Positions 1 to 64,000 of a stretch of DNA of 64,000 nucleotides are shown here, one piece after another. The stretch's first letter is position 1; each line of letters opens with the position of its first letter. Made by a program: the position numbers and the translations under genes. The stretch is taken from contig NZ_JBAGBW010000010.1 in NCBI RefSeq assembly GCF_039822205.1, forward strand, positions 1-64,000, given 5' to 3'. The notes under the pieces are model-generated. The model saw only the letters and a program-made list of their open reading frames with translations. It did no database searches and was not told where the DNA came from. Source of the DNA: Thermodesulfobium sp. 4217-1. Its GTDB lineage: Bacteria; Thermodesulfobiota; Thermodesulfobiia; Thermodesulfobiales; Thermodesulfobiaceae.

Positions 1-2
1 AT

Positions 3-44
3 AAGAAAGAATTGGCGCTTTTATTTGATGCAAAAAGCTATTAA
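3..44 (+). other. possible 3' tail of a plus-strand gene at the window edge
   Basis: One plus-strand frame is open from the left edge to a TAA at 42-44, and its codon choice looks natural (KKELALLFDAKSY). Another frame is open to a TAA at 61-63. Either could be the end of a gene that converges on the lysozyme-like gene. Too little is visible to name it. Confidence 0.2.
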
Positions 45-84
45 ATTTAATAAAGATATTTAAAAATTATATATAAGAATAAAT

Positions 85-660
85 CTAACGTGAGGAACTA
101 TAACTACTATAAAATTGTTCAGCATAAGCAATGTAGCTGCCATTCCTATAAGTGCTCCAAGGCGCAAAATTTTGCCCGTTTCCAGAGAGATAAATTGCAA
201 ATTTAGCATTATTATAAGGATTCATCAACCAATTTACCTGGTCATGCCAGTTACACACGCTATATACATTGCATAAAGTATTATGATGAGCGAGCAAATT
301 GATCTGAAATAGACCAACTGAATACTCTGGCAATGATAGTTCTCCTGAACTGAGCAGAATTCCGCCCTTTGGATTGTCTACAATAATATTTGGATTATAA
401 TTGCTCTCCGCGCCAGCTATACCAACCATTTCAATAGCTTTATCAGAAGGAACGTTGTTCTTCAATAAGTAATTGTAAAGAACCTTAGCGGGGACAAAGT
501 TGTAGTTATAGGTTTGTACCTTAATATTCTGCCACATACCAAAATTTTCGCTACCTGCATAAGAAAGAGATGAAGTAACAATTAAACCAAGAAAGAGAAA
601 AAGAAAGAGAAAAAGAACACTAAAAATTTTTCTATTTATATAAAGGTCCAAGTTCACCAT
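85..660 (-). CDS. secreted lysozyme-fold / lytic transglycosylase-like protein
   Basis: This 191-residue protein has a long hydrophobic signal peptide (residues about 12-32, likely cut after SYA-35) followed by a lysozyme-like domain. The visible signature is a Glu in AGAESNYNP (Glu-85, the probable general acid), then GLFQIN at 116-121 and NAKFAIYLSGNGQNFAPWS at 151-169. This is the SLT/lysozyme arrangement of E-S-x-(F/Y)-P, G-(L/M)-x-Q-I and a later NxxxA block. The expected role is cleavage of peptidoglycan in the periplasm. Cys-130 and Cys-136 may form a disulphide. The ATG at 660 sits directly against the AAAGGG ribosome site, so initiation a few codons later (TTG at 651) is possible. 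An extended -10 promoter lies upstream. The substrate is inferred from the fold only. Confidence 0.7.
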   Translation of the reverse strand: MVNLDLYINRKIFSVLFLFLFLFLGLIVTSSLSYAGSENFGMWQNIKVQTYNYNFVPAKVLYNYLLKNNVPSDKAIEMVGIAGAESNYNPNIIVDNPKGGILLSSGELSLPEYSVGLFQINLLAHHNTLCNVYSVCNWHDQVNWLMNPYNNAKFAIYLSGNGQNFAPWSTYRNGSYIAYAEQFYSSYSSSR

Positions 661-715
661 CCCTTTACATGATAATTAATAAGAAGTACAAGCCTCCAAA
701 TTGTTAATGTAAAAA

Positions 716-724
716 ATTATATCA
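716..724 (-). promoter_or_regulatory. extended -10 promoter for the lysozyme-like gene
   Basis: On the minus strand the sequence reads TGA-TATAAT, a perfect -10 with the extended TGn element, about 56 bases upstream of the coding start at 660. No good -35 is visible, as is usual for extended -10 promoters. The same nine bases occur upstream of the AMIN gene at 9269-9277. Confidence 0.45.
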
Positions 725-755
725 TATTTTAGATTTCTAAGTTATAACTCTCATT

Positions 756-986
756 CTAATAGTCGAAAAACTTTCTGACCCCAAAGGTTAAAATTATCAC
801 AAGTATGCTTACAGTCAGAAAAATTCCTATAGACATAAAAAAGCTTGCAAAAATAAGGTAGCCAAACATTATGGCTTTTCTAAAATTTGTAAACTCGTCA
901 TCGTTCAAAATAAATTTTATACAGAAATTCACCACAATATAGATTAATGTTTCAATAATTATTGTTTGAAGATTAAAGTTAAACAT
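756..986 (-). CDS. small membrane protein of unknown function
   Basis: A 76-residue protein with two or three hydrophobic segments (about residues 8-27, 40-56 and 56-70) and a short charged loop (LNDDEFTNFRK) between the first two. Its ATG follows the TAA of the upstream DsrE-like gene with no gap, so the two are translationally coupled. I do not recognise the family. The coupling suggests a shared transcript but not a function. Confidence 0.5.
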   Translation of the reverse strand: MFNFNLQTIIIETLIYIVVNFCIKFILNDDEFTNFRKAIMFGYLIFASFFMSIGIFLTVSILVIILTFGVRKFFDY

Positions 987-1307
987 TTAAAAAACTAAAG
1001 GAGTCCAGCCTTCGTTAATTAGATTTGATAAAGTTTCACCTACATATATAACTTCCAATCCTTTATTGGACAATATATCTCCAATACCCTTCTCATCTGC
1101 TACAAATTTACAGGCTAAGGGTTTAAACTCCAATAAACTATTTAATAAATCTGCATTCTTCAATAAAACCTCCTGCCCACCGCCAAATATAATGAATTTT
1201 ACATCCTCGAACCAGTTCTTCTTCAAGGCGTTTGTTCCATACATTATTCCAGTTCTAATTACCTGTTCGTCTGTGCTGCACAATACCACTACAACTTTAG
1301 ATTTCAT
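987..1307 (-). CDS. DsrE/F-like small protein
   Basis: A 106-residue soluble protein that starts KSKVVVVLCSTDE, then has a GTNALKKNWFEDVKFIIFGG segment. This beta-alpha-beta pattern resembles DsrE/DsrF/YchN-type sulfur-relay or nucleotide-binding-like folds. Cys-10 lies in the first loop and Cys-66 in the middle; neither falls in the classic DsrE active-site motif, so sulfur transfer is not shown. The ATG has a good ribosome site (GGAGGG, 4-5 bases). It lies 14 bases downstream of the inositol-phosphatase-like gene and is fused end to start with the small membrane protein gene. Confidence 0.5.
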   Translation of the reverse strand: MKSKVVVVLCSTDEQVIRTGIMYGTNALKKNWFEDVKFIIFGGGQEVLLKNADLLNSLLEFKPLACKFVADEKGIGDILSNKGLEVIYVGETLSNLINEGWTPLVF

Positions 1308-1321
1308 TTATACCCTCCAGT

Positions 1322-2095
1322 TTATAAAGAAATAAGTTCTTTAATTTTTTCATGCAAAAATAGATTGGAAGCAAGTATCTGGTTTGACTTTCCGATTTGA
1401 TATTCTTCTCCATTGTAACCAGTTACCTTGCCACCAGCTTCGTTGATTAAAAGTATCCCAGCCGCCACATCCCAGGGCTTCAACCCATCTTCGTAGAATG
1501 CATCAAGTCTGCCGCAAGAAACATAAGCAAGATCTTGTGCAGCAGCCCCAGGTCTCCTTACTCCCCTTACGTTAATTAAAACCTTTTTAAATCTGCTGAC
1601 TATATCTTCATAATTCTCGTGAATTGAATATGGAAATCCAGTACCTACCAAACACTTTTCTAAGCTATCCTCCTTGCTGACTGAAATTCTTTTTTCATTA
1701 AGGAACGCACCCTCGCCCTTAACAGCAAAAAAAAGCTCATTTAATAGAGGGATGTAAATTAGTCCCAGTTTTATATCTCCTTGGTGTAGATATGCAATGG
1801 ATATAGCAAACCACGGCAACCTATGCACAAAATTGGTTGTGCCATCCAAAGGGTCGATAATCCAGGTAGATTTTAGATTAGAAGTGTTTTCAATATTTTC
1901 TTCTGCGATTATCTCGTCATCTGGAAATTCAGATTTTATAATGCTTACAATTTTTTCTTGAGAATTTATATCAGCATCAGTAACCATATCAAGCTTACCC
2001 TTAAATCTGGTGTGTATTTCATTTGAATAGTAATATCTTAATATTTCACCTGCTTCCAATGCACATTTTTTAATAACTTCAATTCTTTTTTTCAA
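1322..2095 (-). CDS. suhB: inositol-1-monophosphatase family phosphatase
   Basis: A full-length (257 aa) member of the Mg2+-dependent IMPase/FBPase superfamily. The metal-binding motif WIIDPLDGTTNFVHRLP is complete, with an acidic EEN segment upstream and the second signature KPWDVAAGILLINEAGG near the C-terminus. These enzymes hydrolyse inositol phosphates, and in some anaerobes fructose-1,6-bisphosphate or NADP. The sequence alone does not separate these substrates. The start is TTG at 2095 with AGGAG six bases upstream. A -10 hexamer lies upstream at 2126-2131. Confidence 0.85.
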   Translation of the reverse strand: MKKRIEVIKKCALEAGEILRYYYSNEIHTRFKGKLDMVTDADINSQEKIVSIIKSEFPDDEIIAEENIENTSNLKSTWIIDPLDGTTNFVHRLPWFAISIAYLHQGDIKLGLIYIPLLNELFFAVKGEGAFLNEKRISVSKEDSLEKCLVGTGFPYSIHENYEDIVSRFKKVLINVRGVRRPGAAAQDLAYVSCGRLDAFYEDGLKPWDVAAGILLINEAGGKVTGYNGEEYQIGKSNQILASNLFLHEKIKELISL

Positions 2096-2125
2096 ATTAA
2101 TCTCCTGGTAAATAGTTTAGCTATT

Positions 2126-2131
2126 ATTATA
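2126..2131 (-). promoter_or_regulatory. candidate -10 element for the suhB-like gene
   Basis: The minus strand carries a perfect TATAAT about 31 bases upstream of the TTG start. The -35 region (TTTCAT at about 17 bases) is poor. It is the only good -10 match in the 162-base gap downstream of the lipoprotein gene. Confidence 0.35.
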
Positions 2132-2257
2132 AGGCATCTTGAAACAAATGAAATTAGATTAAAAAATATATTGATAAATTATTTTATAAAAAGTCCAAAT
2201 CAAATAAAAAAGATTAGAGATCCAAAATAATAGAACTATATAATAGAACTCAAGTTA

Positions 2258-3355
2258 TTAATTCTGTTGCTGCAATTCATGTAAGTTTTGGTTGGTTTGC
2301 AATGGATGATTTGTATTGATTATCTGGTTATCATTGGTTATGTAGTGATATTCGTATCTGTTATCACCTTTATAGGTAGTGTTAGTCGTTGGATCATAAT
2401 AATTTGATTCGTTTTTTACGACGACCCTGTCATATTTTTGCCCAATATTATAATACTCTTGGAGTCTTTGCTGCCCACCTTTAAATATCATGTCTGAAAT
2501 TTGATTGTTTGATTGTGTAACGATATTTTCATATTGAGCGTTCATATTATTTTGTGCAGCTACCCATTGAGGGTTCAATCTATAGCTTTGTGCCATATGG
2601 ACTATGATGTCAAAAGTTTCTCTGGTCAATTGTGCAGGAGCTACAAATCCAATAAAAGTTTTTACATCCCACAACTCACCAGTTTGATTTCGGACAAGCT
2701 CTGTTGCGGAATAAACATAACCATATTCGGGCGTACCATCTAAATAACATGAGAAAGTAGCTTCGCCAGAATCAATAGACGTGTATATGCCATACTGTGC
2801 GTATATATTATTCATTGCCTGACTAGCGTTGTTTAAATCATCAGAACTTGTAATCTGAGCGTTAGAACAAAGGTGCGATATTCTATAATATCCCCATTTT
2901 GCAGCAAATGCTCTACCGCTCATATATGGCTCAATAAACAAGTTTACTCCAGGACCAGCATAATACCACATTCCAGCATGATACCCACCTCTTGCTAAAA
3001 GAGCATTTGGAACTGTAAAAATAGGTATGTTTCTGTCACCATAAAAGATAGTAGTCATTTGGTCGGGTGACTGTACAGTAGTGCCCGATCTAATGTCTAT
3101 TTCTGAGATCCTCTTCACACCTCCATCTACATTCCATCCATCCGGAATATCCAGACTAAAGGCTTGCTCTACGGGATCTGTGAAAACTACCCAATTGACA
3201 TAGTTATTACTTTGTTGTTGACCCTCATTTTGTGCAATTTGAATATTTTTTTGGTTTTCGCTTAAGTTGTTTGAAACATTGGTCTTTGCGCCAGCTCCAC
3301 ACCCAGATAGAAAAATAAATAAAACAAAACAAAAAGTTACCCACAAAACCCTCAT
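2258..3355 (-). CDS. predicted lipoprotein of unknown function
   Basis: A 365-residue protein with a typical lipoprotein signal: a hydrophobic stretch ending in the lipobox LSGC, with Cys-19 as the lipidated residue. After a Gln/Asn-rich linker comes a soluble domain opening with DPVEQAFSLDIPDGWNVDGG. That opening is reminiscent of periplasmic domains which begin with an AFxLxxPxGWxxxGG strand pair. The C-terminal third is rich in Tyr, Asn and Gln. It has its own promoter (3409-3437) and a GGAGG ribosome site five bases before the ATG, so it is probably expressed alone or read through into suhB. I do not recognise a function. Confidence 0.6.
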   Translation of the reverse strand: MRVLWVTFCFVLFIFLSGCGAGAKTNVSNNLSENQKNIQIAQNEGQQQSNNYVNWVVFTDPVEQAFSLDIPDGWNVDGGVKRISEIDIRSGTTVQSPDQMTTIFYGDRNIPIFTVPNALLARGGYHAGMWYYAGPGVNLFIEPYMSGRAFAAKWGYYRISHLCSNAQITSSDDLNNASQAMNNIYAQYGIYTSIDSGEATFSCYLDGTPEYGYVYSATELVRNQTGELWDVKTFIGFVAPAQLTRETFDIIVHMAQSYRLNPQWVAAQNNMNAQYENIVTQSNNQISDMIFKGGQQRLQEYYNIGQKYDRVVVKNESNYYDPTTNTTYKGDNRYEYHYITNDNQIINTNHPLQTNQNLHELQQQN

Positions 3356-3766
3356 GGCATCCTCCTTATATTTAATTACAAAATATATAAAAAGGATAAT
3401 TAAATAACATTATTGACTGGTGTAGTTTTGTTATCAAATAATTTTTACATTAAATCTTATATAAAGCTGACTTGCTCCATCATTACTTAACTAAATTTTA
3501 TTTAAGGTATACCATATTAGCATGTATTTATCTAAGATGTAAATATAATTTTTTATAAATAGGGAATATTTATATTTATTTATACATAAACATTTATATT
3601 ATGTAAATAAATTAAGCTTATGTTTAACCATACAGTTTAATAAGAGTAATTCTCGTTAATAAATCGGACAAAATTTTAAAGTGGCCAGGATATTCTATGA
3701 CGAAATATAGATACATTAAATTTAATAAAATTTTATTTTTAAATAAAATTGATATAGAATATTGTC
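3356..3766. other. 411-base AT-rich divergent intergenic region
   Basis: This is the longest gene-free stretch in the window. It separates the minus-strand lipoprotein gene from the plus-strand Amt-like gene. It holds the lipoprotein promoter (3409-3437), runs of ATTTATA-like words at about 3540-3610, and a self-complementary AATAAAATTTTATT at about 3725-3738 just before the plus-strand gene. I see no tRNA, no DnaA-box cluster and no open frame with coding character. Confidence 0.5.
3409..3437 (-). promoter_or_regulatory. sigma-70-type promoter of the lipoprotein gene
   Basis: The minus strand reads TTGATA (3437-3432), 17 bases, then AATAAT (3414-3409). This is a near-consensus housekeeping promoter with ideal spacing. 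It would give a leader of about 45-50 bases before the ATG at 3355. Confidence 0.5.
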
Positions 3767-4816
3767 ATGAATTATTTTAACTATATACCCTTTTTAATAG
3801 CCTTTATTGGATTTCAAATTTTGGCTGTAGGTTCTATCAGGTCAAAGAACGTATTGACGTTGATTACTATCTATCTTGTTTTGAGCGCATTAAATTTCCT
3901 GCCAATGGTAGTTTTTTATATTTTAAACATACAAATTAACTTTATATATTTTATATTTTCTCTATTCGCACTTTCAATAATCGTAACCCAATTTATTGAA
4001 AAGACTTCAATAAAGATTATTTTTATATACTTGATATGTCAAATCTTACTTGTCTATCCAGCTTTTTCTTTTTTGTTTTCGCTAATTCTAAAGCATTTCA
4101 CCATTCATCAATCAGATCAGCTACTTTTTACTTTCTTGGTAGCTCTCTACTCGTCAATGTCGAGTCTATCTGTAAGCCAGCTTATAGGACCGCGCATAGG
4201 CAGATTTACAAAAGATGGAAGATCTATGGCGATACCTGGAAATAATATTATCTTTATTTATTTTGGATCATTGATCTTCATACTTTCTACAATAAATTTT
4301 TTTCAAGAAAACAATCCAAACTGGATACAGTTTGCTTTTTCAAATTTCTCATTATCCATCATAGCTAGTTCGTTATCCTCTATCTTTATCGCAAAGAAAA
4401 TAGATCCTTTGATATTAATATCGTCACTTTTTACATTTATGATTTTTACCGTGTCTGGCAGCTTAGTAGAGCCATTCTACTTAGTACTCGCTTTAACATT
4501 CTTAATATCGTTTATAAATATATACATTCAAAATAAAATTGAAGTGAAATTTTTATTTGACGATCCTCTTTTCCTTATAGTACCAGTTATAATAAGTCTA
4601 TCTTCTCTGATAATAGTTTCTAGTATAGTAAATGGCTTTGGAATTTTCTTTATTTTTATCTTATCTTCTGCTTATTTATGGGTATCAAATTTAATTATAA
4701 TAAAACTGATAAATAAATTTTCAATTCTTAGATATTATCCTAACCAGGAAGAAATTGGTTCAGATTTGTATGAAATAGGTTACGAAGCCTATCCAAAATT
4801 ATTTAAGGATTTTTAA
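3767..4816 (+). CDS. degenerate ammonium-transporter (Amt/Rh-fold) homologue lacking the pore histidines
   Basis: A 349-residue polytopic membrane protein with about ten hydrophobic segments. Landmark Amt motifs survive in the right order: GSIRSKNVL (22-30, cf. GGxVRxKN), IGPRIGRFTKDG (140-151), IPGNN (156-160, usual PxHN), KIDPLILISS (211-220), FDDPL (264-268) and a C-terminal tail EEIGSDLYEIGYEAYP that matches the allosteric EExxGxDxxEHGExAYP tail. The two conserved channel histidines are missing. The position in helix 5 upstream of GPR reads LYSSMSS, and the position after DDP reads IVPVIIS. Conduction of ammonium is therefore unlikely; a sensor or scaffold role is inference. No clear ribosome site precedes the ATG. 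The end overlaps the convergent ANTAR regulator gene by 14 bases. Confidence 0.72.
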   Translation: MNYFNYIPFLIAFIGFQILAVGSIRSKNVLTLITIYLVLSALNFLPMVVFYILNIQINFIYFIFSLFALSIIVTQFIEKTSIKIIFIYLICQILLVYPAFSFLFSLILKHFTIHQSDQLLFTFLVALYSSMSSLSVSQLIGPRIGRFTKDGRSMAIPGNNIIFIYFGSLIFILSTINFFQENNPNWIQFAFSNFSLSIIASSLSSIFIAKKIDPLILISSLFTFMIFTVSGSLVEPFYLVLALTFLISFINIYIQNKIEVKFLFDDPLFLIVPVIISLSSLIIVSSIVNGFGIFFIFILSSAYLWVSNLIIIKLINKFSILRYYPNQEEIGSDLYEIGYEAYPKLFKDF

Positions 4817-5432
4817 TTTCCTTGGGGATATTTTTTGATTTCAAAATTATTTCAGATAGTTCTCCAATAGATATTCTATTATTCATAGAGTATTCTTGCA
4901 TTCTTTTATGAACTTCATTCTCACTTAATTTGGTCTGTTCCATTATAAATAGCTTAGCCCTATAAAGAGAATTCTTAGCTTTCAAAGATTCCTCAAGGGA
5001 GCTGTTTATTTCTTTTAATTTTTTTGCCTCATTGTATCTTTCATAAGCAAAGAGAATTGCGCTTTTTAGCTCGCCTATTCTATAGGGCTTCAATAAATAC
5101 GAAAAAGCACCAATTTTTGATGCCCTCTCTATAAAATCCTGATTGTTATAAGCAGTCAAAAAAACAATGGCTCCAAGGTCATCGTTTTTTAACCTCTCAG
5201 CTAATCTAAGGCCATCCAAATGAGGCATCATAATATCGATAATGCTAACATCAGGTTTCAATCTTCTTATTTCAGAGAGAGCCTCAGCGCCGTCTTTTGC
5301 CTCACCAATGACCTTAAATCCTTCTTTATCTAACTCTTCTTTCATGTCCAATCTAATCAAAAACTCGTCGTCAGCAATAAAAACTTTTATTGGATTTTTA
5401 TTTTTGGAAGATTGCCTCATCTCGCTTGCCAC
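4803..5432 (-). CDS. response regulator with ANTAR RNA-binding output domain (AmiR/NasT/EutV type)
   Basis: A 209-residue regulator. The receiver domain (residues 15-130) has the acid pair Asp-21/22, phospho-acceptor Asp-66 in IIDIMMPHLDG, Thr-93 in FLTAY and Lys-115 in LLKPYR. A coiled linker (130-160) leads to an ANTAR domain (about 152-197: LYRAKLFIMEQTKLSENEVHKRMQ). ANTAR proteins bind tandem hairpins in nascent RNA and prevent transcription termination once phosphorylated. The gene lies 38 bases downstream of a HisKA_2 kinase, which is the expected partner. The start is GTG at 5432 behind AGAGGTG. Its RNA targets are not identified here. Confidence 0.88.
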   Translation of the reverse strand: MASEMRQSSKNKNPIKVFIADDEFLIRLDMKEELDKEGFKVIGEAKDGAEALSEIRRLKPDVSIIDIMMPHLDGLRLAERLKNDDLGAIVFLTAYNNQDFIERASKIGAFSYLLKPYRIGELKSAILFAYERYNEAKKLKEINSSLEESLKAKNSLYRAKLFIMEQTKLSENEVHKRMQEYSMNNRISIGELSEIILKSKNIPKEIKNP

Positions 5433-5470
5433 AGTTCACCTCTTCTGGAATATTTTAAAGAAAGATTATA

Positions 5471-6718
5471 TCAAAATTTTTGTAAAATAATCTCAAATAG
5501 TGTACCATTAATAGTCGGCAATCTTTTATAAGAGGCATTCAAACCGTCTACCAGGAGGCTTTTTACAAGGTCGCTGCCATATCCCTTAGAAGATCCTTCA
5601 GTTTTAAAATCTCCAAAATCAAGGTAGGTTATTCTAACAAGGTCAGTTTTATTTATTATTGAAATAAATATCTTTGATCTTTCGTCTGCTACAAAGGCAT
5701 GTTTTATAGAGTTTTGCAGCAATTCTATCAATGCAAGTATTAACAGCAACATTTTTTGATATTCGCCTAAGAGATCTCCATAGATATATAGTCTTTCTTT
5801 TCCAGAACTAACTAAAATCTTAAATAAACTTTCTAATAATTCTCTGAGGGAGAGCTCTTCTGATACATTTATCAGCTGTTCGTGCACCCTTGCAAGACAT
5901 TCAAGCTTTATAGATATATCTTCTATTAATTCCTTATCAGACAATCTTCTTGACTTTATATTGACAATACTTTTGATAATTTGAAGATTATTTTTAATCA
6001 TATGATGAATTTCCTTCATAGTATTTATCTGTTTTTCTTTTTCTATTTCAAGCTGTAAATTTTTCGAAAGGTCTCTTACAATTACTATGAAATATTTCAA
6101 GATATTTTCTTTATACAGTGGGAAGAAAGATAGCTGGGCCATAAAATTTTCATTTTTTAAAGTTTTTGAAAAAATAGTAGGATGCATAAATTTGTTTTTT
6201 GAAAAGAACTCTTTCCATGTATCACCCTTAGAGAATTCAGTAGTGTTTGTAGCCTTGGTATAAATAAGTCTCGCATTAGAGGATGCATAAAGCTCATTTG
6301 AATTTTCATCTAAAATAATAATTCCATCTTCAATTGAGATAGTGCTTGAAAAAAGATCTTTACACGGATTGGCGTTTAGGGAGCCAAGAATTAAAGTGTT
6401 TTTAAAGTCATTAAATTGTTTAAAATTTGGTATGTTTTTAACATTGCACTTAAGCATTATGTATGTATGATGATCTAAATAATAATACTCTTCGAAAAAC
6501 ACGTGCCCTTTCTCTTTGTAGAAAAAGGGCAATTTATAGTCTTTGTTTTGGTTTTTTTTTATAAAATCTAAAAATTTTTTTGATATTGTTGTTTTTTCTT
6601 TATTAGATAATACTGACTCAACACTAAAGTTATTTTTTTCTAAAATATTTACCAAAAAAACATCGGCGTTAAATATATGTGATATAAATTTAAATCGCCA
6701 TTTCTCACCAGAGATCAT
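5471..6718 (-). CDS. soluble HisKA_2-family sensor histidine kinase (PdtaS/EutW type)
   Basis: A 415-residue kinase without obvious membrane segments. Residues about 120-225 look like a PAS domain (EDGIIILDENSNELYASSNA). The dimerisation/phospho-acceptor segment is KEIHHMIKNNLQ (His-238/239), the HisKA_2 variant with Met in place of the usual Arg. The ATPase domain has an N-box (ELLQNSIKH, Asn-336) and a reduced G1/G2 region (LDFGD, KGYGSDLVKSLL). It shares a 4-base ATGA overlap with pyrE upstream and precedes the ANTAR regulator, forming a kinase/antiterminator pair. The N-terminal 110 residues, which may hold the sensor, are not recognisable. Confidence 0.85.
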   Translation of the reverse strand: MISGEKWRFKFISHIFNADVFLVNILEKNNFSVESVLSNKEKTTISKKFLDFIKKNQNKDYKLPFFYKEKGHVFFEEYYYLDHHTYIMLKCNVKNIPNFKQFNDFKNTLILGSLNANPCKDLFSSTISIEDGIIILDENSNELYASSNARLIYTKATNTTEFSKGDTWKEFFSKNKFMHPTIFSKTLKNENFMAQLSFFPLYKENILKYFIVIVRDLSKNLQLEIEKEKQINTMKEIHHMIKNNLQIIKSIVNIKSRRLSDKELIEDISIKLECLARVHEQLINVSEELSLRELLESLFKILVSSGKERLYIYGDLLGEYQKMLLLILALIELLQNSIKHAFVADERSKIFISIINKTDLVRITYLDFGDFKTEGSSKGYGSDLVKSLLVDGLNASYKRLPTINGTLFEIILQKF

Positions 6719-7332
6719 AAATTAGTAATTTTCTTACCTTTTCCTAACTCCCTATTTATAGGAATCTGGCTTTTACAAAGGGGGCAGTCTTCAGGGTCAA
6801 AAGACTGAAAATCAATGCTAAGAAGATTTTTCAAAAACGGAGAACCAATAGCGTCTGAGCTTACATTGCCTCTATTGACCAGGCAAGCGCTGCCCTGAAC
6901 TATTCCTTTGCAATCTCTAACGGTATCTATAACCTTTTTTATAGAAGATCCTGTAGTGAGTATGTCATCAACTACTATTACCTTTTTGTTCTCTACAACC
7001 CTGTCATAGCCTCGCTTTAGAACTCTTTTCCCAACTACTTCTTCAGAAAAGACAGAAAATATCTCGGAATTTTTCAAATTTGAGCTGTGATATGCAATCC
7101 ACTGGGAGAGTATTACGCCACCAATCGTCGGAGCGCAAATAACTTCAAAATCCACATCGCAAATCATCCTTGAAATCTCCATACAAAGCTCTGAAATCAC
7201 TTTTGGCTTTATATATAGAGCGTCTTTATTGATATACACTTCACCATGTTTACCAGATGTATATAGAAAATGACCATATACAATTGCATTATGTTTTTTT
7301 AGAAATTCTAAAATTTCATTGTTATCTTTCAT
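6715..7332 (-). CDS. pyrE: orotate phosphoribosyltransferase
   Basis: A 205-residue type-I phosphoribosyltransferase that makes orotidine-5'-phosphate from orotate and PRPP in pyrimidine synthesis. The PRPP loop VIVVDDILTTGSS (118-130) is intact, and the N-terminus shows the SGKHGEVYINKD substrate segment. A C-terminal CPLC pair (about residues 186-189) is present, as in a subset of longer OPRTs. It overlaps pyrF upstream and the kinase gene downstream by four bases each, so all belong to one transcript. Assignment is secure because the next pathway enzyme is adjacent. Confidence 0.93.
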   Translation of the reverse strand: MKDNNEILEFLKKHNAIVYGHFLYTSGKHGEVYINKDALYIKPKVISELCMEISRMICDVDFEVICAPTIGGVILSQWIAYHSSNLKNSEIFSVFSEEVVGKRVLKRGYDRVVENKKVIVVDDILTTGSSIKKVIDTVRDCKGIVQGSACLVNRGNVSSDAIGSPFLKNLLSIDFQSFDPEDCPLCKSQIPINRELGKGKKITNL

Positions 7333-8042
7333 TTATAAAACTCCTCAATAATAGATTTTAACGCTTCTGATGAAGAATAGTTATTGTTTGGCTTCAATAT
7401 AGGTCTTCCTACCACAATATATGTCGCACCATTCAATTTTGCATCGTATGGCGTAGAGATTCTTTCCTGATCATCCTTAAGGCTCCAGGCTGGCCTTATG
7501 CCCGGAACGACAAAAAAGCAGTCTGGAAATTCTTTTTTCAATACTTTTAATTCAAGAGGACTACAAACAAATCCTCTCAATCCAGAATTATAACCAATTT
7601 CTACAAATTTTTTCACTATATCTATAGTATCATATAAATTATAAATTTTTTTGGCCTCTTCTATGGAGAAACTCGTTAAAAGAGTGACGCCCAAAAGCTT
7701 TGTATTGCTCTTAGGATCGATGCTATTCAGAGCTTCTCTTATCATATTAGATCCGCCGCTAACATGAATGGTCAGCATATCAATATCCAGAGCTGAAAGA
7801 TTCTTAACCGCTTTAGCGACAGTATTTGGAATATCATATAATTTCATATCTAAAAAAACCTTGCAATTATAAGACTTTACAATCTTCACTGATTCCTTCA
7901 CGCCAATAGAAGTTAACATCTGATAGCCTACTTTATACCAGCTCGTAAAAGCAGAAAGCTCTTTAATTTTCTTATTAATTTCATCAACATCATCCAGGTC
8001 AAGTGCTACTATTACATTAGAATCCAATTTATCACCATCCAA
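7329..8042 (-). CDS. pyrF: orotidine-5'-phosphate decarboxylase
   Basis: A 237-residue type-I OMP decarboxylase that performs the last step to UMP. The catalytic charge network is visible as Lys-38 (WYKVGY) and DMKLYDIPNT (Asp-65, Lys-67, Asp-70). The phosphate-binding end is VVGRPIL near residue 215. The annotated start is TTG at 8042. A second TTG at 8027 has a better spaced GGTGAT upstream, so the protein may be five residues shorter. ATGA overlap with pyrE makes the pair translationally coupled. Confidence 0.93.
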   Translation of the reverse strand: MDGDKLDSNVIVALDLDDVDEINKKIKELSAFTSWYKVGYQMLTSIGVKESVKIVKSYNCKVFLDMKLYDIPNTVAKAVKNLSALDIDMLTIHVSGGSNMIREALNSIDPKSNTKLLGVTLLTSFSIEEAKKIYNLYDTIDIVKKFVEIGYNSGLRGFVCSPLELKVLKKEFPDCFFVVPGIRPAWSLKDDQERISTPYDAKLNGATYIVVGRPILKPNNNYSSSEALKSIIEEFYK

Positions 8043-8117
8043 TTATTTTCTCATCTAAATCAAAACAAACAATAGTAAGCAATATAATAATTTTTATCTT
8101 GCTATCGACCTAAGTAT

Positions 8118-9179
8118 TTAGAGAATGCTTCCAAGTATGCCAATAGCTTTACCTAAAATACCACCTACTCCAGGGGAAGACTGTTTAGCTTTTCTTGTCT
8201 CACTTGTAGAATTGGATGTGGGGTTAACTACGGGGTGTACCGATTCGGTTGAATTAGAAGCAATATAATTTGATGTGGAGTGTTGCAAAATAGAGTCGTT
8301 GATTAAAGCAATCCTTTGTTGGCTCGAGAGAGTTTTGGTTGCGTTTAGCCAATCTCTATTTCCTTCTTCATTAAAAATAGCGCTTAATACTATTTCTTGC
8401 TGTTCCAACGATAAACTTGAAAAATTTGTATCTTCGTTTATATTTAGGCCAGATCTATTGCAATACATAATTACATCATTTAAATATCGAGAAGAATTGT
8501 TTTCTCGAGGCGGCGCCCAAGTAAAAATAATATTTCTAATTGACTCATTGCCACCATTGTAATAGCCTGGTTTTCGAATAATGTTGTAATATGCAGCATA
8601 TATACCGCAATTTATATCTCTATAGCTATTGAATCCCCCGTAAACAGATCTTAGATTGCCTGGATTGTTCACATCTGAATTGCCAACTATATCTGATTGA
8701 GTGTCGTTAAAACCTGTTCTTATGTTTTGAGTATTTAAAGAGTTGTTTTGAATCCTTGTTATAGGAGAGCTACTTTGAATCCTATTTGAACTGTAATCTG
8801 AAACTTTGAAACTCCCTACATTAACCTCCAAACCACCTGCGACTCTTGAAACAATATATGGATAATTTTTATCGCTTTCGATAACCACCCTAACTTTATC
8901 AGGTGTATTTTGTGCAAAATGTATTCCAGTTACCATTGGTGAGATAGTTGATATATCACCTTTCTTAGAAATGATTGATTTATCGATGTCCAATACTATT
9001 CTACCGTCTGCCATTCTAAAATAATTGAAATTTGGATTGCCCTGAACATTGACGAAAACCTCTACTCCATTTTCCGTAGTCTTGTAAGAAACATTTTGCA
9101 CCTTTGGCAGTGTATCAGCATAGGCAATGCCTACAGTAGTTAGAAGAAACAAAAATATAAAAGCTAAAAAAAACTTCAT
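8118..9179 (-). CDS. secreted AMIN-domain protein fused to a phage-type NNPGN domain
   Basis: A 353-residue exported protein. It has a signal peptide (1-21, cut near AYA-D), an AMIN domain (about 25-122, with the typical VQNVSY...VVIESD pattern) and a linker. Next comes a domain at about 170-275 that begins NNPGNLRSVYGGFNSY and contains IIFTWAPPRENNSSRYL. That second pattern (N-N-P-G-N-(L/I)-R, then a W-A-P-P-x-x-N helix) is familiar from phage virion and endolysin-associated proteins. AMIN domains bind peptidoglycan or pilus/septal partners. The tail (305-340) is Ser/Thr/Asn-rich. A cell-wall role is inferred from the two domains; enzymatic activity is not shown. It has its own extended -10 promoter and is followed by pyrF after 75 bases. 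Confidence 0.7.
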   Translation of the reverse strand: MKFFLAFIFLFLLTTVGIAYADTLPKVQNVSYKTTENGVEVFVNVQGNPNFNYFRMADGRIVLDIDKSIISKKGDISTISPMVTGIHFAQNTPDKVRVVIESDKNYPYIVSRVAGGLEVNVGSFKVSDYSSNRIQSSSPITRIQNNSLNTQNIRTGFNDTQSDIVGNSDVNNPGNLRSVYGGFNSYRDINCGIYAAYYNIIRKPGYYNGGNESIRNIIFTWAPPRENNSSRYLNDVIMYCNRSGLNINEDTNFSSLSLEQQEIVLSAIFNEEGNRDWLNATKTLSSQQRIALINDSILQHSTSNYIASNSTESVHPVVNPTSNSTSETRKAKQSSPGVGGILGKAIGILGSIL

Positions 9180-9268
9180 CTCAATCTCACCCCGTGAATA
9201 AAAAAATATTTGAACATATTCCTACACAGGACTTATAAAAATCCCTTGAAATAAACTCGATTTAGTCT

Positions 9269-9277
9269 ATTATATCA
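9269..9277 (-). promoter_or_regulatory. extended -10 promoter upstream of the AMIN gene
   Basis: The minus strand reads TGA-TATAAT, identical to the element at 716-724. It lies about 90 bases before the ATG at 9179 and just after the stop of the last molybdenum-cofactor gene. It probably starts the AMIN-pyrF-pyrE-kinase-regulator transcript. Confidence 0.45.
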
Positions 9278-9295
9278 TTTTAACCGCTTAGAACA

Positions 9296-10438
9296 TTAAA
9301 AAACTTGGTTAAAAAAATATGTCTTCTGTATAAATAGCTCTTCGTCGAAATAAAATCCGACGAATTCAGAATTTAAGAAGTTGCATTGTTTTAGAATCAG
9401 CTTACCGTTTTCAATCTTCTCATTTTTATACCAATTGTTTCTGCCACTTCCAGGCTTTTCTGAAAGATCACAAAAATCAACAAGATTTTCCAATTGCAAT
9501 CCTCTCTGCTTAAATATCAAATTTCGCAAAATTAAATGATAAAGAGCTACGCTTGCCTGAACGATTCCTGAAAAGCCCAATATAATTTTGTCTTCATATA
9601 AATAAGCATAGCTATTTTTGCCCACTGGCGTGTTAAACCTTTCAAATATTGGCTTAGAGTTTTTATTTAGAACCCTTCTTATAAGATCCTTTTTGCCCAT
9701 GCCAGTGCCACCTATAAACAAGACGATATCGCTTTTTTTGTTTTCAATCAGAACCTCTTCCAGAAGAGATTCTTCATCTGCTATTGGACCTGATTGAATG
9801 ACTTCAAAACCATCAAATTGTGCAACAGGCGAGATTATCCAGCTTGAGAGCGGCAAAGCTTTTTCTAAATCACCAGTATTGATTAACTCTGTTCCAGTGT
9901 TGATTATGCTAAGCTTGGGCCTTTTAAATACTTTGATAGACCTAATGCCTAAAAGCTCTAAAGCGAATCTGTCTTTAACGGAAAGTTTTCTTCCCTTAGA
10001 GAAAAGCTTCTCACCATCAAGGATTTCACTCCCAGGTTTTAGCCAATTATTTTTAGTTTCTTCAGACGCAGGAAATATTAAATTATTTTCGAACTTTACG
10101 TCTTCCATCTTAAAGAATTTTAAGCCGTCATCTATTTTTTCTATAGAAGAGCCTGTTGCAAAAAATATGCAGGCATTATTATTTATGGAAAAATTTAGCT
10201 TGTCTCCAGGATATATTTCTTTAACCAGCTTAAATGGAGCAACCCCTTTACACAAGTAGCCGTCAAACCTGCTGACAAAATATTTTGGATAATTTTCTTT
10301 CAAGATTACATCTTCACTTAATATCTCTCCAAGACAATCAGCAGACAAAATATCTTGTGAGTTAACGGATGGCAAATACTTTAAAAGCTCTTCGACTATC
10401 TCTGAATAGCGTCTTTTAGCCCTATCAAGTTCTTGCAC
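9296..10438 (-). CDS. moeA: divergent MoeA-like molybdopterin molybdenumtransferase
   Basis: A 380-residue MoeA-family protein, the most divergent of three in this cluster. It keeps the domain order: an N-terminal segment with SRFDGYLCKG (usual SAMDGYA), RKLSVKDRFALELLGI, then INTGTEL and the MPT-binding FIGGTGMGKKDLIRR block (about 245-260). MoeA inserts molybdate or tungstate into adenylylated molybdopterin. The SAMDG-to-SRFDG change and the loss of GPGRPG-type motifs suggest a specialised or regulatory paralogue. The start is GTG at 10438, overlapping mog by 14 bases. Confidence 0.75.
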   Translation of the reverse strand: MQELDRAKRRYSEIVEELLKYLPSVNSQDILSADCLGEILSEDVILKENYPKYFVSRFDGYLCKGVAPFKLVKEIYPGDKLNFSINNNACIFFATGSSIEKIDDGLKFFKMEDVKFENNLIFPASEETKNNWLKPGSEILDGEKLFSKGRKLSVKDRFALELLGIRSIKVFKRPKLSIINTGTELINTGDLEKALPLSSWIISPVAQFDGFEVIQSGPIADEESLLEEVLIENKKSDIVLFIGGTGMGKKDLIRRVLNKNSKPIFERFNTPVGKNSYAYLYEDKIILGFSGIVQASVALYHLILRNLIFKQRGLQLENLVDFCDLSEKPGSGRNNWYKNEKIENGKLILKQCNFLNSEFVGFYFDEELFIQKTYFFNQVF

Positions 10439-10922
10439 AATTTTTGTCCCAGCCCATTAATATATCAATTCCATGTTCAAGAGGATCGATCACAAAGTTC
10501 AGACATTCATCTACCGCCTTTAAGCTACCGGGCAAATTTAATATTATCGACTTTTTTCTAATTCCACATAAGCCTCTTGTGAGCATTGCCCTATTAGTTT
10601 TTTGGAGGCTAAGACTCCTCATAGCCTCAGGGATGCCAGGTATTTCTTTTTCTATAACCTCTTTAGTGGCCTCAGGCGTATTGTCTCTATCAGAAAACCC
10701 AGTTCCGCCAGTTGTTAGTATTAAATTTATTTTTTGGTTGGAAAGCTCAATTAATTTTTCTATCAGTAAATTTTTTTCATCTGGCAAGATCTCGTAGGAT
10801 GACAAGAAAAATCCTCTATTGTGACAAATTTCTATAATCTTTTTGCCGCTTAGATCTTCTCTTTCTCCTTTGTATCCAGAATCAGACAAGGTCAATACTG
10901 CAAACGTAACCTTTTTATCCAA
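10425..10922 (-). CDS. mog: molybdopterin adenylyltransferase (MogA/MoaB family)
   Basis: A 165-residue protein with the family's LTTGGTGFSDRDNTPEAT motif (about residues 84-101) and the NLPGSLKAVDECL loop. It activates molybdopterin with ATP to MPT-AMP, the substrate of MoeA. The start is TTG at 10922 behind GAGGTG at seven bases. It sits between moaC and a moeA gene, which fits its pathway position. MogA and MoaB cannot be separated by sequence alone here. Confidence 0.88.
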   Translation of the reverse strand: MDKKVTFAVLTLSDSGYKGEREDLSGKKIIEICHNRGFFLSSYEILPDEKNLLIEKLIELSNQKINLILTTGGTGFSDRDNTPEATKEVIEKEIPGIPEAMRSLSLQKTNRAMLTRGLCGIRKKSIILNLPGSLKAVDECLNFVIDPLEHGIDILMGWDKNCART

Positions 10923-10958
10923 ATCAGCTCACCTCTAATAGGTTAATTTTTAATTAAA

Positions 10959-11423
10959 TCACACGTATTCATAAGTGCCAGACTTACCGCCTGATTTATA
11001 CAAGAGCTTCACGTCTTCGATAACAGCTCCCTTTTCTACAGCCTTTATCATATCGTATATTGTAAGTGCTGCTATGTTAGCTGCTACCAATGCCTCCATC
11101 TCCACTCCAGTTTTAAAACTTGTCCTTGCCTGCGACAATATTAAAATTCCATTATCTTTAACTTCAAAATCCAGATTTATTTGATTAATTGGTATTGGAT
11201 GAGTCAAAGGTATTAGCTCCCAGGTCTTCTTCGCCGCTAAGATGCCAGCTATTCTGGATGTAGAAAATATATCGCCCTTTGGAACTTTCTGATCGTTAAT
11301 CAAGCTTAGAGTTTTATCTGACAAACGAATAAAAGCCTGTGCTTTCGCAACCCTAACTGTTTCAACCTTATCGCCGATGTCTACCATATAGGCCTTTCCC
11401 TCTTCATCTAAATGTGTAAACAT
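10959..11423 (-). CDS. moaC: cyclic pyranopterin monophosphate synthase
   Basis: The enzyme makes cyclic pyranopterin monophosphate from the MoaA product, the first committed step of molybdopterin synthesis. Conserved blocks are MVDIGDK, THPIPI (substrate pocket), GVEMEALVAANIAALTIYDM and the catalytic LLYKSGGKSG near the C-terminus. I place the start at the ATG at 11423 (154 aa): it has GGAGG five bases upstream and follows the moaA stop by one base. The ATG at 11435 would lie before that ribosome site and overlap moaA. Confidence 0.93.
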   Translation of the reverse strand: MFTHLDEEGKAYMVDIGDKVETVRVAKAQAFIRLSDKTLSLINDQKVPKGDIFSTSRIAGILAAKKTWELIPLTHPIPINQINLDFEVKDNGILILSQARTSFKTGVEMEALVAANIAALTIYDMIKAVEKGAVIEDVKLLYKSGGKSGTYEYV

Positions 11424-11424
11424 C

Positions 11425-12399
11425 TCATCCTCCAATGGCTGACATATTTCTGTGATAAATTTCTCTTGCTTCCTGAATATATGGGTGACCTTTTGGTTTA
11501 AGGGATAAAGTTTCTAAAATAAACTTCTTTATGTCATCATCAGCTAAACCTGATCTAAGTTTTTCTTTAAGATTGTATTCTACATCAGAGAATAGGCACA
11601 GTCTTATCATGCCATCTGAAGTAATTCTTATTCTGTTACACTTTGCACAAAAGTGCTTGCTAAGAGGTGAAATAAAACCCAGTGTGCCCTTAGCATTTTC
11701 AAATTTATAGTATTCCGCAGGCCCGTTTCCGAAAGGACCTGTGACCATTTCGAGCTTAACTACCTTTGAAATATTATCTTTTATTTCATCGCAGCTGATA
11801 AATTTATCCTTTTGTTCGCTATCGCCAATAGGCATTATCTCGATAAATCTTACATGAATTTCTCTGTCCCTTGCAAGGTTTGCAAGAGCAATCAAATCGT
11901 CTTGATCGTTTATGCCCCTCATGACTACCACATTTAATTTTACAGGGTTAAAACCTACTTCAATAGCCTTTTCAATACCATCCAAAACATTTACAAGATC
12001 GCCTTTTCGTGTAATACTTGCAAACCTTTCACAATTTAAGGTGTCAAGGCTAACGTTTAATCTTTTTAGGCCTGATTTATATAAATCTTCAGCATATCTA
12101 TTTAAAAGAGAACCGTTCGTGGTAAGCGATACGTCATCCAAACCTATTTTAGATATTTCTTTCACAAGCCCTACCACGTTTTTTCTAACTAATGGCTCAC
12201 CGCCAGTCAACCTTACTTTTTTAATGCCCAATTCTTTTAAAATCTTTATCGTTCTGACTATTTCTTCAAAACTCAATATCTCTTCATGTGGAATGAAGTT
12301 TACGCCCTGCTCGGGCATACAATAAATACATCTAAAATTGCATCTATCAGTAATAGAAATCCTGACATAATCTATATTTCTTCCATATAAATCTGTCAC
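11425..12399 (-). CDS. moaA: GTP 3',8-cyclase
   Basis: A 324-residue radical-SAM enzyme that starts molybdopterin synthesis from GTP. The N-terminal cluster motif is CNFRCIYC (Cys-20, 24, 27). The C-terminal cluster ligands are Cys-251, Cys-254 and Cys-268. The protein ends in the Gly-Gly dipeptide (SAIGG) required for activity in MoaA. The start is GTG at 12399, two bases after the stop of the upstream moeA/PBP gene, with AGGAGGTG overlapping that gene's end. Confidence 0.95.
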   Translation of the reverse strand: MTDLYGRNIDYVRISITDRCNFRCIYCMPEQGVNFIPHEEILSFEEIVRTIKILKELGIKKVRLTGGEPLVRKNVVGLVKEISKIGLDDVSLTTNGSLLNRYAEDLYKSGLKRLNVSLDTLNCERFASITRKGDLVNVLDGIEKAIEVGFNPVKLNVVVMRGINDQDDLIALANLARDREIHVRFIEIMPIGDSEQKDKFISCDEIKDNISKVVKLEMVTGPFGNGPAEYYKFENAKGTLGFISPLSKHFCAKCNRIRITSDGMIRLCLFSDVEYNLKEKLRSGLADDDIKKFILETLSLKPKGHPYIQEAREIYHRNMSAIGG

Positions 12400-12401
12400 T
12401 C

Positions 12402-14306
12402 CTACACCTCCTTTATCTTTCCTGTATCAGAAAAATCATAACCAGTCATCTTCATATCTTCACTAATAAAAGATTTATTTTTAATTAAGTCAATTAAGCG
12501 TGCAATTTTAATATCATTTATGTTATTTCTATGAATGCATAGTTCAAAATTTTCTTTTTTCCATGGGATAAAGTCTAAGCCTAAATAATCTGCAGTATAT
12601 TGAATGCCAAAGGCCACGTCAGCCACACCGCTAAGTATGCTGGTAGCAGCAGCATAATGAGTAAAGACTTCGTTTTCATAACCCAAAATCTGATTTGGCT
12701 TAATTCCAACTTTGCTCATTTCATAATCTAATAGCACTCTGGTACCAGCCCCTTTTTGTCTGTTTACTATCCTTAGTCCATTTGTAACTATGTCTGCAAG
12801 AGTTGATACATTAAAAGGATTGCCCTTTTTCGTCATCATCCCTTGCTGTCTATGTGCAAGCATTAATAAAATTGTATCACCTTTATCAAAATATTTTAAT
12901 ATATATGGAATATTATATTCTCCGCTTTGGCTATCAAATAAATGGGTAGCGGCTACATGACAGAGCCCATCTTTCAATGCTGCAATTCCAGCCAAACTCC
13001 CAGAAGGAGAAGAGACAATCCTTAACTTAAAATCTTTATATAGCTTAGATGAGATATATGGCAGCAGCGGGTCATTACTGCCAAGAACCACAATAGAATT
13101 TTCACTTAGATCGTCTTTTTTCCAGAATATAAATTCAAATTTTTCCTGACTGTTGCTTCCCTGAATTCCTTTTTCCATAATACACACGCCGTCAGCATAT
13201 AATAAAGATGATACTGAACTCGAAGACCTATCCAACGGATAAAAATATCTTTTGTCATTAATTGTTGCAACTTGTCCCCTAATTCTCTCTTCTTCTCCTG
13301 AGCTTGAAGTTATAGGTTTGTAGATGCTTACAGGAACGCTCTTGGTAAACTCTACAGCACCAACCATCATATTTAGGGCAGGTTTAATAAAATAGTCCAG
13401 GACTACAGCGCCTGCCGCAGAGTATCCAGGCAGACCGACAAATATTGCTTTATTGAAAGATCCGAGTATTACAGGCTTTCCTGGCCTTAGATAAACTCCA
13501 TGCGCAAGAAGGTTTCCATTTTTTTCTAAAATACTTGCTGTATAGTCATCTCTGCCAAATGAAGAGCCACCTATCATCAATATTAAGTCAAAATCACTAT
13601 ATTTGTTTAAATATTCTTCTAAGACTTCTATTTTATCTGGCAATATAGGAGTCTCTTCTACCAGAGCTCCATTCATTTCAAGATAATACGATATAGCTGG
13701 GCCGTTAAAGTTAAAATACATATTTTTATCGGTATTCTCATAGCTATCTGTAATTTCATCCCCCGTAGCTATTATTACAGCCTTTGGCTTCTTATTTACC
13801 TTAACTGAGTCATTTCCAGTGGCAAGAAGAGCCATTATCTCAAAGTAAGAGATTTTTTGTCCCCCAAAAACTACTATTTCTCCAGGATTAAAGTCTTCCC
13901 CTATCAATCTAATATTTTCTCCAGGATGCATCGCTTCAAATATAGTTATAGAGCCATCTGGGTTTAATCTGTTTTTTTCTACCATAACTACACAATCATA
14001 AGGATGCGGGATAAAATCACCCGTATCAATTTCAATGAACATTTCTTTGCTTATTGTCAAAGGAGAATGAACGCTGGCTTCTTTTGTAGATTTTGCCACA
14101 AGTGCATAGCCATCCATAGCAGAAGATTGAAAGTTTGGACTAGCTATTTTAGCTACTATATTCTCGCTAGCAATTCTGCCGCCAGAAATAGAAGTTGTTA
14201 CCAGCTCAGAACCGATTGGGCCTTTATTCAATCTTTCTATTTCTTTAAGCAAAAGCCCCAAAGCGAGATTGGGCTCCATTAGCTTTCTATATAATTTCCT
14301 CGCCAT
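12402..14306 (-). CDS. moeA: MoeA fused to a C-terminal PBP-like substrate-binding domain
   Basis: A 634-residue fusion. Residues about 1-400 form a complete MoeA: SSAMDGYALV, GENIRLIGEDF, IIATGDEI, then MIGGSSFGRDDYT and LRPGKPV with GLPGYSAAG. Residues about 405-630 resemble the PBP_like domain (PF12727) found fused to MoeA or helix-turn-helix proteins, with VLGSNDPLLPYIS, SSPSGSLAGIAALKDG and RQKGAGTRVLLDYEM. The extra domain may present or sense oxyanion or cofactor; that is inference. The start ATG at 14306 has GAGGGG seven bases upstream; a TTG at 14321 is in frame but precedes the ribosome site. Confidence 0.88.
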   Translation of the reverse strand: MARKLYRKLMEPNLALGLLLKEIERLNKGPIGSELVTTSISGGRIASENIVAKIASPNFQSSAMDGYALVAKSTKEASVHSPLTISKEMFIEIDTGDFIPHPYDCVVMVEKNRLNPDGSITIFEAMHPGENIRLIGEDFNPGEIVVFGGQKISYFEIMALLATGNDSVKVNKKPKAVIIATGDEITDSYENTDKNMYFNFNGPAISYYLEMNGALVEETPILPDKIEVLEEYLNKYSDFDLILMIGGSSFGRDDYTASILEKNGNLLAHGVYLRPGKPVILGSFNKAIFVGLPGYSAAGAVVLDYFIKPALNMMVGAVEFTKSVPVSIYKPITSSSGEEERIRGQVATINDKRYFYPLDRSSSSVSSLLYADGVCIMEKGIQGSNSQEKFEFIFWKKDDLSENSIVVLGSNDPLLPYISSKLYKDFKLRIVSSPSGSLAGIAALKDGLCHVAATHLFDSQSGEYNIPYILKYFDKGDTILLMLAHRQQGMMTKKGNPFNVSTLADIVTNGLRIVNRQKGAGTRVLLDYEMSKVGIKPNQILGYENEVFTHYAAATSILSGVADVAFGIQYTADYLGLDFIPWKKENFELCIHRNNINDIKIARLIDLIKNKSFISEDMKMTGYDFSDTGKIKEV

Positions 14307-14358
14307 TTTCACACCCCTCAAAATTATTTTATATCTTTAAACTCAATATAGATGTAGG

Positions 14359-15561
14359 TCAGTCCCAAAGAAATATTTCTACCTCTTCACCTTCCAATAT
14401 AATCTCTCTGTCTTCTGGAATCTTTATTATAAATTCAGCCTTCACTGCAGATGAAATATAATCTGACTTACTTAAGAGAGGAACCACAAGATCGTCTTGC
14501 TTGTAACCCATTATCAGATCTACTCTACCTGGCACCGAAAAAATAGGATCGCGCAAAATCGCCCTCTCAGATTTAGGATAAAAGTCGTTATCTCCTCCCA
14601 ACTTTTTTAAGACTGGCAAACCGATAAGGTTTAGATGAACCATCACTGGCAATGGATGACCAGGATACCCTATGATAGGCACCTTTCCACTCTTCCCAAG
14701 CAAAAGCGGCTTTCCTGGCTTAACAAGAAAGCCGTGATAGATAATCTCACCTATATTGCCAATTATTTCTTCTATGTAGTCTCTCTCCCCAATTGAGCTC
14801 CCACCAGAAACAAATACACAATCATAGTTTTCCACTGCAAACTTGATCTTTGATTCAAGTTCGTTTTTCATATCTTTAATAACGCCTAAAAAAATAGTAT
14901 CTGCATAATCTTTTAGACCGTTCACGAGCAGTGGTCCATTTGCATCATATATTTTTGAAATTGTCAGCTCTTCATCATACGATATAATTTCATCGCCCGT
15001 CGAAATTATAGCCACATTAGGCTTTTTATAAACCTTGACCTCTTTAAAACCAGCAGACGCCAAAAGAGCACAATCTCTAAAATTAATTCTTTTGCCTTTA
15101 TTTAAAAGTACAGCATCGTTTTTAAAATCTTCGCCTTTTCTTAATACATTTTCAAAATAAGAAATGGGCCTATATATCTCGACAAATTCACCCGAAATTT
15201 TTGCATTTTCTATCATAACCACACCGTTCGAGTTATTGGGAAGTGGGCTGCCCGTCGCAACCCTTACACAGCCTCCATTTTCAATAGTTAGCGGAGGATC
15301 GCTTACCCTTTGTTCGCCTAAGAATTTTAATAGCACAGGAGTATTCTCACTTGAGCCAAATGTTTCTTCAGAAAAAACTGCAAAGCCGTCTACGCTTGAG
15401 CGATCGGCTATAGGAAGTGAAAATCTTGAATGCATGTCTTCAAACAATACTCTATGGATAATATCAAAAATATTTATTTCCTCAAAGCGTTCAATCGGTG
15501 AAAAGATATCACAGTAATCCAATGCGTTCTGAAAAGATGATAGTTTTAGAAATTTTGGCAT
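14359..15561 (-). CDS. moeA: molybdopterin molybdenumtransferase MoeA
   Basis: A 400-residue MoeA with all main blocks: DRSSVDGFAVF (usual SxMDGYA), GGCVRVATGSPLP, GEDFKNDAVLLNKG, IISTGDEIISYDE, FVSGGSSIGERDYIEE, GFLVKPGKPLLLG and GYPGHPLPVMVHL, then domain IV. It catalyses metal insertion into MPT-AMP. It is the first gene of the six-gene cofactor run and the third MoeA copy. Distinct MoeA copies in anaerobes may divide molybdenum and tungsten use; nothing here assigns metals. A GGGAG site lies about twelve bases before the ATG. Confidence 0.9.
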   Translation of the reverse strand: MPKFLKLSSFQNALDYCDIFSPIERFEEINIFDIIHRVLFEDMHSRFSLPIADRSSVDGFAVFSEETFGSSENTPVLLKFLGEQRVSDPPLTIENGGCVRVATGSPLPNNSNGVVMIENAKISGEFVEIYRPISYFENVLRKGEDFKNDAVLLNKGKRINFRDCALLASAGFKEVKVYKKPNVAIISTGDEIISYDEELTISKIYDANGPLLVNGLKDYADTIFLGVIKDMKNELESKIKFAVENYDCVFVSGGSSIGERDYIEEIIGNIGEIIYHGFLVKPGKPLLLGKSGKVPIIGYPGHPLPVMVHLNLIGLPVLKKLGGDNDFYPKSERAILRDPIFSVPGRVDLIMGYKQDDLVVPLLSKSDYISSAVKAEFIIKIPEDREIILEGEEVEIFLWD

Positions 15562-15598
15562 AATTTAAAATAACTCTCCCGTAAATTTCAAAGTAATA

Positions 15599-16219
15599 TT
15601 AGATAAATGACACAAAATAAGAATTGTTTTTTTGTTCATACTTTAAAGAAGTCGATGGACCATGTCCAGGCAAAACAATATAATCTTCATCTATAAGCGA
15701 TAGCTTTTTTAAAGTATTTTTCATTAACTTTTCGCTGCCTCCTGGCAAATCCATTCTGCCAATAGATCCTTTAAAAAGTGTATCGCCAGTAAACATATAA
15801 TTTTCAATTATATATATGACAGAGCCCGGAGTGTGACCAGGAGTCTCCAAAACTCTAACTTCTTGATTGTTCAGCTTTATCGTACCCTCTTGCACATATT
15901 GATCTGCCTCAAAGCTATAAGGCTTTCCAAATTGGGTAGAGAGATTGAGATCTGGATTTTCAATCATATCTTTTTCTTTTATAGAAGCGATAATTTTAGG
16001 ATTGCACTTATCCTTTATCATTTTTACAGCCATAATATGATCGGCATGCCCATGGGTTAAAAGAATCCATTTCAAGTTATCTGCATCAAACTCACCTAAA
16101 ATCTTATCCCCTTCATCACCAGGGTCCACTAAAGCTACACTTTTATCATCGAATTCCACTATATAGCAATTCGCTCCAATATAGCCCACGCTAAGAGTTT
16201 TTATCTTCAAATTAAACAC
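15599..16219 (-). CDS. metallo-beta-lactamase-fold hydrolase (glyoxalase II-like)
   Basis: A compact (about 203-206 aa) MBL-fold protein with the metal motif LLTHGHADHI (His-56, His-58, Asp-60, His-61), a later TPGHTPGSVIY histidine, FTGDTLF and the final VLPGHGPST. It belongs to the YcbL/glyoxalase-II-like group that hydrolyses thioesters or related substrates; the substrate is unknown. The GTG at 16219 falls inside the ribosome site GAGGTG. The TTG at 16210, six bases after that site, is the more likely start. It lies between rph and the MoeA genes on the same strand. Confidence 0.85.
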   Translation of the reverse strand: MFNLKIKTLSVGYIGANCYIVEFDDKSVALVDPGDEGDKILGEFDADNLKWILLTHGHADHIMAVKMIKDKCNPKIIASIKEKDMIENPDLNLSTQFGKPYSFEADQYVQEGTIKLNNQEVRVLETPGHTPGSVIYIIENYMFTGDTLFKGSIGRMDLPGGSEKLMKNTLKKLSLIDEDYIVLPGHGPSTSLKYEQKNNSYFVSFI

Positions 16220-16233
16220 CTCAAAATAAAATT

Positions 16234-16959
16234 TTAACGAGTAAGTTTTAAGACCTTTTTCTGAATAGCAATTATCTGTTCTATACCACTGTGGCCAATA
16301 TAGAGTATTTCATTTAATTTTTCCCGAGAAAATGGCTTTTTCTCAGCAGTTCCCTGTATTTCTATTATCTCATTATTTTCATTTGCAATGATATTAAGAT
16401 CCACATCAGCAACCACATCTTCTTCAAAGTTTGGATCTAATATAACCTCGTCATTCAAAACTGCAACCGATACCGCTGCTACATAATATTTTAAAGGACT
16501 AACTTTTATCAATCCGTACTCTTTCAGCTTCCTCAAAGCAAGCACCAATGCCACAAATCCACCAGTAATGCTCGCACATCTTGTTCCTGCATCAGCTTGA
16601 ATTACTTCTGAATCAATATATATTGTTCTTTCGCCAAGAAGGCTCATATCCACAGCACTTCTTAATGACCTTCCTATAATTCTTTGAATTTCTTGATTCC
16701 TTCCAGAAACCCTGCCTGAGGTGCTCTCTCTTACATTCCTATCCTGAGTCGCACGCGGTATCATACTGTATTCGCTAGTAATCCATCCATTGCCAGAACC
16801 TTTTAAAAAGGGGGGTACCCTGTCCTCTACTGAAGCGTTACATATTACCTTTGTGTTACCAAAAGAAATTAACGCGCTCCCTTCAGGGTAAAGTAAAAAA
16901 TTTTTTGTAATTTCAATAGATCTTAATTCATCATTTTTTCTGGATTTATCAAGTCTGAT
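16234..16959 (-). CDS. rph: ribonuclease PH, apparent ATC start
   Basis: RNase PH trims tRNA 3' ends phosphorolytically. Family blocks are intact: NTKVICNASVEDRVPPFLKG, WITSEYSMIPRAT, RESTSGRVSGRNQEIQRIIGRSLR and the active-site QADAGTRCASITGGFVAL. Family members begin MRxDGR..DELR. Here that segment reads IRLDKSRKNDELR, with the Met position encoded by ATC at 16959. A GAGGTG ribosome site lies exactly six bases upstream. In-frame TTG (16977) and GTG (16968) lie before or within that site. I therefore choose ATC, giving 241 residues. The TTG start would give 247 residues and overlap the Xer gene by four bases. Confidence 0.88.
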   Translation of the reverse strand: MRLDKSRKNDELRSIEITKNFLLYPEGSALISFGNTKVICNASVEDRVPPFLKGSGNGWITSEYSMIPRATQDRNVRESTSGRVSGRNQEIQRIIGRSLRSAVDMSLLGERTIYIDSEVIQADAGTRCASITGGFVALVLALRKLKEYGLIKVSPLKYYVAAVSVAVLNDEVILDPNFEEDVVADVDLNIIANENNEIIEIQGTAEKKPFSREKLNEILYIGHSGIEQIIAIQKKVLKLTR

Positions 16960-16973
16960 TGTTAACACCTCTC

Positions 16974-17876
16974 TCAAATATTATTTTCTAAATTTTCCAA
17001 TGACCTATAGTACTCTTTTTTAAGAGTCGTCTCAGATAGCTTAGCATAGACATTTGTAGTGTTTATGCTCTCGTGACCCAAGATCTCTTGAATGTATTTC
17101 AATTCTACCCCTTGATTGAGCAGATAGGTTGCCAGAGAATGCCTGAGCTGATGAGGAGTAATTTTCTTTCCAGTCTGCTCTTTCCAAATATTTGAAACCA
17201 CATATCTTATCATTCTTTCACTTATTCCCTTTTTCAATCTTGAAATAAAAAGATATCTGTTTTCTGTTTTTATCTTGCTCCTTTTTATAAGGTAGCTCTT
17301 CAAGAGATCGCCAGTCAAACCTGTAAAAAATACAATTCTTTCTTTATTTCCCTTGCCAATAATCTTTATTTCATTTCTATCTAAGTTTATATCATCCAAT
17401 TTTACACTTTTCAATTCGCTTATTCTCATACCAGTATTGAAAAACAACAAAACAATTAGAGAGTTCCTGATTGCAAAAAGATCGTCTGATAAAAGATTTT
17501 TGTTAATTACATCTGATACCTCAGAGGAATTCAAATATTTAGGCAATAATCTATCTTTTTTTGGAAGTTTCAAGGTCAAAGCCAATTTATTCTCGATAAT
17601 TTTAAACTTGTATAGATAATTTAAAAATGACTTTACTGCCGATATCTTCCTAGAAATTGAAGACTTCTTTAAAACTTTAGAGCTTGAAGAATTCATTACC
17701 CAATTGTAGGTTAGACTTGTTATTTCAAATTCTTTAAAATCTTTATGAGTACCTTCCAAAAAGGCAATCCATTCAAAGAGGTCATTTGTGTAAGCTCTTA
17801 AAGTGTTTTGAGAATACAATTTGTTATATCGTAGATAGTCTAAAAATTCATAGATTTGTGATTTACTTATCTTCAT
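16974..17876 (-). CDS. tyrosine recombinase, XerC/XerD type
   Basis: A 300-residue recombinase with an N-terminal SAM-like core-binding domain and a C-terminal catalytic domain. All catalytic residues are present (numbered from the ATG at 17876): Arg-151 (TGMRISEL), Lys-175, His-242 and Arg-245 (HQLRHSLATYLL), His-268 (LGHESINTTNVY) and Tyr-277. Lying directly after trmFO and topA is the place XerC occupies in many bacteria. This suggests chromosome-dimer resolution rather than a mobile-element integrase. An in-frame TTG at 17894 would add six residues and enlarge the overlap with trmFO. Confidence 0.85.
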   Translation of the reverse strand: MKISKSQIYEFLDYLRYNKLYSQNTLRAYTNDLFEWIAFLEGTHKDFKEFEITSLTYNWVMNSSSSKVLKKSSISRKISAVKSFLNYLYKFKIIENKLALTLKLPKKDRLLPKYLNSSEVSDVINKNLLSDDLFAIRNSLIVLLFFNTGMRISELKSVKLDDINLDRNEIKIIGKGNKERIVFFTGLTGDLLKSYLIKRSKIKTENRYLFISRLKKGISERMIRYVVSNIWKEQTGKKITPHQLRHSLATYLLNQGVELKYIQEILGHESINTTNVYAKLSETTLKKEYYRSLENLENNI

Positions 17877-19203
17877 AACTATATTGTAAATCAAAAAGAC
17901 ATTTATTTAAATCAAATAGCGATCTATTCACATATTCAGCATATCTCATTTTCTTGCCCATATTCTTACTTAGAGGCTCCAATAGGCCAAAAGATACGTG
18001 CATGGGTGCAGGCTTTTCAGTCGTATCATTGATAATGTGATTTATTAAAGAACCCAATGCGGTAGTCCTTGGCAAGATAAGAGGCTTTTTATTATTAATT
18101 TTTAAATCTAAATTTATAGCCGCCAACAATCCAGTAGCAACTGCTTCAATATAACCCTCTGTTCCTGTAATCTGCCCAGCAAAAAACAAATTTTCAACCT
18201 TCTTTGATTCCAAATTTTCATTAATCAGTGAAGAGGACTTAAAATATATATTTCTATGCATTACTCCATATCTTACAAACTCAGCATTTTTTAAAGCTGG
18301 GATAAGCCTGAAAATTCTATTTTGCTCTTTAAAAGGCAGCCTTGTTTGAAATCCGACCATATTAAATAATGTATTGCCTTTATTCTCCGCCCTTAATTGC
18401 ACGGCACAAAATGGTTGTTTAAGAGTCTTTGGATCTATCAATCCTCGCGGTTTCATAGGACCATACAAAAGAGTCTGTTTTCCTCTCCTAGCCAGTTCTT
18501 CCACTGGCATACAACCCTCAAAATACCTTTCTTCGTCTGAAAAGTGGCCCTTTATACTGTCTGCTTTTATAAGCTCATCATAAAAATTGTTATAGTCTTC
18601 TTCGTTCATAGGACAATTTATATATGCACTATCGCCTTTGTTGTATCTATTGGCACAAAATGCCTTGTCCATATCAATAGAGTCAAAAGATATAATAGGA
18701 GATGTAGCATCATAAAAATATAGTTCCATTACGTCCAAAAATTCCCTAAGATTGTTAAATAATTTATCTGATGTAAGAGGTCCTGTAGCGACAATAGCAA
18801 AGCTGTTCTTTGGGATAGATTCTACTTCGTCTATAATCACATTTATATTGGGGTCAAAAATAATCTTTTCTGTAATGTATTGTGAAAACTTCTCTCTATC
18901 AACTGCAAGCGCCTGACCAGCTTCAACAGAACAATCAGCAGCAATTTTTAATAAACTCGAACCTAAAATTCGCATTTCTTCTTTTAGCAATCCTGATGCA
19001 GAAAAAATATTTGTCGTCCCAAGAGAATTGCTACACACCAGTTCAGCAAATAGATCTGTCTTGTGAATAGGAGTCTTAACCTTTGGTCTCATTTCATATA
19101 AGTCAATCAGATATCCTTTTTTAGATAAAAAAAGTGCTGCCTCACTACCAGCCAAACCTGCACCTATTATTTTTATCCTGGTAGAATTTTTATTAAAAAC
19201 CAT
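17863..19203 (-). CDS. trmFO: methylenetetrahydrofolate-tRNA-(uracil-5-)-methyltransferase
   Basis: A 446-residue FAD protein that methylates U54 in tRNA using methylene-THF. It has the GidA-like FAD motif IGAGLAGSEAAL (14-19 core), the diagnostic FAELVCSNSLGT stretch, INCPMNEEDY, and the C-terminal signature GFQTRLPFKEQNRIFRLIP ... FAGQITGTEGYIEAVATG. It sits between topA and the Xer gene, the order seen in many Firmicutes. The ATG at 19203 has no strong ribosome site and probably depends on translation of topA, which ends five bases earlier. Confidence 0.95.
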   Translation of the reverse strand: MVFNKNSTRIKIIGAGLAGSEAALFLSKKGYLIDLYEMRPKVKTPIHKTDLFAELVCSNSLGTTNIFSASGLLKEEMRILGSSLLKIAADCSVEAGQALAVDREKFSQYITEKIIFDPNINVIIDEVESIPKNSFAIVATGPLTSDKLFNNLREFLDVMELYFYDATSPIISFDSIDMDKAFCANRYNKGDSAYINCPMNEEDYNNFYDELIKADSIKGHFSDEERYFEGCMPVEELARRGKQTLLYGPMKPRGLIDPKTLKQPFCAVQLRAENKGNTLFNMVGFQTRLPFKEQNRIFRLIPALKNAEFVRYGVMHRNIYFKSSSLINENLESKKVENLFFAGQITGTEGYIEAVATGLLAAINLDLKINNKKPLILPRTTALGSLINHIINDTTEKPAPMHVSFGLLEPLSKNMGKKMRYAEYVNRSLFDLNKCLFDLQYSYEDK

Positions 19204-19207
19204 ACAG

Positions 19208-21391
19208 CTAAGATTTTGTTTTCAAAACTTTTTTGGCTGCACCCTCATCAATATCTGTAAGTTTAAAGCTATAAAAATCGCATTCTTTATTTACACATTT
19301 AAAATATGGCTTGCCTTTTTTGCTGAAAGTTCTGATTAACTGCCCACCACATTTTGGACACTTTTTCTCAACCTTTTTACCATATGGCAAAGTTCCCTTG
19401 CATTCTGGATATCTTGAACAAGCTAAAAATTTTCCAAACCTACTCTTTTTTACCACCATTTTGCTGCCACATATCGGGCAGTCAATATCAGACTCCTCAA
19501 CTGCAGCGTTAACTTTTTTTACAGGTTGCTCTGTATTACCCTCTGAATCGGTAGGAGTGTCTTCAAATGGCAATTTCCCTTTACATTCTGGATATTTAGT
19601 ACAAGAATAAAATCTGCCAAATTTACTAATTCGCAATTTCATTTCAGACCCACATATAGGGCACTTTTTCTCTGAAGTTAAAGAGTTCAATATTTCGTTT
19701 GAATTTTCTTCAAAATTGTGAAGACTCTCCTCAAAAGGTTGATAAAAGTCTTTTAAAAGTTTTATTCTATCCCCCTCATTGAAAACTTTGTCAAGGTCGT
19801 CTTCCATTTTGGCTGTGAATTCAAAATCGACGATGTTTGGAAAATATTTAATCAACATATCTGTAACTTCTTCGCCAATTTTTGTAGGGAACAGCAATCT
19901 TCCTTCTCTTTCAATATAATTTCTATCTTGGAGAGTAATTATTGTTGGAGCATAGGTGGATGGTCTTCCAATTCCGAGCTCTTCCAACTTCTTTACAAGA
20001 CTTGCCTCTGAATACCTTGGGGGCGGAGAAAGAGCGCCCTCAATCTTTTCTACTGAGGATATTTTATAAGTCTTACCAGCGGTTAAAACAGGGAAAATTT
20101 CATCGTTCTCGTCTAACTCTTTTTCTTCTTCCCACAAAACCATATATCCCGGAAATTTCAAGTTCATAAATCGCGCAAAAAAGTAGTAGTTATCAACTTC
20201 GCCCTTTATCTCAAGGGCATCATAGACAGCATTTGCCATTTGACTGGCCATAAACCTTTTCCAAATTAGATCGTATAAGAGATAGTATTCTTTGTTAATA
20301 TATTGTCTTATTTCATCAGGCTGTCTAAAGATAGAGGCAGGCCTAATCGCCTCGTGAGCTTCCTGGCTGCCCTTTATTTTTTTTGGAGAATATTTCTTGT
20401 GAAAGTTTTCTCCAAACAACTTTGCAATCAACTCTTTGGCATTCTCTTGAGCCTCCATAGAGACATTAAAAGAATCTGTTCTCATATAAGTAATCAGTCC
20501 TACGCTTCCCTCATCGCCAATTTGCAAACCCTCATACAATGTTTGTGCTAATTTCATTGTTCTTTTTACGCTAAAACCGTGTTTTCTTTGAGCCTCTTGC
20601 TGCAAAGAGCTTGTAATAAAAGGAAATGGTGGACTTTTCTTCTTTTCTTTGATATCTAAGTTGTTTATGTTTAGATTTGAATTTTCCAGCTTTTTTAAAA
20701 CTTCATTGGCTTCGTTTTCATCGAAAAATTTTATTGGACTATTTTTTTTATCACAAAGCTTTAGAGTAAATTCTTTGTTATTGTCATCCAAACATTTAAC
20801 TTGAAATGTATAATATTTCTTTATCTCAAAGCTTCTAATCTCCCTTTCTCTTTCAACCACTATTCTCAAGGCTACTGACTGGACTCTGCCAGCCGAAAGA
20901 CCTCTTTGTATTGTTTTCCACAGAAAAGGCGATATCTTATAGCCTATGATCCTGTCCAATATCCTTCTTGTTTTCTGAGCTTCAATAAGTTTTATGTCTA
21001 AATCACGAGAGTTTTTCATTGCTTCTTTTACTGCTTTTTCAGTAATTTCGTTGAAATACACCCTCTTGTACTGCCCTTCTTTTAGCTTAAGCACTTCTTT
21101 TAAGTGCCAGGCTATTGCCTCACCCTCCCTATCGGGGTCTGGTGCAAGATAAACCACCTTTGCATCCTTTATTTCCTTTTTCAGACTTTCAATAAGCTTG
21201 CTTTTTTCTTTCATAATTCTAAATGTGGGATCAAAATTGTTTTCAATATCAATACCCAAACGCGTTTTTGGCAAATCACGAACGTGACCCTTAGAGGCCA
21301 ATATTTTAAGTGATTTTCCTAATATTTTAGAAAGAGTCTTAGTTTTAGAAGGCGACTCAACAATCATGACCTTTTTCTTATTTTCAGACAT
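19208..21391 (-). CDS. topA: DNA topoisomerase I
   Basis: A 727-residue type IA topoisomerase that relaxes negative supercoils. It has the Toprim start MIVESPSKTKTL, the acidic APDPDREGEAIAWH, active-site Tyr in GLITYMRTDS (Tyr-302 from this start), and AHEAIRP. The C-terminus carries three zinc-ribbon modules. Two have the CPxCG...CxxYPxCKG pattern, and the last is CPKCGG...CVNKECDFY. The start is the ATG at 21391, with AGGAGG about five bases upstream, overlapping the stop of the preceding gene by one base. Confidence 0.96.
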   Translation of the reverse strand: MSENKKKVMIVESPSKTKTLSKILGKSLKILASKGHVRDLPKTRLGIDIENNFDPTFRIMKEKSKLIESLKKEIKDAKVVYLAPDPDREGEAIAWHLKEVLKLKEGQYKRVYFNEITEKAVKEAMKNSRDLDIKLIEAQKTRRILDRIIGYKISPFLWKTIQRGLSAGRVQSVALRIVVEREREIRSFEIKKYYTFQVKCLDDNNKEFTLKLCDKKNSPIKFFDENEANEVLKKLENSNLNINNLDIKEKKKSPPFPFITSSLQQEAQRKHGFSVKRTMKLAQTLYEGLQIGDEGSVGLITYMRTDSFNVSMEAQENAKELIAKLFGENFHKKYSPKKIKGSQEAHEAIRPASIFRQPDEIRQYINKEYYLLYDLIWKRFMASQMANAVYDALEIKGEVDNYYFFARFMNLKFPGYMVLWEEEKELDENDEIFPVLTAGKTYKISSVEKIEGALSPPPRYSEASLVKKLEELGIGRPSTYAPTIITLQDRNYIEREGRLLFPTKIGEEVTDMLIKYFPNIVDFEFTAKMEDDLDKVFNEGDRIKLLKDFYQPFEESLHNFEENSNEILNSLTSEKKCPICGSEMKLRISKFGRFYSCTKYPECKGKLPFEDTPTDSEGNTEQPVKKVNAAVEESDIDCPICGSKMVVKKSRFGKFLACSRYPECKGTLPYGKKVEKKCPKCGGQLIRTFSKKGKPYFKCVNKECDFYSFKLTDIDEGAAKKVLKTKS

Positions 21392-22416
21392 CAAAACCTC
21401 CTATTTTGCGGCAATGAGAAAACTAAAATTTTCGAATCAGAATTCAAACCATCAAGATAGATTGTTGGAAGTGGTTTCTTGTTAATTAGCTTAATAAAAC
21501 CAGATTCATCAAGTTTTTCGGGAGGAATATAATACAATTCTGATACAGTTGCCGATCTGTCTTCAAGGGCTTGCCTATTTTTTACATTTAATATGAAGGC
21601 ATGACTCCAACCGTAATATCCAAGAGGAACCAGATGCAACCCCATCTGGTTTAAAAGTGTATAGGAATCGCTATCCATCTTCCTGGTCGCCTCTATATTT
21701 ATTACCCCCAATAAAAACGAGTTTTTGGGAACAGATTGAAGATAGCCCACTAAAGCAGCATTTTCTCTATGATGAAAAGAGGTATCAAAATTGCCCTGGC
21801 TAATTACCTTTCCATCGTTCGGATCTATAGCAATTAAAAAATAGCCTAAATTTTTAGGAAAATATTTTTTTTCATTAATCTCAATATAGCTTCCAGTTTT
21901 GAGACCATAGCTCACAAGCCTCACTTCGCAGTTTAGTTTGCTTTCAAATGGGTAAACCCCAGGACCAAATATCACGTTATATCCAAAATTCTCCAGAAAT
22001 TCTCTTGCTTGAGAGAAAGTTATATTGCTTGGCAGGTAAGGAATTATACCTTTGTCAATAGCATCTTTCAAAGTTCCATCAAAGACCTTTTTTACGTTTT
22101 CATCGGGTTGAAGATTGTCAGATACAAAAAGTCCAATTTCTTTAATTCCTTCTATATGCTCACTTGAAATAAAATCTGCAAGGTCCTGAACAGTTTGGAA
22201 CTTTTTCTGGTTGGCTAAAATTAGCTCTTTAATTTTGCTAAGCGATGGCTGCTCGCCTAATACCACTACCATACCATTTCCCAACTTCAAGCTCAATGTG
22301 TTCTCCTGTGCTTGTGCGTTAGCGCTAAAGAAAAGCAAGCTTAATACAATTACAAATGCAACAGGTTGAATAAAATATATGAAAAATTTATTACGAAAAA
22401 AGTTTCTTATAAATTT
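21391..22416 (-). CDS. exported protein with an ILEI/FAM3-like domain
   Basis: A 341-residue protein with an N-terminal signal sequence (positively charged MKFIRNFFRNK, a hydrophobic core, then ANAQAQE). Residues about 165-282 resemble the ILEI/PANDER (FAM3) fold: FLIAIDPNDGKVISQGNFDT, AALVGYLQSVPKNSFLLGVI, an ATRKM helix, and LLNQMGLHLVPLGYYGWSHAFI. In bacteria this fold is found on secreted or glycan-associated proteins, and its ligands are mostly unknown. The N-terminal part (PSLSKIKELI, LADFISSEHIEGIKEIGLF) resembles a small LysM/SPOR-like alpha/beta region but is not assigned. I choose the ATG at 22416. The ATG at 22458 would add a charged tail and a 68-base overlap with hemC. Confidence 0.62.
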   Translation of the reverse strand, partial: KFIRNFFRNKFFIYFIQPVAFVIVLSLLFFSANAQAQENTLSLKLGNGMVVVLGEQPSLSKIKELILANQKKFQTVQDLADFISSEHIEGIKEIGLFVSDNLQPDENVKKVFDGTLKDAIDKGIIPYLPSNITFSQAREFLENFGYNVIFGPGVYPFESKLNCEVRLVSYGLKTGSYIEINEKKYFPKNLGYFLIAIDPNDGKVISQGNFDTSFHHRENAALVGYLQSVPKNSFLLGVINIEATRKMDSDSYTLLNQMGLHLVPLGYYGWSHAFILNVKNRQALEDRSATVSELYYIPPEKLDESGFIKLINKKPLPTIYLDGLNSDSKILVFSLPQNRRF

Positions 22417-23299
22417 CATCCGCAACCTCATTCTTATTTTTATTGGAATCCACTTCAAATAAAACTTGTTTTATATTATCATATTTATTTATAAATGCTG
22501 CAACCTTAAAAATTTTATTATTAATTGGATGTACATAACAGCCAAATGGGATCTGACATCCTCCTCCAATTAACTCCAATACTCTTCTCTCAATATCTGT
22601 AGATCTCTTGGTATCAAAATCATCTAAAAATTTTATTATTCCCGCATAATCGTCCAGGTCTTTCTTCCTTCCCTGTATAGCAAGAGCACCCTGACCAACT
22701 GCTGGCACAAATTCAAACGGATCAAGAGAAAGAGTGCGTCTCTCAATCTTTAGCCTTCTTAAAGCAGCATTAGCCATTAAAAGATAGTCACAAAGCCCAT
22801 CGTCGAGTTTTTTCAACCGGGTATCAATATTACCCCTAATGTCTACAACCTTAAACTCATTGGATAGCTTGCTAATTAGAGATATCCTCCTTAGACTGCT
22901 CGTTGCAAATATAGAATTAGGCAAAATGTCTTTTATATTATCTATACTAATGCCTTTTCGTGGAACTATTACATCCGATGGGTCCTCCCTCACTGGCACT
23001 GCAAATATCGCAAGATCGTCTGGACTCTCAGAGGGTATATCCTTCATGCTATGTACGGCCAGATCTATATCCTTGTTTAAGAGAGCCTCTTCAATCTCTT
23101 TAACAAATAGACCTCTTTCTGGCGCCTTATGTAGAGCGACCATAAGTTTATCGCCGGTAGTTTTTATAATTTTTATTTCAATTTCAATTTCATTATCATA
23201 TTTTCTAATCTGTTCTGCTACATATTTTGTTTGTGTAATTGCAAGTTTACTGCCTCGCGAGCCTATTGTAATTTTTTTAGTCAAAAGTGCACTCCTCAT
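22391..23299 (-). CDS. hemC: hydroxymethylbilane synthase (porphobilinogen deaminase)
   Basis: The enzyme condenses four porphobilinogens into hydroxymethylbilane. It has TIGSRGSKLAITQT at the N-terminus, HSMKDIPSE, ATSSLRR, VDIRGNIDTRL, VGQGALAIQ, and the dipyrromethane-cofactor Cys-248 in GGGCQIPFG. The ATG at 23299 lacks a ribosome site. A TTG at 23284 has GAGGAG seven bases upstream and may be the real start (297 aa). It overlaps the HemX-like gene by four bases in the present model and sits in a hemA-hemX-hemC arrangement. Confidence 0.94.
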   Translation of the reverse strand: MRSALLTKKITIGSRGSKLAITQTKYVAEQIRKYDNEIEIEIKIIKTTGDKLMVALHKAPERGLFVKEIEEALLNKDIDLAVHSMKDIPSESPDDLAIFAVPVREDPSDVIVPRKGISIDNIKDILPNSIFATSSLRRISLISKLSNEFKVVDIRGNIDTRLKKLDDGLCDYLLMANAALRRLKIERRTLSLDPFEFVPAVGQGALAIQGRKKDLDDYAGIIKFLDDFDTKRSTDIERRVLELIGGGCQIPFGCYVHPINNKIFKVAAFINKYDNIKQVLFEVDSNKNKNEVADEIYKKLFS

Positions 23300-24108
23300 C
23301 TGAAATTATGAAATGTTACGGTAAAGTAGCTAAGAAAGATAGAGAAAAAGGTTAAAATAGTTGATATCAATACTAACAGAGAAAGTCTCTCAGTCATAAC
23401 CTTTGTTCTCTTTCTTACTACAATATATATTAGGAACATTAACCACAAAGTAACATTTAATAAATTATTTGGATCAAATATATAGAAATTTTTAAAAACT
23501 TCCTTTGCGATTAGAAAGCCAGGTATCAATGATATGGTCAGAAAGCCAAATCCCAAAGATATAAAAAGCAAAATCTTCTTGTCTAATTCTGGCAATGAAG
23601 GGAGCAGCTTTATAAACGGACCGAACCTTTTATTTTTTACCCTCCACCTCTCATAAAAGAAGAAGAAGGAAATAATAAAAGAGGACAAGAATAAAGATTG
23701 GGCAATGGAAGCAAATATATAGTGAAAAAACAAAAGAATCTGAGGAAAGCTATTAATATAAATGCTGCTGATTTCAGTAGCAGTTGAAATGTCAAAAACT
23801 GCTGAATGGACAAGAAAGAACGCCGCAAATGCTATAACAAACAATGCGATAATTCGCCAATGTTCTTTGTTGTTAAAATAGATAAAAATAGTTAACAGAA
23901 ATGCACAAATCAACTTTTCATAGATAAAAATATTAATATAAAAACTATCGGTAATTAAATATGACTTTGTAATAAAATAAGCTAAGTCAAAAAAACATAA
24001 TAAAGCAAAAATATCTGCAAGATATATATAAAATTTATTTTTCCTAAAAATATTTAAAATAGAGAAAAAGAAAGACAAAAATAGGGTGTCAATGGCAAAT
24101 AAAATCAT
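23296..24108 (-). CDS. HemX/CcsA-like membrane protein
   Basis: A 270-residue membrane protein with eight predicted hydrophobic segments and short loops, of the size and layout of the HemX/cytochrome c assembly family. A conserved-looking His pair lies in FLVHSAV and FFHYIFASIAQ. Its place between hemA and hemC is the classic position of hemX in Gram-positive hem operons, where it tunes glutamyl-tRNA reductase levels. The tryptophan-rich WWD haem-handling motif of true CcsA is not evident. ATGA overlap with hemA and good GGAG spacing support the start. Confidence 0.75.
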   Translation of the reverse strand: MILFAIDTLFLSFFFSILNIFRKNKFYIYLADIFALLCFFDLAYFITKSYLITDSFYINIFIYEKLICAFLLTIFIYFNNKEHWRIIALFVIAFAAFFLVHSAVFDISTATEISSIYINSFPQILLFFHYIFASIAQSLFLSSFIISFFFFYERWRVKNKRFGPFIKLLPSLPELDKKILLFISLGFGFLTISLIPGFLIAKEVFKNFYIFDPNNLLNVTLWLMFLIYIVVRKRTKVMTERLSLLVLISTILTFFSIFLSYFTVTFHNFR

Positions 24109-25400
24109 TTTATCTCCTGATGTTTACCAAAATTTAATAATAATGAGTCAGAATTTAAATTAAAGAGAAGCTCGGTTATGTTTATAATATTTTCTAAATT
24201 TTTGTCGTCAATATGCCTTTTTAGTTGAACGGTCGGGTTATGCAATAGTCTTTTCACTATAGCTTTGGTCATTGCATCTATCTGTTCAATCTCTTTCTCT
24301 GAAAGCTTGTTCTCCAGCTTTGAAAGGGTCTTCTCCAATTCACCCTTTCTAATTTTTTCAGCATCGATTCTTATCTTTGAAATTGTAGGAATTATTTTAT
24401 TAAGATAGCACCAGTGATTAAATATCTTCAGCTCTTCTTCAATTATTTCTTCAATTCTTGGGACCTCTTTTAGTCTTCTTGACTTATTTTTTTTTACAAC
24501 CTTAGCTAAGTCATCAATATTGTATAAAAAAATATTTTCAATATTGTTGATTTTGGGATCTATATCTCTTGGGATAGCAATATCGATCATAAACAAAGGA
24601 TCAGATCTTTTCTTAGTGCTTGTTCTTACCTGATCATAAGAAAAAATATAATCACATGAACCAGTAGATGAGAGCACGACATCAACATCGTTTAAGATAT
24701 CAAATCTTTTTTCAAATTCAAAAAATTTCCCACCAAATTCATTTGAAACCTCTTCTCCCTTTTGTCTGCTGCGATTGCTGATAAATATATCTGAAACGCC
24801 ATGATTTTTCAGAGTTTTCAAGAAAAGAGTGGACATCTTGCCTGCACCCACCACTAATATCTTCTTTTTTTCTATAGATCCGAAAATTGAATTTGCCAGC
24901 TCTATTGCAACCGTTGCTACGCTAAGGTTCCCTCTGCCTATTTCTGTCTCCGTTCTCACTCTCTTTCCAACTCGGATAGCTTGAGAAATTAAGTGATTCA
25001 ATACCAAACCGCAAAAATTATTTTCATTTGAAACTTGCAAGGCATCTTTAATCTGAGAAAGAATCTGACTCTCACCAACCACCAGCGAGTCAAGGCTGGA
25101 AGCGACAAGAAACAGGTGCCTTGCTACCTGGATGTCTGAAAACGAGTAGGTACAACCCTTTATAGACTCTATTGGAATATTTGCAATGTGCGAAAAGAAT
25201 TCAATTATATCTTTCTTTGGATTCACGCATACCACTTCAGTTCTATTACAGGTGGAGATTATAATTGCCTCATCTGGTTCGACTATATCAAAGAGCTTCC
25301 CTAACCCTGAAATCAGTTCATTATGATTTGGCAAAGAAATTTTCTCTCTAACATCTAACGGAGCACTTTTATAGTTAAGACCTAATAATCTTAATTGCAA
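24105..25400 (-). CDS. hemA: glutamyl-tRNA reductase
   Basis: A 431-residue enzyme that reduces glutamyl-tRNA to glutamate-1-semialdehyde, the first step of the C5 tetrapyrrole pathway. It shows LLGLNYKSAPLDVREK, the catalytic cysteine in IISTCNRTEV, HLFLVASSLDSLVVGE, the NADPH fold VVGAGKMSTLFL, DIAIPRDIDP and the C-terminal dimerisation helix. The start is TTG at 25400, overlapping the precorrin-2 dehydrogenase gene by ten bases. hemL, hemB and hemD are not in this window. Confidence 0.96.
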   Translation of the reverse strand: MQLRLLGLNYKSAPLDVREKISLPNHNELISGLGKLFDIVEPDEAIIISTCNRTEVVCVNPKKDIIEFFSHIANIPIESIKGCTYSFSDIQVARHLFLVASSLDSLVVGESQILSQIKDALQVSNENNFCGLVLNHLISQAIRVGKRVRTETEIGRGNLSVATVAIELANSIFGSIEKKKILVVGAGKMSTLFLKTLKNHGVSDIFISNRSRQKGEEVSNEFGGKFFEFEKRFDILNDVDVVLSSTGSCDYIFSYDQVRTSTKKRSDPLFMIDIAIPRDIDPKINNIENIFLYNIDDLAKVVKKNKSRRLKEVPRIEEIIEEELKIFNHWCYLNKIIPTISKIRIDAEKIRKGELEKTLSKLENKLSEKEIEQIDAMTKAIVKRLLHNPTVQLKRHIDDKNLENIINITELLFNLNSDSLLLNFGKHQEIK

Positions 25401-26011
25401 TTTTCAATCATCGCCTTAATTTCTGTTATGCTCTTCCCATCCCTAAAGTATTCAAATGCCTTGCGCGAGCATTCTATCAAGATCCTTTCTCTGTCCTTCG
25501 ATGAATAATCTTTCTTTTTCATATTATCTCTCAATGATTGAAGATATTCAACAATGATATTAAAGTCAGAGTCAAAATTCTTCTCTGCCTCTTCCCTAAA
25601 GACTCTTGACAATGAAGGGGCCTTGCCAAAGGTAGAAAAGGCAATCAAAAAGTTTTCATCACATATCACAGACGGTACTATAAAACCACACAGCTCAGGA
25701 TCGTCAACCACGTTTACCAGCTTATTATATTTTTTGGACTCAAAAGACACCATTTTGTTCACATCCCTATTGTCAGTTGCAGCAATAACTATATCAAAGT
25801 TAAGAGTATCACCATTTTCAAAACATTTATTCAAATAGCTAAGATTGCATTTCTTAATTTCTGCTTCCATCTCAGGACATATTTCAGGTGCCATAATAGT
25901 TATATTGTTAGTAAACTTCTTAAATAGAAGCACCTTCCTGTAAGCAACTCTGCCTGCGCCGACGATTAATAGGGCTTTGTCAGTTAAATTAACTAAAAAG
26001 GGGAAGTACAA
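25391..26011 (-). CDS. precorrin-2 dehydrogenase / sirohydrochlorin ferrochelatase-type protein
   Basis: A 206-residue Met8/CysG-A-like protein with a Rossmann start LLIVGAGRVAYRKV, the AATDNRDVN segment, VVDDPELCGFIVP and FSTFGKAPSLSRVFREEAE. This family oxidises precorrin-2 to sirohydrochlorin and may insert iron to form sirohaem. Sirohaem serves sulfite reductase and is also the branch point of the alternative haem pathway of sulfate reducers. The start is TTG at 26011, inside the end of the LolA-like gene region (gap four bases). It heads a hem block with hemA, the HemX-like gene and hemC. Confidence 0.9.
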   Translation of the reverse strand: MYFPFLVNLTDKALLIVGAGRVAYRKVLLFKKFTNNITIMAPEICPEMEAEIKKCNLSYLNKCFENGDTLNFDIVIAATDNRDVNKMVSFESKKYNKLVNVVDDPELCGFIVPSVICDENFLIAFSTFGKAPSLSRVFREEAEKNFDSDFNIIVEYLQSLRDNMKKKDYSSKDRERILIECSRKAFEYFRDGKSITEIKAMIENCN

Positions 26012-26015
26012 TTAT

Positions 26016-26696
26016 TTACTCTTTTTTCCAATCGTAGACCACCATATTAGACGGAATTTTAAAATAATCATCAGAAACTGGGAAACCCCAGACAAGATCG
26101 GTAATAGTTATGTGAGTTGTCCCCTTTGTAGATGTAAGGTCTGCCTTTCTTACGTAGTGAGTCCACTTACCAACCCATACAGTTAATTCTTTGCCTTCAA
26201 CCTTCTTTTGCATTTCATAGCAGGTTTCACCTTCTACATCTTCTTCGCCGATCTTTGTGAAATTACCATCCTTCATGACCTGTTCCCCATAGGTTGGCAG
26301 TATGAAAAATTCATTTAATTCCTTTGTATATTTAGGAAATTTATCGGCCTCAAACCTTACTGCCCTTTGTTGAACTGGTAACATAAAATAAACTGATCTG
26401 TCTTTACTAAGAGCAAGGATTTGAGTCTGTTGACCTAAAAATAGGGGGCCATTAAAGCTGATTAAAATCTTCCCCGATTTAAGATAAATATTTGCCGATG
26501 TAGCCTTCTTATATTTAAATGAGTCAAAGTTAATCTTAAAGGTCATATCAGGAACGTTTTCTAACTTGCTAAATACATCAGGAGCGCTTTGTTCTACTTT
26601 TGGAGCTTCTTCAGTCTTTGAATTGTTTTCTGCATAAACAAGGTTAGTTGAAAATAGCAAACCTATCATTAAAAACAAAATAATAAAGAATCTCAT
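26016..26696 (-). CDS. exported LolA/DUF4412-like outer-membrane lipoprotein carrier-type protein
   Basis: A 226-residue secreted protein with a clear signal peptide (cut near VYA-ENN). The body is a run of beta strands typical of the LolA/LolB or DUF4412 fold: MTFKINFDSF, ANIYLKSGKILISF, VEGETCYEMQKKVEGKELTVWVGK and GTTHITITDLVWG. Such proteins bind lipids or lipoproteins in the periplasm. GGAGGT lies nine bases before the ATG. Whether it serves lipoprotein sorting is inference. Confidence 0.65.
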   Translation of the reverse strand: MRFFIILFLMIGLLFSTNLVYAENNSKTEEAPKVEQSAPDVFSKLENVPDMTFKINFDSFKYKKATSANIYLKSGKILISFNGPLFLGQQTQILALSKDRSVYFMLPVQQRAVRFEADKFPKYTKELNEFFILPTYGEQVMKDGNFTKIGEEDVEGETCYEMQKKVEGKELTVWVGKWTHYVRKADLTSTKGTTHITITDLVWGFPVSDDYFKIPSNMVVYDWKKE

Positions 26697-26719
26697 AAAT
26701 CAATTACCTCCATCATGGA

Positions 26720-27652
26720 CTATTTTAATAAAATTTTATCAGATAGATATCCACTGTATATAGACCACAGCAAAGCCTTTTCGCTATGAAGTCTATTGTG
26801 GGCCTCTTTGAAAACCCTGGATCTTTCGCCTTCAATTATATCTTCGCTAACCTCCAAACCTCTGTAGGCCGGTAAACAATGTAAAAATATAGCATCCTCT
26901 CTCGCATAAGAAAAAAGCTCTTTGTTTATTATATAATCTTTAAAGTCTGATATTCTTTTTTCTTTTTCTGCCTCTTGCCCCATACTAATCCATGTATCCG
27001 TGTAAACTACCGATGCTCCCTTTACAGAGGAAACTGGATCGTTTGTAAAGGTTATAAAATCAAAATATTTATACTTTTCTTTGAACTCTGACTCAAGCTC
27101 ATAGCCCTGCGGAGATGCGATTGATATTGGAAAACCAATTATACTTGCGGCCTCTACTAAAGATCTTGTAACGTTGTTGCCATCTCCCACATAAGCCCAT
27201 TTTACATTTAAAGTTTTAAACTCTTGGTAAACTGTAAGCAAGTCAGCAAGGATCTGGACAGGATGATTGTAGTCAGTTAATGCATTTATAATAGGTATAG
27301 TTGAATATTTTGCAAGCTCAATCAAGGACTCATGACTATACAGTCTTGCTACTATACCATGAACATATCCGCTCAACACTCTGGCAGTATCCTTTATAGG
27401 TTCGCCTCTCCCAATCTGCGATTCGTCCTTGCCAAGAAACATAGCGCTGCCTCCGAGATCTCTAATTGCAACCTCGAACGAGACCCTTGTCCTGGTGGAG
27501 TGCTTTAAGAAAATTAAAGCAATAATCTTTTGTTTTAAGACGTCACCAAGCAAAAATCTATTTGTAGAAAGCTTATCTGAAAGTTTAACCATTTCTTTTA
27601 AGGAATGGTTGTCAAAAACTGTTAAATCCAAGAAAGATCTCTTATTCATCAT
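26720..27652 (-). CDS. argF: ornithine carbamoyltransferase
   Basis: A 310-residue enzyme that makes citrulline from ornithine and carbamoyl phosphate. It has the carbamoyl-phosphate motif STRTRVSFEVA, HPVQILADLLT, and the ornithine-specific HCLPAYRGLEVSEDI. The HCLP tetrad separates it from aspartate carbamoyltransferase. Two ATG codons are tandem at 27652 and 27649, immediately after the TAA of the pterin-synthase gene. No other arginine gene is adjacent. Confidence 0.95.
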   Translation of the reverse strand: MMNKRSFLDLTVFDNHSLKEMVKLSDKLSTNRFLLGDVLKQKIIALIFLKHSTRTRVSFEVAIRDLGGSAMFLGKDESQIGRGEPIKDTARVLSGYVHGIVARLYSHESLIELAKYSTIPIINALTDYNHPVQILADLLTVYQEFKTLNVKWAYVGDGNNVTRSLVEAASIIGFPISIASPQGYELESEFKEKYKYFDFITFTNDPVSSVKGASVVYTDTWISMGQEAEKEKRISDFKDYIINKELFSYAREDAIFLHCLPAYRGLEVSEDIIEGERSRVFKEAHNRLHSEKALLWSIYSGYLSDKILLK

Positions 27653-28024
27653 TTACACCTCTTTTTGATATTTTGCACAAGCTTTTTGAGATTCCCATAC
27701 TGTTGCAGAATTTACTCTTATGCCATTATGATTTTCTAAAAATTTTTCAATTTCTTCAAATACATATTTCGATAAATTCTCTGAAGTTGGACTAAAAGTA
27801 ACAACTTCGTTTATAAGTTTATGATCAAAAACATCCAATATTTCTTTTAATTTTTTCTTTATCATCCTAAAGTCAATTAACATACCGCAATCGTCAAGCA
27901 CATCTCCCGATATCTCTACGCTAACCTTAAAGGTATGTCCATGAAGAGGCTCGTATTCAACGTTCCCTTTACAGGTGAGAAAATGAGCCGATGAAAAACT
28001 GTCTTCAACAGTAAGAGTATACAT
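27653..28024 (-). CDS. 6-pyruvoyltetrahydropterin synthase family enzyme with PTPS-III-type ExxHGH motif
   Basis: A 123-residue T-fold protein. The zinc ligands are His-14 (SSAHF) and His-28/His-30 (LHGH). QueD enzymes carry CxxxHGH; here the residue four before HGH is Tyr and Glu-25 lies three before it, giving ExxHGH (EPLHGH). That Glu-for-Cys arrangement is the mark of PTPS-III, which converts dihydroneopterin phosphate-type substrates to 6-hydroxymethyl-dihydropterin and replaces FolB. A Cys remains at position 18. The C-terminal VNSATVWESQKACAKY includes the substrate Glu. QueD function in queuosine synthesis is the alternative. Confidence 0.82.
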   Translation of the reverse strand: MYTLTVEDSFSSAHFLTCKGNVEYEPLHGHTFKVSVEISGDVLDDCGMLIDFRMIKKKLKEILDVFDHKLINEVVTFSPTSENLSKYVFEEIEKFLENHNGIRVNSATVWESQKACAKYQKEV

Positions 28025-28109
28025 ACACCTTCTCCATTTCGTTGTTAAAATTTAATTCTTAAAACAATATTTGGTTTTAAAAAAGTATACCTTGATAATA
28101 TAACATATT

Positions 28110-31100
28110 CTATGGGAGATAGACTCCCATACTTTTCAAAATATCCTTAATCTTGGCTCCATTTACATCTTTTACAGGCAGGTTTGATTTTATTGATTCG
28201 GCAGCTAATAGACCTCCAGCTTCACCAACGCTCATCATGGTTGACTGGACTCTAAAAGAAGCCATTGCAAGGGGCTGTGCGCTAATAGTTCGACCAACTA
28301 AAATTATGTTATCTACACCTTGTGGGATCAGTGTCCTTAGAGGTATTTCATAAGGAATAATGGGCAACTGAAAACCTCCTGGACCTCCATAGGGATTATG
28401 AATATCTACCCCATAAAAACATAGTGCAATTCCATCATAAAAATGTCTTCCTACAAGTATATCTTTTTCCTGCAAAGTATATTCACCAAGAAAATGTCTA
28501 GACTCTCTAACGCCAATTTGAGGACCTGACGATAAAATTCTATAGTCATAATTTTTTTGGATTTTTGAAAAATCATCCCACATCTGCTCTCTGCCAATCA
28601 TTTCTGCGTTAGAAAAATTATCGATATTCAACGGGTTTGCATATACCCTAGTTTCGTTTACCAAAACCTTACCACTTGAAAGCACCCATATTCCTTTTTC
28701 CTTTTTAGGACCCGTTGGATACATCGTAAACATGGTTGTTAAGGGCATAATCTTGTGGTCCCAAGTTCTACCAAATACATATTTGGCACCCGCTTTAGCG
28801 GCAATATCGCCATCGCCAGTAGCATCAATTATCCTTTTTCCCAAAATAGCTGCGCTGTCCCATGGCCTTTTAATTACCACTCCTAATACCTTATTTGACT
28901 CCATTACAGGCATTAGCGCAAAAGAATCAAAATAAACAGTAATATTTTTTTCACTGTGAACCATATTTTGATATATTGATTTTGCAACCTCAGTATCAAA
29001 AAGTCTACCAATATTTGGCAAATTTTCTGATCCGTAAAGCCTTGTCCTCAACTGCTTAAATATCACTCCGAGCGACCCAGGTTCAAAATAGCTAACTCCC
29101 CCTGCAGTCCCCATCCCGCCAAAAAATGGATATTGCTCTATGAGAGCTACCTTCATACCTCTCCTGGCAGCCATTACCGATGCAGCAAATCCGCTAGGAC
29201 CTCCGCCAACCACCACAACATCATATCTGCCTAAAACTGGAATTTCTTCTTCGTCCACATGAAAAGAGTCTTCAGGGGTATTAGATTCGGAACTTTGTAA
29301 TGAAGTTAGAATATCTTTTATGTCATCCTCTGGAGTATAAGGATTGTCGGGCAATAAAAACTCGCCATTTTGAATTTCTTTAAACTTAATATTGGGTCTT
29401 TTTAAAACCAGACTTATCGGCGATACTCCTGGAACAAATGAATGATTTGACAGGATATAGTTTGCATACATATTTCTAAGATATTCTTCAGCAGCAAGGT
29501 ATTCGTTAGAATTGTCTATTGGCTTTGTTACGCTAAAAGATAAAACCTTTTGGCTATTGAATGAGGTATTAGTATTCTTGTAATTAGGATTTATTACTGA
29601 AAAATTTAATACTGCCCTATTAAAATCTAAAGCAGAAGGATTAGCAGTACCTAACAGAAGAGAATTATTTGAAGCGTCAATGACAATTTTAGAGCGGACT
29701 ATCTGATGGCCGCCTTTCGAAATAAATAGAGTATATTTATAGCCATCCTTACTAAATACGTTTAATGGATATGAGTGGAATAAGACAGATATCTTATTTT
29801 CTCTTGCGAATTTATCAAGAGCAAATTTCAATATTTCTGTATCCACATACTTATCGTTTGCAATATTTTTATAATATGTGTCTTGAACATGTCTTACAAA
29901 GTTTCCAAAATTGGTAGAAAGCTCAGAAAAAGGTAGCGGTGAAAATCCCTGGGTAAACTTTCCACCAAGAAATGGAGCGCTATCAATTATCATTACGCTT
30001 TTGCCTGAATCTTTAATCTGTTTTGCAACAGTAAGAGCACTGATAGAGCCTCCGAAAATTAAAACATCGACCTTGTCAGCACATTTCAGGTTTTCAGAAG
30101 GAATGACGACTTTGTTCCCATCCAATTTCGCAGATGAGACTTTATCTTGAGTATATGATATTATTTTTTTATCAGCAGGCAGCGTTCCGTCATCAGCAAA
30201 AGCATATACCTTGCCATCATCAGATCCAGCAATAATCATATTATTTATTGGCACAACATTTGATCTGATGGGCCCACCTGCATACTCTCTCCATATCAAT
30301 TTACCATCTGTCGCATTTACAGCATAAATTCCTCCCTCATAAGTACCAAACAACACACTATCTTTGGCGGCCGTGACAGACGAGGATGGATAACTATTTG
30401 TTTTGAACTTCCACAATAACTTTCCTGATGGATCTAATGCATATACAAAACCGTCAAAAGAAGGCAGATAAATATCCCCATTGGGACTAACAGAGGCAGA
30501 ATTTGCAATTGCATCGCCAGTCTTATAGGTCCACAAAATTTTTCCGTTTTGAAGATCTATACAATAAAAGTTGCCCGAAAAATCGCCAATATAAATTTTA
30601 TTGTCAAAAATAGCAGGATCTGCCCTGATAATATTTGATAATTTTAATTTCCATAAAATCTCGCCATTTTTTTCAGATAAACAGTATAGAATTTTATTTT
30701 CACTGCCTACAACTACTCTACCCTGTGAAACAGCAGGAGAAGCCATCTCGTGTTCTCCTAAAAATCTTGACCAGATCTTTTTTCCTGTAGTTGAATTATA
30801 TGAATAGATGTTCCCATCTAAAGAAGTTATGAAAACCATATCGCCATCTAAAACAGGGCTAGATCGTATCCCTCTCCACAAAGGACTGGAAAAATAAACA
30901 TATCCATTTTTCGGGTCAATTGATGAAAGCCCATATTTGCCAACCATGCCTGCATAAACCCTATCTTTATATATAGCTACCGATCCAAACCCACCCTCGC
31001 CCATAGACCATGCCAGGTTGCCGTCGTTTAAATTTAATTTGAGAAGTTCACCGCCCAATACATTTACATAAGCAAATCCATTGTCTATTGCAGGACAGCC

Positions 31101-31322
31101 AATGATCCAGCCTTTAGCGTTATATGACCATTTTATTTTAGGATGAAGAGGAATGCTTACATTAGAGTATCGGGTACCCTCTTGATTATATCCCGATTGC
31201 AGCCAACTACCAGAGTATACAACGTTATTGTTTTTGTTCAAGAAAAAGTTTAAGGAAAATATTAAAATCATCGTAATACAAAGGGATAAAAATATTAATA
31301 AATTGTTTTTGAAATTTGTCAT
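28110..31322 (-). CDS. membrane-anchored PQQ-type beta-propeller fused to two FAD-dependent oxidoreductase domains
   Basis: A 1070-residue three-part protein. Residues 7-28 form a signal anchor. Residues about 65-380 hold eight PQQ-like propeller repeats (e.g. YCLSEKNGEILW, YCIDLQNGKILW, YAVNATDGKLIW). Residues 418-600 start with a dinucleotide fold, DVLIFGGSISALTVAKQI, that lacks the standard GxGxxG. Residues 700-1060 form a complete FAD-dependent oxidoreductase (VVVVGGGPSGFAASVMAARRG, then IDATGDGDIAAKAG and VDNIILVGRTISAQP). The frame is open throughout, so this is one gene. The propeller may act as scaffold or electron path; quinone binding is not shown. It overlaps dprA by four bases. 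Confidence 0.75.
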   Translation of the reverse strand: MTNFKNNLLIFLSLCITMILIFSLNFFLNKNNNVVYSGSWLQSGYNQEGTRYSNVSIPLHPKIKWSYNAKGWIIGCPAIDNGFAYVNVLGGELLKLNLNDGNLAWSMGEGGFGSVAIYKDRVYAGMVGKYGLSSIDPKNGYVYFSSPLWRGIRSSPVLDGDMVFITSLDGNIYSYNSTTGKKIWSRFLGEHEMASPAVSQGRVVVGSENKILYCLSEKNGEILWKLKLSNIIRADPAIFDNKIYIGDFSGNFYCIDLQNGKILWTYKTGDAIANSASVSPNGDIYLPSFDGFVYALDPSGKLLWKFKTNSYPSSSVTAAKDSVLFGTYEGGIYAVNATDGKLIWREYAGGPIRSNVVPINNMIIAGSDDGKVYAFADDGTLPADKKIISYTQDKVSSAKLDGNKVVIPSENLKCADKVDVLIFGGSISALTVAKQIKDSGKSVMIIDSAPFLGGKFTQGFSPLPFSELSTNFGNFVRHVQDTYYKNIANDKYVDTEILKFALDKFARENKISVLFHSYPLNVFSKDGYKYTLFISKGGHQIVRSKIVIDASNNSLLLGTANPSALDFNRAVLNFSVINPNYKNTNTSFNSQKVLSFSVTKPIDNSNEYLAAEEYLRNMYANYILSNHSFVPGVSPISLVLKRPNIKFKEIQNGEFLLPDNPYTPEDDIKDILTSLQSSESNTPEDSFHVDEEEIPVLGRYDVVVVGGGPSGFAASVMAARRGMKVALIEQYPFFGGMGTAGGVSYFEPGSLGVIFKQLRTRLYGSENLPNIGRLFDTEVAKSIYQNMVHSEKNITVYFDSFALMPVMESNKVLGVVIKRPWDSAAILGKRIIDATGDGDIAAKAGAKYVFGRTWDHKIMPLTTMFTMYPTGPKKEKGIWVLSSGKVLVNETRVYANPLNIDNFSNAEMIGREQMWDDFSKIQKNYDYRILSSGPQIGVRESRHFLGEYTLQEKDILVGRHFYDGIALCFYGVDIHNPYGGPGGFQLPIIPYEIPLRTLIPQGVDNIILVGRTISAQPLAMASFRVQSTMMSVGEAGGLLAAESIKSNLPVKDVNGAKIKDILKSMGVYLP

Positions 31323-32359
31323 AAAATCTTGTAACTCCCCCCACGTTCTGCAATTTTATTTTTCAATGTAAGCTCTGTCAAAACCAATAGTAGATCTTGT
31401 ACCGCTATGTCTTCAATCTTAGTTGAAATTAACTCAAAGGGTATAAATTCAGAAGAACTCAAAAAAGACAAAACCCTTTCTTCCTGGGACGTAAGAATAT
31501 CGAGTTGATCAGTTATATATTTTTCTTTTTCAATTTTATATCCAAATTCTTCTAATATGTCCTCAAAAGTTCTCACTAAAATGGCGCCATTTCTAATTAA
31601 TGTATTTGTGCCAAAACTTTTTGGAGAGCTTACTGGACCAGGAAGCGAAAAAACATCCTTTCCAAGATCTACACAAAGATTGGCAGTTAGAAGGGCACCG
31701 CTCTTCTTTTCAGCCTCAATTACCAATGTGCCTCTTGAGAGAGCTGCTATTATCCGGTTTCTTTGTGGAAAAGAATATACAGTAGGGCTCTCTTGGAATG
31801 GGTATTCACTGAGCACCAGACCATTCTCAGATATCTCTATTTGGAGCTCTCTATTTTCTTGAGGATAAAAAACATCCAACCCGTTTCCAAGAACTGCAAT
31901 AGTTTTGCCTCCTACCTCCAAACACGATCTGTGCGCAAACTCATCGATACCTCTGGCTAAACCAGAAAGAATTATAAATCCAAAGCTTGTAAGCTGCTTG
32001 GAAAACTCTGATGCCTGAGATTTTCCATATGAAGTAGCTCTTCTGGAGCCCACAATGGATATAATCTTTTCACTCCTTAATAAGCTCGTGTCTCCTTTAG
32101 AATAAAGCAAGACTGGCGGATCGCTTAAATGTCTTAGATTTTCGGGGTAATCTTTAGAATTATATGTAATTAATTTAATATTATTTTTTTCAGCAAAAGA
32201 AAAGGTTTTTCTAATTTTTTCATCTAAATTTGTTTTATTTTTATTCAGAAGTTCATTAGCAAAAAAATTTAGGAAACTTTTATCATCAATTTTATCTTTA
32301 ATTTTTTTAAAAGAGACCTTGCAAAGAGAGAGTATTAGCCATAAATCAATATCAGTCAT
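31319..32359 (-). CDS. dprA: DNA-processing protein DprA (Smf)
   Basis: A 346-residue DprA with the Rossmann core: IVGSRRATSYGK, LSGLARGIDEFAHRSCLE, AVLGNGLDVFYPQEN, SEYPFQESPTVYSFPQRNRIIAALS and GALLTANLCVDLGKDVFSLPG. A short winged-helix C-terminus is present. It loads RecA on incoming single-stranded DNA during transformation. It overlaps comM by eight bases, joining two competence-associated genes. Confidence 0.94.
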   Translation of the reverse strand: MTDIDLWLILSLCKVSFKKIKDKIDDKSFLNFFANELLNKNKTNLDEKIRKTFSFAEKNNIKLITYNSKDYPENLRHLSDPPVLLYSKGDTSLLRSEKIISIVGSRRATSYGKSQASEFSKQLTSFGFIILSGLARGIDEFAHRSCLEVGGKTIAVLGNGLDVFYPQENRELQIEISENGLVLSEYPFQESPTVYSFPQRNRIIAALSRGTLVIEAEKKSGALLTANLCVDLGKDVFSLPGPVSSPKSFGTNTLIRNGAILVRTFEDILEEFGYKIEKEKYITDQLDILTSQEERVLSFLSSSEFIPFELISTKIEDIAVQDLLLVLTELTLKNKIAERGGSYKIL

Positions 32360-33878
32360 AAGGATCCCATTTTATATTCCTTAATGAAATAGCTTCTGCA
32401 ATATGTTGAGAAGAAACTATTTCTTCTTCGCTTAAATCAGCTATGGTTCGAGCAAGTTTCAAAATTTTATCATACGCTCTGGCAGAAAAATGATGACTAT
32501 CAATTGCCGCAGCCAAAATCTTTTTTGCTTTATCGTCTAAAACTATATATTTTCTAATTTCTTTCGGACTTAATTCAGAATTATTTTTTGTAAACCCATT
32601 TGTTCTAACTGATTGAAATTCTTTAGCTCTCACAACTTCATTTCTCATCTCTTCCGATGTCTTACCAGGCTTCATGCCCAACAGCTCTTCGTTTGAAAGT
32701 CTAGGGACCTCCATCATAATGTCAAATCTATCGCGAATAGGCCCTGAGAGCTTGCTCCTATATTTCTTGATGTCGTTGATAGCACAAGTGCAAGGATTGA
32801 ACCTGTCCTTGAAGTATCCGCACTTACACGGGTTAGAACAGGCCGCTAAAAGAAATTGAGCAGGAAATGTTAAGGAAGATGACGCCCTACTTATCGTAAT
32901 CTCTCCATCTTCCAGGGGCTGCCTTAGAGATTCGATCAAATCTTTCCTAAATTCAAGTATTTCATCAAGAAATAATATTCCTCGATGAGAAAGGCTCATC
33001 TCTCCAGGTCTAGGAGGCGATCCTCCACCAGCAAGGCCAGCAGGTGAAATTGAATGATGAGGACTTCTAAATGGTCTCTTTCTTATAAGGTTCTTTCTAT
33101 TCTTCATCGCGCCTATCAGGCTATAAATCTGAGTTACAATTATACTTTCTTCATCGCTTAATTCAGAAATAATAGTAGGGAATCTCTTCATTAACATTGA
33201 TTTCCCTGAACCAGGAGGACCCATTAAAAGTATGTTGTGCCCACCGGCAGCAGATATCACCATTGCCCTTTTTGCTCTTTCCTGACCCTTTACGTCAGAG
33301 TAATCAACCTCATAAACAATTTCATCTTCTACTTCGGCATCATTTTTTGCAAGAAAGCTTTCAATAGGGATATCCCCTCGAAAGACCTCAAGGACTTGAT
33401 TGAGGTTTGAAAAACTATATGTCTTTATCTCAGGAACTATTGCGCCTTCGTGTGCATTTTCTTCAGATAGAACAAGCGATTCAATACCCAGATTTTTAGC
33501 CCCAAGAGCCAAAGAAATTGCTCCAGATACCCCACGAATCTGACCATCAAGACCCAATTCACCGATGAATGCCATATTTTCTGGAACCTTTTTAATAATC
33601 CCTGCTGCCTCAAGGATACCCATTGCAACAGGTAAATCCAGATAAGATCCTTCTTTCCTAAGGTCTGCAGGAGCGAGGTTAACAGTAATCTTCTTTACGG
33701 GTATCTCACTATATACATGCTTAAGTGCAGTTTTTATCCTCTCTCTGGATTCCTGAATAACTGCGTCAGGCAGACCCACGATAGTAAAACCAGGATACCC
33801 AGTAGTAAAGCTAACCTCAATATCTACAAGGTATGCATCCAAACCATTTAAAGTAACGCTCTTAATTTTAGCTATCAC
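32352..33878 (-). CDS. comM: ComM/YifB-type Mg-chelatase-like AAA+ ATPase
   Basis: A 508-residue protein with an N-terminal Lon-like domain (GYPGFTIVGLPDAVIQESRERI), a Walker A GPPGSGKS at 220-227, FRSPHHSISPAGLAGGG, the Walker B segment GILFLDEILEF, and a zinc-like CSNPCKCGYFKDRFNPCTC cluster. ComM is a helicase that promotes branch migration during natural transformation. The start is GTG at 33878 with GTGA overlap to the YraN gene. The gene order comM-dprA supports the assignment. Confidence 0.93.
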   Translation of the reverse strand: MIAKIKSVTLNGLDAYLVDIEVSFTTGYPGFTIVGLPDAVIQESRERIKTALKHVYSEIPVKKITVNLAPADLRKEGSYLDLPVAMGILEAAGIIKKVPENMAFIGELGLDGQIRGVSGAISLALGAKNLGIESLVLSEENAHEGAIVPEIKTYSFSNLNQVLEVFRGDIPIESFLAKNDAEVEDEIVYEVDYSDVKGQERAKRAMVISAAGGHNILLMGPPGSGKSMLMKRFPTIISELSDEESIIVTQIYSLIGAMKNRKNLIRKRPFRSPHHSISPAGLAGGGSPPRPGEMSLSHRGILFLDEILEFRKDLIESLRQPLEDGEITISRASSSLTFPAQFLLAACSNPCKCGYFKDRFNPCTCAINDIKKYRSKLSGPIRDRFDIMMEVPRLSNEELLGMKPGKTSEEMRNEVVRAKEFQSVRTNGFTKNNSELSPKEIRKYIVLDDKAKKILAAAIDSHHFSARAYDKILKLARTIADLSEEEIVSSQHIAEAISLRNIKWDPYD

Positions 33879-34228
33879 AAGATCCAGTCATCTCCTATAA
33901 TGTGTACACACTCACTGTTCGGTTTAAAATAAATCAAATCTACCCTTACCACGTCATGCTCTGGCAATACTCCTTGAGAAAGCAATATATTATAAGTTCT
34001 CTTAATTTTCAATAGCTTACCCTTGGTTATGGACTCTAATGGATGTCCGAATTGATCTGAGCTCTTTCCCTTAACCTCAACCAATACCAATATTTCATCT
34101 TTTTTTGCCAAGATGTCTATCTCCCCGACATTCGTAGATAGATTTCTATCACAAATGGCATAGCCGATGCCCAAAAGATAATTGCAAGCAATGCTCTCAA
34201 ATATATTGCCTTTGTCGCGGCTACTCAA
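33875..34228 (-). CDS. YraN (UPF0102) family nuclease-like protein
   Basis: A 117-residue protein with the restriction-endonuclease-like fold of UPF0102: FESIACNYLLGIGY, then the catalytic-type GEIDILAKKDEILVLVEVKGK (Asp, Glu, Lys). It occurs in many bacteria beside rnhB and comM, as here, and may act in DNA processing. The start is TTG at 34228, overlapping rnhB by eight bases. The biochemical role is unproven in the family. Confidence 0.85.
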   Translation of the reverse strand: MSSRDKGNIFESIACNYLLGIGYAICDRNLSTNVGEIDILAKKDEILVLVEVKGKSSDQFGHPLESITKGKLLKIKRTYNILLSQGVLPEHDVVRVDLIYFKPNSECVHIIGDDWIL

Positions 34229-34892
34229 AGCACAGCCTTTGTTTGTCTAAAAATTTACAAAATGTTTTTCTGTGAATATTTGACAAACCATTTTTTTCAA
34301 GGATATCAATATGAGCTTTGGTACCATAACCCTTGTGCTTGTCAAATAAATAATCAGGGTAAAATTTTGAAATCTTAATCATATAATCATCCCTTGCAAC
34401 TTTTGCAATGATAGACGCAGCAGAAACGGATGGCACAATATTGTCAGCTTTTGGAAATACAATATGCCTAAGAGGAAAAGTTCTTAATTTCAAACTACCA
34501 TCGAAAAAGGTCTTTTCAGGAAAAAAGTCCAGTTTTAATATAGCTCTTTTACATGCAAGTACAAGAGCGCTATATATATTTAATCTATCTATCTCCCAAT
34601 GATATGCCCAACCTATAGAGCAAAAAGCAGCTTTGTCTCTTATAATCTCACAAAGCCTTCTTCTCTGGGCATCCTTTAAAAGCTTCGAATCCTTTAATCC
34701 GTCAATACAATAATTTTTGTCAAAGTAGACAGCTCCAACCACTAATGGGCCAGCTAGAGCACCCCGCCCCACCTCATCAATCCCTAATGATGGGAAAAAA
34801 TCGATTATTTTGGAATTATCCCTATCCTTCCAGGTGGCCAAATAATAAACCAAGCCTTTCCAATAATATTCTGCTTTGGCACAAAGCCCCAA
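34221..34892 (-). CDS. rnhB: ribonuclease HII (start uncertain)
   Basis: The enzyme removes ribonucleotides and RNA primers from DNA hybrids. The active-site start GIDEVGRGALAGPLVVGAV (Asp-39, Glu-40 in this model) and later FFDGSLKL and PSVSAASIIAKVARDDY are complete. The only long model uses TTG at 34892, which overlaps lepB by 88 bases and has a poorly spaced AAGG. Family members normally have 10-20 residues before GIDE. A start near 34835-34790, where lepB ends and an AAGGATAGGG lies, is more likely, but the only in-frame codons there are TTG, ATA or ATC. The body of the gene is certain, the first 20-30 residues are not. Confidence 0.88.
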   Translation of the reverse strand: MGLCAKAEYYWKGLVYYLATWKDRDNSKIIDFFPSLGIDEVGRGALAGPLVVGAVYFDKNYCIDGLKDSKLLKDAQRRRLCEIIRDKAAFCSIGWAYHWEIDRLNIYSALVLACKRAILKLDFFPEKTFFDGSLKLRTFPLRHIVFPKADNIVPSVSAASIIAKVARDDYMIKISKFYPDYLFDKHKGYGTKAHIDILEKNGLSNIHRKTFCKFLDKQRLCFE

Positions 34893-35320
34893 AACCTTGA
34901 ATCATCAGAGTTACCCCTGTTATCTCCCAATACAAAATAATAATTTTCGGGAACTTTTGTAGCTGGATAGCTAAAATTATCCTTATACATAGGATGATTT
35001 TCAACTAACTTTTGCCCATTTACGTATATAACACCATCTTTTTCTTGAACTGTATCGCCTGGCAATCCAATTACTCTTTTTATAAAGTCTTTAGAAGGGT
35101 CTACCGGATACCTAAAAACTATCACATCAAATCTTTGGATTGGAACAAAGTGATAATCAATTTTTGAAACTAAAACTCTATCTCCAGGCATCAAGGTAGG
35201 TTCCATAGAACCGCTTGGAATATAAAATATCTGAAATAGAAAAGTTCTAACAAAAAAAGCCAAAACAAGAGCAATTACAAGAGATTCAAGCGTTTCTCTC
35301 CAAAAAGGTTTTTTCTTCAA
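34805..35320 (-). CDS. lepB: signal peptidase I
   Basis: A 171-residue membrane serine protease that cuts signal peptides. One N-terminal membrane segment (about 11-33) is followed by SGSMEPTL (catalytic Ser-38), MPGDRVLVSK, DFIKRVIGLPGD (general base Lys-81) and the C-terminal LGDNRGNSDDSRFWGFVP. The start is TTG at 35320 behind AAGGTAG. It lies nine bases after rplS, and its end overlaps the modelled rnhB. Confidence 0.95.
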   Translation of the reverse strand: MKKKPFWRETLESLVIALVLAFFVRTFLFQIFYIPSGSMEPTLMPGDRVLVSKIDYHFVPIQRFDVIVFRYPVDPSKDFIKRVIGLPGDTVQEKDGVIYVNGQKLVENHPMYKDNFSYPATKVPENYYFVLGDNRGNSDDSRFWGFVPKQNIIGKAWFIIWPPGRIGIIPK

Positions 35321-35329
35321 TTTTCTACC

Positions 35330-35680
35330 TTAAAACTTTTCTTTCACATGAGATGCAAGCTTTCCAATCTTATCTCTAAGAAAATAAAGTTTTGCCTTTT
35401 TTGCTTTACCTTTTCTAATTACTTCAATCTTCTCGACATTAGATGAGTGAAGCATAAAGTTTTTCTCGACACCTACACCATAAGACATCTTTCTTACAAT
35501 AAATGTCTCTTGTAAGCCACCATTTTTCTTTGCGATTACGATTCCCTCGAAAACCTGAGTTCTTTCCTTTTCACCCTCTATAACCTTGACGTACACCTTG
35601 ACCGTATCGCCAACGTTGAAAACAGGTACAGTTTCCTTAAGAAATTTCGCTTCAACTTTTTTAATCAATTCCTGTGACAT
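35330..35680 (-). CDS. rplS: 50S ribosomal protein L19
   Basis: A 116-residue protein matching L19 over its length: [49 protein letters not shown], and the basic C-terminus [19 protein letters not shown]. It follows trmD by two bases in the usual rpsP-trmD-rplS order. The ATG has GGAGG upstream. Confidence 0.97.
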
Positions 35681-35682
35681 TT

Positions 35683-36444
35683 CTAACCTCCAGAATACAA
35701 TTCTTTTAATATTTCTGCCTTTGCTTGGCCAAAAGCAGCCTTTTCATGCTTATCCAAGTTCTTACCCAGAATCAAATAAGGTTTTGATTCTACTGCCTTC
35801 TTAAAAGATTCTTTTAACTGCCAAAATCTAATATTTTCATGATGTCCGCTTAATAAAACATCAGGTACTGCTTCACCAAATATTTCTCTTGGTTTTGTAT
35901 AATTTGGAGATTCCAATAAACAATTTGAAATTGAATCTTCCATTATACATTCTTCATTACCAATAAAACCAGGAATCAGTCTTAATAAACCGTCCAACAA
36001 AACCAATGTCGCAACTTCACCAGAATTCAAAACATAATCGCCAATTGAGATTTCTTCAATCTTTTTTACTTTAAATATTCTCTCATCGACACCTTTATAG
36101 TGTCCACATAGAAAACATATTTTATCAAATTTCTCAGAAATTTCAAAAAGTTTCTTTTGCTTTAGAACGCTTCCTCTCGGAGACGGATAGAAAAAAACAA
36201 CTCCAGGACAAAGCTTATCAACGAAATTCATAGCGTCAATTAAGGGTTGAGCTTGCAAAACCAAACCCGAAGAGCCTCCAAACGGATAATCGTCTACTTT
36301 TTTAAACTTACTCTTGGTAAAATCCCTGATATTTATAATTTTTACATCGAAAAGCTGCTTATCTAATCCCTTTTCTGCAAGACTAGTTGAAAAATAATTA
36401 CTAAATATTTCAGGAAAAAGAGTTAAGATATAAAAAGATCTCAA
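35683..36444 (-). CDS. trmD: tRNA (guanine-N1)-methyltransferase
   Basis: A 253-residue SPOUT enzyme that makes m1G37 in tRNA. Conserved segments include [54 protein letters not shown], the knot segment [21 protein letters not shown] and [11 protein letters not shown]. The start is TTG at 36444. It follows the KH-protein gene directly, without the rimM gene often found between them. Confidence 0.97.
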
Positions 36445-36454
36445 ATTATATTTC

Positions 36455-36700
36455 TCAGGTTTGAGTTGATTGTTCTTTAATCTCTAAGAAATAATTTATA
36501 CCCTTTTGCTTTCCCAATGCCTTTAATATCTGTCTAATAGAGCTAATTATGTGTCCATGTTTTCCGATTACTCTTCCTACATCCTCAGTTTTTACAAAAA
36601 CTTCATAAAAAACGTCATTGCCTTCTACAGATTCATTAATTACTACATCAGCAGGATTGCTTACTAGATTTTTAATAAGGACTTCGAGAAAGTCTGTCAA
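36455..36700 (-). CDS. khpA: KH-domain RNA-binding protein KhpA
   Basis: An 81-residue single KH domain with the RNA-binding loop GKHG in DVGRVIGKHGHIISSIRQIL. It sits between rpsP and trmD, the standard place for this YlqC/KhpA family. The start is TTG at 36700, one base after the rpsP stop. It binds RNA, often with KhpB, which is not in the window. Confidence 0.92.
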   Translation of the reverse strand: MTDFLEVLIKNLVSNPADVVINESVEGNDVFYEVFVKTEDVGRVIGKHGHIISSIRQILKALGKQKGINYFLEIKEQSTQT

Positions 36701-36701
36701 A

Positions 36702-36947
36702 TTACCCTACAGAGTTTACATATTTTGAAAAAAGTTTTCCTACTGTTTCTGATGGCTTGGCTCCCTTTGCAATATAACTATTGTATTTTTCTACATCAAT
36801 TTTTACTATTGCCTTTTCTGGTAATGGATTGTAAAAGCCTAACACCTCCTGAGTCTTACCATTTAATGGATCCTTTGCCTCAGCAACCACTATTCGATAT
36901 GATGGTTGGTTCTTTGCACCTACACGTTGAAGACGAATTCTAACCAC
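36702..36947 (-). CDS. rpsP: 30S ribosomal protein S16
   Basis: An 81-residue S16: VRIRLQRVGAKNQPSYRIVVAEA, then EVLGFYNPLP and the C-terminal GAKPSETVGKLFSKY. The start is GTG at 36947 with AGGAGG seven bases before it. It follows ffh by 26 bases. Confidence 0.97.
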   Translation of the reverse strand: MVRIRLQRVGAKNQPSYRIVVAEAKDPLNGKTQEVLGFYNPLPEKAIVKIDVEKYNSYIAKGAKPSETVGKLFSKYVNSVG

Positions 36948-36973
36948 TAATAATCCTCCTAAAATTATATATT

Positions 36974-38287
36974 TTAAATTCTTCCTACTGGAAAGTTTGG
37001 TAATTTCATTCCCTTTTTCAAATTCTTTGATTTAAACATCTTTTTAAACATTTCATATTGTTTCAAAAGCTGATTTACCTCTTGAATTGTCGTACCGGAC
37101 CCTTTTGAGATCCTCCTTTTTCTACTAGCATCTATTATTTCAGGCTTCTTTCTTTCTTTTGCAGTCATAGAGAGCATCACCGCTTCGATCCTTTTCATCT
37201 GTTTTTCATCTGGTACCATATCTTTCATCTGTTTAATATTTGAAAAACCAGGAATCATTGATAAAAGATCTTCCAAAGGACCCATTTTTCTAACTTGACG
37301 TAAACTATCTAAAAATGTATCGAAGTTCCACTTTTCGATTTCCTGAGGCGGTTTTTTGTTTACATCAATTTTAATGTCTGACACTTTTTCCATAAGACCT
37401 TCGATGTCGCCCATACCAATAATTCGATTTACTACCCTGGTAGGATCAAATTTCTCTAAGTTCTGGATTTTCTCACCTATGCCCAAGAAAACCAAGGGCA
37501 CGCCAGTAACTTCTCTTAGAGAAAATGCGGCTCCACCTCTTGCATCACCATCAAACTTTGTCAGAATAGCACCCGTCAAAGGTATGGTCTCAAAAAAAGA
37601 TTTTGCAACCTTTGTAGCTTCTTGACCCATCATTGAGTCTATTACTAAGATATTGTTCTTTGGCTGAAATCTATCGTTTAATAATTTTAGCTCATTGAGA
37701 AGCTCCTCATCAACATGGGTACGACCAGCGGTATCTATTATTACCAAGTCGTTTCCGTTGGTCTTTGCAAGTTTCAATGCACCCTCAAAAGCCAAAAAAG
37801 GATCTTTGTCAGTAAAAAATGGCACCTTAATAGACTGTGCAAGTTTTTCTAATTGTAGCTGCGCAGCAGGTCTTCTAACGTCAGCCCCTACAAGTATCGG
37901 CCTTTTGTTCTCTTTTGTAGCAAAGTAATTCGCAATCTTGGCAGAAGTGGTAGTTTTACCGCTTCCCTGGATGCCCACCATCATTATGACGGAAGGCTTA
38001 TCAGAAAAGTCAATATTGCCAGGTTTTCCAAGTAAATTGACCAGTTCTTCTCTAACCACGTTTGAAACCAATGTGCCAGGTGAGGTTTCAGTAGTAAATT
38101 CTAAACCGTTTAAACGGGTCTTTATCTCTTCAACAATTTTTTTTGCGGCAGATAAGGCAATGTCAGATTCAAGGAATACAAGTCTTATATCACGGCATAT
38201 TTCGTTAATTTCTTTATCAGTTAGTTTGCCATAACCTCTAAATTTTCTAAAAAGCCCTTGAATCTTCTCACTGAAGTCAGAAAGCAT
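36974..38287 (-). CDS. ffh: signal recognition particle GTPase Ffh
   Basis: A 437-residue SRP54 protein with an N domain, G1 loop GIQGSGKT (105-112), GADVRRPAAQLQL, DTAGRTHVDEELL and TKFDGDARGGAA. The Met-rich M domain binds SRP RNA and signal peptides (MIPGFSNIKQMKDM, KRRISKGSGTTIQEVNQLLKQ in part). It targets membrane proteins to FtsY. It starts one base after the ftsY stop; no ylxM gene lies between them. No ribosome site is obvious, so translation is probably coupled. Confidence 0.97.
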   Translation of the reverse strand: MLSDFSEKIQGLFRKFRGYGKLTDKEINEICRDIRLVFLESDIALSAAKKIVEEIKTRLNGLEFTTETSPGTLVSNVVREELVNLLGKPGNIDFSDKPSVIMMVGIQGSGKTTTSAKIANYFATKENKRPILVGADVRRPAAQLQLEKLAQSIKVPFFTDKDPFLAFEGALKLAKTNGNDLVIIDTAGRTHVDEELLNELKLLNDRFQPKNNILVIDSMMGQEATKVAKSFFETIPLTGAILTKFDGDARGGAAFSLREVTGVPLVFLGIGEKIQNLEKFDPTRVVNRIIGMGDIEGLMEKVSDIKIDVNKKPPQEIEKWNFDTFLDSLRQVRKMGPLEDLLSMIPGFSNIKQMKDMVPDEKQMKRIEAVMLSMTAKERKKPEIIDASRKRRISKGSGTTIQEVNQLLKQYEMFKKMFKSKNLKKGMKLPNFPVGRI

Positions 38288-38288
38288 T

Positions 38289-39164
38289 TTACGGGATCAA
38301 CCCTTCAGCATATTGAGTCTTATCAAAAGGCACTAAGTCTTCAATGCCCTCTCCTACGCCTATAAATTTAACAGGAATATTAAATTTTTTTGAAATATTC
38401 AATACATAACCACCTTTTGCAGAACTATCTAATTTTGTAAGTATAATACCAGTTACCTTCAAAGACTGTCCGAATACCTCAGCCTGTTTTACAGCATTAT
38501 ATCCTGTAGAAGCATCCAAAACCAAAAGAACTTCGGAGGGCTCACCTTCAATCTCTTTTCCTATTACCCTTTCAATCTTTTTAAGCTCTTCCATTAAATT
38601 ATCTTTAGTATGAAGTCTGCCAGCAGTATCTATAATAATAGGGCTCTTCTTCCTACCCTTACTAGCCTTTAGACCATCAAATACTACTGCTGCGGGGTCT
38701 GAGTTTTCTTTTTGGGAAATTACATCTAAGTTCAATCTCTCGCCCCAAATTTTCAACTGGTCAATTGCGGCAGCCCTGAAAGTATCGGCAGCCACAAGTA
38801 TAGGACTTGCATTAAATTCTTCAATAGAGTATTTTGCAAGTTTAGCACAAGTAGTAGTTTTCCCACTACCATTTACACCTATTAGAAGCCATACGCATGG
38901 ACGCTCTTCTGTAAAAAAGAGCTGTGGCTTCCCCTCAGGCAGAAAATCTTCTATAGCATCTTTCAAAGCAATCTCAATAGGAGCAGCATTGAGCCATCTT
39001 TTCTTAGCATCTTTAACAATCTCAGTTGCCACATCAGAGCCAACATCTACGAGTAGGAATTTTTCCAATATTTCATCCCAATCAATGTTTTCCATGCCAA
39101 CAACAGAGCTAAAAACCCTTCTTGTTCTAGTAAGTGCTTCTTTAACCTTGTCAAATAGGAACAA
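38289..39164 (-). CDS. ftsY: SRP receptor FtsY
   Basis: A 291-residue receptor GTPase limited to the NG domains, without the long acidic N-terminal region of enteric FtsY. The G1 loop is GVNGSGKT (96-103), followed by AADTFRAAAIDQLKIW, IDTAGRLHTKDNLMEEL, TKLDSSAKGGYV and GVGEGIEDLVPF. The start is TTG at 39164; a TAG stop lies immediately upstream in frame, so no earlier start is possible. GGAGG is eleven bases away. Confidence 0.96.
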   Translation of the reverse strand: MFLFDKVKEALTRTRRVFSSVVGMENIDWDEILEKFLLVDVGSDVATEIVKDAKKRWLNAAPIEIALKDAIEDFLPEGKPQLFFTEERPCVWLLIGVNGSGKTTTCAKLAKYSIEEFNASPILVAADTFRAAAIDQLKIWGERLNLDVISQKENSDPAAVVFDGLKASKGRKKSPIIIDTAGRLHTKDNLMEELKKIERVIGKEIEGEPSEVLLVLDASTGYNAVKQAEVFGQSLKVTGIILTKLDSSAKGGYVLNISKKFNIPVKFIGVGEGIEDLVPFDKTQYAEGLIP

Positions 39165-39430
39165 CTATTAACTTTCCTCCTTTTGAATAAAAAAGATTAA
39201 GAAATTTTTGACTCATAGTGGCTAATTTTAACATAAAAATTAGTATTTTGTTTGAAATTTATTTTAAAATATTTAATCATGATTTAACTATATTAATAAT
39301 AGAAAATATGAACGAATTGTTCAAGTGTCTTTATTTTCTCTAAACCATTTTTTAACCAATAACTATAGGCAAGTAATAAAAAATACAAATTACAAAACTT
39401 CTCATAACAAATTTCTCTCTAAAACAGAAA
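39165..39430. other. 266-base gap between ferredoxin and ftsY genes
   Basis: AT-rich region between two minus-strand transcription units. It has a hairpin with an 8-bp stem at 39222-39243 that overlaps a TGt-TAAAAT extended -10-like sequence facing ftsY. A near-palindrome TGAACGAATTGTTCA lies at 39309-39323. No open frame of note is present. It probably holds the end of the ferredoxin message and the ftsY-ffh promoter. Confidence 0.4.
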
Positions 39431-39643
39431 CTAAGATTCGTTTATCTTTTCTTTGACTGCTCCATTGGGGCACACAATTGCACAAACTCCACAACCTTGA
39501 CATTTATCTGGATCTATAACCGAAAATTCTACATCCTTTTCGCTTATAAAAATAGCGCCTGTTGGGCAGATAAGAACACATGCACCACATGCCTCACATA
39601 ACTCTGGATCTATTGCAAAAACTACAGCTATCCCTTTAGCCAA
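39431..39643 (-). CDS. 2[4Fe-4S] ferredoxin
   Basis: A 70-residue clostridial-type ferredoxin with two complete cluster motifs: CEACGACVLICPTGA and CQGCGVCAIVCPNGA. Each has CxxCxxCxxxCP spacing. It carries low-potential electrons in the cytoplasm. The start is TTG at 39643 with AAGGAGG at five to six bases. It lies 17 bases downstream of a second ferredoxin gene on the same strand. Confidence 0.92.
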   Translation of the reverse strand: MAKGIAVVFAIDPELCEACGACVLICPTGAIFISEKDVEFSVIDPDKCQGCGVCAIVCPNGAVKEKINES

Positions 39644-39660
39644 ATTTTCCTCCTTTAGCT

Positions 39661-39843
39661 TTAATCCTTAAATTCTATGGCACCCATTGGACAGATCAAC
39701 TCACAAACTTTGCATTTGACACATTTATCGTGATCAAAAAAAACCTTAAAATTTAATAATTTAATAGCATTAACAGGGCACAACAAAACACAGGCTTCAC
39801 AACCAACACAAATATATGCTTTAAAATCAAACTTAATACTCAA
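39661..39843 (-). CDS. 2[4Fe-4S] ferredoxin, short form
   Basis: A 60-residue ferredoxin with motifs CVGCEACVLLCPVNA and CVKCKVCELICPMGA. It differs from its downstream partner in length and in basic residues near the second cluster (KCVKCKVC), so the pair is not a recent duplication. The start is TTG at 39843 with GAGG six bases upstream. It is divergent from smc across a 70-base gap. Confidence 0.9.
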   Translation of the reverse strand: MSIKFDFKAYICVGCEACVLLCPVNAIKLLNFKVFFDHDKCVKCKVCELICPMGAIEFKD

Positions 39844-39913
39844 ATATATACCTCATTTATATGTTATCATTATATTTCATTATATCAAAACATATAATTT
39901 TCGGAGGAAAAAG

Positions 39914-42900
39914 ATTTATCTTCAGAATTTAAAAATATTTGGTTTCAAAAGCTTTTACAGAGAGTTTATATTTGAATTTGACAAAAACCTAAATATTATA
40001 GTTGGACCAAATGGTTCTGGAAAAAGCAATATAGGTGAGAGCATAAAATGGGCTCTTGGTGGAAAGATTTCTTCTATCAGAGCGGATTCTTCTTTAGAAT
40101 TGTTGTTTTCTGGATTCAAAAATATTAAACCAGTAAACTATTGTGAAGTTGAGATTGGCTTCATTAATGAGTTCGAAACGACAAATTCTGAAACTATCGT
40201 TAAAAGGTCTATGTCCAGGGGAGGAAATAATACATACTTCATAAATGGAAAAGAAGTCCAAAGAAAGAACATGATAAACGCCCTAAGACCATTTGGACTA
40301 GGTGCAACTTTGTTTCTAATTATAGATCAAGGAACAGTAGATAAAATTTTGGATTTAGATCCAAACCAGCTTTGTCAAATATTCTTAGAGTCTTTAGGCT
40401 ATGGTAACTATAAAGCAGAAAAAGTCGATCTTGAATCAAAGATTTTAGAAAAAGAAGAACAAATAGAAAGATTTCAAACAGAATTAAGAAAAAATAGATC
40501 CAGATTGGAAGTCCTATACAACGATTTAAAAATATATGACATATACTCCGAAATTTCTAATAAGATCGATATCATTTCTAAAGAGATAGTAATAAGACAG
40601 TTTAATAATTTAACTAAGGAAAGATTAATTATAGAAAAAGAGCAATTCGATATTGAAAAAGAGCTAAAACAGATCGCGGAGCACAAAAAAGCTCGTGAAA
40701 GTAAATATATTGAAATTAAAGATAAGATTAATGCTCTTGAAGGAGAGCTAACTACAAAAAATATTATTTTAGAAAAAGTAAACAGTGAGATTCATGAGCA
40801 TGAAATATCCCTTGAAAGGTTAGAAGGCCAATTTACACTTTATGAATCAAAATTAAACACAAATAAAAGTGCATTAAATTCCAAAAAGGATGAGATTGAG
40901 CTTACAAACTTAGAAAATCAGAATAATATAAAAAAATTAGATAATTTAAAGAGTTCACTACCAGATTCTCTTATAGAAAGGGATCCAAAAGAGCTTTTAA
41001 GTTTGCTCAACTATTATGAAAAAAATATTGTTGAAAATGAAAAAAATAATCTTTTATTAAAAGAGCTGGAGTCAAAGGAAAAGTCTTTAAATTATTTTAA
41101 CTCAGAGCTTAATTTAAATAAAAACTCTTTAGCTGATATTTCATTTAAATTAAACGAGAGTCAAAAAGAGCTTAAAAATATGGAAGAAAAATTCAATAAT
41201 AATATTTTGAAAATCCAAAATATAAGTAAAACATTTGAAAAAGATCAAATATTAAATGAGAAGAGAAAAAATGAGAACAAAGAACTTCTTGGCTACTTAA
41301 CCACAAAAGTAGATGGAATTTTAGGTTATATAGAAGATCTATATGATACCGATGAAAGATATAAGACAGCGGTAAGCGTGTCGCTCGGAAGTTATCAAAG
41401 ATCCTTAGTTTTACAAAACAAAAAAGATCTCAGTAGCCTAAAGCACTTCTTAAAAAAGATTAACAAGATGATTAATGTTTTCGTATTAGATCTGCTGCCG
41501 ACTTTCAAGCACCAAGTTCTTACAGAAGATATTTTACAGAAAAACCGCTCTCAATACTTGATAAGTCTTATTACTTTCGACAAAAAACTATCAATTCTTT
41601 TTAACAACCTTCTTGGCAATACCCTTTTGTTGAATTCGTTTGATGATGCGATTAAGTTAAGAGAGAATGAATCATTGTGGAAATACAGACTGGTAACCCT
41701 TGAAGGTGAAATCTTCTCATCAAATGGACAGATACAAATCGGCGACAAAACAGCAAAGAATTCAATTAGCACAAGCGAATACAATGATTTAAAGGCTATC
41801 ACAGAAGGATTACATAATAGGATTCAAGAGCAAAAAGAGATTACCCATAGCCTGATCCTTGAACAAAATTCACTTAATGCCCAGATTAAAATTATTTTAC
41901 GTGAGAGAGAAAGAATTGAAAATGAACTTGTATCTATAAAATCTAAATTATCAAAAACAAAGAATTTTTCCGATGATGCATTCTACCAATCTGGGGAAGT
42001 TTCTGATAATTTAAGAGAAAATGTCCAACTTATTTTTGAAATAAACACCATAAATGAGAGCATTTTGAACTACCAGAACAGAATTCTTAAATTAAATAAA
42101 GATCTGGAAGTCCTGGAATCTGAAGTAATAGAAATTAATGATAAAATAGATAAAATCAAAATAGAGCTAACGGTAATAAAGGATAATATACGATCATCTT
42201 TAAATAGAAAAAGCATCCTTGAAACAGAAATAAAAAAATTAAAAGATAATCTGCAAAGATACAAAGAAGTAAGCATTTTATTGGACTCAAATAAGTCGAC
42301 CGAAAAAGAATCGGAAGTTTTAAAGTTATCTTATGAAATAAAAAATAAAAAGGATTTATTAGAAAGAAATTTATCCGAATTAATAAGCAATAATGATTTT
42401 CTAAATAGTTTTGTTGATAAAAAATTAGAAATAGAAGGAAACAAGACTTATAGAAATCATGCAATTCAAGAGCTTCAGAGTAACTTTAACAATCTTTTGA
42501 AACAAAAAAACGACTTGGGACCGATTAATTTTAAGGCTAAAGAAAGCTATAATCAGTTAAAGGATGAAATTATCGAGCAAGAGTCAAAGATAAAAAGCAT
42601 ACAAGACATCCTAAAGGAATCAAATTTAGCACTCAAATCGTTAGACTATCACGTAAATTGTGAAGTTATAAACTCTGTACAGAAAATAAACGAAAAGTTG
42701 GGCACATATTTCAATGAAATTTTTAATGGGAGCGCTTCACTAATACCGACTAAAAGCCCCATTACGAATGGAATAACTTTAGAAGTGAAGCTGCCAGGAA
42801 GAAGATTTCTAAACTTAGGCATGCTTTCTGGCGGAGAGCGAGCTATGATATCGATTTTACTTTATGTGGCACTGATGGAGAACAACCAGACACCATTTTG

Positions 42901-43096
42901 TTATTTTGATGAAGTAGATGCTTCATTAGATGAAGCAAACCTTGTAAGATTTATAAATTTGCTCCATATTTTGAAAAAGAGTAAACAACTGATCGTAGTT
43001 ACACATCAGCGTCTTACAATGGAAGCGGCAGACAATTTGATTGGCATTTCCAAAAACCAGGAGGGAGAAATAAACTGTATAACGACAAAGAGATAG
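39914..43096 (+). CDS. smc: chromosome condensation ATPase SMC, apparent ATT start
   Basis: SMC dimers organise and separate the chromosome. Read from ATT at 39914 the protein has 1060 residues. It begins MYLQNLKIFGFKSFYREF, the expected family N-terminus, with Walker A GPNGSGKS at 31-38. A GGAGG lies six bases before the ATT, and no ATG, GTG or TTG occurs in frame upstream. The first TTG (40100, codon 63) would remove the P-loop. Two long coiled coils flank a hinge (about 460-620: TKVDGILGYIEDLYDTDERYK). The C-terminal head has LSGGE (971-975) and Walker B CYFDEVDASLDE. At 1060 residues the arms are shorter than the usual length near 1180. It opens the smc-ispA-dxs-nadK-recN run. Confidence 0.93.
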   Translation: MYLQNLKIFGFKSFYREFIFEFDKNLNIIVGPNGSGKSNIGESIKWALGGKISSIRADSSLELLFSGFKNIKPVNYCEVEIGFINEFETTNSETIVKRSMSRGGNNTYFINGKEVQRKNMINALRPFGLGATLFLIIDQGTVDKILDLDPNQLCQIFLESLGYGNYKAEKVDLESKILEKEEQIERFQTELRKNRSRLEVLYNDLKIYDIYSEISNKIDIISKEIVIRQFNNLTKERLIIEKEQFDIEKELKQIAEHKKARESKYIEIKDKINALEGELTTKNIILEKVNSEIHEHEISLERLEGQFTLYESKLNTNKSALNSKKDEIELTNLENQNNIKKLDNLKSSLPDSLIERDPKELLSLLNYYEKNIVENEKNNLLLKELESKEKSLNYFNSELNLNKNSLADISFKLNESQKELKNMEEKFNNNILKIQNISKTFEKDQILNEKRKNENKELLGYLTTKVDGILGYIEDLYDTDERYKTAVSVSLGSYQRSLVLQNKKDLSSLKHFLKKINKMINVFVLDLLPTFKHQVLTEDILQKNRSQYLISLITFDKKLSILFNNLLGNTLLLNSFDDAIKLRENESLWKYRLVTLEGEIFSSNGQIQIGDKTAKNSISTSEYNDLKAITEGLHNRIQEQKEITHSLILEQNSLNAQIKIILRERERIENELVSIKSKLSKTKNFSDDAFYQSGEVSDNLRENVQLIFEINTINESILNYQNRILKLNKDLEVLESEVIEINDKIDKIKIELTVIKDNIRSSLNRKSILETEIKKLKDNLQRYKEVSILLDSNKSTEKESEVLKLSYEIKNKKDLLERNLSELISNNDFLNSFVDKKLEIEGNKTYRNHAIQELQSNFNNLLKQKNDLGPINFKAKESYNQLKDEIIEQESKIKSIQDILKESNLALKSLDYHVNCEVINSVQKINEKLGTYFNEIFNGSASLIPTKSPITNGITLEVKLPGRRFLNLGMLSGGERAMISILLYVALMENNQTPFCYFDEVDASLDEANLVRFINLLHILKKSKQLIVVTHQRLTMEAADNLIGISKNQEGEINCITTKR

Positions 43097-43932
43097 AAAA
43101 AATTTATCAAAAACAAATTAGTTATGTAGAAAAAATTTTAAACACTTTTGTTTACAATTTAGATAACATATCGGAGCAAGCAAAAGAATTCATAGTATAC
43201 AGCATTGCAAGTGGCGGAAAGAGAATAAGACCTATTTTTCTAATTAATGTTCTGTCAAATTACAATTATGAAACCATAGCTGGTCTTAGTGAGGCTGTTT
43301 TATCATTGGAGTTAATGCACTGCGCCTCTCTGATACACGATGATCTGCCTGCCATTGACAATGATGATTTTAGACGTGGCAAGTTAACTTTACATAAAAA
43401 ATATGGCGAGGGTGAAGCAATCTTGACTGGAGATGCGTTACAAATAATGTCATTTGATATATTATCTAATATATCAAATAAGGAAATTGCTATAGAGTTG
43501 GTTAAGGTATTATCGTCGAAATCTGGTATCAGAGGTATGATTGGCGGACAAATTTTAGATATATCAAAAATTGAAAATTTTGAACAAATGTACAATATAA
43601 TGATCCTTAAAACAGCAGCCTTATTTGAAGCGAGCCTTATGATGGGAGGCATCATTGGAAAACTTTCAGATAATCAGATAAAAAGTTTAGAAAATTTTGG
43701 AAGAGATGTAGGCTTGCTTTTCCAGATATTGGACGACGAAAAAGACTTAGAAAGCGATCAGGGCGCAAACATATTTAAATATGCCACCAGGAATGATATA
43801 GAAAATTTAAAAATAAAGCTTATTGAATCTATAATATTATGTATGAATAAAAATTTTGATGATAGGTTCTTTGATAGATTCAAATGGTTGTTTGTAAATA
43901 AATTAGGTTTTAGTGGAGATATATTTGGATGA
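43075..43932 (+). CDS. ispA: polyprenyl (farnesyl/geranylgeranyl) diphosphate synthase, apparent CTG start
   Basis: A 285-residue prenyltransferase that elongates isoprenoid diphosphates. It has SIASGGKRIRP (GGKR at about 47-50 from this start), the first Asp-rich motif SLIHDDLPAIDNDDFRRG, GDALQIMSFD, GGQILDI and a second motif FQILDDEKD. The frame upstream of the first TTG (43306) clearly encodes the family N-terminus, so that TTG cannot be the start. AGGAGG at 43059-43064 precedes a CTG at 43075 by ten bases, and no ATG, GTG or TTG fits. It overlaps smc by 22 bases. Product chain length cannot be fixed. Confidence 0.9.
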   Translation: MYNDKEIEKIYQKQISYVEKILNTFVYNLDNISEQAKEFIVYSIASGGKRIRPIFLINVLSNYNYETIAGLSEAVLSLELMHCASLIHDDLPAIDNDDFRRGKLTLHKKYGEGEAILTGDALQIMSFDILSNISNKEIAIELVKVLSSKSGIRGMIGGQILDISKIENFEQMYNIMILKTAALFEASLMMGGIIGKLSDNQIKSLENFGRDVGLLFQILDDEKDLESDQGANIFKYATRNDIENLKIKLIESIILCMNKNFDDRFFDRFKWLFVNKLGFSGDIFG

Positions 43933-44365
43933 ATTTTTATCAAACAAATTAATATGGATACCATTTACAGCTAGCCTTTTAGCTCAAGTTCTTAAGATGT
44001 TCTATTATTGGAAGAAGAACCACAAAGTAAATCTTAGACATCTTACAGAGGCTGGAGGGATGCCATCCTCTCACAGCGCACTTGTAAGCTCTCTGGCTAC
44101 AGTTATAGGCATAAAAGAAGGCTTAGATAGCTCATTATTTGCAATAAGTATTATTTTTGCTTTCATAGTAATGTATGATGCTGCAGGAGTAAGGCAGGCA
44201 GCAGGAAAACAGGCAAAGGTCTTAAACAAAATAATAAACGAGCTCAGTCATAAATATTATTTTAGAGAAGAACATCTTAGAGAACTTATAGGTCATACCC
44301 CAGTTGAAGTTATCGCTGGTTGTTTCTTGGGAATACTTGTTAGTCTGATATTAATGAAATATTGA
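43925..44365 (+). CDS. YuiD/DUF212-type divergent PAP2 membrane protein
   Basis: A protein of about 146 residues with four hydrophobic segments. It has the family landmarks LTEAGGMPSSHSALVSSLAT, MYDAAGVRQAAGKQAKVLN and GHTPVEVIAGCFLG. The SSHS and GHTPxE motifs are the phosphatase-like residues of the DUF212 branch of PAP2. The TTG at 43925 has GGAG six bases upstream and is preferred to the GTG at 43913. Standing between ispA and dxs, it may act on a prenyl phosphate, but this is inference. Confidence 0.85.
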   Translation: MDEFLSNKLIWIPFTASLLAQVLKMFYYWKKNHKVNLRHLTEAGGMPSSHSALVSSLATVIGIKEGLDSSLFAISIIFAFIVMYDAAGVRQAAGKQAKVLNKIINELSHKYYFREEHLRELIGHTPVEVIAGCFLGILVSLILMKY

Positions 44366-44399
44366 TTAAGTTTTACGCAAGGTTCGAAAGGAGTTTACT

Positions 44400-46271
44400 T
44401 TGGATATTGAGATTTTAAATAAATTAGAAAATCCGAAACAAATTGCAAGCTTAAGTATAGATGAAAAGAGAAAATTAGCCAAAGAAATTAGAAAAACAAT
44501 TATCAAAACTGTCAGCAAAAATGGCGGTCATCTATCTTCAAATCTTGGAGTAGTGGAGCTGACTATCGCACTGCTTTCAAAATTAGACCTGACAAAGGAC
44601 TTTATTGTTTTTGATGTTGGACACCAAATATACCCTTATAAATTAATGACCAACAGATTCGAAAGATTTTCAACCCTAAGACAATACAATGGAATAAGCG
44701 GCTTTCCAAAAAGAGAAGAGAGTCCTTATGATTTCTTTGGAACAGGGCATGCTGGAACTTCTATATCAGCTGGTTTAGGCGCATGTATCGGCAAAGAGAT
44801 ATTAAATAAAGAAGGCAAAGTAGTGGCAGTAATTGGCGATGGAGCGATGACCTGCGGGATGGCGCTTGAGGCATTCAATTATCTTGGACACACAAAATCA
44901 GATCTAACAGTAATATTAAATCATAATGAAATGTCAATCTCACCAAATGTGGGCGCACTATCCAAAACCTTATTAGAGCTTAGAACCCACACCTTATATA
45001 AAAATTTCAAGTCAACCATAGAAACTCTTAGCAATAGACTGCCAAACGGAAAAACCTTTTTAGATTTTGCTCTCAGATTTAGGGATGCTTTTAAAGAAGT
45101 GCTTATAGGAAAATGCTTTTTCGAAGAGCTCGGCATAAACTATTACGGCCCTATTGATGGACATAACATAAATCTTTTAGAGTTTACAATTGAGAGGACT
45201 TTGAATCATCCAGGGCCAAAGGTATTACACGTAGTCACTAAAAAGGGTTATGGATACAAAATGTCAGAAGAAAATCCAACCTTTTTTCACAGTGCTCCAA
45301 AATTCGAAATTTCTACTGGAAAACCATTTGAAAAAAAGATATCTTTTACAAAAATATTCTCTGACACAATAGTCGAAATAGCCAAAAAGGATAAAAATGT
45401 GGTTGCTATCACTGCAGCAATGCCAGATGGCACTGGTTTAACAAAATTTGCAAATGAATTCCCAGATAGATTTTTCGATGTTGGCATTGCAGAGCAATTT
45501 GCAGCTACCTTTGCAGCGGGCTTGTCTACTCAGGGTTTGAAACCAGTTGTAGCAATTTATTCTACTTTTCTACAAAGAGCCTATGATCAGCTAATCCACG
45601 ACGTGGCACTTCAAAACCTACCGATAACATTTGTTTTAGACAGGGCTGGGCTGTGTGGCCCTGACGGACCCACCCATCATGGAGCATTTGATTTATCGTT
45701 TTTATTGCCAATACCAAACTTACACATACTTGTGCCATCTGATGAAATTGATTTACAAAATATGCTCAACTATTCGGTTAAGTTAAATGCACCTGCAGTC
45801 ATCAGATATCCAAAGGGAGAGATTGTAGGCAAGAGGCAAAGTGCCCCATCGAATTTCGATGAGCCTGAATTTATAAATAGAGGAAACAAAATAGCAATTT
45901 TAGCAATTGGACCTATTGTATGGAAATGCATCAAAATAATTGAAGAAAACAATCTGACAAATGAAGTCAGCATAGTCGCTTTTAAGAAAATAAAACCATG
46001 GACTGAAAAAACATTTGAGACATTCGAAAAAATATTAAAATCACACACAAAAATATTCACCGTAGAAGAGAATTCAGCTATTGGAGGTTTTGGATCGTAT
46101 TGCCTACTTATGGCCTCAAGATCGGGGCAAGCCGAAAAATTTTCAGATATTTTGGGATTTCCAGATTACTTTATGCCCCATGGAGATAATAACTCTATAA
46201 TGAAACAAATAAAAATGAGCGATGATGACATTCTAAAAACTATTAATCGTCTCTTAGTCGATCGGACTTAA
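44400..46271 (+). CDS. dxs: 1-deoxy-D-xylulose-5-phosphate synthase
   Basis: A 623-residue thiamin-diphosphate enzyme that starts the MEP isoprenoid pathway from pyruvate and glyceraldehyde-3-phosphate. It shows GGHLSSNLGVVELT, DVGHQIYPYK, FFGTGHAGTSIS, the ThDP motif VIGDGAMTCGMALEAFNYL ... LNHNEMS, the catalytic Glu in FDVGIAEQFA, and DRAGLCGPDGPTHHG. The start is TTG at 44400 with AAAGGAG upstream. ispA, dxs and nadK adjacency is common. Confidence 0.96.
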   Translation: MDIEILNKLENPKQIASLSIDEKRKLAKEIRKTIIKTVSKNGGHLSSNLGVVELTIALLSKLDLTKDFIVFDVGHQIYPYKLMTNRFERFSTLRQYNGISGFPKREESPYDFFGTGHAGTSISAGLGACIGKEILNKEGKVVAVIGDGAMTCGMALEAFNYLGHTKSDLTVILNHNEMSISPNVGALSKTLLELRTHTLYKNFKSTIETLSNRLPNGKTFLDFALRFRDAFKEVLIGKCFFEELGINYYGPIDGHNINLLEFTIERTLNHPGPKVLHVVTKKGYGYKMSEENPTFFHSAPKFEISTGKPFEKKISFTKIFSDTIVEIAKKDKNVVAITAAMPDGTGLTKFANEFPDRFFDVGIAEQFAATFAAGLSTQGLKPVVAIYSTFLQRAYDQLIHDVALQNLPITFVLDRAGLCGPDGPTHHGAFDLSFLLPIPNLHILVPSDEIDLQNMLNYSVKLNAPAVIRYPKGEIVGKRQSAPSNFDEPEFINRGNKIAILAIGPIVWKCIKIIEENNLTNEVSIVAFKKIKPWTEKTFETFEKILKSHTKIFTVEENSAIGGFGSYCLLMASRSGQAEKFSDILGFPDYFMPHGDNNSIMKQIKMSDDDILKTINRLLVDRT

Positions 46272-46321
46272 AATATTGAAAATTATATTATGCAAAAAAA
46301 TCTTTTTTAAGGTGATAAAAA

Positions 46322-47119
46322 ATGGTAGATCATATTTTTTTGATTAAAGTAAACCCAAAAAAGCAATATAACTTGGATTTTCTTTATCGTTTAAGTAAAA
46401 AGTATACATTTTTTTCTATTGATAAAGAAACGCATGATATTACAAATTTTCCAATTAGAGGGGACGGAGATGCAATAATAACTTTTGGCGGCGATGGAAC
46501 GTTGCTAAGGTTGATCCATGAAATTAATTTAGATAAAAATATTCCAATATTCGTACTGGATCTTGGAAGGCTTGGGTTTTTGTCTACTGGTTCTGTAGAC
46601 GAATTAGAAGAATTTTTAATAAAATTCCCTGATGTATATTCAGAAAAAATCAGCCTTCTTGAGATAATGACTTTGGATAAGATAAAATATGCGCTAAATG
46701 AAATAATATTTTCAAGATCAGACCCTTTGATGGTTCCCTGGATATTGAAAATCGACGGTACAACATTTAAAGTATTTTCTGATGGAATTATAGTTTCATC
46801 ATCTATCGGCTCCACAGCATATTCATATTCTGCTGGAGGTCCAATAGTTGAACATTTTTTTGATTGTATGGTAGTCACTCCCATTTCTTCCAGAGATCCC
46901 CGCTGCAAACCAATGGTCATTAAAAGAAAAGCGATTGAAATAGAATTCGATCTTAAATACAAAACGCTTTATTACAGCGTAGACGGACAATGCATAACCC
47001 CATTGAAAGGCGTTGAAAAATCAATAATTACACCTTCTGCAAAGTCAATAACCCTTTTGTTCAGTAAAAAAACCTCTTTTTTTAAAAAACTTAAGGAAAA
47101 GATGTCGTGGGGAACATGA
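46322..47119 (+). CDS. nadK: NAD kinase
   Basis: A 265-residue enzyme that phosphorylates NAD to NADP. The signature ITFGGDGTLLRLIHE (GGDGT at 56-60) is followed by DLGRLGFLSTG, NEIIFSR (the NE/D adenine motif), DGIIVSSSIGSTAYSYSAGGPIV and VTPISS. The ATG has AAGGTG well placed. Genes nadK and recN are neighbours in many bacteria, although argR, often between them, is absent. Confidence 0.95.
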   Translation: MVDHIFLIKVNPKKQYNLDFLYRLSKKYTFFSIDKETHDITNFPIRGDGDAIITFGGDGTLLRLIHEINLDKNIPIFVLDLGRLGFLSTGSVDELEEFLIKFPDVYSEKISLLEIMTLDKIKYALNEIIFSRSDPLMVPWILKIDGTTFKVFSDGIIVSSSIGSTAYSYSAGGPIVEHFFDCMVVTPISSRDPRCKPMVIKRKAIEIEFDLKYKTLYYSVDGQCITPLKGVEKSIITPSAKSITLLFSKKTSFFKKLKEKMSWGT

Positions 47120-47170
47120 AAATCTTATTTAGCTATAGATATAAAACTGGCTTTAAAGGAAATAAGTAAT

Positions 47171-48841
47171 ATGCCAAATGACATATCAGAATTATATTTT
47201 GATTCAGGAATAATTAAAAAAATCACAATTGATAATACTCTAATAATCGATAATATTACTATCGAATTTACAAAAAAAATAAATGCTTTAACTGGAGAGA
47301 CTGGCGCAGGCAAATCGCTTATAACAGGAGCTATCGCATCATTCTTAGGAGAAAAAGTTATCTTTGTGCCAAAAAATCCAGATAAACCCTCAATTATAAC
47401 TATTGAAATAAATGGACTTCACAAAGAAGGCTCAAAAGATATAAAAATAAAAAAGGTTACAAATCAGAGTGGCAAAAGTTCAACTTATATTGACGACAAG
47501 ATATCAAACCAAAAAGCCATAAAATCTATTCTTAAATTTATAGAGCTAACAGGCCAACATGCCAATCAGTCACTCCTTAAGAAGTCATATCAAAATGAAG
47601 TTTTCGATTCCTTCTCAGAAAATACTGAGCTGAAAAAGTCATATCAAAAGGCCTTTGAGCGATATAGGGGATGTATACAAAAATTATCTGAGTTAAATAC
47701 AAATTTAAAAGACATAAAGAATAGAAAAGAGATTTTACAAGATCTTTTGAAGATAATAGACAATGAAAATTTTTATAAAGGCGAGATTGCAAAACTATTA
47801 GAAGAAAGAGATATACTTAAGCAAAGCGAATTAGTCAACGAAAAATTGCAAAAAATATCTGGCATTATTTCATATCCATCAAGCTTATATGATTATATAT
47901 CATCTCTTTCTGTTGAGATAAAAAATCTATCAAAATATGAACAAATCAATGACCTATTTGATTCTTTTATGAATCTAAAATCTTCTTATGAAACTTTTTG
48001 CGAACAAGTAGAGGCCAAGATTCTTAAAATGCCAGATTTTGCTGAAAGGTTTTTATATATACAAGATAGATTGGCAGCCGCTGAGAAAATAAGAAGAATC
48101 TTAAAGCTTCAAGAAATTGCACAAATAGAGACAGCAAGAGTTGATATAGAGTCAGAGATAAACAAAATTTTTGATTTAGAACAGGAAAAAGAGTTATTAG
48201 AATTAAATTTAGAAAATTTTAAAAATGAAGTTATAAGATTGGCCGATGAGCTCAGCAAGAAAAGATCTGACAATATTGATATCTTCTCGCAAAGCGTAGA
48301 AAACGAACTTAAAGAGCTTGATATTCCAAATGCAAAGTTTAAGGTAATCTTCAATGAACCATCTGGCGACATTGTAATAAACGGCAAATCATTTTCAAGA
48401 TACGGTGCCGAAGAAATTGAATTTTACTTTAGCGCAAATCCTGAAATACCTCTTGAAACTCTTGAAAAAGTAGCATCAGGAGGAGAGCTTTCAAGAATTA
48501 TGTTGGCCTTAGAACTATTGAACAATGACGAAAATAAAAATTCCAAAACATTTATATTCGACGAGATAGATTCTGGTATCGGAGGTTTCGCAGCAGTAAA
48601 ATTAAGAGAGAAGTTGTTAGAGCTGTCAAATTTCAACCAAATTTTTATAATTACTCATCAAGCCAATCTTGCAGCTTGTGCAGATCTTCATTACAAAATC
48701 ATAAAAGAGCAGAAAGATGATGTAACACATGTGACGGTTAAAGCGCTATATGAAAATGAAAGGTTAGAAGAACTTTCTCGAATGTTATCGGGTAATATTA
48801 GCGAATATGGACTAAAACACGCAAAGGAGCTTTTAAAATGA
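47171..48841 (+). CDS. recN: DNA repair protein RecN
   Basis: A 556-residue SMC-like ATPase for double-strand-break repair. Walker A is LTGETGAGKS (40-49), with GQHANQSLL after the first domain, two coiled-coil arms in the middle, then VASGGELSRIMLALELL and Walker B FIFDEIDSGIGG, and ITHQANLAACADLHY. It begins with an unusual extra dozen residues (MPNDISELYFDSG) before the first strand. AAGGAAATAAGTA precedes the ATG. It ends in an ATGA overlap with pgeF. Confidence 0.94.
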   Translation: MPNDISELYFDSGIIKKITIDNTLIIDNITIEFTKKINALTGETGAGKSLITGAIASFLGEKVIFVPKNPDKPSIITIEINGLHKEGSKDIKIKKVTNQSGKSSTYIDDKISNQKAIKSILKFIELTGQHANQSLLKKSYQNEVFDSFSENTELKKSYQKAFERYRGCIQKLSELNTNLKDIKNRKEILQDLLKIIDNENFYKGEIAKLLEERDILKQSELVNEKLQKISGIISYPSSLYDYISSLSVEIKNLSKYEQINDLFDSFMNLKSSYETFCEQVEAKILKMPDFAERFLYIQDRLAAAEKIRRILKLQEIAQIETARVDIESEINKIFDLEQEKELLELNLENFKNEVIRLADELSKKRSDNIDIFSQSVENELKELDIPNAKFKVIFNEPSGDIVINGKSFSRYGAEEIEFYFSANPEIPLETLEKVASGGELSRIMLALELLNNDENKNSKTFIFDEIDSGIGGFAAVKLREKLLELSNFNQIFIITHQANLAACADLHYKIIKEQKDDVTHVTVKALYENERLEELSRMLSGNISEYGLKHAKELLK

Positions 48842-49605
48842 GTGAACAATTACCCTATCCCTTTATTTTTAAATCTCAATCACTAATACAGGATGAGAGA
48901 TTATTGCGACTAGGCATAAAGCATGGTTTTTCAACGAGACTTTCTGGTGTAAGTGAGAAACCATATGACAGTCTAAACCTATCTTTTCAAACGAATGACA
49001 TTCGCGAAAATATTGTTGAAAACCGCAAAATACTTTGTGCAGAAACGCAAGTTGGTCCAGAATGGTGCGAAGCAGAACAAATTCATTCATTTTATACAAA
49101 ACAAACTCTTGCTCCTGGTATTGTGAGAAAAACTGATGGTCTCATAACTTCAAAAAATAATTTGCCATTGTTTATAAAAACTGCAGATTGTTATCCTGTA
49201 TTAATAACAGAAAAGAAAAAGAGCTTCATAGCAGTTCTTCACATTGGCTGGAGGGGACTGTATAAGGGTATAATAGAGTCATTTTTTGACATAATAAAAT
49301 TCGGCAGGGTTAAACCTCAAAATCTTATTGTATCTGTAGGACCAGGCATATCATGGCAACACCTTGAAGTGGAGAAAGATATAGCGGAATCCTTCGAAGC
49401 TCACGAAGATCTATCCTTTCACATAAAGAAAAGCCAAAATAAATATTATATCGATATTGCAGGCGGTATAGAACACATATTTAGAAAATACGACGTTTTT
49501 GATATTTGTATATTGAAACTCTGTACTTATGAAAGAGATGATTTGTTCTATTCATACCGTAGAGACAATGTTACCGGCAGACAGGGAACAATAATTTCTT
49601 TTTAG
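48838..49605 (+). CDS. pgeF: purine nucleoside phosphorylase / laccase-domain protein (YfiH family)
   Basis: A 255-residue Cu/Zn-dependent protein of the YfiH/LACC1 family, first called polyphenol oxidase and now known to act on purine nucleosides; in E. coli it also corrects peptidoglycan precursors. It shows HGFSTRLSGVSEKPYDSLNL, QIHS, KTADCYPVLI, HIGWRGLYKGI, and the C-terminal CTYERDDLFYSYRRDNVTGRQG. It overlaps recN by four bases and ends the operon, converging on hom five bases later. Confidence 0.9.
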   Translation: MSEQLPYPFIFKSQSLIQDERLLRLGIKHGFSTRLSGVSEKPYDSLNLSFQTNDIRENIVENRKILCAETQVGPEWCEAEQIHSFYTKQTLAPGIVRKTDGLITSKNNLPLFIKTADCYPVLITEKKKSFIAVLHIGWRGLYKGIIESFFDIIKFGRVKPQNLIVSVGPGISWQHLEVEKDIAESFEAHEDLSFHIKKSQNKYYIDIAGGIEHIFRKYDVFDICILKLCTYERDDLFYSYRRDNVTGRQGTIISF

Positions 49606-49610
49606 ACGCT

Positions 49611-50876
49611 TTAATCTTGATAAACTCTCAATGTAAGAGCTATCTTTTTCACGCTTTCAATAGAGTTTAGCTTTTCAATAGCAGTATAAAAATTTTGTTC
49701 ATTGCACTGGTGAAGGATAAAAACTAACTCAGCAAAACCTTCTTCACTAGTTTTTTGAACCATACTTTTTATGCTTACACTGTGATCAGCTAAAACCTTA
49801 GCAATTTTTGCAAGAACGCCCGGATTGTCGTTAACAATAGCCCTTAAATAAAATCTTGAAAACAACTCATCTGGTTTTAAGATTGCAGCCTTCGATCTAA
49901 TGTTTCCAGAGAGTCTATGAGTGTGAGAATTTCTTATATGCCAGCTTATATCCATTATATCGCTTGCTACTGCTGATGCTGTAGGATTCCCTCCTGCCCC
50001 CTGACCATAAAACATAACCGAACCTACATAATCTCCCTTAACTAATATAGAGTTCATATTATTATTTACCGAAGCCAATGGATGAGAATAAGGCAGTAAC
50101 ATTGGATATACTCTAATATCGTATTTGTCGTCTTTTACGCACGCTCTTGCAATTAGCTTGATCTTGTATCCAAGGTCTTTGGCATACAGAACATCTTTAA
50201 GGCTAACATTATTTATTCCCTCAAATGAAAGTTCTTTTAGATCGATCAATTTTCCAAAAGATACCGAAGACAAAATAGCTATCTTATATAGCGCATCCAT
50301 TCCAGACAGATCAGAATCTGGATTTGCTTCAGCATAACCTTTTTGCTGAGCCTCTTTTAAAGCATCCTCAAATTCTTTTCCGTTATCAAGCTTGGTCAAT
50401 ATATAATTTGTGGTACCGTTCAAGATTCCAACAATTTCTTCAATTCTATTCGCTGATAAACAAACCTTTAAGGGTCTTACTATGGGGATACCGCCTCCAA
50501 CAGCAGCTTCAAAGTATATTGGGACTCTCTTTCTATCTGCAAGAGAGAATATTTCTTCTGGATGTTTTGCCAAAACTTCTTTATTTGCTGTTACAACTGG
50601 AATACCGTTTTCAATTGATTTAGTAATGTATTCGAGTGCAGGATGCACAGATCCAATTAACTCTAAAATTATATCTGGCTTTAAAGATAAGATCTCTTCA
50701 AACGATGAGGCTAAATATATATTTTTATCTGAATGTTTTGCCTTGTCTCTGACAAGTGCCCCTACCAAATCAAATTTTTCTCCAATTTTGTGAAAAATTA
50801 CATCTTGATTATTTCTTATTATGCTTAGAACGCTGCTGCCAACATTCCCAAGACCTAAAATAGCAATTTTTATCAT
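49611..50876 (-). CDS. hom: homoserine dehydrogenase
   Basis: A 421-residue enzyme that reduces aspartate semialdehyde to homoserine for threonine and methionine. It has an N-terminal NAD(P) fold ILGLGNVGSSV, VVTANKEVLAKHP, the catalytic region GGGIPIVRPL ... GILNGTTNYILT, and AEANPDSDLSGMDALYK. The C-terminal ACT domain (from about 345, FYLRAIVNDNPGVLAKIAKVL) implies feedback by an amino acid. AAGGAGG precedes the ATG. Confidence 0.95.
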   Translation of the reverse strand: MIKIAILGLGNVGSSVLSIIRNNQDVIFHKIGEKFDLVGALVRDKAKHSDKNIYLASSFEEILSLKPDIILELIGSVHPALEYITKSIENGIPVVTANKEVLAKHPEEIFSLADRKRVPIYFEAAVGGGIPIVRPLKVCLSANRIEEIVGILNGTTNYILTKLDNGKEFEDALKEAQQKGYAEANPDSDLSGMDALYKIAILSSVSFGKLIDLKELSFEGINNVSLKDVLYAKDLGYKIKLIARACVKDDKYDIRVYPMLLPYSHPLASVNNNMNSILVKGDYVGSVMFYGQGAGGNPTASAVASDIMDISWHIRNSHTHRLSGNIRSKAAILKPDELFSRFYLRAIVNDNPGVLAKIAKVLADHSVSIKSMVQKTSEEGFAELVFILHQCNEQNFYTAIEKLNSIESVKKIALTLRVYQD

Positions 50877-50895
50877 TGAAAAACCTCCTTGTTTT

Positions 50896-52554
50896 CTATA
50901 GATCCTCCAACTTTGGTTTCATTGCAATTGGATATCTTCTGCCATAACCAAAGGCTTTTCCGCTGACCTTCAGGGTGGGCGGAGCTTGCCTCCTTTTATA
51001 TTCATTTCTAACAACCATTGAAACGACTTCAGAAACTATTTTTTGATCAAATCCACAAGAAACAATTTCTTTTATCGATTGTGCATTCTCGATAAACAAT
51101 TTTAAAATTTTATCTAAAATTTCATAAGGAGGCAACTTTTCTTGATCGTATTGGCCAGGTCTTAGCTCTGCTGATGGTTTTTTTGTAAGAACCCTATCTG
51201 GTATAACTTTTCTCTTTGTGTTTAACCATCTTGAGATATTATAAACGTCTTCCTTATAAATATCTGAAATCACAGCTAAACCACCAGTAAGGTCACCATA
51301 TAAAGTAGTGTAACCAACTGCCATTTCAGATTTGTTTCCTGTGCTTAACAAAAGCTTGTTAAATTTGTTCGAAACTGCCATAAGCAAATTCCCTCTTATT
51401 CTTGCTTGCAGATTTTCTTCTGTAACATCTTTATTATAACCTTTAAAGACATCCATCAAAGATATGTCAAAAGATTTCATTAAAGATTCTATAGGAATTA
51501 CTACTGTTTTAATGTTAAGATTCTTTGACAACTCCATAGCATCCTCAAGACTTTCATTTGAGTTATATGGTGAGTTCATAATTAGCCCTATTACGTTCTC
51601 ACAACCAAAAGCATCAACAGCTATACAAGCAGTTATAGAAGAATCTATTCCCCCGCTAAGGCCTAAAACTGCTCCGCTAAAACAGGTCTTTCGACCATAT
51701 TCTTTAAGGCCAAATACTAAAGCCCTGTACATTAACTCTGTTAAGTCGTAATCTTCATTTACACAGACTTTACCTGAAATAAGCTCGTCTGTATCAATAG
51801 AAAAAATATTTTCTTCAAAAAAGGGCGCTAAATATTTTATCTGTCCTAACTTTGACATATAAAAACTCGCACCATCGAATATCAACTCATCATTTGCTCC
51901 AACACAATTTACATATAGCAGATCAAAATCAAAATTTTTAGTAATTTTAGAAAAAATATCTTTTCTCTGATTAAATTTTATAGAATGGTAAGGAGATGCA
52001 GAAATATTTATTACAAAATCTATTTTCTGACTTTCTTTATTTTTTGTTATTGCATCCTTGAGCGGATTTTCGCCATATAAATTACATTCATCGCCCAATC
52101 CCCAAAGATCCTCACACACAGTTACAAGTATATTTTTACCATCTATATTTATAAAAAATGGACTCTGGCCTGGTTCAAAATACCTGGTCTCATCAAATAC
52201 GTCGTAATAAGGCAAAAGCATTTTCTTTGCAAGACCGATAATTTTTTTATTTTTTGCTAAGATGCCCACATTATGAATCTTTCTACCAACTTCTTTGTTT
52301 TTTTGGATAGAACCAAAAAGAATCGGGATATCTTGAGTCAACTCAACAACCATTTCGTTGTACTCAAATGCTCTTGCACAAAAGTTTTCCCTTTCCAATA
52401 AATCTTTTGGGGGATAACCTGTAATTACCATTTCAGGCAAGACCACTAAATCAGCATTGATTTCTAAGCCCTTTTTATACGTCTTCTCGATTAACACAAA
52501 ATTATGCTCAAAGTCTCCAATAACGGGGTTAACCTGACCTACAACTATCCTCAA
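50896..52554 (-). CDS. nadE: glutamine-dependent NAD+ synthetase
   Basis: A 552-residue two-domain enzyme that makes NAD from deamido-NAD. The N-terminal nitrilase-type glutaminase has Glu-41 (LPEMVITGYPP), Lys-110/111 (AKKMLLPYYDVFDE) and Cys-147 (VTVCEDLWG). The C-terminal synthetase has the ATP loop GLSGGIDSSITA (about 298-309), LLSTGNKSEMAVGYTTLYGD and KPSAELRPGQYDQ. The start is TTG at 52554 with GGAGG six bases away. Confidence 0.95.
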   Translation of the reverse strand: MRIVVGQVNPVIGDFEHNFVLIEKTYKKGLEINADLVVLPEMVITGYPPKDLLERENFCARAFEYNEMVVELTQDIPILFGSIQKNKEVGRKIHNVGILAKNKKIIGLAKKMLLPYYDVFDETRYFEPGQSPFFINIDGKNILVTVCEDLWGLGDECNLYGENPLKDAITKNKESQKIDFVINISASPYHSIKFNQRKDIFSKITKNFDFDLLYVNCVGANDELIFDGASFYMSKLGQIKYLAPFFEENIFSIDTDELISGKVCVNEDYDLTELMYRALVFGLKEYGRKTCFSGAVLGLSGGIDSSITACIAVDAFGCENVIGLIMNSPYNSNESLEDAMELSKNLNIKTVVIPIESLMKSFDISLMDVFKGYNKDVTEENLQARIRGNLLMAVSNKFNKLLLSTGNKSEMAVGYTTLYGDLTGGLAVISDIYKEDVYNISRWLNTKRKVIPDRVLTKKPSAELRPGQYDQEKLPPYEILDKILKLFIENAQSIKEIVSCGFDQKIVSEVVSMVVRNEYKRRQAPPTLKVSGKAFGYGRRYPIAMKPKLEDL

Positions 52555-52597
52555 TATATTCCTCCAGTTTTAGAATCTTTGTATTTATATATTTATG

Positions 52598-53716
52598 TTA
52601 ATTATATTCTACAAGAGAGGTAACCAATACATCATTGCCTATTTTTTTTGTTTTAAGCGGATTCAATATCACTATGTTTTGATCGATTTCATATCCGGGA
52701 CCAGAAAAAGGTGTAGGAGAATTTCTCCCACCTAATATCTTAGGAGCTATAAAAAAGTTTAACTCATCTATCAATTTTTCTTTTAGAATATGGAAGGCAA
52801 GGGATCCGCCGCCTTCAAGCAAAACTTTTATAATATTTCTCTTACAAAGCTCTCTCATAAGATTCGTATAAAATTTCTTTTCGTCTAATTCAAGGATCTG
52901 TACGCCCTGACTTTCAATCTGATCAGAAATTTTGTTTCTTGAACCTTTTTGAATTGCAAGTATGGTATCGCCCTCGTTAGGAGTGTTAAAAACCATCAAA
53001 TCTTTTGGCAGAGCAGCCCTGGGATCTACTATAACCCTTGCTAATTTTTTCTCTACACCCTTAAGTCTCACATTTAAAAGTGGATCATCAAAAATTGCAG
53101 TCCTATAGCCAACCATAATAGCATCGCATTCAGCTCTAAGTTCATGAACATATTTTCGAGACTTTTCAGAGGAAATATATTTACTCTTGAAATTATGATC
53201 CGCTGTCTTGCCATCCAAGGTCATTGCACATTTATATATCACCCATGGTAGGGATCTATTCATAGCTTTAAAAAAGTGTCTATTTATAAATTGGGCTTCT
53301 TTCTCTAAAATTCCATTTACAACTTTTATTCCTGCATACCTTAGTATCTCGACTGATTTCCCACTCATTTTCGGATTTGGATCTAATGTGGCAATAAACA
53401 CTCTTTTTATCCCTGAAGAAACTATTTTTGAAGTACAAGAAGGAGTTTTACCATAATGAAGACATGGTTCCAATGTAACATATAAGTCAGCACCACTAAA
53501 ATCTATATCTTTCGACTTCAATGCATTTGCCTCCGCATGGGGCTCGCCGAAAGCCATATGATAACCTTCTGAGATAATCTTTTTATCTTTTACAATCACA
53601 CATCCAACCATAGGATTTGGAGAAGTAAAGTATTTCCCATTTAAGGCTAATTCCAAAGCCCTTTTCATAAAAGATTCATGTAAGTTCATTTCATCTTCAA
53701 CATCCGTATCTAACAT
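52598..53716 (-). CDS. ribD: bifunctional riboflavin deaminase-reductase RibD
   Basis: A 372-residue enzyme for two early riboflavin steps. The N-terminal deaminase has SPNPMVGCVIV and zinc motifs HAEANAL and LEPCLHYGKTPSC. The C-terminal reductase has YKCAMTLDGKTAD, LRAECDAIMVGYRTAIFDDPLL and LLEGGGSLA. The ATG at 53716 has GAGGGA seven bases upstream and is preferred to a GTG at 53731. Other rib genes are not nearby. Confidence 0.93.
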   Translation of the reverse strand: MLDTDVEDEMNLHESFMKRALELALNGKYFTSPNPMVGCVIVKDKKIISEGYHMAFGEPHAEANALKSKDIDFSGADLYVTLEPCLHYGKTPSCTSKIVSSGIKRVFIATLDPNPKMSGKSVEILRYAGIKVVNGILEKEAQFINRHFFKAMNRSLPWVIYKCAMTLDGKTADHNFKSKYISSEKSRKYVHELRAECDAIMVGYRTAIFDDPLLNVRLKGVEKKLARVIVDPRAALPKDLMVFNTPNEGDTILAIQKGSRNKISDQIESQGVQILELDEKKFYTNLMRELCKRNIIKVLLEGGGSLAFHILKEKLIDELNFFIAPKILGGRNSPTPFSGPGYEIDQNIVILNPLKTKKIGNDVLVTSLVEYN

Positions 53717-53751
53717 AAGTATATCCCTCACTCCCTTTCTCTATCTCGAAC

Positions 53752-54819
53752 TCATTCATCTTCTACAATATTTTCCTTTGCAAGCTGTTCGGTCAAGAGT
53801 GCCAGCTGACCACAGGCTCCATTTATATCTTCACCCTTAGATATCCTTATGGTGGTTTTTATGCCAAAATTATTAAGCGACTCCTCAAAGATTTTAATCC
53901 TTTGCATTTTAGATTTTATTGTAACATTAGAATTCGACTGGTTATATTTTACAAGATTAACGTGAGCATGAAGTCCTCTTAAAAGATCTTTTAATCTAAT
54001 AATATCCTGATCGCTGTCGTTTATGGCGTCCATCAAAATATACTCATAGGTTACTCGCCTTTTCGAACTTATGGCGTATTCTTCTGCTGCCCTAAGAAGT
54101 CTTTCAATATTAAAAATATTATTTACAGGAATAAGCTTAGATCTAACCTCGTCAGTAGTTGCATGAAGAGAAATAGCCAATTTTATTGGAAGATTTTCAT
54201 CTTTAAGCTTTCTAATGCCATCTACATATCCGCTAGTAGAAATTACCATTCTCCTTGGGCTCATTGCTCTCCCACTCTTATCGGTTAATATTCTAATAGC
54301 CTTAATTACATTGTCAAAGTTCAGCATGGGCTCGCCCATTCCCATAAAAACAATATTATCAATTTTCCCAGATTTAGGCATGATAACATTTTCAACAGAA
54401 AGAACTTGAAGAATAATCTCTGATGCTTTCAAATTTCTTTTAAAGCCGATCTTCCCAGTCGAACACATTGCACATCCCACAGGGCAGCCTATCTGAGAAG
54501 AAACACATATTGTATTTCTATTGTTATGTTTTATATAAACGCTTTCAATAAATTCTGAATTCCCAAGATCAAACAAGAATTTCATGCTCATATCTTTCGA
54601 TTGGACAACATTCTCTGCTAATAAAAAAGATATATCAAAGTGCGACTCTAAATATTTTCTTAAATCCAAGCTAAGGTTAGACATAAGTTGAAAATCATAA
54701 ATATTATTCTTATAGACCCATGAAAAAATTTGTTTCGCTCTGTATTTTGGCAAACCTAAATCTAAAAAATATTTTTCAAGCTCACTTAAAGAAAAATCAA
54801 AAAACTTTTCTTTATTCAC
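53752..54819 (-). CDS. rlmN: dual-specificity rRNA/tRNA A2503/A37 C2-methyltransferase
   Basis: A 355-residue radical-SAM methyltransferase for 23S rRNA A2503. The cluster motif is CPVGCAMC in the CxxxCxxC spacing of RlmN. Other signatures are YRAKQIFSWVYK, CVSSQIGC, NIVFMGMGEPMLN, STSGYVDGI, LAISLHATTDE and the methyl-cysteine in DINGACGQLA. The start is GTG at 54819, overlapping rsmB by eight bases. Confidence 0.95.
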   Translation of the reverse strand: MNKEKFFDFSLSELEKYFLDLGLPKYRAKQIFSWVYKNNIYDFQLMSNLSLDLRKYLESHFDISFLLAENVVQSKDMSMKFLFDLGNSEFIESVYIKHNNRNTICVSSQIGCPVGCAMCSTGKIGFKRNLKASEIILQVLSVENVIMPKSGKIDNIVFMGMGEPMLNFDNVIKAIRILTDKSGRAMSPRRMVISTSGYVDGIRKLKDENLPIKLAISLHATTDEVRSKLIPVNNIFNIERLLRAAEEYAISSKRRVTYEYILMDAINDSDQDIIRLKDLLRGLHAHVNLVKYNQSNSNVTIKSKMQRIKIFEESLNNFGIKTTIRISKGEDINGACGQLALLTEQLAKENIVEDE

Positions 54820-56068
54820 AATATTTCTCTAAACAGCAAATAAAAAAAGGCTCTAAGTTGAGACCAACCCAGTCTATTTTCGGAATTGAGTTCTCTATAA
54901 TTATATCCTGATGTATATATTTAGAAGATATAACACCATTTATAGTTCTAAAATTTTTGTTCTTTTGTAAAAATTTATCAATTTGGTTCTTTCCTTCAAA
55001 TGCTGTAAAAGTACAAACAGAATATACAACTCTGCCATTAATTTTTAAAAATTTCTTAAAAAAGTCTAAAATAGTTTCTTGTTTTTCAGACAATAACTTT
55101 ATATCATTCTCTTTTAAATGAAAAATAATATCAGGTTTGCTTCCTATTGTAGCAAGTCCGCTGCAAGGGGCATCTATTAGAATTTTATCCGAGATAGCGA
55201 AAACAGTATCATAATTATATAGAGTTGGGGTAATTAGTTCTAAATTATATTCTTCGCAAGTTTTTTTGAGAGCGCTAATTCTGTTATTTGAGATATCGAC
55301 AGAGACTATCTTTTCAGGCTTATTTGAATCAGAAGTATAATCTTTCAATATGTATTCTAAAAACACGCTCTTGCCACCGGGAGACGCTCCAACCTCGATA
55401 ATATGCTCCCCAGGTTTTGGATCAAGGATTAAAACTGATAACATAGAGCTCTCGGATATAACAAGATAGCTTTCTTTAGGTAATTTTTCCAATATCTCAG
55501 AAAAAGAATCAGTGTAATAGTAATTCTTAAAAATTTTGCCAGGATAAAGTTTATCTGAAAGAGAATTTATTATATTAGAAATCTCAATGTCCTTGGAGAG
55601 AACAAAAAAACCTGGCAATGGAATAAGTTTAAAGTTATTTAAACTTTTTATATCCAATTTTGCATCAACAACTTGATTATTTAAAAAATCTGGCAAACTT
55701 ATATCGCTATCTATACAGTCATCATTTTCGAGCGAAGTTAAGATTTTGTAAAATCTTTTCGTATAGAAATCCTTTTCAGTTATTGATCCGTATTGGCTGA
55801 AAACTATATGTCTTTCTTTATTAAGAAGTTTTAGTTCCACGATTGCCATCAACAATGCAATCACTTCACTTTTGGACAATCTTTCCTTTGACAATTTCTC
55901 AAATAATTTATAACCATTTTTTAAAACAGAATTTACAATTAGCTTAAAAAAAGCTCTATCTCTTCCATACAAATCAATATTTTTGGTAACAAGGTGAAGG
56001 TATGCACCCTGATAAATTATTCTCTTTAATATTTTAAAAGCATATAGCCTTGAATTAGTAATGCCCAA
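54812..56068 (-). CDS. rsmB: 16S rRNA m5C methyltransferase of the RsmB/Sun family
   Basis: A 418-residue protein with an N-terminal NusB-like helical domain (about 1-140) and a C-terminal Rossmann methyltransferase. Motifs include GEHIIEVGASPGGKSVFLEY, IVSVDISNNR, motif IV DAPCSGLATIG and motif VI VYSVCTF with the nucleophilic Cys. The core is quite diverged (the loop is EVGASPGGK rather than DxCAAPGGK). The start is TTG at 56068 without a strong ribosome site, directly after fmt. The rlmN-rsmB-fmt-def cluster is common. Confidence 0.87.
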   Translation of the reverse strand: MGITNSRLYAFKILKRIIYQGAYLHLVTKNIDLYGRDRAFFKLIVNSVLKNGYKLFEKLSKERLSKSEVIALLMAIVELKLLNKERHIVFSQYGSITEKDFYTKRFYKILTSLENDDCIDSDISLPDFLNNQVVDAKLDIKSLNNFKLIPLPGFFVLSKDIEISNIINSLSDKLYPGKIFKNYYYTDSFSEILEKLPKESYLVISESSMLSVLILDPKPGEHIIEVGASPGGKSVFLEYILKDYTSDSNKPEKIVSVDISNNRISALKKTCEEYNLELITPTLYNYDTVFAISDKILIDAPCSGLATIGSKPDIIFHLKENDIKLLSEKQETILDFFKKFLKINGRVVYSVCTFTAFEGKNQIDKFLQKNKNFRTINGVISSKYIHQDIIIENSIPKIDWVGLNLEPFFICCLEKYCE

Positions 56069-56071
56069 AAG

Positions 56072-56989
56072 TTATAAAAGGTCTCCAATTCTCAATCTCA
56101 AACCATTTAATAAGTCTTTACCTTTAATCCTTTTTTTCCCTGGAAATTGAACATCTACCAAAGATATTATCCCATCGCTTGTTCCGACCTTTAAAGCTTC
56201 TCCCTCCACACCCACGATTTCAAATGGCTTAGCACTGCCTTGAGATGAATATGCACTATAAACTAAAAGTTCACCCTTGCTGGAAGTTGTCCTAGCAATA
56301 GGATCTGGATTGGCCGACAAAACTTTTCTTTCTATATTTATTGCAGAATCTTCAAATGAAAACTTTGCTTCATTAAATTCTAACAATTGGGCATAAGTAG
56401 CCTCAAAATTGTCTTGAGAATATTTTTTTGAAGAATTGTTTTCTATAGAATCTAAAACTTTAATCAATAGTTTCGAGCCCTCAATTGATAGAAAGTCTAA
56501 TATCTCCTCAGTGTTTTTCTTTTCAGATATTTTAAAAGAAATCTGGTCGTATATATCTCCTGAGTCTAATTCCTTTACTACCTCATGAATTGTGACTCCA
56601 AAAAGATCTTCTCCATTTAAGATCGTTCTGGGCACAGGAGCGATACCCCTATATTTGGGTAACAAGGATGGGTGAAGGTTTATCATCTTATATTTAAAAA
56701 GATCAATAACTCTCAAGGGTATGATCTCTCCAAAAAAGGCAACGACTCCTATTTCTGGTTTCAAGGATGAATAAAAATCTAAAAAGTCAGGGTCTTTAGT
56801 TTTTCCACTATATAAGGGTATATTGTTCTCTCTGGCAAATATCTCAACTGGAGAAGGTTTAAGAACCTTTTTCCTTCCATAGCAGGATGGCTTTTTGGTC
56901 ACTATACCTAAAACATTATGCTTTGATTGAGTCAATACTTTTAGCACATTGACAGAGTAAACGGGGGTTCCAAGAAAAATCAAGTTCAA
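56072..56989 (-). CDS. fmt: methionyl-tRNA formyltransferase
   Basis: A 305-residue enzyme that formylates initiator tRNA. It has LIFLGTPVYSVNVL, GVVAFFGEIIP, the formyl-THF site NLHPSLLPKYRGIAPVPRTILNGE, and VTIHEVVKELDSGDIYDQ, then an OB-fold-like C-terminus. The start is TTG at 56989 with AGGAGG nine bases before. It follows def by 34 bases. Confidence 0.95.
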   Translation of the reverse strand: MNLIFLGTPVYSVNVLKVLTQSKHNVLGIVTKKPSCYGRKKVLKPSPVEIFARENNIPLYSGKTKDPDFLDFYSSLKPEIGVVAFFGEIIPLRVIDLFKYKMINLHPSLLPKYRGIAPVPRTILNGEDLFGVTIHEVVKELDSGDIYDQISFKISEKKNTEEILDFLSIEGSKLLIKVLDSIENNSSKKYSQDNFEATYAQLLEFNEAKFSFEDSAINIERKVLSANPDPIARTTSSKGELLVYSAYSSQGSAKPFEIVGVEGEALKVGTSDGIISLVDVQFPGKKRIKGKDLLNGLRLRIGDLL

Positions 56990-57023
56990 AAAGCATTTCC
57001 TCCTAAATTAATATATAAAAATT

Positions 57024-57518
57024 TTATTTTTCAAGTTTTTCTTTTTGTTTTTTGGATCTATCCTCAGCCGTTTCCAGATATTCAGCTTTATCTATAAAAA
57101 GACTGCCATTTAGATGATCGAATTCGTGCTGTATGACTCTTGCTTCATAGCCTTCTTTATTTAGAAGAATTGTTTCTCCATATAAATCTTGGGCTTGAAC
57201 GATTATTTTAAAAGCCCTTTCTACGGGCCCGAAAACTCCAGGTACGCTTAAGCAACCTTCAGTGTCAACTTCTGAACCAACCTTTTCAATAATTTCGGGA
57301 TTAACAACTACCTGCAAATTATCATCAATTTTGTAAATAAAAAATCTGCTAAGTTCACCTACCTGAGGCGCCGCCAGCCCTACTCCATTGTTTGAGATCA
57401 TTATGTGTGCCATTTCTTCAACAAGAAATTCAAGATCTTTATCAAACTTTAACACTGGAAGGCTTCGCATCTTCAATAGTGAATTTGGATGTGTTAATAT
57501 CTTTCTCTTATAAATCAA
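57024..57518 (-). CDS. def: peptide deformylase
   Basis: A 164-residue metalloprotease that removes N-formyl groups. The three motifs are NGVGLAAPQVG, EGCLSVPG (metal ligand Cys-89) and QHEFDHLNG (His-131, Glu-132, His-135). The start is TTG at 57518 with GAGGAG about ten bases away. It forms a unit with fmt. Confidence 0.97.
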   Translation of the reverse strand: MIYKRKILTHPNSLLKMRSLPVLKFDKDLEFLVEEMAHIMISNNGVGLAAPQVGELSRFFIYKIDDNLQVVVNPEIIEKVGSEVDTEGCLSVPGVFGPVERAFKIIVQAQDLYGETILLNKEGYEARVIQHEFDHLNGSLFIDKAEYLETAEDRSKKQKEKLEK

Positions 57519-57610
57519 TTAAAACTATCTCCTCTCAATTTATATATCTTATTTTAACATGTGTATAATAATAAAAATGCTTAGGAATGTTTAAATAAAA
57601 TATAAAAATT

Positions 57611-58549
57611 TTATCCCAAATCGTCTGGATATGGGTTTAAAATAGTTTGTTCCAAGATATACTTGTCTTCGAATCTATAAGACCAAATTTTTAAGATTTC
57701 AATTAGAGTTTTTAAATCTACAATATTATTAAAATACTTTTCAGTTAAAGAAATAAAGTAATTTCTTTCATTTGGATTTAATTTATCTGAAAAATATCCA
57801 AAAATATGCTGTAATACATTTAAATACTTCCCCTTGCTAGTTCTACTAGCCAGAGAGCTTACAAATAGATCAAAATAAGTTTTTTTAGTCTCTTCAAAAT
57901 CGCTATCCTTTTGATATTTGGCTATTAAAGATCCCATTGCTTTTAATTTCTGCTGATTGAACGCCATTAATAAATATTTATTCTCTCTGTGAAATTCCAT
58001 TAATCCTTTAATATTGTTAATTTTAAGCATCGACTCTCTAAGGTTTGCGATAGAGAATATTCTTATTATATAATTTTGTTTAATATTTACATTTTTCAGT
58101 CTGCCTTCATCTTCTGTAGGAAAATTAGGGAATTTTTTTATAACTTCGGCCCCAAACATCCCTCTCCCCTTCGCGTGATAGACTTTTGCCTCTTTATCCT
58201 TGTATACCAGTGCATTGCCTATTGCGCAGGAGGGAGACTTTCCCTTAAGGAGGAAGCCATCGAAACCGCTCAAAGAAGTCAAAAAATTATTTGAAAAAGA
58301 GCGCATTTCATCAGTTAAATCTCTATTTTTGGATGTTTGGTACAGCCTAAAGTCGTCGTCTGACTTGTACACTATAATTCTATCCCTAGGGACGCCAAGA
58401 TTTATTGATAACTCAGGACAAATCGTAATAAATTCGCAGTAATTTTTAAGCTTGATAACAAAATCATCTTTAACAAATAATCCATTATAGCGAACTGGCT
58501 GCAAATCTAAACAGGCACTGACTACAATCTTTGGCTTTGCAATATTCAT
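57611..58549 (-). CDS. DUF523-DUF1722 (YbgA-like) fusion protein
   Basis: A 312-residue fusion. The DUF523 part (1-150) has VSACLDLQPVRYNG, CPELSINLGVPRDRI and GKSPSCAIG, with several cysteines that could bind a cluster or metal. The DUF1722 part (190-310) has MEFHRENKYLLMAFNQQKLKAMG and TSKGKYLNVLQHIFGYFS. E. coli ybgA (DUF1722) is the operon partner of phrB, and here a photolyase lies two genes upstream on the same strand. The function is unknown; a part in light or UV response is inference. Confidence 0.87.
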   Translation of the reverse strand: MNIAKPKIVVSACLDLQPVRYNGLFVKDDFVIKLKNYCEFITICPELSINLGVPRDRIIVYKSDDDFRLYQTSKNRDLTDEMRSFSNNFLTSLSGFDGFLLKGKSPSCAIGNALVYKDKEAKVYHAKGRGMFGAEVIKKFPNFPTEDEGRLKNVNIKQNYIIRIFSIANLRESMLKINNIKGLMEFHRENKYLLMAFNQQKLKAMGSLIAKYQKDSDFEETKKTYFDLFVSSLASRTSKGKYLNVLQHIFGYFSDKLNPNERNYFISLTEKYFNNIVDLKTLIEILKIWSYRFEDKYILEQTILNPYPDDLG

Positions 58550-58598
58550 AGTTTACCTACCTCAAATTCTTAATTTTCAATATAATTAAAATTATATC

Positions 58599-59804
58599 TT
58601 ACTTATTTTTAACTCCCCATACCGCAAAAACAGGATCTGAAAATTCCTCTCTGAAAAAATATTTATCACCTTCAGGACGAGGATACCCCCTTATAGACAA
58701 GGTGTTAATATTTCCAAACCCAGACTGTATAAAATACTCCAAAACCATACCAACTCTTTCAAATTCGTGCAAATCCTGCCATATCTTAATAGCCTTTGGG
58801 GCAAACCATCTGTTTGAAATGGTAACAATAAAAACTCCACCAGGTCTTAATATCCTAAGAATCTCATTAAATATTTTAAAGGGATTATTTAAGTATTCAA
58901 TTGAAACGGTACATACAACCGAATCAAAGGAGCTATCCTCATATGGCAGTATAGAATTAGAATTTAGATCCTGCAATGTCCAATCATCTAAAGCTTTGTT
59001 TTCTGATAATTCCTTTTCGTTTAATCCAAGACCACTGACTCTATTGAACTTAACATTTTTAGGAAGATGAGAATCCCAGCTACACATAAAATCAAGAATA
59101 TCAGTATTTGGTTTCAGTAATGAGCCATAAATTGAAGAAATATGTTCTATAGCAGTAAGGTCAATATGATTTACAAATCTTGGAGACGAATAAAAAACTA
59201 AATCGTCATTTTCATCTGCCCTTTCAAGCGATTCACCAGAAAAGAAATCGGTTGGAGTGTTGTTCCACCTTGCTTGTATCCCTGCGTCAAATGCAACTTT
59301 GTCAAACCAATCAATGCACTTACCGCCAATCTCAGGGTTTTTCGGTCTTAGATCGATAAAGTTGGCCCTTGCGACAAAATCATACCTTGAAAAGGGGTGA
59401 TTAAAGTCAACTAAAATTTTGTCATTCTCTATCCCTACTAACCTAAAAGGTTCAAAATTATCTTTAAATATATTTGAAACTCCATCAATAATTCCTTTTG
59501 GATAAAATCTACCAATTTTTGGCTCAATTATTCTATCTTTTATAAACTTTTTATTGAACTGAGAATAATTTATAAAAAAAGTTTTTTTTGGATCATATCT
59601 TTCAATATATTCTCCTTGCAAATACTCTCCTTCTATCAGAGATCCTACATCAGAATTTATAAATTTTTCATAAAATTCTTTAGGGAAAATATCCCTCCAA
59701 AGGTTTAACTTAGAAATATAATATCTATCTTCATGTAAGATATTATATGCTTCCCATCTAAGAGAAAGCTCAACAACTGCGTTAAATGAAGAAATATCTA
59801 TCAT
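58599..59804 (-). CDS. SAM-dependent methyltransferase with an FKBP/SlyD-like N-terminal segment
   Basis: A 401-residue protein. Residues about 95-155 contain VGIENDKILVDFNHPFSRYDF, close to the VDFNHPLAGKxLxF core of SlyD-like FKBPs, with the AG-K replaced. Residues about 230-345 are a class-I methyltransferase with a family-specific loop ILDFMCSWDSHLP (no GxGxG), SVVCTVSIEYLNNP and EILRILRPGGVFIVTIS. The substrate is unknown. It lies between photolyase and the DUF523/1722 gene, 65 bases after the former. The ATG has GGAGGC upstream. Confidence 0.72.
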   Translation of the reverse strand: MIDISSFNAVVELSLRWEAYNILHEDRYYISKLNLWRDIFPKEFYEKFINSDVGSLIEGEYLQGEYIERYDPKKTFFINYSQFNKKFIKDRIIEPKIGRFYPKGIIDGVSNIFKDNFEPFRLVGIENDKILVDFNHPFSRYDFVARANFIDLRPKNPEIGGKCIDWFDKVAFDAGIQARWNNTPTDFFSGESLERADENDDLVFYSSPRFVNHIDLTAIEHISSIYGSLLKPNTDILDFMCSWDSHLPKNVKFNRVSGLGLNEKELSENKALDDWTLQDLNSNSILPYEDSSFDSVVCTVSIEYLNNPFKIFNEILRILRPGGVFIVTISNRWFAPKAIKIWQDLHEFERVGMVLEYFIQSGFGNINTLSIRGYPRPEGDKYFFREEFSDPVFAVWGVKNK

Positions 59805-59869
59805 AGCAGCCTCCAGAAAAGTATTAAGTATTTAATTTAGATACCTAATAAATATTATAGTATCTATTC

Positions 59870-61201
59870 TCAGTTTTTTATATATTTATTTAAATCAAAC
59901 TTTCTAATTAAAGAGCCCTGTGACATCCACCTAACCTTGCCAAATATTTTTCTCTCCTTAAAGGCCCTATCGTGTAAGCCAAAACACCAGAGTATGCCCA
60001 CATAACTATTTGGATCTCTGCCATCAAGAGCGTATTTGTTATTTAGATAAATCATAGCGTCATAGGCATCCTCAATATTCTTAGACCATTCAATTATCTT
60101 TTTGCCCCAATACATTCTCATATAGTTATGAATTTTGCCTCTTTTTTTCAATTCTCGCTGAGATGCGTTCCAGATCTCATCATGGGTCTTGCTGTCTTCA
60201 AACTCTTCTAATGAATAAACATATTCTCTTTTATCATCCTCGTGTTCATCAAAAGTCTTAATGGCCCAAGAAGGCAATAAGTTTTCTAAATTATTTAGAT
60301 CATTTGAATAATAAGTGAAGTTGTGAGACAGTTCTCTTCTAACTACCAATTCCTCTTGAAACGAATAATAGTTTTCAGGATTTCCTTCCACCTTTTCTAA
60401 TTCATTTAAAATCTCAATTGGGCTAATATTCCCAAAGTGCAAGTATGGGCTAAGGTTGCTCTCAATGTCTTTATTCGGGTCGCTCCTACAGTCTTTGTAG
60501 TATTTAAGCTTGTTCCCAATAAAGTCATCAAGGTTTTTTTTAGCTTCTTTGTAGCCACCTACATATGGCGCAGGCGAAACAAAAATTAAATTTTGTCTGA
60601 TTAATTCGTTCTCAATGTTATCTAAATCAATCTCGATCTTTGGATGTAAAAAAGCACCATTATATTTAACCTCTTCGAAATCATGTCTATGTTCTTCAAG
60701 ATGTTTTAGAATTTTTGGTCTAATAGTATATGCTGCGTATTCTCTTTTTGGACTAGCCAGATTTACTGGCAAGACTAGATTGGTATCAACCTGATAAACT
60801 GTAATCTTATTTTCATCATAAATAGCATTTTTAATGTTTATCAAATTCGGCAGATAAGATTTATCGGTAACCATCATTTTTGCATTATCAATATAAGGCC
60901 TCAAAATGTCTTGAAACCTTCCAACTACTATGTCTATTCCAATTTGTTGTGATATCAGTTCGTCAGAAACGTCTTTTAGCCCTTCAAGAAAAAATTTGAA
61001 ACTTCTAAAATTTCCCTCAGGATAAGAAAAATCTATCACAACCAAGACCATTAGCGGAAGAGATTGTTCATTTGATAAATATTTAGCATATTCAAGACTG
61101 TGATTATACGTTGTCCTAAAAGCTCCCTGCATCCAATACAAAATATACTTGCCAGGTTTATCAAAAGCCTGAACTTCTTCTACTCTTCTATCAAACTTCA
61201 T
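59870..61201 (-). CDS. phr: class II CPD photolyase
   Basis: A 443-residue light-driven DNA repair flavoprotein that splits cyclobutane pyrimidine dimers. Class II character is clear: YILYWMQGAFRTTYNHSLEYA at the N-terminus and, at the C-terminus, WNASQRELKKRGKIHNYMRMYWGKKIIEWS (FAD and electron-transfer region), NKYALDGRDPNSYVGILWCFGLHDR. The ATG is preceded by GGGGG. It leads a probable operon with the methyltransferase and the DUF523/1722 gene. Photolyase is unusual for a strict anaerobe of dark habitats. Confidence 0.92.
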   Translation of the reverse strand: MKFDRRVEEVQAFDKPGKYILYWMQGAFRTTYNHSLEYAKYLSNEQSLPLMVLVVIDFSYPEGNFRSFKFFLEGLKDVSDELISQQIGIDIVVGRFQDILRPYIDNAKMMVTDKSYLPNLINIKNAIYDENKITVYQVDTNLVLPVNLASPKREYAAYTIRPKILKHLEEHRHDFEEVKYNGAFLHPKIEIDLDNIENELIRQNLIFVSPAPYVGGYKEAKKNLDDFIGNKLKYYKDCRSDPNKDIESNLSPYLHFGNISPIEILNELEKVEGNPENYYSFQEELVVRRELSHNFTYYSNDLNNLENLLPSWAIKTFDEHEDDKREYVYSLEEFEDSKTHDEIWNASQRELKKRGKIHNYMRMYWGKKIIEWSKNIEDAYDAMIYLNNKYALDGRDPNSYVGILWCFGLHDRAFKERKIFGKVRWMSQGSLIRKFDLNKYIKN

Positions 61202-61222
61202 AAAGCCCCCGATCTGAAAAGT

Positions 61223-61256
61223 TATAATTCAATTATAATAAAATATATTTTATAAT
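61223..61256. promoter_or_regulatory. divergent promoter region between phr and the DUF996 gene
   Basis: The 82-base gap contains three plus-strand TATAAT hexamers (61223-61228, 61234-61239, 61251-61256) and one minus-strand TATAAT (61237-61232). These could serve the two divergent genes. Clear -35 boxes are not seen, so the exact start sites are open. Confidence 0.35.
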
Positions 61257-61283
61257 CTTTTATAAAATTTTAAGGAGTAAAAA

Positions 61284-61847
61284 ATGTTAAATTTCTCAAA
61301 AGAAAAGATTCTTGGTGGAGTAGGCTCTGGTTTAATCGCGTTTACTTTAATTCCTGGTATAGGTCATATATTTTTCATAATCGGTGTAATAATGTTTGTT
61401 ATATCTATATACAACATATCTAAACTCTTGAAAGAGAGCGATATCTATTCAAATATTGTAAAATCTTTTTTAATAGGAATTGTAGGGACTGCTATTTCTC
61501 TTTTTCTTGGGCTATACACATTCGTCTCGGTATTTTCGGGACATTGGAATTTTGGAGCAAATATATTTTTAAGCCTTATAATTTTTTATTCATTTATAAT
61601 CGCCTCTGCTGTTTTTTTTCGAAAGAGCTTAATTTTAATTACTTCATTTACAGACAATGAACTTTTCAAAACATCGGGAGACGTAATGTTCTGGGGTGCA
61701 ATATTGACAATTTTTGCTATAGGATTTATTGGAATGTTTATATCATGGATTCTATTAGCTATTGCTTTTTTTACTATGCCAGACTCTATCAAGACTCCAA
61801 AATCCGAAAATTCAGTATTTGATTCAGATTATTATAGAGTTAGTTAA
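61284..61847 (+). CDS. DUF996-like membrane protein
   Basis: A 187-residue protein with five or six hydrophobic segments. The N-terminus KEKILGGVGSGLIAFTLIPGIG is the recognisable DUF996 opening, followed by SIYNISKLLKESDIYSNIVKS and FISWILLAIAFFTMP. AAGGAG lies about five to six bases before the ATG. The function of the family is unknown. It is divergent from phr. Confidence 0.7.
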   Translation: MLNFSKEKILGGVGSGLIAFTLIPGIGHIFFIIGVIMFVISIYNISKLLKESDIYSNIVKSFLIGIVGTAISLFLGLYTFVSVFSGHWNFGANIFLSLIIFYSFIIASAVFFRKSLILITSFTDNELFKTSGDVMFWGAILTIFAIGFIGMFISWILLAIAFFTMPDSIKTPKSENSVFDSDYYRVS

Positions 61848-61905
61848 AATTTAATAATTAAAATATTATTAAAATACAATTAATATTTAAAACACTATTT
61901 TCTAA

Positions 61906-61951
61906 TATGAAATTAAATTAATTTTAATTGGATTCTAATTCAAATTTCATA
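61906..61951. repeat. inverted repeat upstream of the MFS exporter gene
   Basis: A perfect 9-bp inverted repeat, TATGAAATT (61906-61914) and AATTTCATA (61943-61951), with a 28-base spacer, lies 55 bases before the exporter ATG. It could be a weak hairpin after the DUF996 gene or an operator. In such AT-rich DNA chance is a real alternative. Confidence 0.3.
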
Positions 61952-62006
61952 AATTAAGCATAGTTTAGTTTTAAGGTAATTTAAATAAAACAAAGGGGAC
62001 AGGTTT

Positions 62007-63506
62007 ATGACGAAAAAAATGGTGTTTCCTCATCCTTACTTCTCTTCAAATCCAAAATGGAAATGGTTTATCCTCTTAACTGTTCTAATCGGAGCCACAA
62101 TGTCTGCATTAGACGTAAGCATTGTAAACGTAGCTACTCCAACAATTGAAAATAGATTCCAAGTACCAATGTCAATGATTGAATGGGTTGTAATGGGATA
62201 TATGTTAACCCTAACGGTTTTTCTACCATTTTTTGGAAGACTTGCCGATATGTTCGGAAGAACCAAGATGTATAACATAGGATTTATCATATTTACAATA
62301 GGTTCAGCTCTTTGTGGAATTTCACCAAATGCGTATTTTTTGATATTCTCTCGGGTATTTCAGGCAGTAGGTGCTGGCATGCTCCAGGCAAACTCAGTAG
62401 CTATCATAACACAGTCATTTCCAAAGAATGAGTTAGGCAGAGCCATAGGAATACAAGGTGCAGTTCAGGCAATAGCAATGTCTATAGGTCCGTTTATCAG
62501 CGGTATACTTATCTCTCTTTTAAATTGGAGGCTGATATTTTACATTAATGTACCAATAGGCATTATTGGCACATTAATGGCACTATTTATCTTGCCAGCC
62601 AGCAAACCCAGCTTAAAGAAGAACCACAAAATTGACTTTCTCGGGGTTATTTTGTGCGCTACGGGGTTGGGATTTCTTGTGTTGGCAATAGATCAGGGAA
62701 CGAAAATAGGCTGGACATCACCATTTATTATATTTTGCTTTTTAGCTTTCCTTATAATACTGCCTTTGTTTATATTAAGGGAATTGAAAACTGCTAATCC
62801 CATGTTAGACTTAAGAATTTTTAAAAATTGGGATTTTTCTACTGGAAACATTACAGGCTTTTTATCATATTATGTGCTTTTTGCAGTTCTGTTCTTGATG
62901 CCATTTTATCTAGAAGACATAATGCACTACGATGCAGAAATCGTAGGATCTATATTGACACCTATACCGCTTGCCATGGCTTTGATAGCTCCATTCGCAG
63001 GAGCCATATCTGATAAAATTGGTTCAAGATTTATGACTACTCTGGGAATGATCATTTGTGCAGTAGCTGTATTTCTTCTATCTTTTTTAAACGACATTAT
63101 AAATATTTATTTTCTCACGTTAATATTTATAATACTTGGTTTAGGAATGGGCATTTTCACTCCACCCAACAACAGTGCAATAATGCTTTCGGCTCCAGAA
63201 GATAAGCTTGGCGTTGCAGGTGGCGTGTTAAACATGATGAGAGCACTTGGTCTTATATTCGGAGTAGACATATCAAGTATGATATTTACATCATTAAAAC
63301 TAAATACTCTTGCACAACACGGGTATCTTATTGAATCAAAAGCTCCGTTTACAATTTATAGAATAGCATTTATGAACGGTTTCTCATTTGTAATGATCAG
63401 TCTCTTAGTAATGTGTGTAATTGCTGTAGTTATTTCCTTCACAAAGAAAAGTATAAAGAGAAAAGAAGGGGTTGAAGAGAGCTTTGAAAGCATAGATCTA
63501 CTGTAG
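62007..63506 (+). CDS. DHA2-family (EmrB/QacA-type) MFS efflux transporter
   Basis: A 499-residue, 14-helix drug:H+ antiporter of the inner membrane. Landmarks are TMSALDVSIVNVATPTIE in helix 1 (motif D1 with the acidic residue), WVVMGYMLTLTVFLPFFGRLADMFGRTKMY (motif A), AVGAGMLQANSVAIITQSFP and IGIQGAVQAIAMSIGPFISGIL (antiporter motif C). Substrates are unknown. GGGGACAGG precedes the ATG. No fusion-protein or outer-membrane partner gene is adjacent. A strong hairpin follows at 63509-63550. Confidence 0.92.
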   Translation: MTKKMVFPHPYFSSNPKWKWFILLTVLIGATMSALDVSIVNVATPTIENRFQVPMSMIEWVVMGYMLTLTVFLPFFGRLADMFGRTKMYNIGFIIFTIGSALCGISPNAYFLIFSRVFQAVGAGMLQANSVAIITQSFPKNELGRAIGIQGAVQAIAMSIGPFISGILISLLNWRLIFYINVPIGIIGTLMALFILPASKPSLKKNHKIDFLGVILCATGLGFLVLAIDQGTKIGWTSPFIIFCFLAFLIILPLFILRELKTANPMLDLRIFKNWDFSTGNITGFLSYYVLFAVLFLMPFYLEDIMHYDAEIVGSILTPIPLAMALIAPFAGAISDKIGSRFMTTLGMIICAVAVFLLSFLNDIINIYFLTLIFIILGLGMGIFTPPNNSAIMLSAPEDKLGVAGGVLNMMRALGLIFGVDISSMIFTSLKLNTLAQHGYLIESKAPFTIYRIAFMNGFSFVMISLLVMCVIAVVISFTKKSIKRKEGVEESFESIDLL

Positions 63507-63508
63507 AA

Positions 63509-63550
63509 ATTCTTAGGGTCGCATTTTTCTTTTAATGCGACCCTAAGAAT
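63509..63550. terminator. 17-bp perfect hairpin between convergent genes
   Basis: ATTCTTAGGGTCGCATT (63509-63525) pairs fully with 63534-63550 around an 8-base T-rich loop. It lies two bases after the exporter stop and 27 bases beyond the fhs stop on the other strand, as expected for a bidirectional terminator. Neither side is followed by a long T tract, so it may act partly as a 3' stabiliser. Confidence 0.7.
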
Positions 63551-63577
63551 AATAAAAAATTTACAATCTAAAAACGA

Positions 63578-64000
63578 TTAGTATATTCCTTGGATTTCTC
63601 CACTTTCAAATATATCAAACTTTACAGCCTGGGGCACCTTTGGAAGACCTGGCATAGTCATTATTTTACCAAGCACTGGAACGATAAAGTTAGCGCCGTG
63701 TGACATCCTGACCTCTCTAACCATAATCTTAAAATCTTCTGGCTTGCCAATCAATTTTGGATCTGCAGATAAGGACATTGGAGTCTTCGCCATACAAACA
63801 AATGAATTATCCATGTCCACCAGTGATACATCTTTCAGATCGGCCTCTGCCTCCTGAGAATATTCTACCGAACTTGCACCGTATATAGTCTTTGCAATTT
63901 TTTCGATCTTTTCCTTTGGGGTTTGTTCGAGCTTGTATATAAACCTTGGAACTCTCTCTTCCTCAATCTCAACAATTTTCTTTGCCAGCTCTTCTCCGCC
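63578..64000 (-). CDS. fhs: formate-tetrahydrofolate ligase, C-terminal part (cut by window edge)
   Basis: The last 140 codons of fhs, which activates formate to 10-formyl-THF in the Wood-Ljungdahl and one-carbon pathways. Reading from the edge there is GGEELAKKIVE, KEKIEKIAKTIYGASSVEYS, SFVCMAKTPMSLSADPKLIGKP and the family-typical VREVRMSHGANFIVPVLGK and IMTMPGLPKVPQA, then ESGEIQGIY and stop. The frame is open to position 64000, so the 5' part lies outside. An internal ATG at 63820 is not the start. Confidence 0.95.
   Translation of the reverse strand, partial: GGEELAKKIVEIEEERVPRFIYKLEQTPKEKIEKIAKTIYGASSVEYSQEAEADLKDVSLVDMDNSFVCMAKTPMSLSADPKLIGKPEDFKIMVREVRMSHGANFIVPVLGKIMTMPGLPKVPQAVKFDIFESGEIQGIY

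Follow-up and report, generated by a model that had tools for sequence, protein, structure and literature searches.

An Amt-family protein of Thermodesulfobium that appears to have lost the ammonium pathway

Introduction

What remains of an ammonium transporter when the residues that handle ammonium have gone, and why would such a protein be kept? The twin-histidine pair, the aspartate D160 (numbered as in Escherichia coli AmtB) and the S1 and S2 sites are regarded as the core of ammonium transport, and D160 is invariant across the Amt superfamily. The question is raised by an open reading frame in a 64,000-nucleotide stretch of DNA from Thermodesulfobium sp. 4217-1 (contig NZ_JBAGBW010000010.1, positions 1 to 64,000; hereafter the window). 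A first-pass annotation, made from the letters of the window, had described its product as an Amt fold that has lost both pore histidines and retained the regulatory tail, and had suggested that it might be a sensor, a docking platform for GlnK/PII or a channel with a changed substrate. Here we examine the ancestry and conservation of this Amt-like protein, the residues that line its pore, its cytoplasmic face and its genomic surroundings.

Results

The gene lies exactly where it had been annotated, at 3767..4816 on the plus strand, with an ATG start and 349 codons specifying 349 amino acids, and all of the motifs named by the first-pass annotation are present: VGSIRSKN (residues 21-28), IGPRIGRF (140-147), IPGNN (156-160), IDPL (212-215), DDPL (265-268) and EEIGSDLYEIGYEAYP (328-343). 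Homology to the Amt family was borne out by the Pfam Ammonium_transp profile PF00909, which matches at 27.8 bits against a curated cut-off of 23.2 (E 1.4e-6). The gathering score is exceeded by all four orthologues in the genus, and for that of genome G001 the match extends end to end, covering profile positions 45-395 with residues 8-338 (39 bits). TIGR00836 also matches the window protein, with an E-value of 2.2e-13, yet far under the model cut-off of 343 bits, and a profile-profile comparison (hhalign) with five canonical Amts gave a probability of 96.8 with residues 63-345 aligned. Sequence searches of the PDB found no Amt, either with the window protein alone, where the top match (E 0.87) is a chance one, or with the four-orthologue profile. 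The gene product is a homologue by descent of the Amt/Mep/Rh superfamily.

The predicted structures are of low confidence. An AlphaFold model built with two near-identical sequences reached a pLDDT of 39, and the addition of five Amts from viral contigs raised it to 49, with a pTM of 0.42. In Foldseek the top 26 PDB matches of the latter model are all Amts, at TM-scores of ~0.5-0.57 and headed by the sensor Amt 6eu6, a result that is partly circular, the alignment behind the model having included Amt sequences. An Amt fold is thus not contradicted by this low-confidence model.

Orthologues were found only in the four sampled species of the genus (97, 78 and 77% identity to the window protein) in protein and profile searches of 386 genomes, a set in which these four are the only representatives of the family and order. 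The other 382 genomes yielded no orthologue and weak matches only: 61 of them have a match, at 22-48 bits, in open frames that are typically longer than 400 residues. The ones that were read are canonical Amts: the first pore histidine is present in every case and the second, as judged by motif pattern, in all but one; low-scoring divergent Amt and Rh proteins of other genomes, judged by eye, have both. A scan of genome_contigs with the orthologue alignment returned just one relative, at 97% identity, and the same scan of viral contigs returned none. Canonical Amt-like proteins are encoded on 28 IMG/VR contigs (L043-L070), with ~42-65% identity to bacterial ones.

Within the genus, the gene has an open frame of identical length in all four species. 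Pairwise dN/dS is 0.08-0.14 over 349 codons for all orthologue pairs, which excludes a chance reading frame, and identity to the G001 orthologue (78%) is comparable with that of the neighbouring housekeeping genes pyrF (76%), pyrE (80%) and the IMPase gene (84%). Strong purifying selection keeps the Amt-like gene in the four sampled species. In a tree, the stem leading to the four proteins measures ~2.75 substitutions per site and the branches among them are short; the two canonical Amts of their own genome, to which identity is 17-19%, fall elsewhere. Read from these branch lengths, the history of the gene is one of a burst of rapid change and later constraint.

For the pore, AmtB from NC_000913, its numbering verified, was aligned with the four orthologues and with canonical Amts. 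When the window protein was aligned by MAFFT with the viral-contig Amts, helix 10 was shifted and a large gap opened past DDP, which neither subsets nor trimming cured, so we relied on the four-orthologue alignment and the HMM alignment instead. All codons given here are on the plus strand. The position of AmtB H168 is taken by A126 (4142..4144) in the MAFFT, HMM and tree alignments alike, and that of H318 by V274 (4586..4588) in ungapped alignments; Ala and Val, respectively, occupy these sites in all four species. The first-pass annotation was thus right that both histidines are lost, and its isoleucine at the second site is replaced by Val274, directly followed by Ile275 and Ile276. The HMM path for the window protein introduces a one-residue gap near H318 that would bring P273 to this position, again not a histidine. 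Canonical Amts in the AmtB alignment, L087 included, all have histidine at both positions.

The loss of the twin-histidine pair can be read without any alignment, because no histidine anywhere in the protein is common to the four orthologues. The window protein has histidines at 110 and 114, as does a second orthologue, a third has them at 118, 185 and 324, and that of G003 has one at 324 only. Misalignment as the source of the lost residues is ruled out on this ground, and the orthologues share the loss of both pore histidines, a point on which a search had been suggested.

Other parts of the pathway have gone as well. Q118 (4118..4120) stands at the position of D160, with Q, Q, H and K across the four orthologues; one insertion in the HMM alignment would let D117 pair with D160, but G003 has no aspartate there. 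T175 (4289..4291) stands at W212, in the S2 site (T, T, I and T across the four), and N182 (4310..4312) at S219, in the S1 ammonium site (N, N, F and Y). The position of W148 is occupied by Ser or Leu, or falls in unaligned sequence, in the orthologues, so that this tryptophan, where the alignment is uncertain, has probably been lost too. What is kept is the Phe gate, with F64 (3956..3958) and F178 (4298..4300) as the invariant equivalents of AmtB F107 and F215, and the D309-D310-P311 motif at the cytoplasmic pore mouth, present as D265-D266-P267 (4559..4567).

Mutants of AmtB give a measure of what such losses may mean. The H168A/H318A protein binds NH4+ and does not transport it, the signal of binding disappears when S219A is added, and the D160A protein cannot sustain growth (PMC7447429). 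Histidine loss is by itself insufficient proof of a closed pore, because different changes at the two histidines may yield unselective, channel-like activity (PMC9040831). As aligned, the residue losses in the Amt-like protein go well past those of the published non-transporting mutants and, since mutants with fewer changes already fail, the analogy makes it very probable that the protein is not an ammonium transporter. The first-pass suggestion of a non-conducting pore is strengthened by the additional losses at D160, W212 and S219. Ks-Amt5, a non-transporting Amt that senses ammonium, retains the twin-histidine pair and the S1 site, and by comparison the Amt-like protein is probably not a sensor of that type. 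Among the three proposals of sensor, PII dock and changed-substrate channel, an ammonium sensor would be the least likely, because the residues known to bind ammonium at S1 are lost and variable. No natural Amt without both histidines was found in the open-access literature, which is not proof that none exists.

The cytoplasmic side of the protein has fared differently from the periplasmic side. Among the three diverged species, 77 of 87 positions are identical in the cytoplasmic loops and tail, 155 of 220 in the membrane segments and 20 of 42 in the periplasmic parts, with segment boundaries drawn by hand from homology; periplasmic loops 4 and 6 are identical at only 4 of 16 and 3 of 8 positions. 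Canonical Amt2 follows the same trend with a smaller contrast (cytoplasmic 59/62 versus periplasmic 46/59), and on this comparison the excess of cytoplasmic over periplasmic conservation in the Amt-like protein is exaggerated and not unique. Cytoplasmic loop 5 (4187..4246, plus strand; GPRIGRFTKDGR-MAIPGNN) is identical at 19 of 20 positions among the three diverged species and resembles GPRIGKFAKDGSxRAIPGHN of the canonical Amts L081 and L082.

The C-terminal tail (4727..4813, plus strand) is identical at 25 of 29 positions in the same species. The first-pass claim that the regulatory tail had been kept holds in part: of the motif GLDxxEHG, here GSDLYEIG, the residues G331, D333, E336 and G338 remain, but the Leu of GLD has become Ser and the His of EHG has become Ile. 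The end of the tail reads GSDLYEIGYEAYP or, in two species, ...EVNP, so that the final A-Y has become V-N in two of the four, and the complete GLDxxEHG...AY motif of PII-regulated Amts is absent from the Amt-like protein. The last residues of the tail also overlap the reading frame of the neighbouring ANTAR gene, which places an extra constraint on them. The protein ends 29 residues past helix 11 and carries no fused kinase domain.

That neighbour encodes a response regulator with a C-terminal ANTAR domain (4803..5432, minus strand; Pfam Response_reg 92 bits, ANTAR 39 bits), the only ANTAR protein per genome that a search of the four genomes turned up. Beyond it lies a HisKA_2-type sensor kinase (5471..6718, minus strand; Pfam HisKA_2 41 bits) with a weak PAS match and no clear transmembrane segment (hydropathy maximum 1.62), which follows pyrF-pyrE. 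The Amt-like and ANTAR genes are convergent, on opposite strands and not co-transcribed, and the 14-base overlap reported earlier, stop to stop at 4803-4816, is equally long in all four species. The adjacency is conserved, but it argues only weakly for a functional link, because gene order on both sides is largely conserved in the genus anyway: the IMPase gene lies to one side, and to the other lie the kinase gene, pyrE, pyrF and genes for molybdopterin. A link to the ANTAR system is attractive because ANTAR regulons mostly concern nitrogen (PMC3369931). A scan for the dual-hairpin ANTAR RNA motif, run without a positive control, found none in the glnK, glnB, glnA or amt-like leaders (under looser settings the glnA leader was covered at L078 only), and an Rfam scan of the nitrogen loci found nothing. 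Two motif matches outside the tested leaders (window position 1713, minus strand, and L076 position 2076, minus strand) were taken as chance.

Two further features of the region may be recorded here. Between the IMPase and Amt-like genes of the window lies a lipoprotein-like reading frame of 365 residues (2258-3355, minus strand) for which neither Pfam nor NCBIfam gives a significant match; it is missing at this place in G001 and G003, where the IMPase and Amt-like genes are ~105 bp apart. The pyrF gene of G002 is split (L023:732-1529), its reading frame having 184 residues versus 237 while the tblastn match runs on to 1529, which is probably a frameshift or an assembly error.

The first-pass annotation had suggested a search for canonical genes, and these are found elsewhere: an intact glnK-amt-amt operon lies on contig C26 of the organism's own genome (L026), and the sequences of G000 and G001 both show the operon (L001, L026 and L071). 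Its Amt1 and Amt2 are tandem paralogues that have both twin-histidine motifs and belong to another Amt branch than the window protein. All four genomes encode the PII proteins GlnK and GlnB, and three of them, G003 being the exception, have a weak third match that is PII-like (24-25 bits; L036, L037 and L038).

Discussion

To judge from its sequence and that of its relatives, the Amt-like protein is a real and conserved member of the Amt family, restricted to the genus among sampled genomes, from which the ammonium pathway has been removed. The protein has probably taken on some other task and may act at the inner side of the membrane as a platform for docking or signalling. The best explanation we can offer, to which we would give an even chance, is that an ancient Amt paralogue lost conduction and was kept for a function of its cytoplasmic face, a role that is our best guess because the cytoplasmic loops and the tail are so well conserved. 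The protein would still fold as an Amt, probably as a trimer, its pore would be hydrophobic and closed, and it would act as a platform in the membrane to which a soluble partner attaches; for the platform role itself the chances seem to us evenly balanced.

PII proteins dock on the cytoplasmic face of canonical Amts (PMC10433425), and it is because they do so on Amt trimers that GlnK or GlnB would be the first candidate partner. By this analogy the pairing is a possible but unlikely one. Against the explanation as a whole, no PII gene is found near the Amt-like gene, the histidine of the tail motif is gone, as is the final A-Y in two species, and the cytoplasmic bias of conservation is shared, to a lesser degree, by canonical Amt2. 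The HisKA_2/ANTAR pair comes second and is a doubtful candidate. That a pseudo-transporter without a pathway should act throughout the genus as a docking platform for either PII or the ANTAR system, in a purely signalling capacity, is a proposal we put forward tentatively.

The alternative that survives best is a channel for some other substrate, perhaps a gas or a small uncharged molecule, with a wholly hydrophobic pore behind the retained Phe gate. The invariance of F64, F178 and DDP and the fixation of the twin-histidine sites as small or aliphatic residues (A126, V274) are what one would hope to see, but the entrance, in the region of AmtB W148 and S219, varies within the genus in a way that is unlike a selective vestibule, and the neighbouring pyrimidine, molybdopterin and IMPase genes suggest no substrate. 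We regard such a channel as unlikely.

The Amt-like protein might instead tune the activity of Amt1 and Amt2, by entering mixed trimers with them or by competing for their PII. There is a precedent in yeast, where inactive Mep1 inhibits Mep2 and Mep3 (PMC10433425), and the same genome encodes both canonical Amts. However, shared trimers are hard to credit given that identity to those Amts is so low and the proteins stand apart in the tree, and the genes are unlinked; this too we consider rather improbable.

Of similarly low probability is a role as the sensory input subunit of the adjacent HisKA_2 kinase and ANTAR regulator, which would make the locus a two-piece counterpart of Ks-Amt5. The convergent overlap kept in four of four species, the single ANTAR protein per genome, the nitrogen bias of ANTAR regulons (PMC3369931), the precedent of Ks-Amt5 (PMC10433425) and the circular placing of 6eu6 as top Foldseek match of the weak model all lean this way. 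Set against them are the opposite strands of the genes, a surrounding gene order that is largely conserved in any case, the twin-histidine pair and S1 site that Ks-Amt5 has and the Amt-like protein has not, and the leaders of glnK, glnB, glnA and the gene itself, where the scan without positive control found no dual hairpin. Finally, an Amt gene in decay, which extreme divergence and a length ~70-100 residues short of canonical Amts might bring to mind, is almost certainly not what we are dealing with and is rejected on a dN/dS of about 0.12, with frames of equal length open in four species and a housekeeping-like level of identity.

The twin-histidine pair is intact in every other family member that we inspected, very divergent ones included, and a family member that is under selection without the residues of the ammonium pathway separates transport from what Amts do at the cytoplasmic face. 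It is a natural test case for whether signalling or PII recruitment at that face is possible in the absence of transport, as has been asked since Ks-Amt5 and the Mep2 transceptors.

The protein shares with AmtB and with the Amts described by PF00909 and TIGR00836 the order of motifs, the Phe gate, DDP, the position of the tail and the hydrophobic membrane segments, and with canonical Amts the GPRxGKxxxDG-IPGHN block of loop 5. It differs from canonical Amts in the loss of the twin-histidine pair and of the equivalents of D160, W212 and S219, in its altered tail motif, in shortened periplasmic loops, and in its length of 349 residues versus about 420. A natural change in the twin-histidine motif is also found in fungal Mep1 and Mep3, but there only the first histidine is changed, to Glu, and transport is kept (PMC9040831). 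The neighbouring regulator with ANTAR output and its HisKA_2-type kinase recall systems of the EutV/EutW type, although the Amt-like gene is neither fused to nor co-directional with the ANTAR pair. A further parallel is Ks-Amt5, likewise a non-transporting Amt, in which a two-component kinase is involved just as one is encoded by an adjoining gene here; Ks-Amt5, however, has the twin-histidine pair, the Phe gate and S1, is able to bind ammonium and forms a fusion with its kinase (PMC10433425), whereas in the Thermodesulfobium protein the ammonium sites are lost and the kinase is a separate protein.
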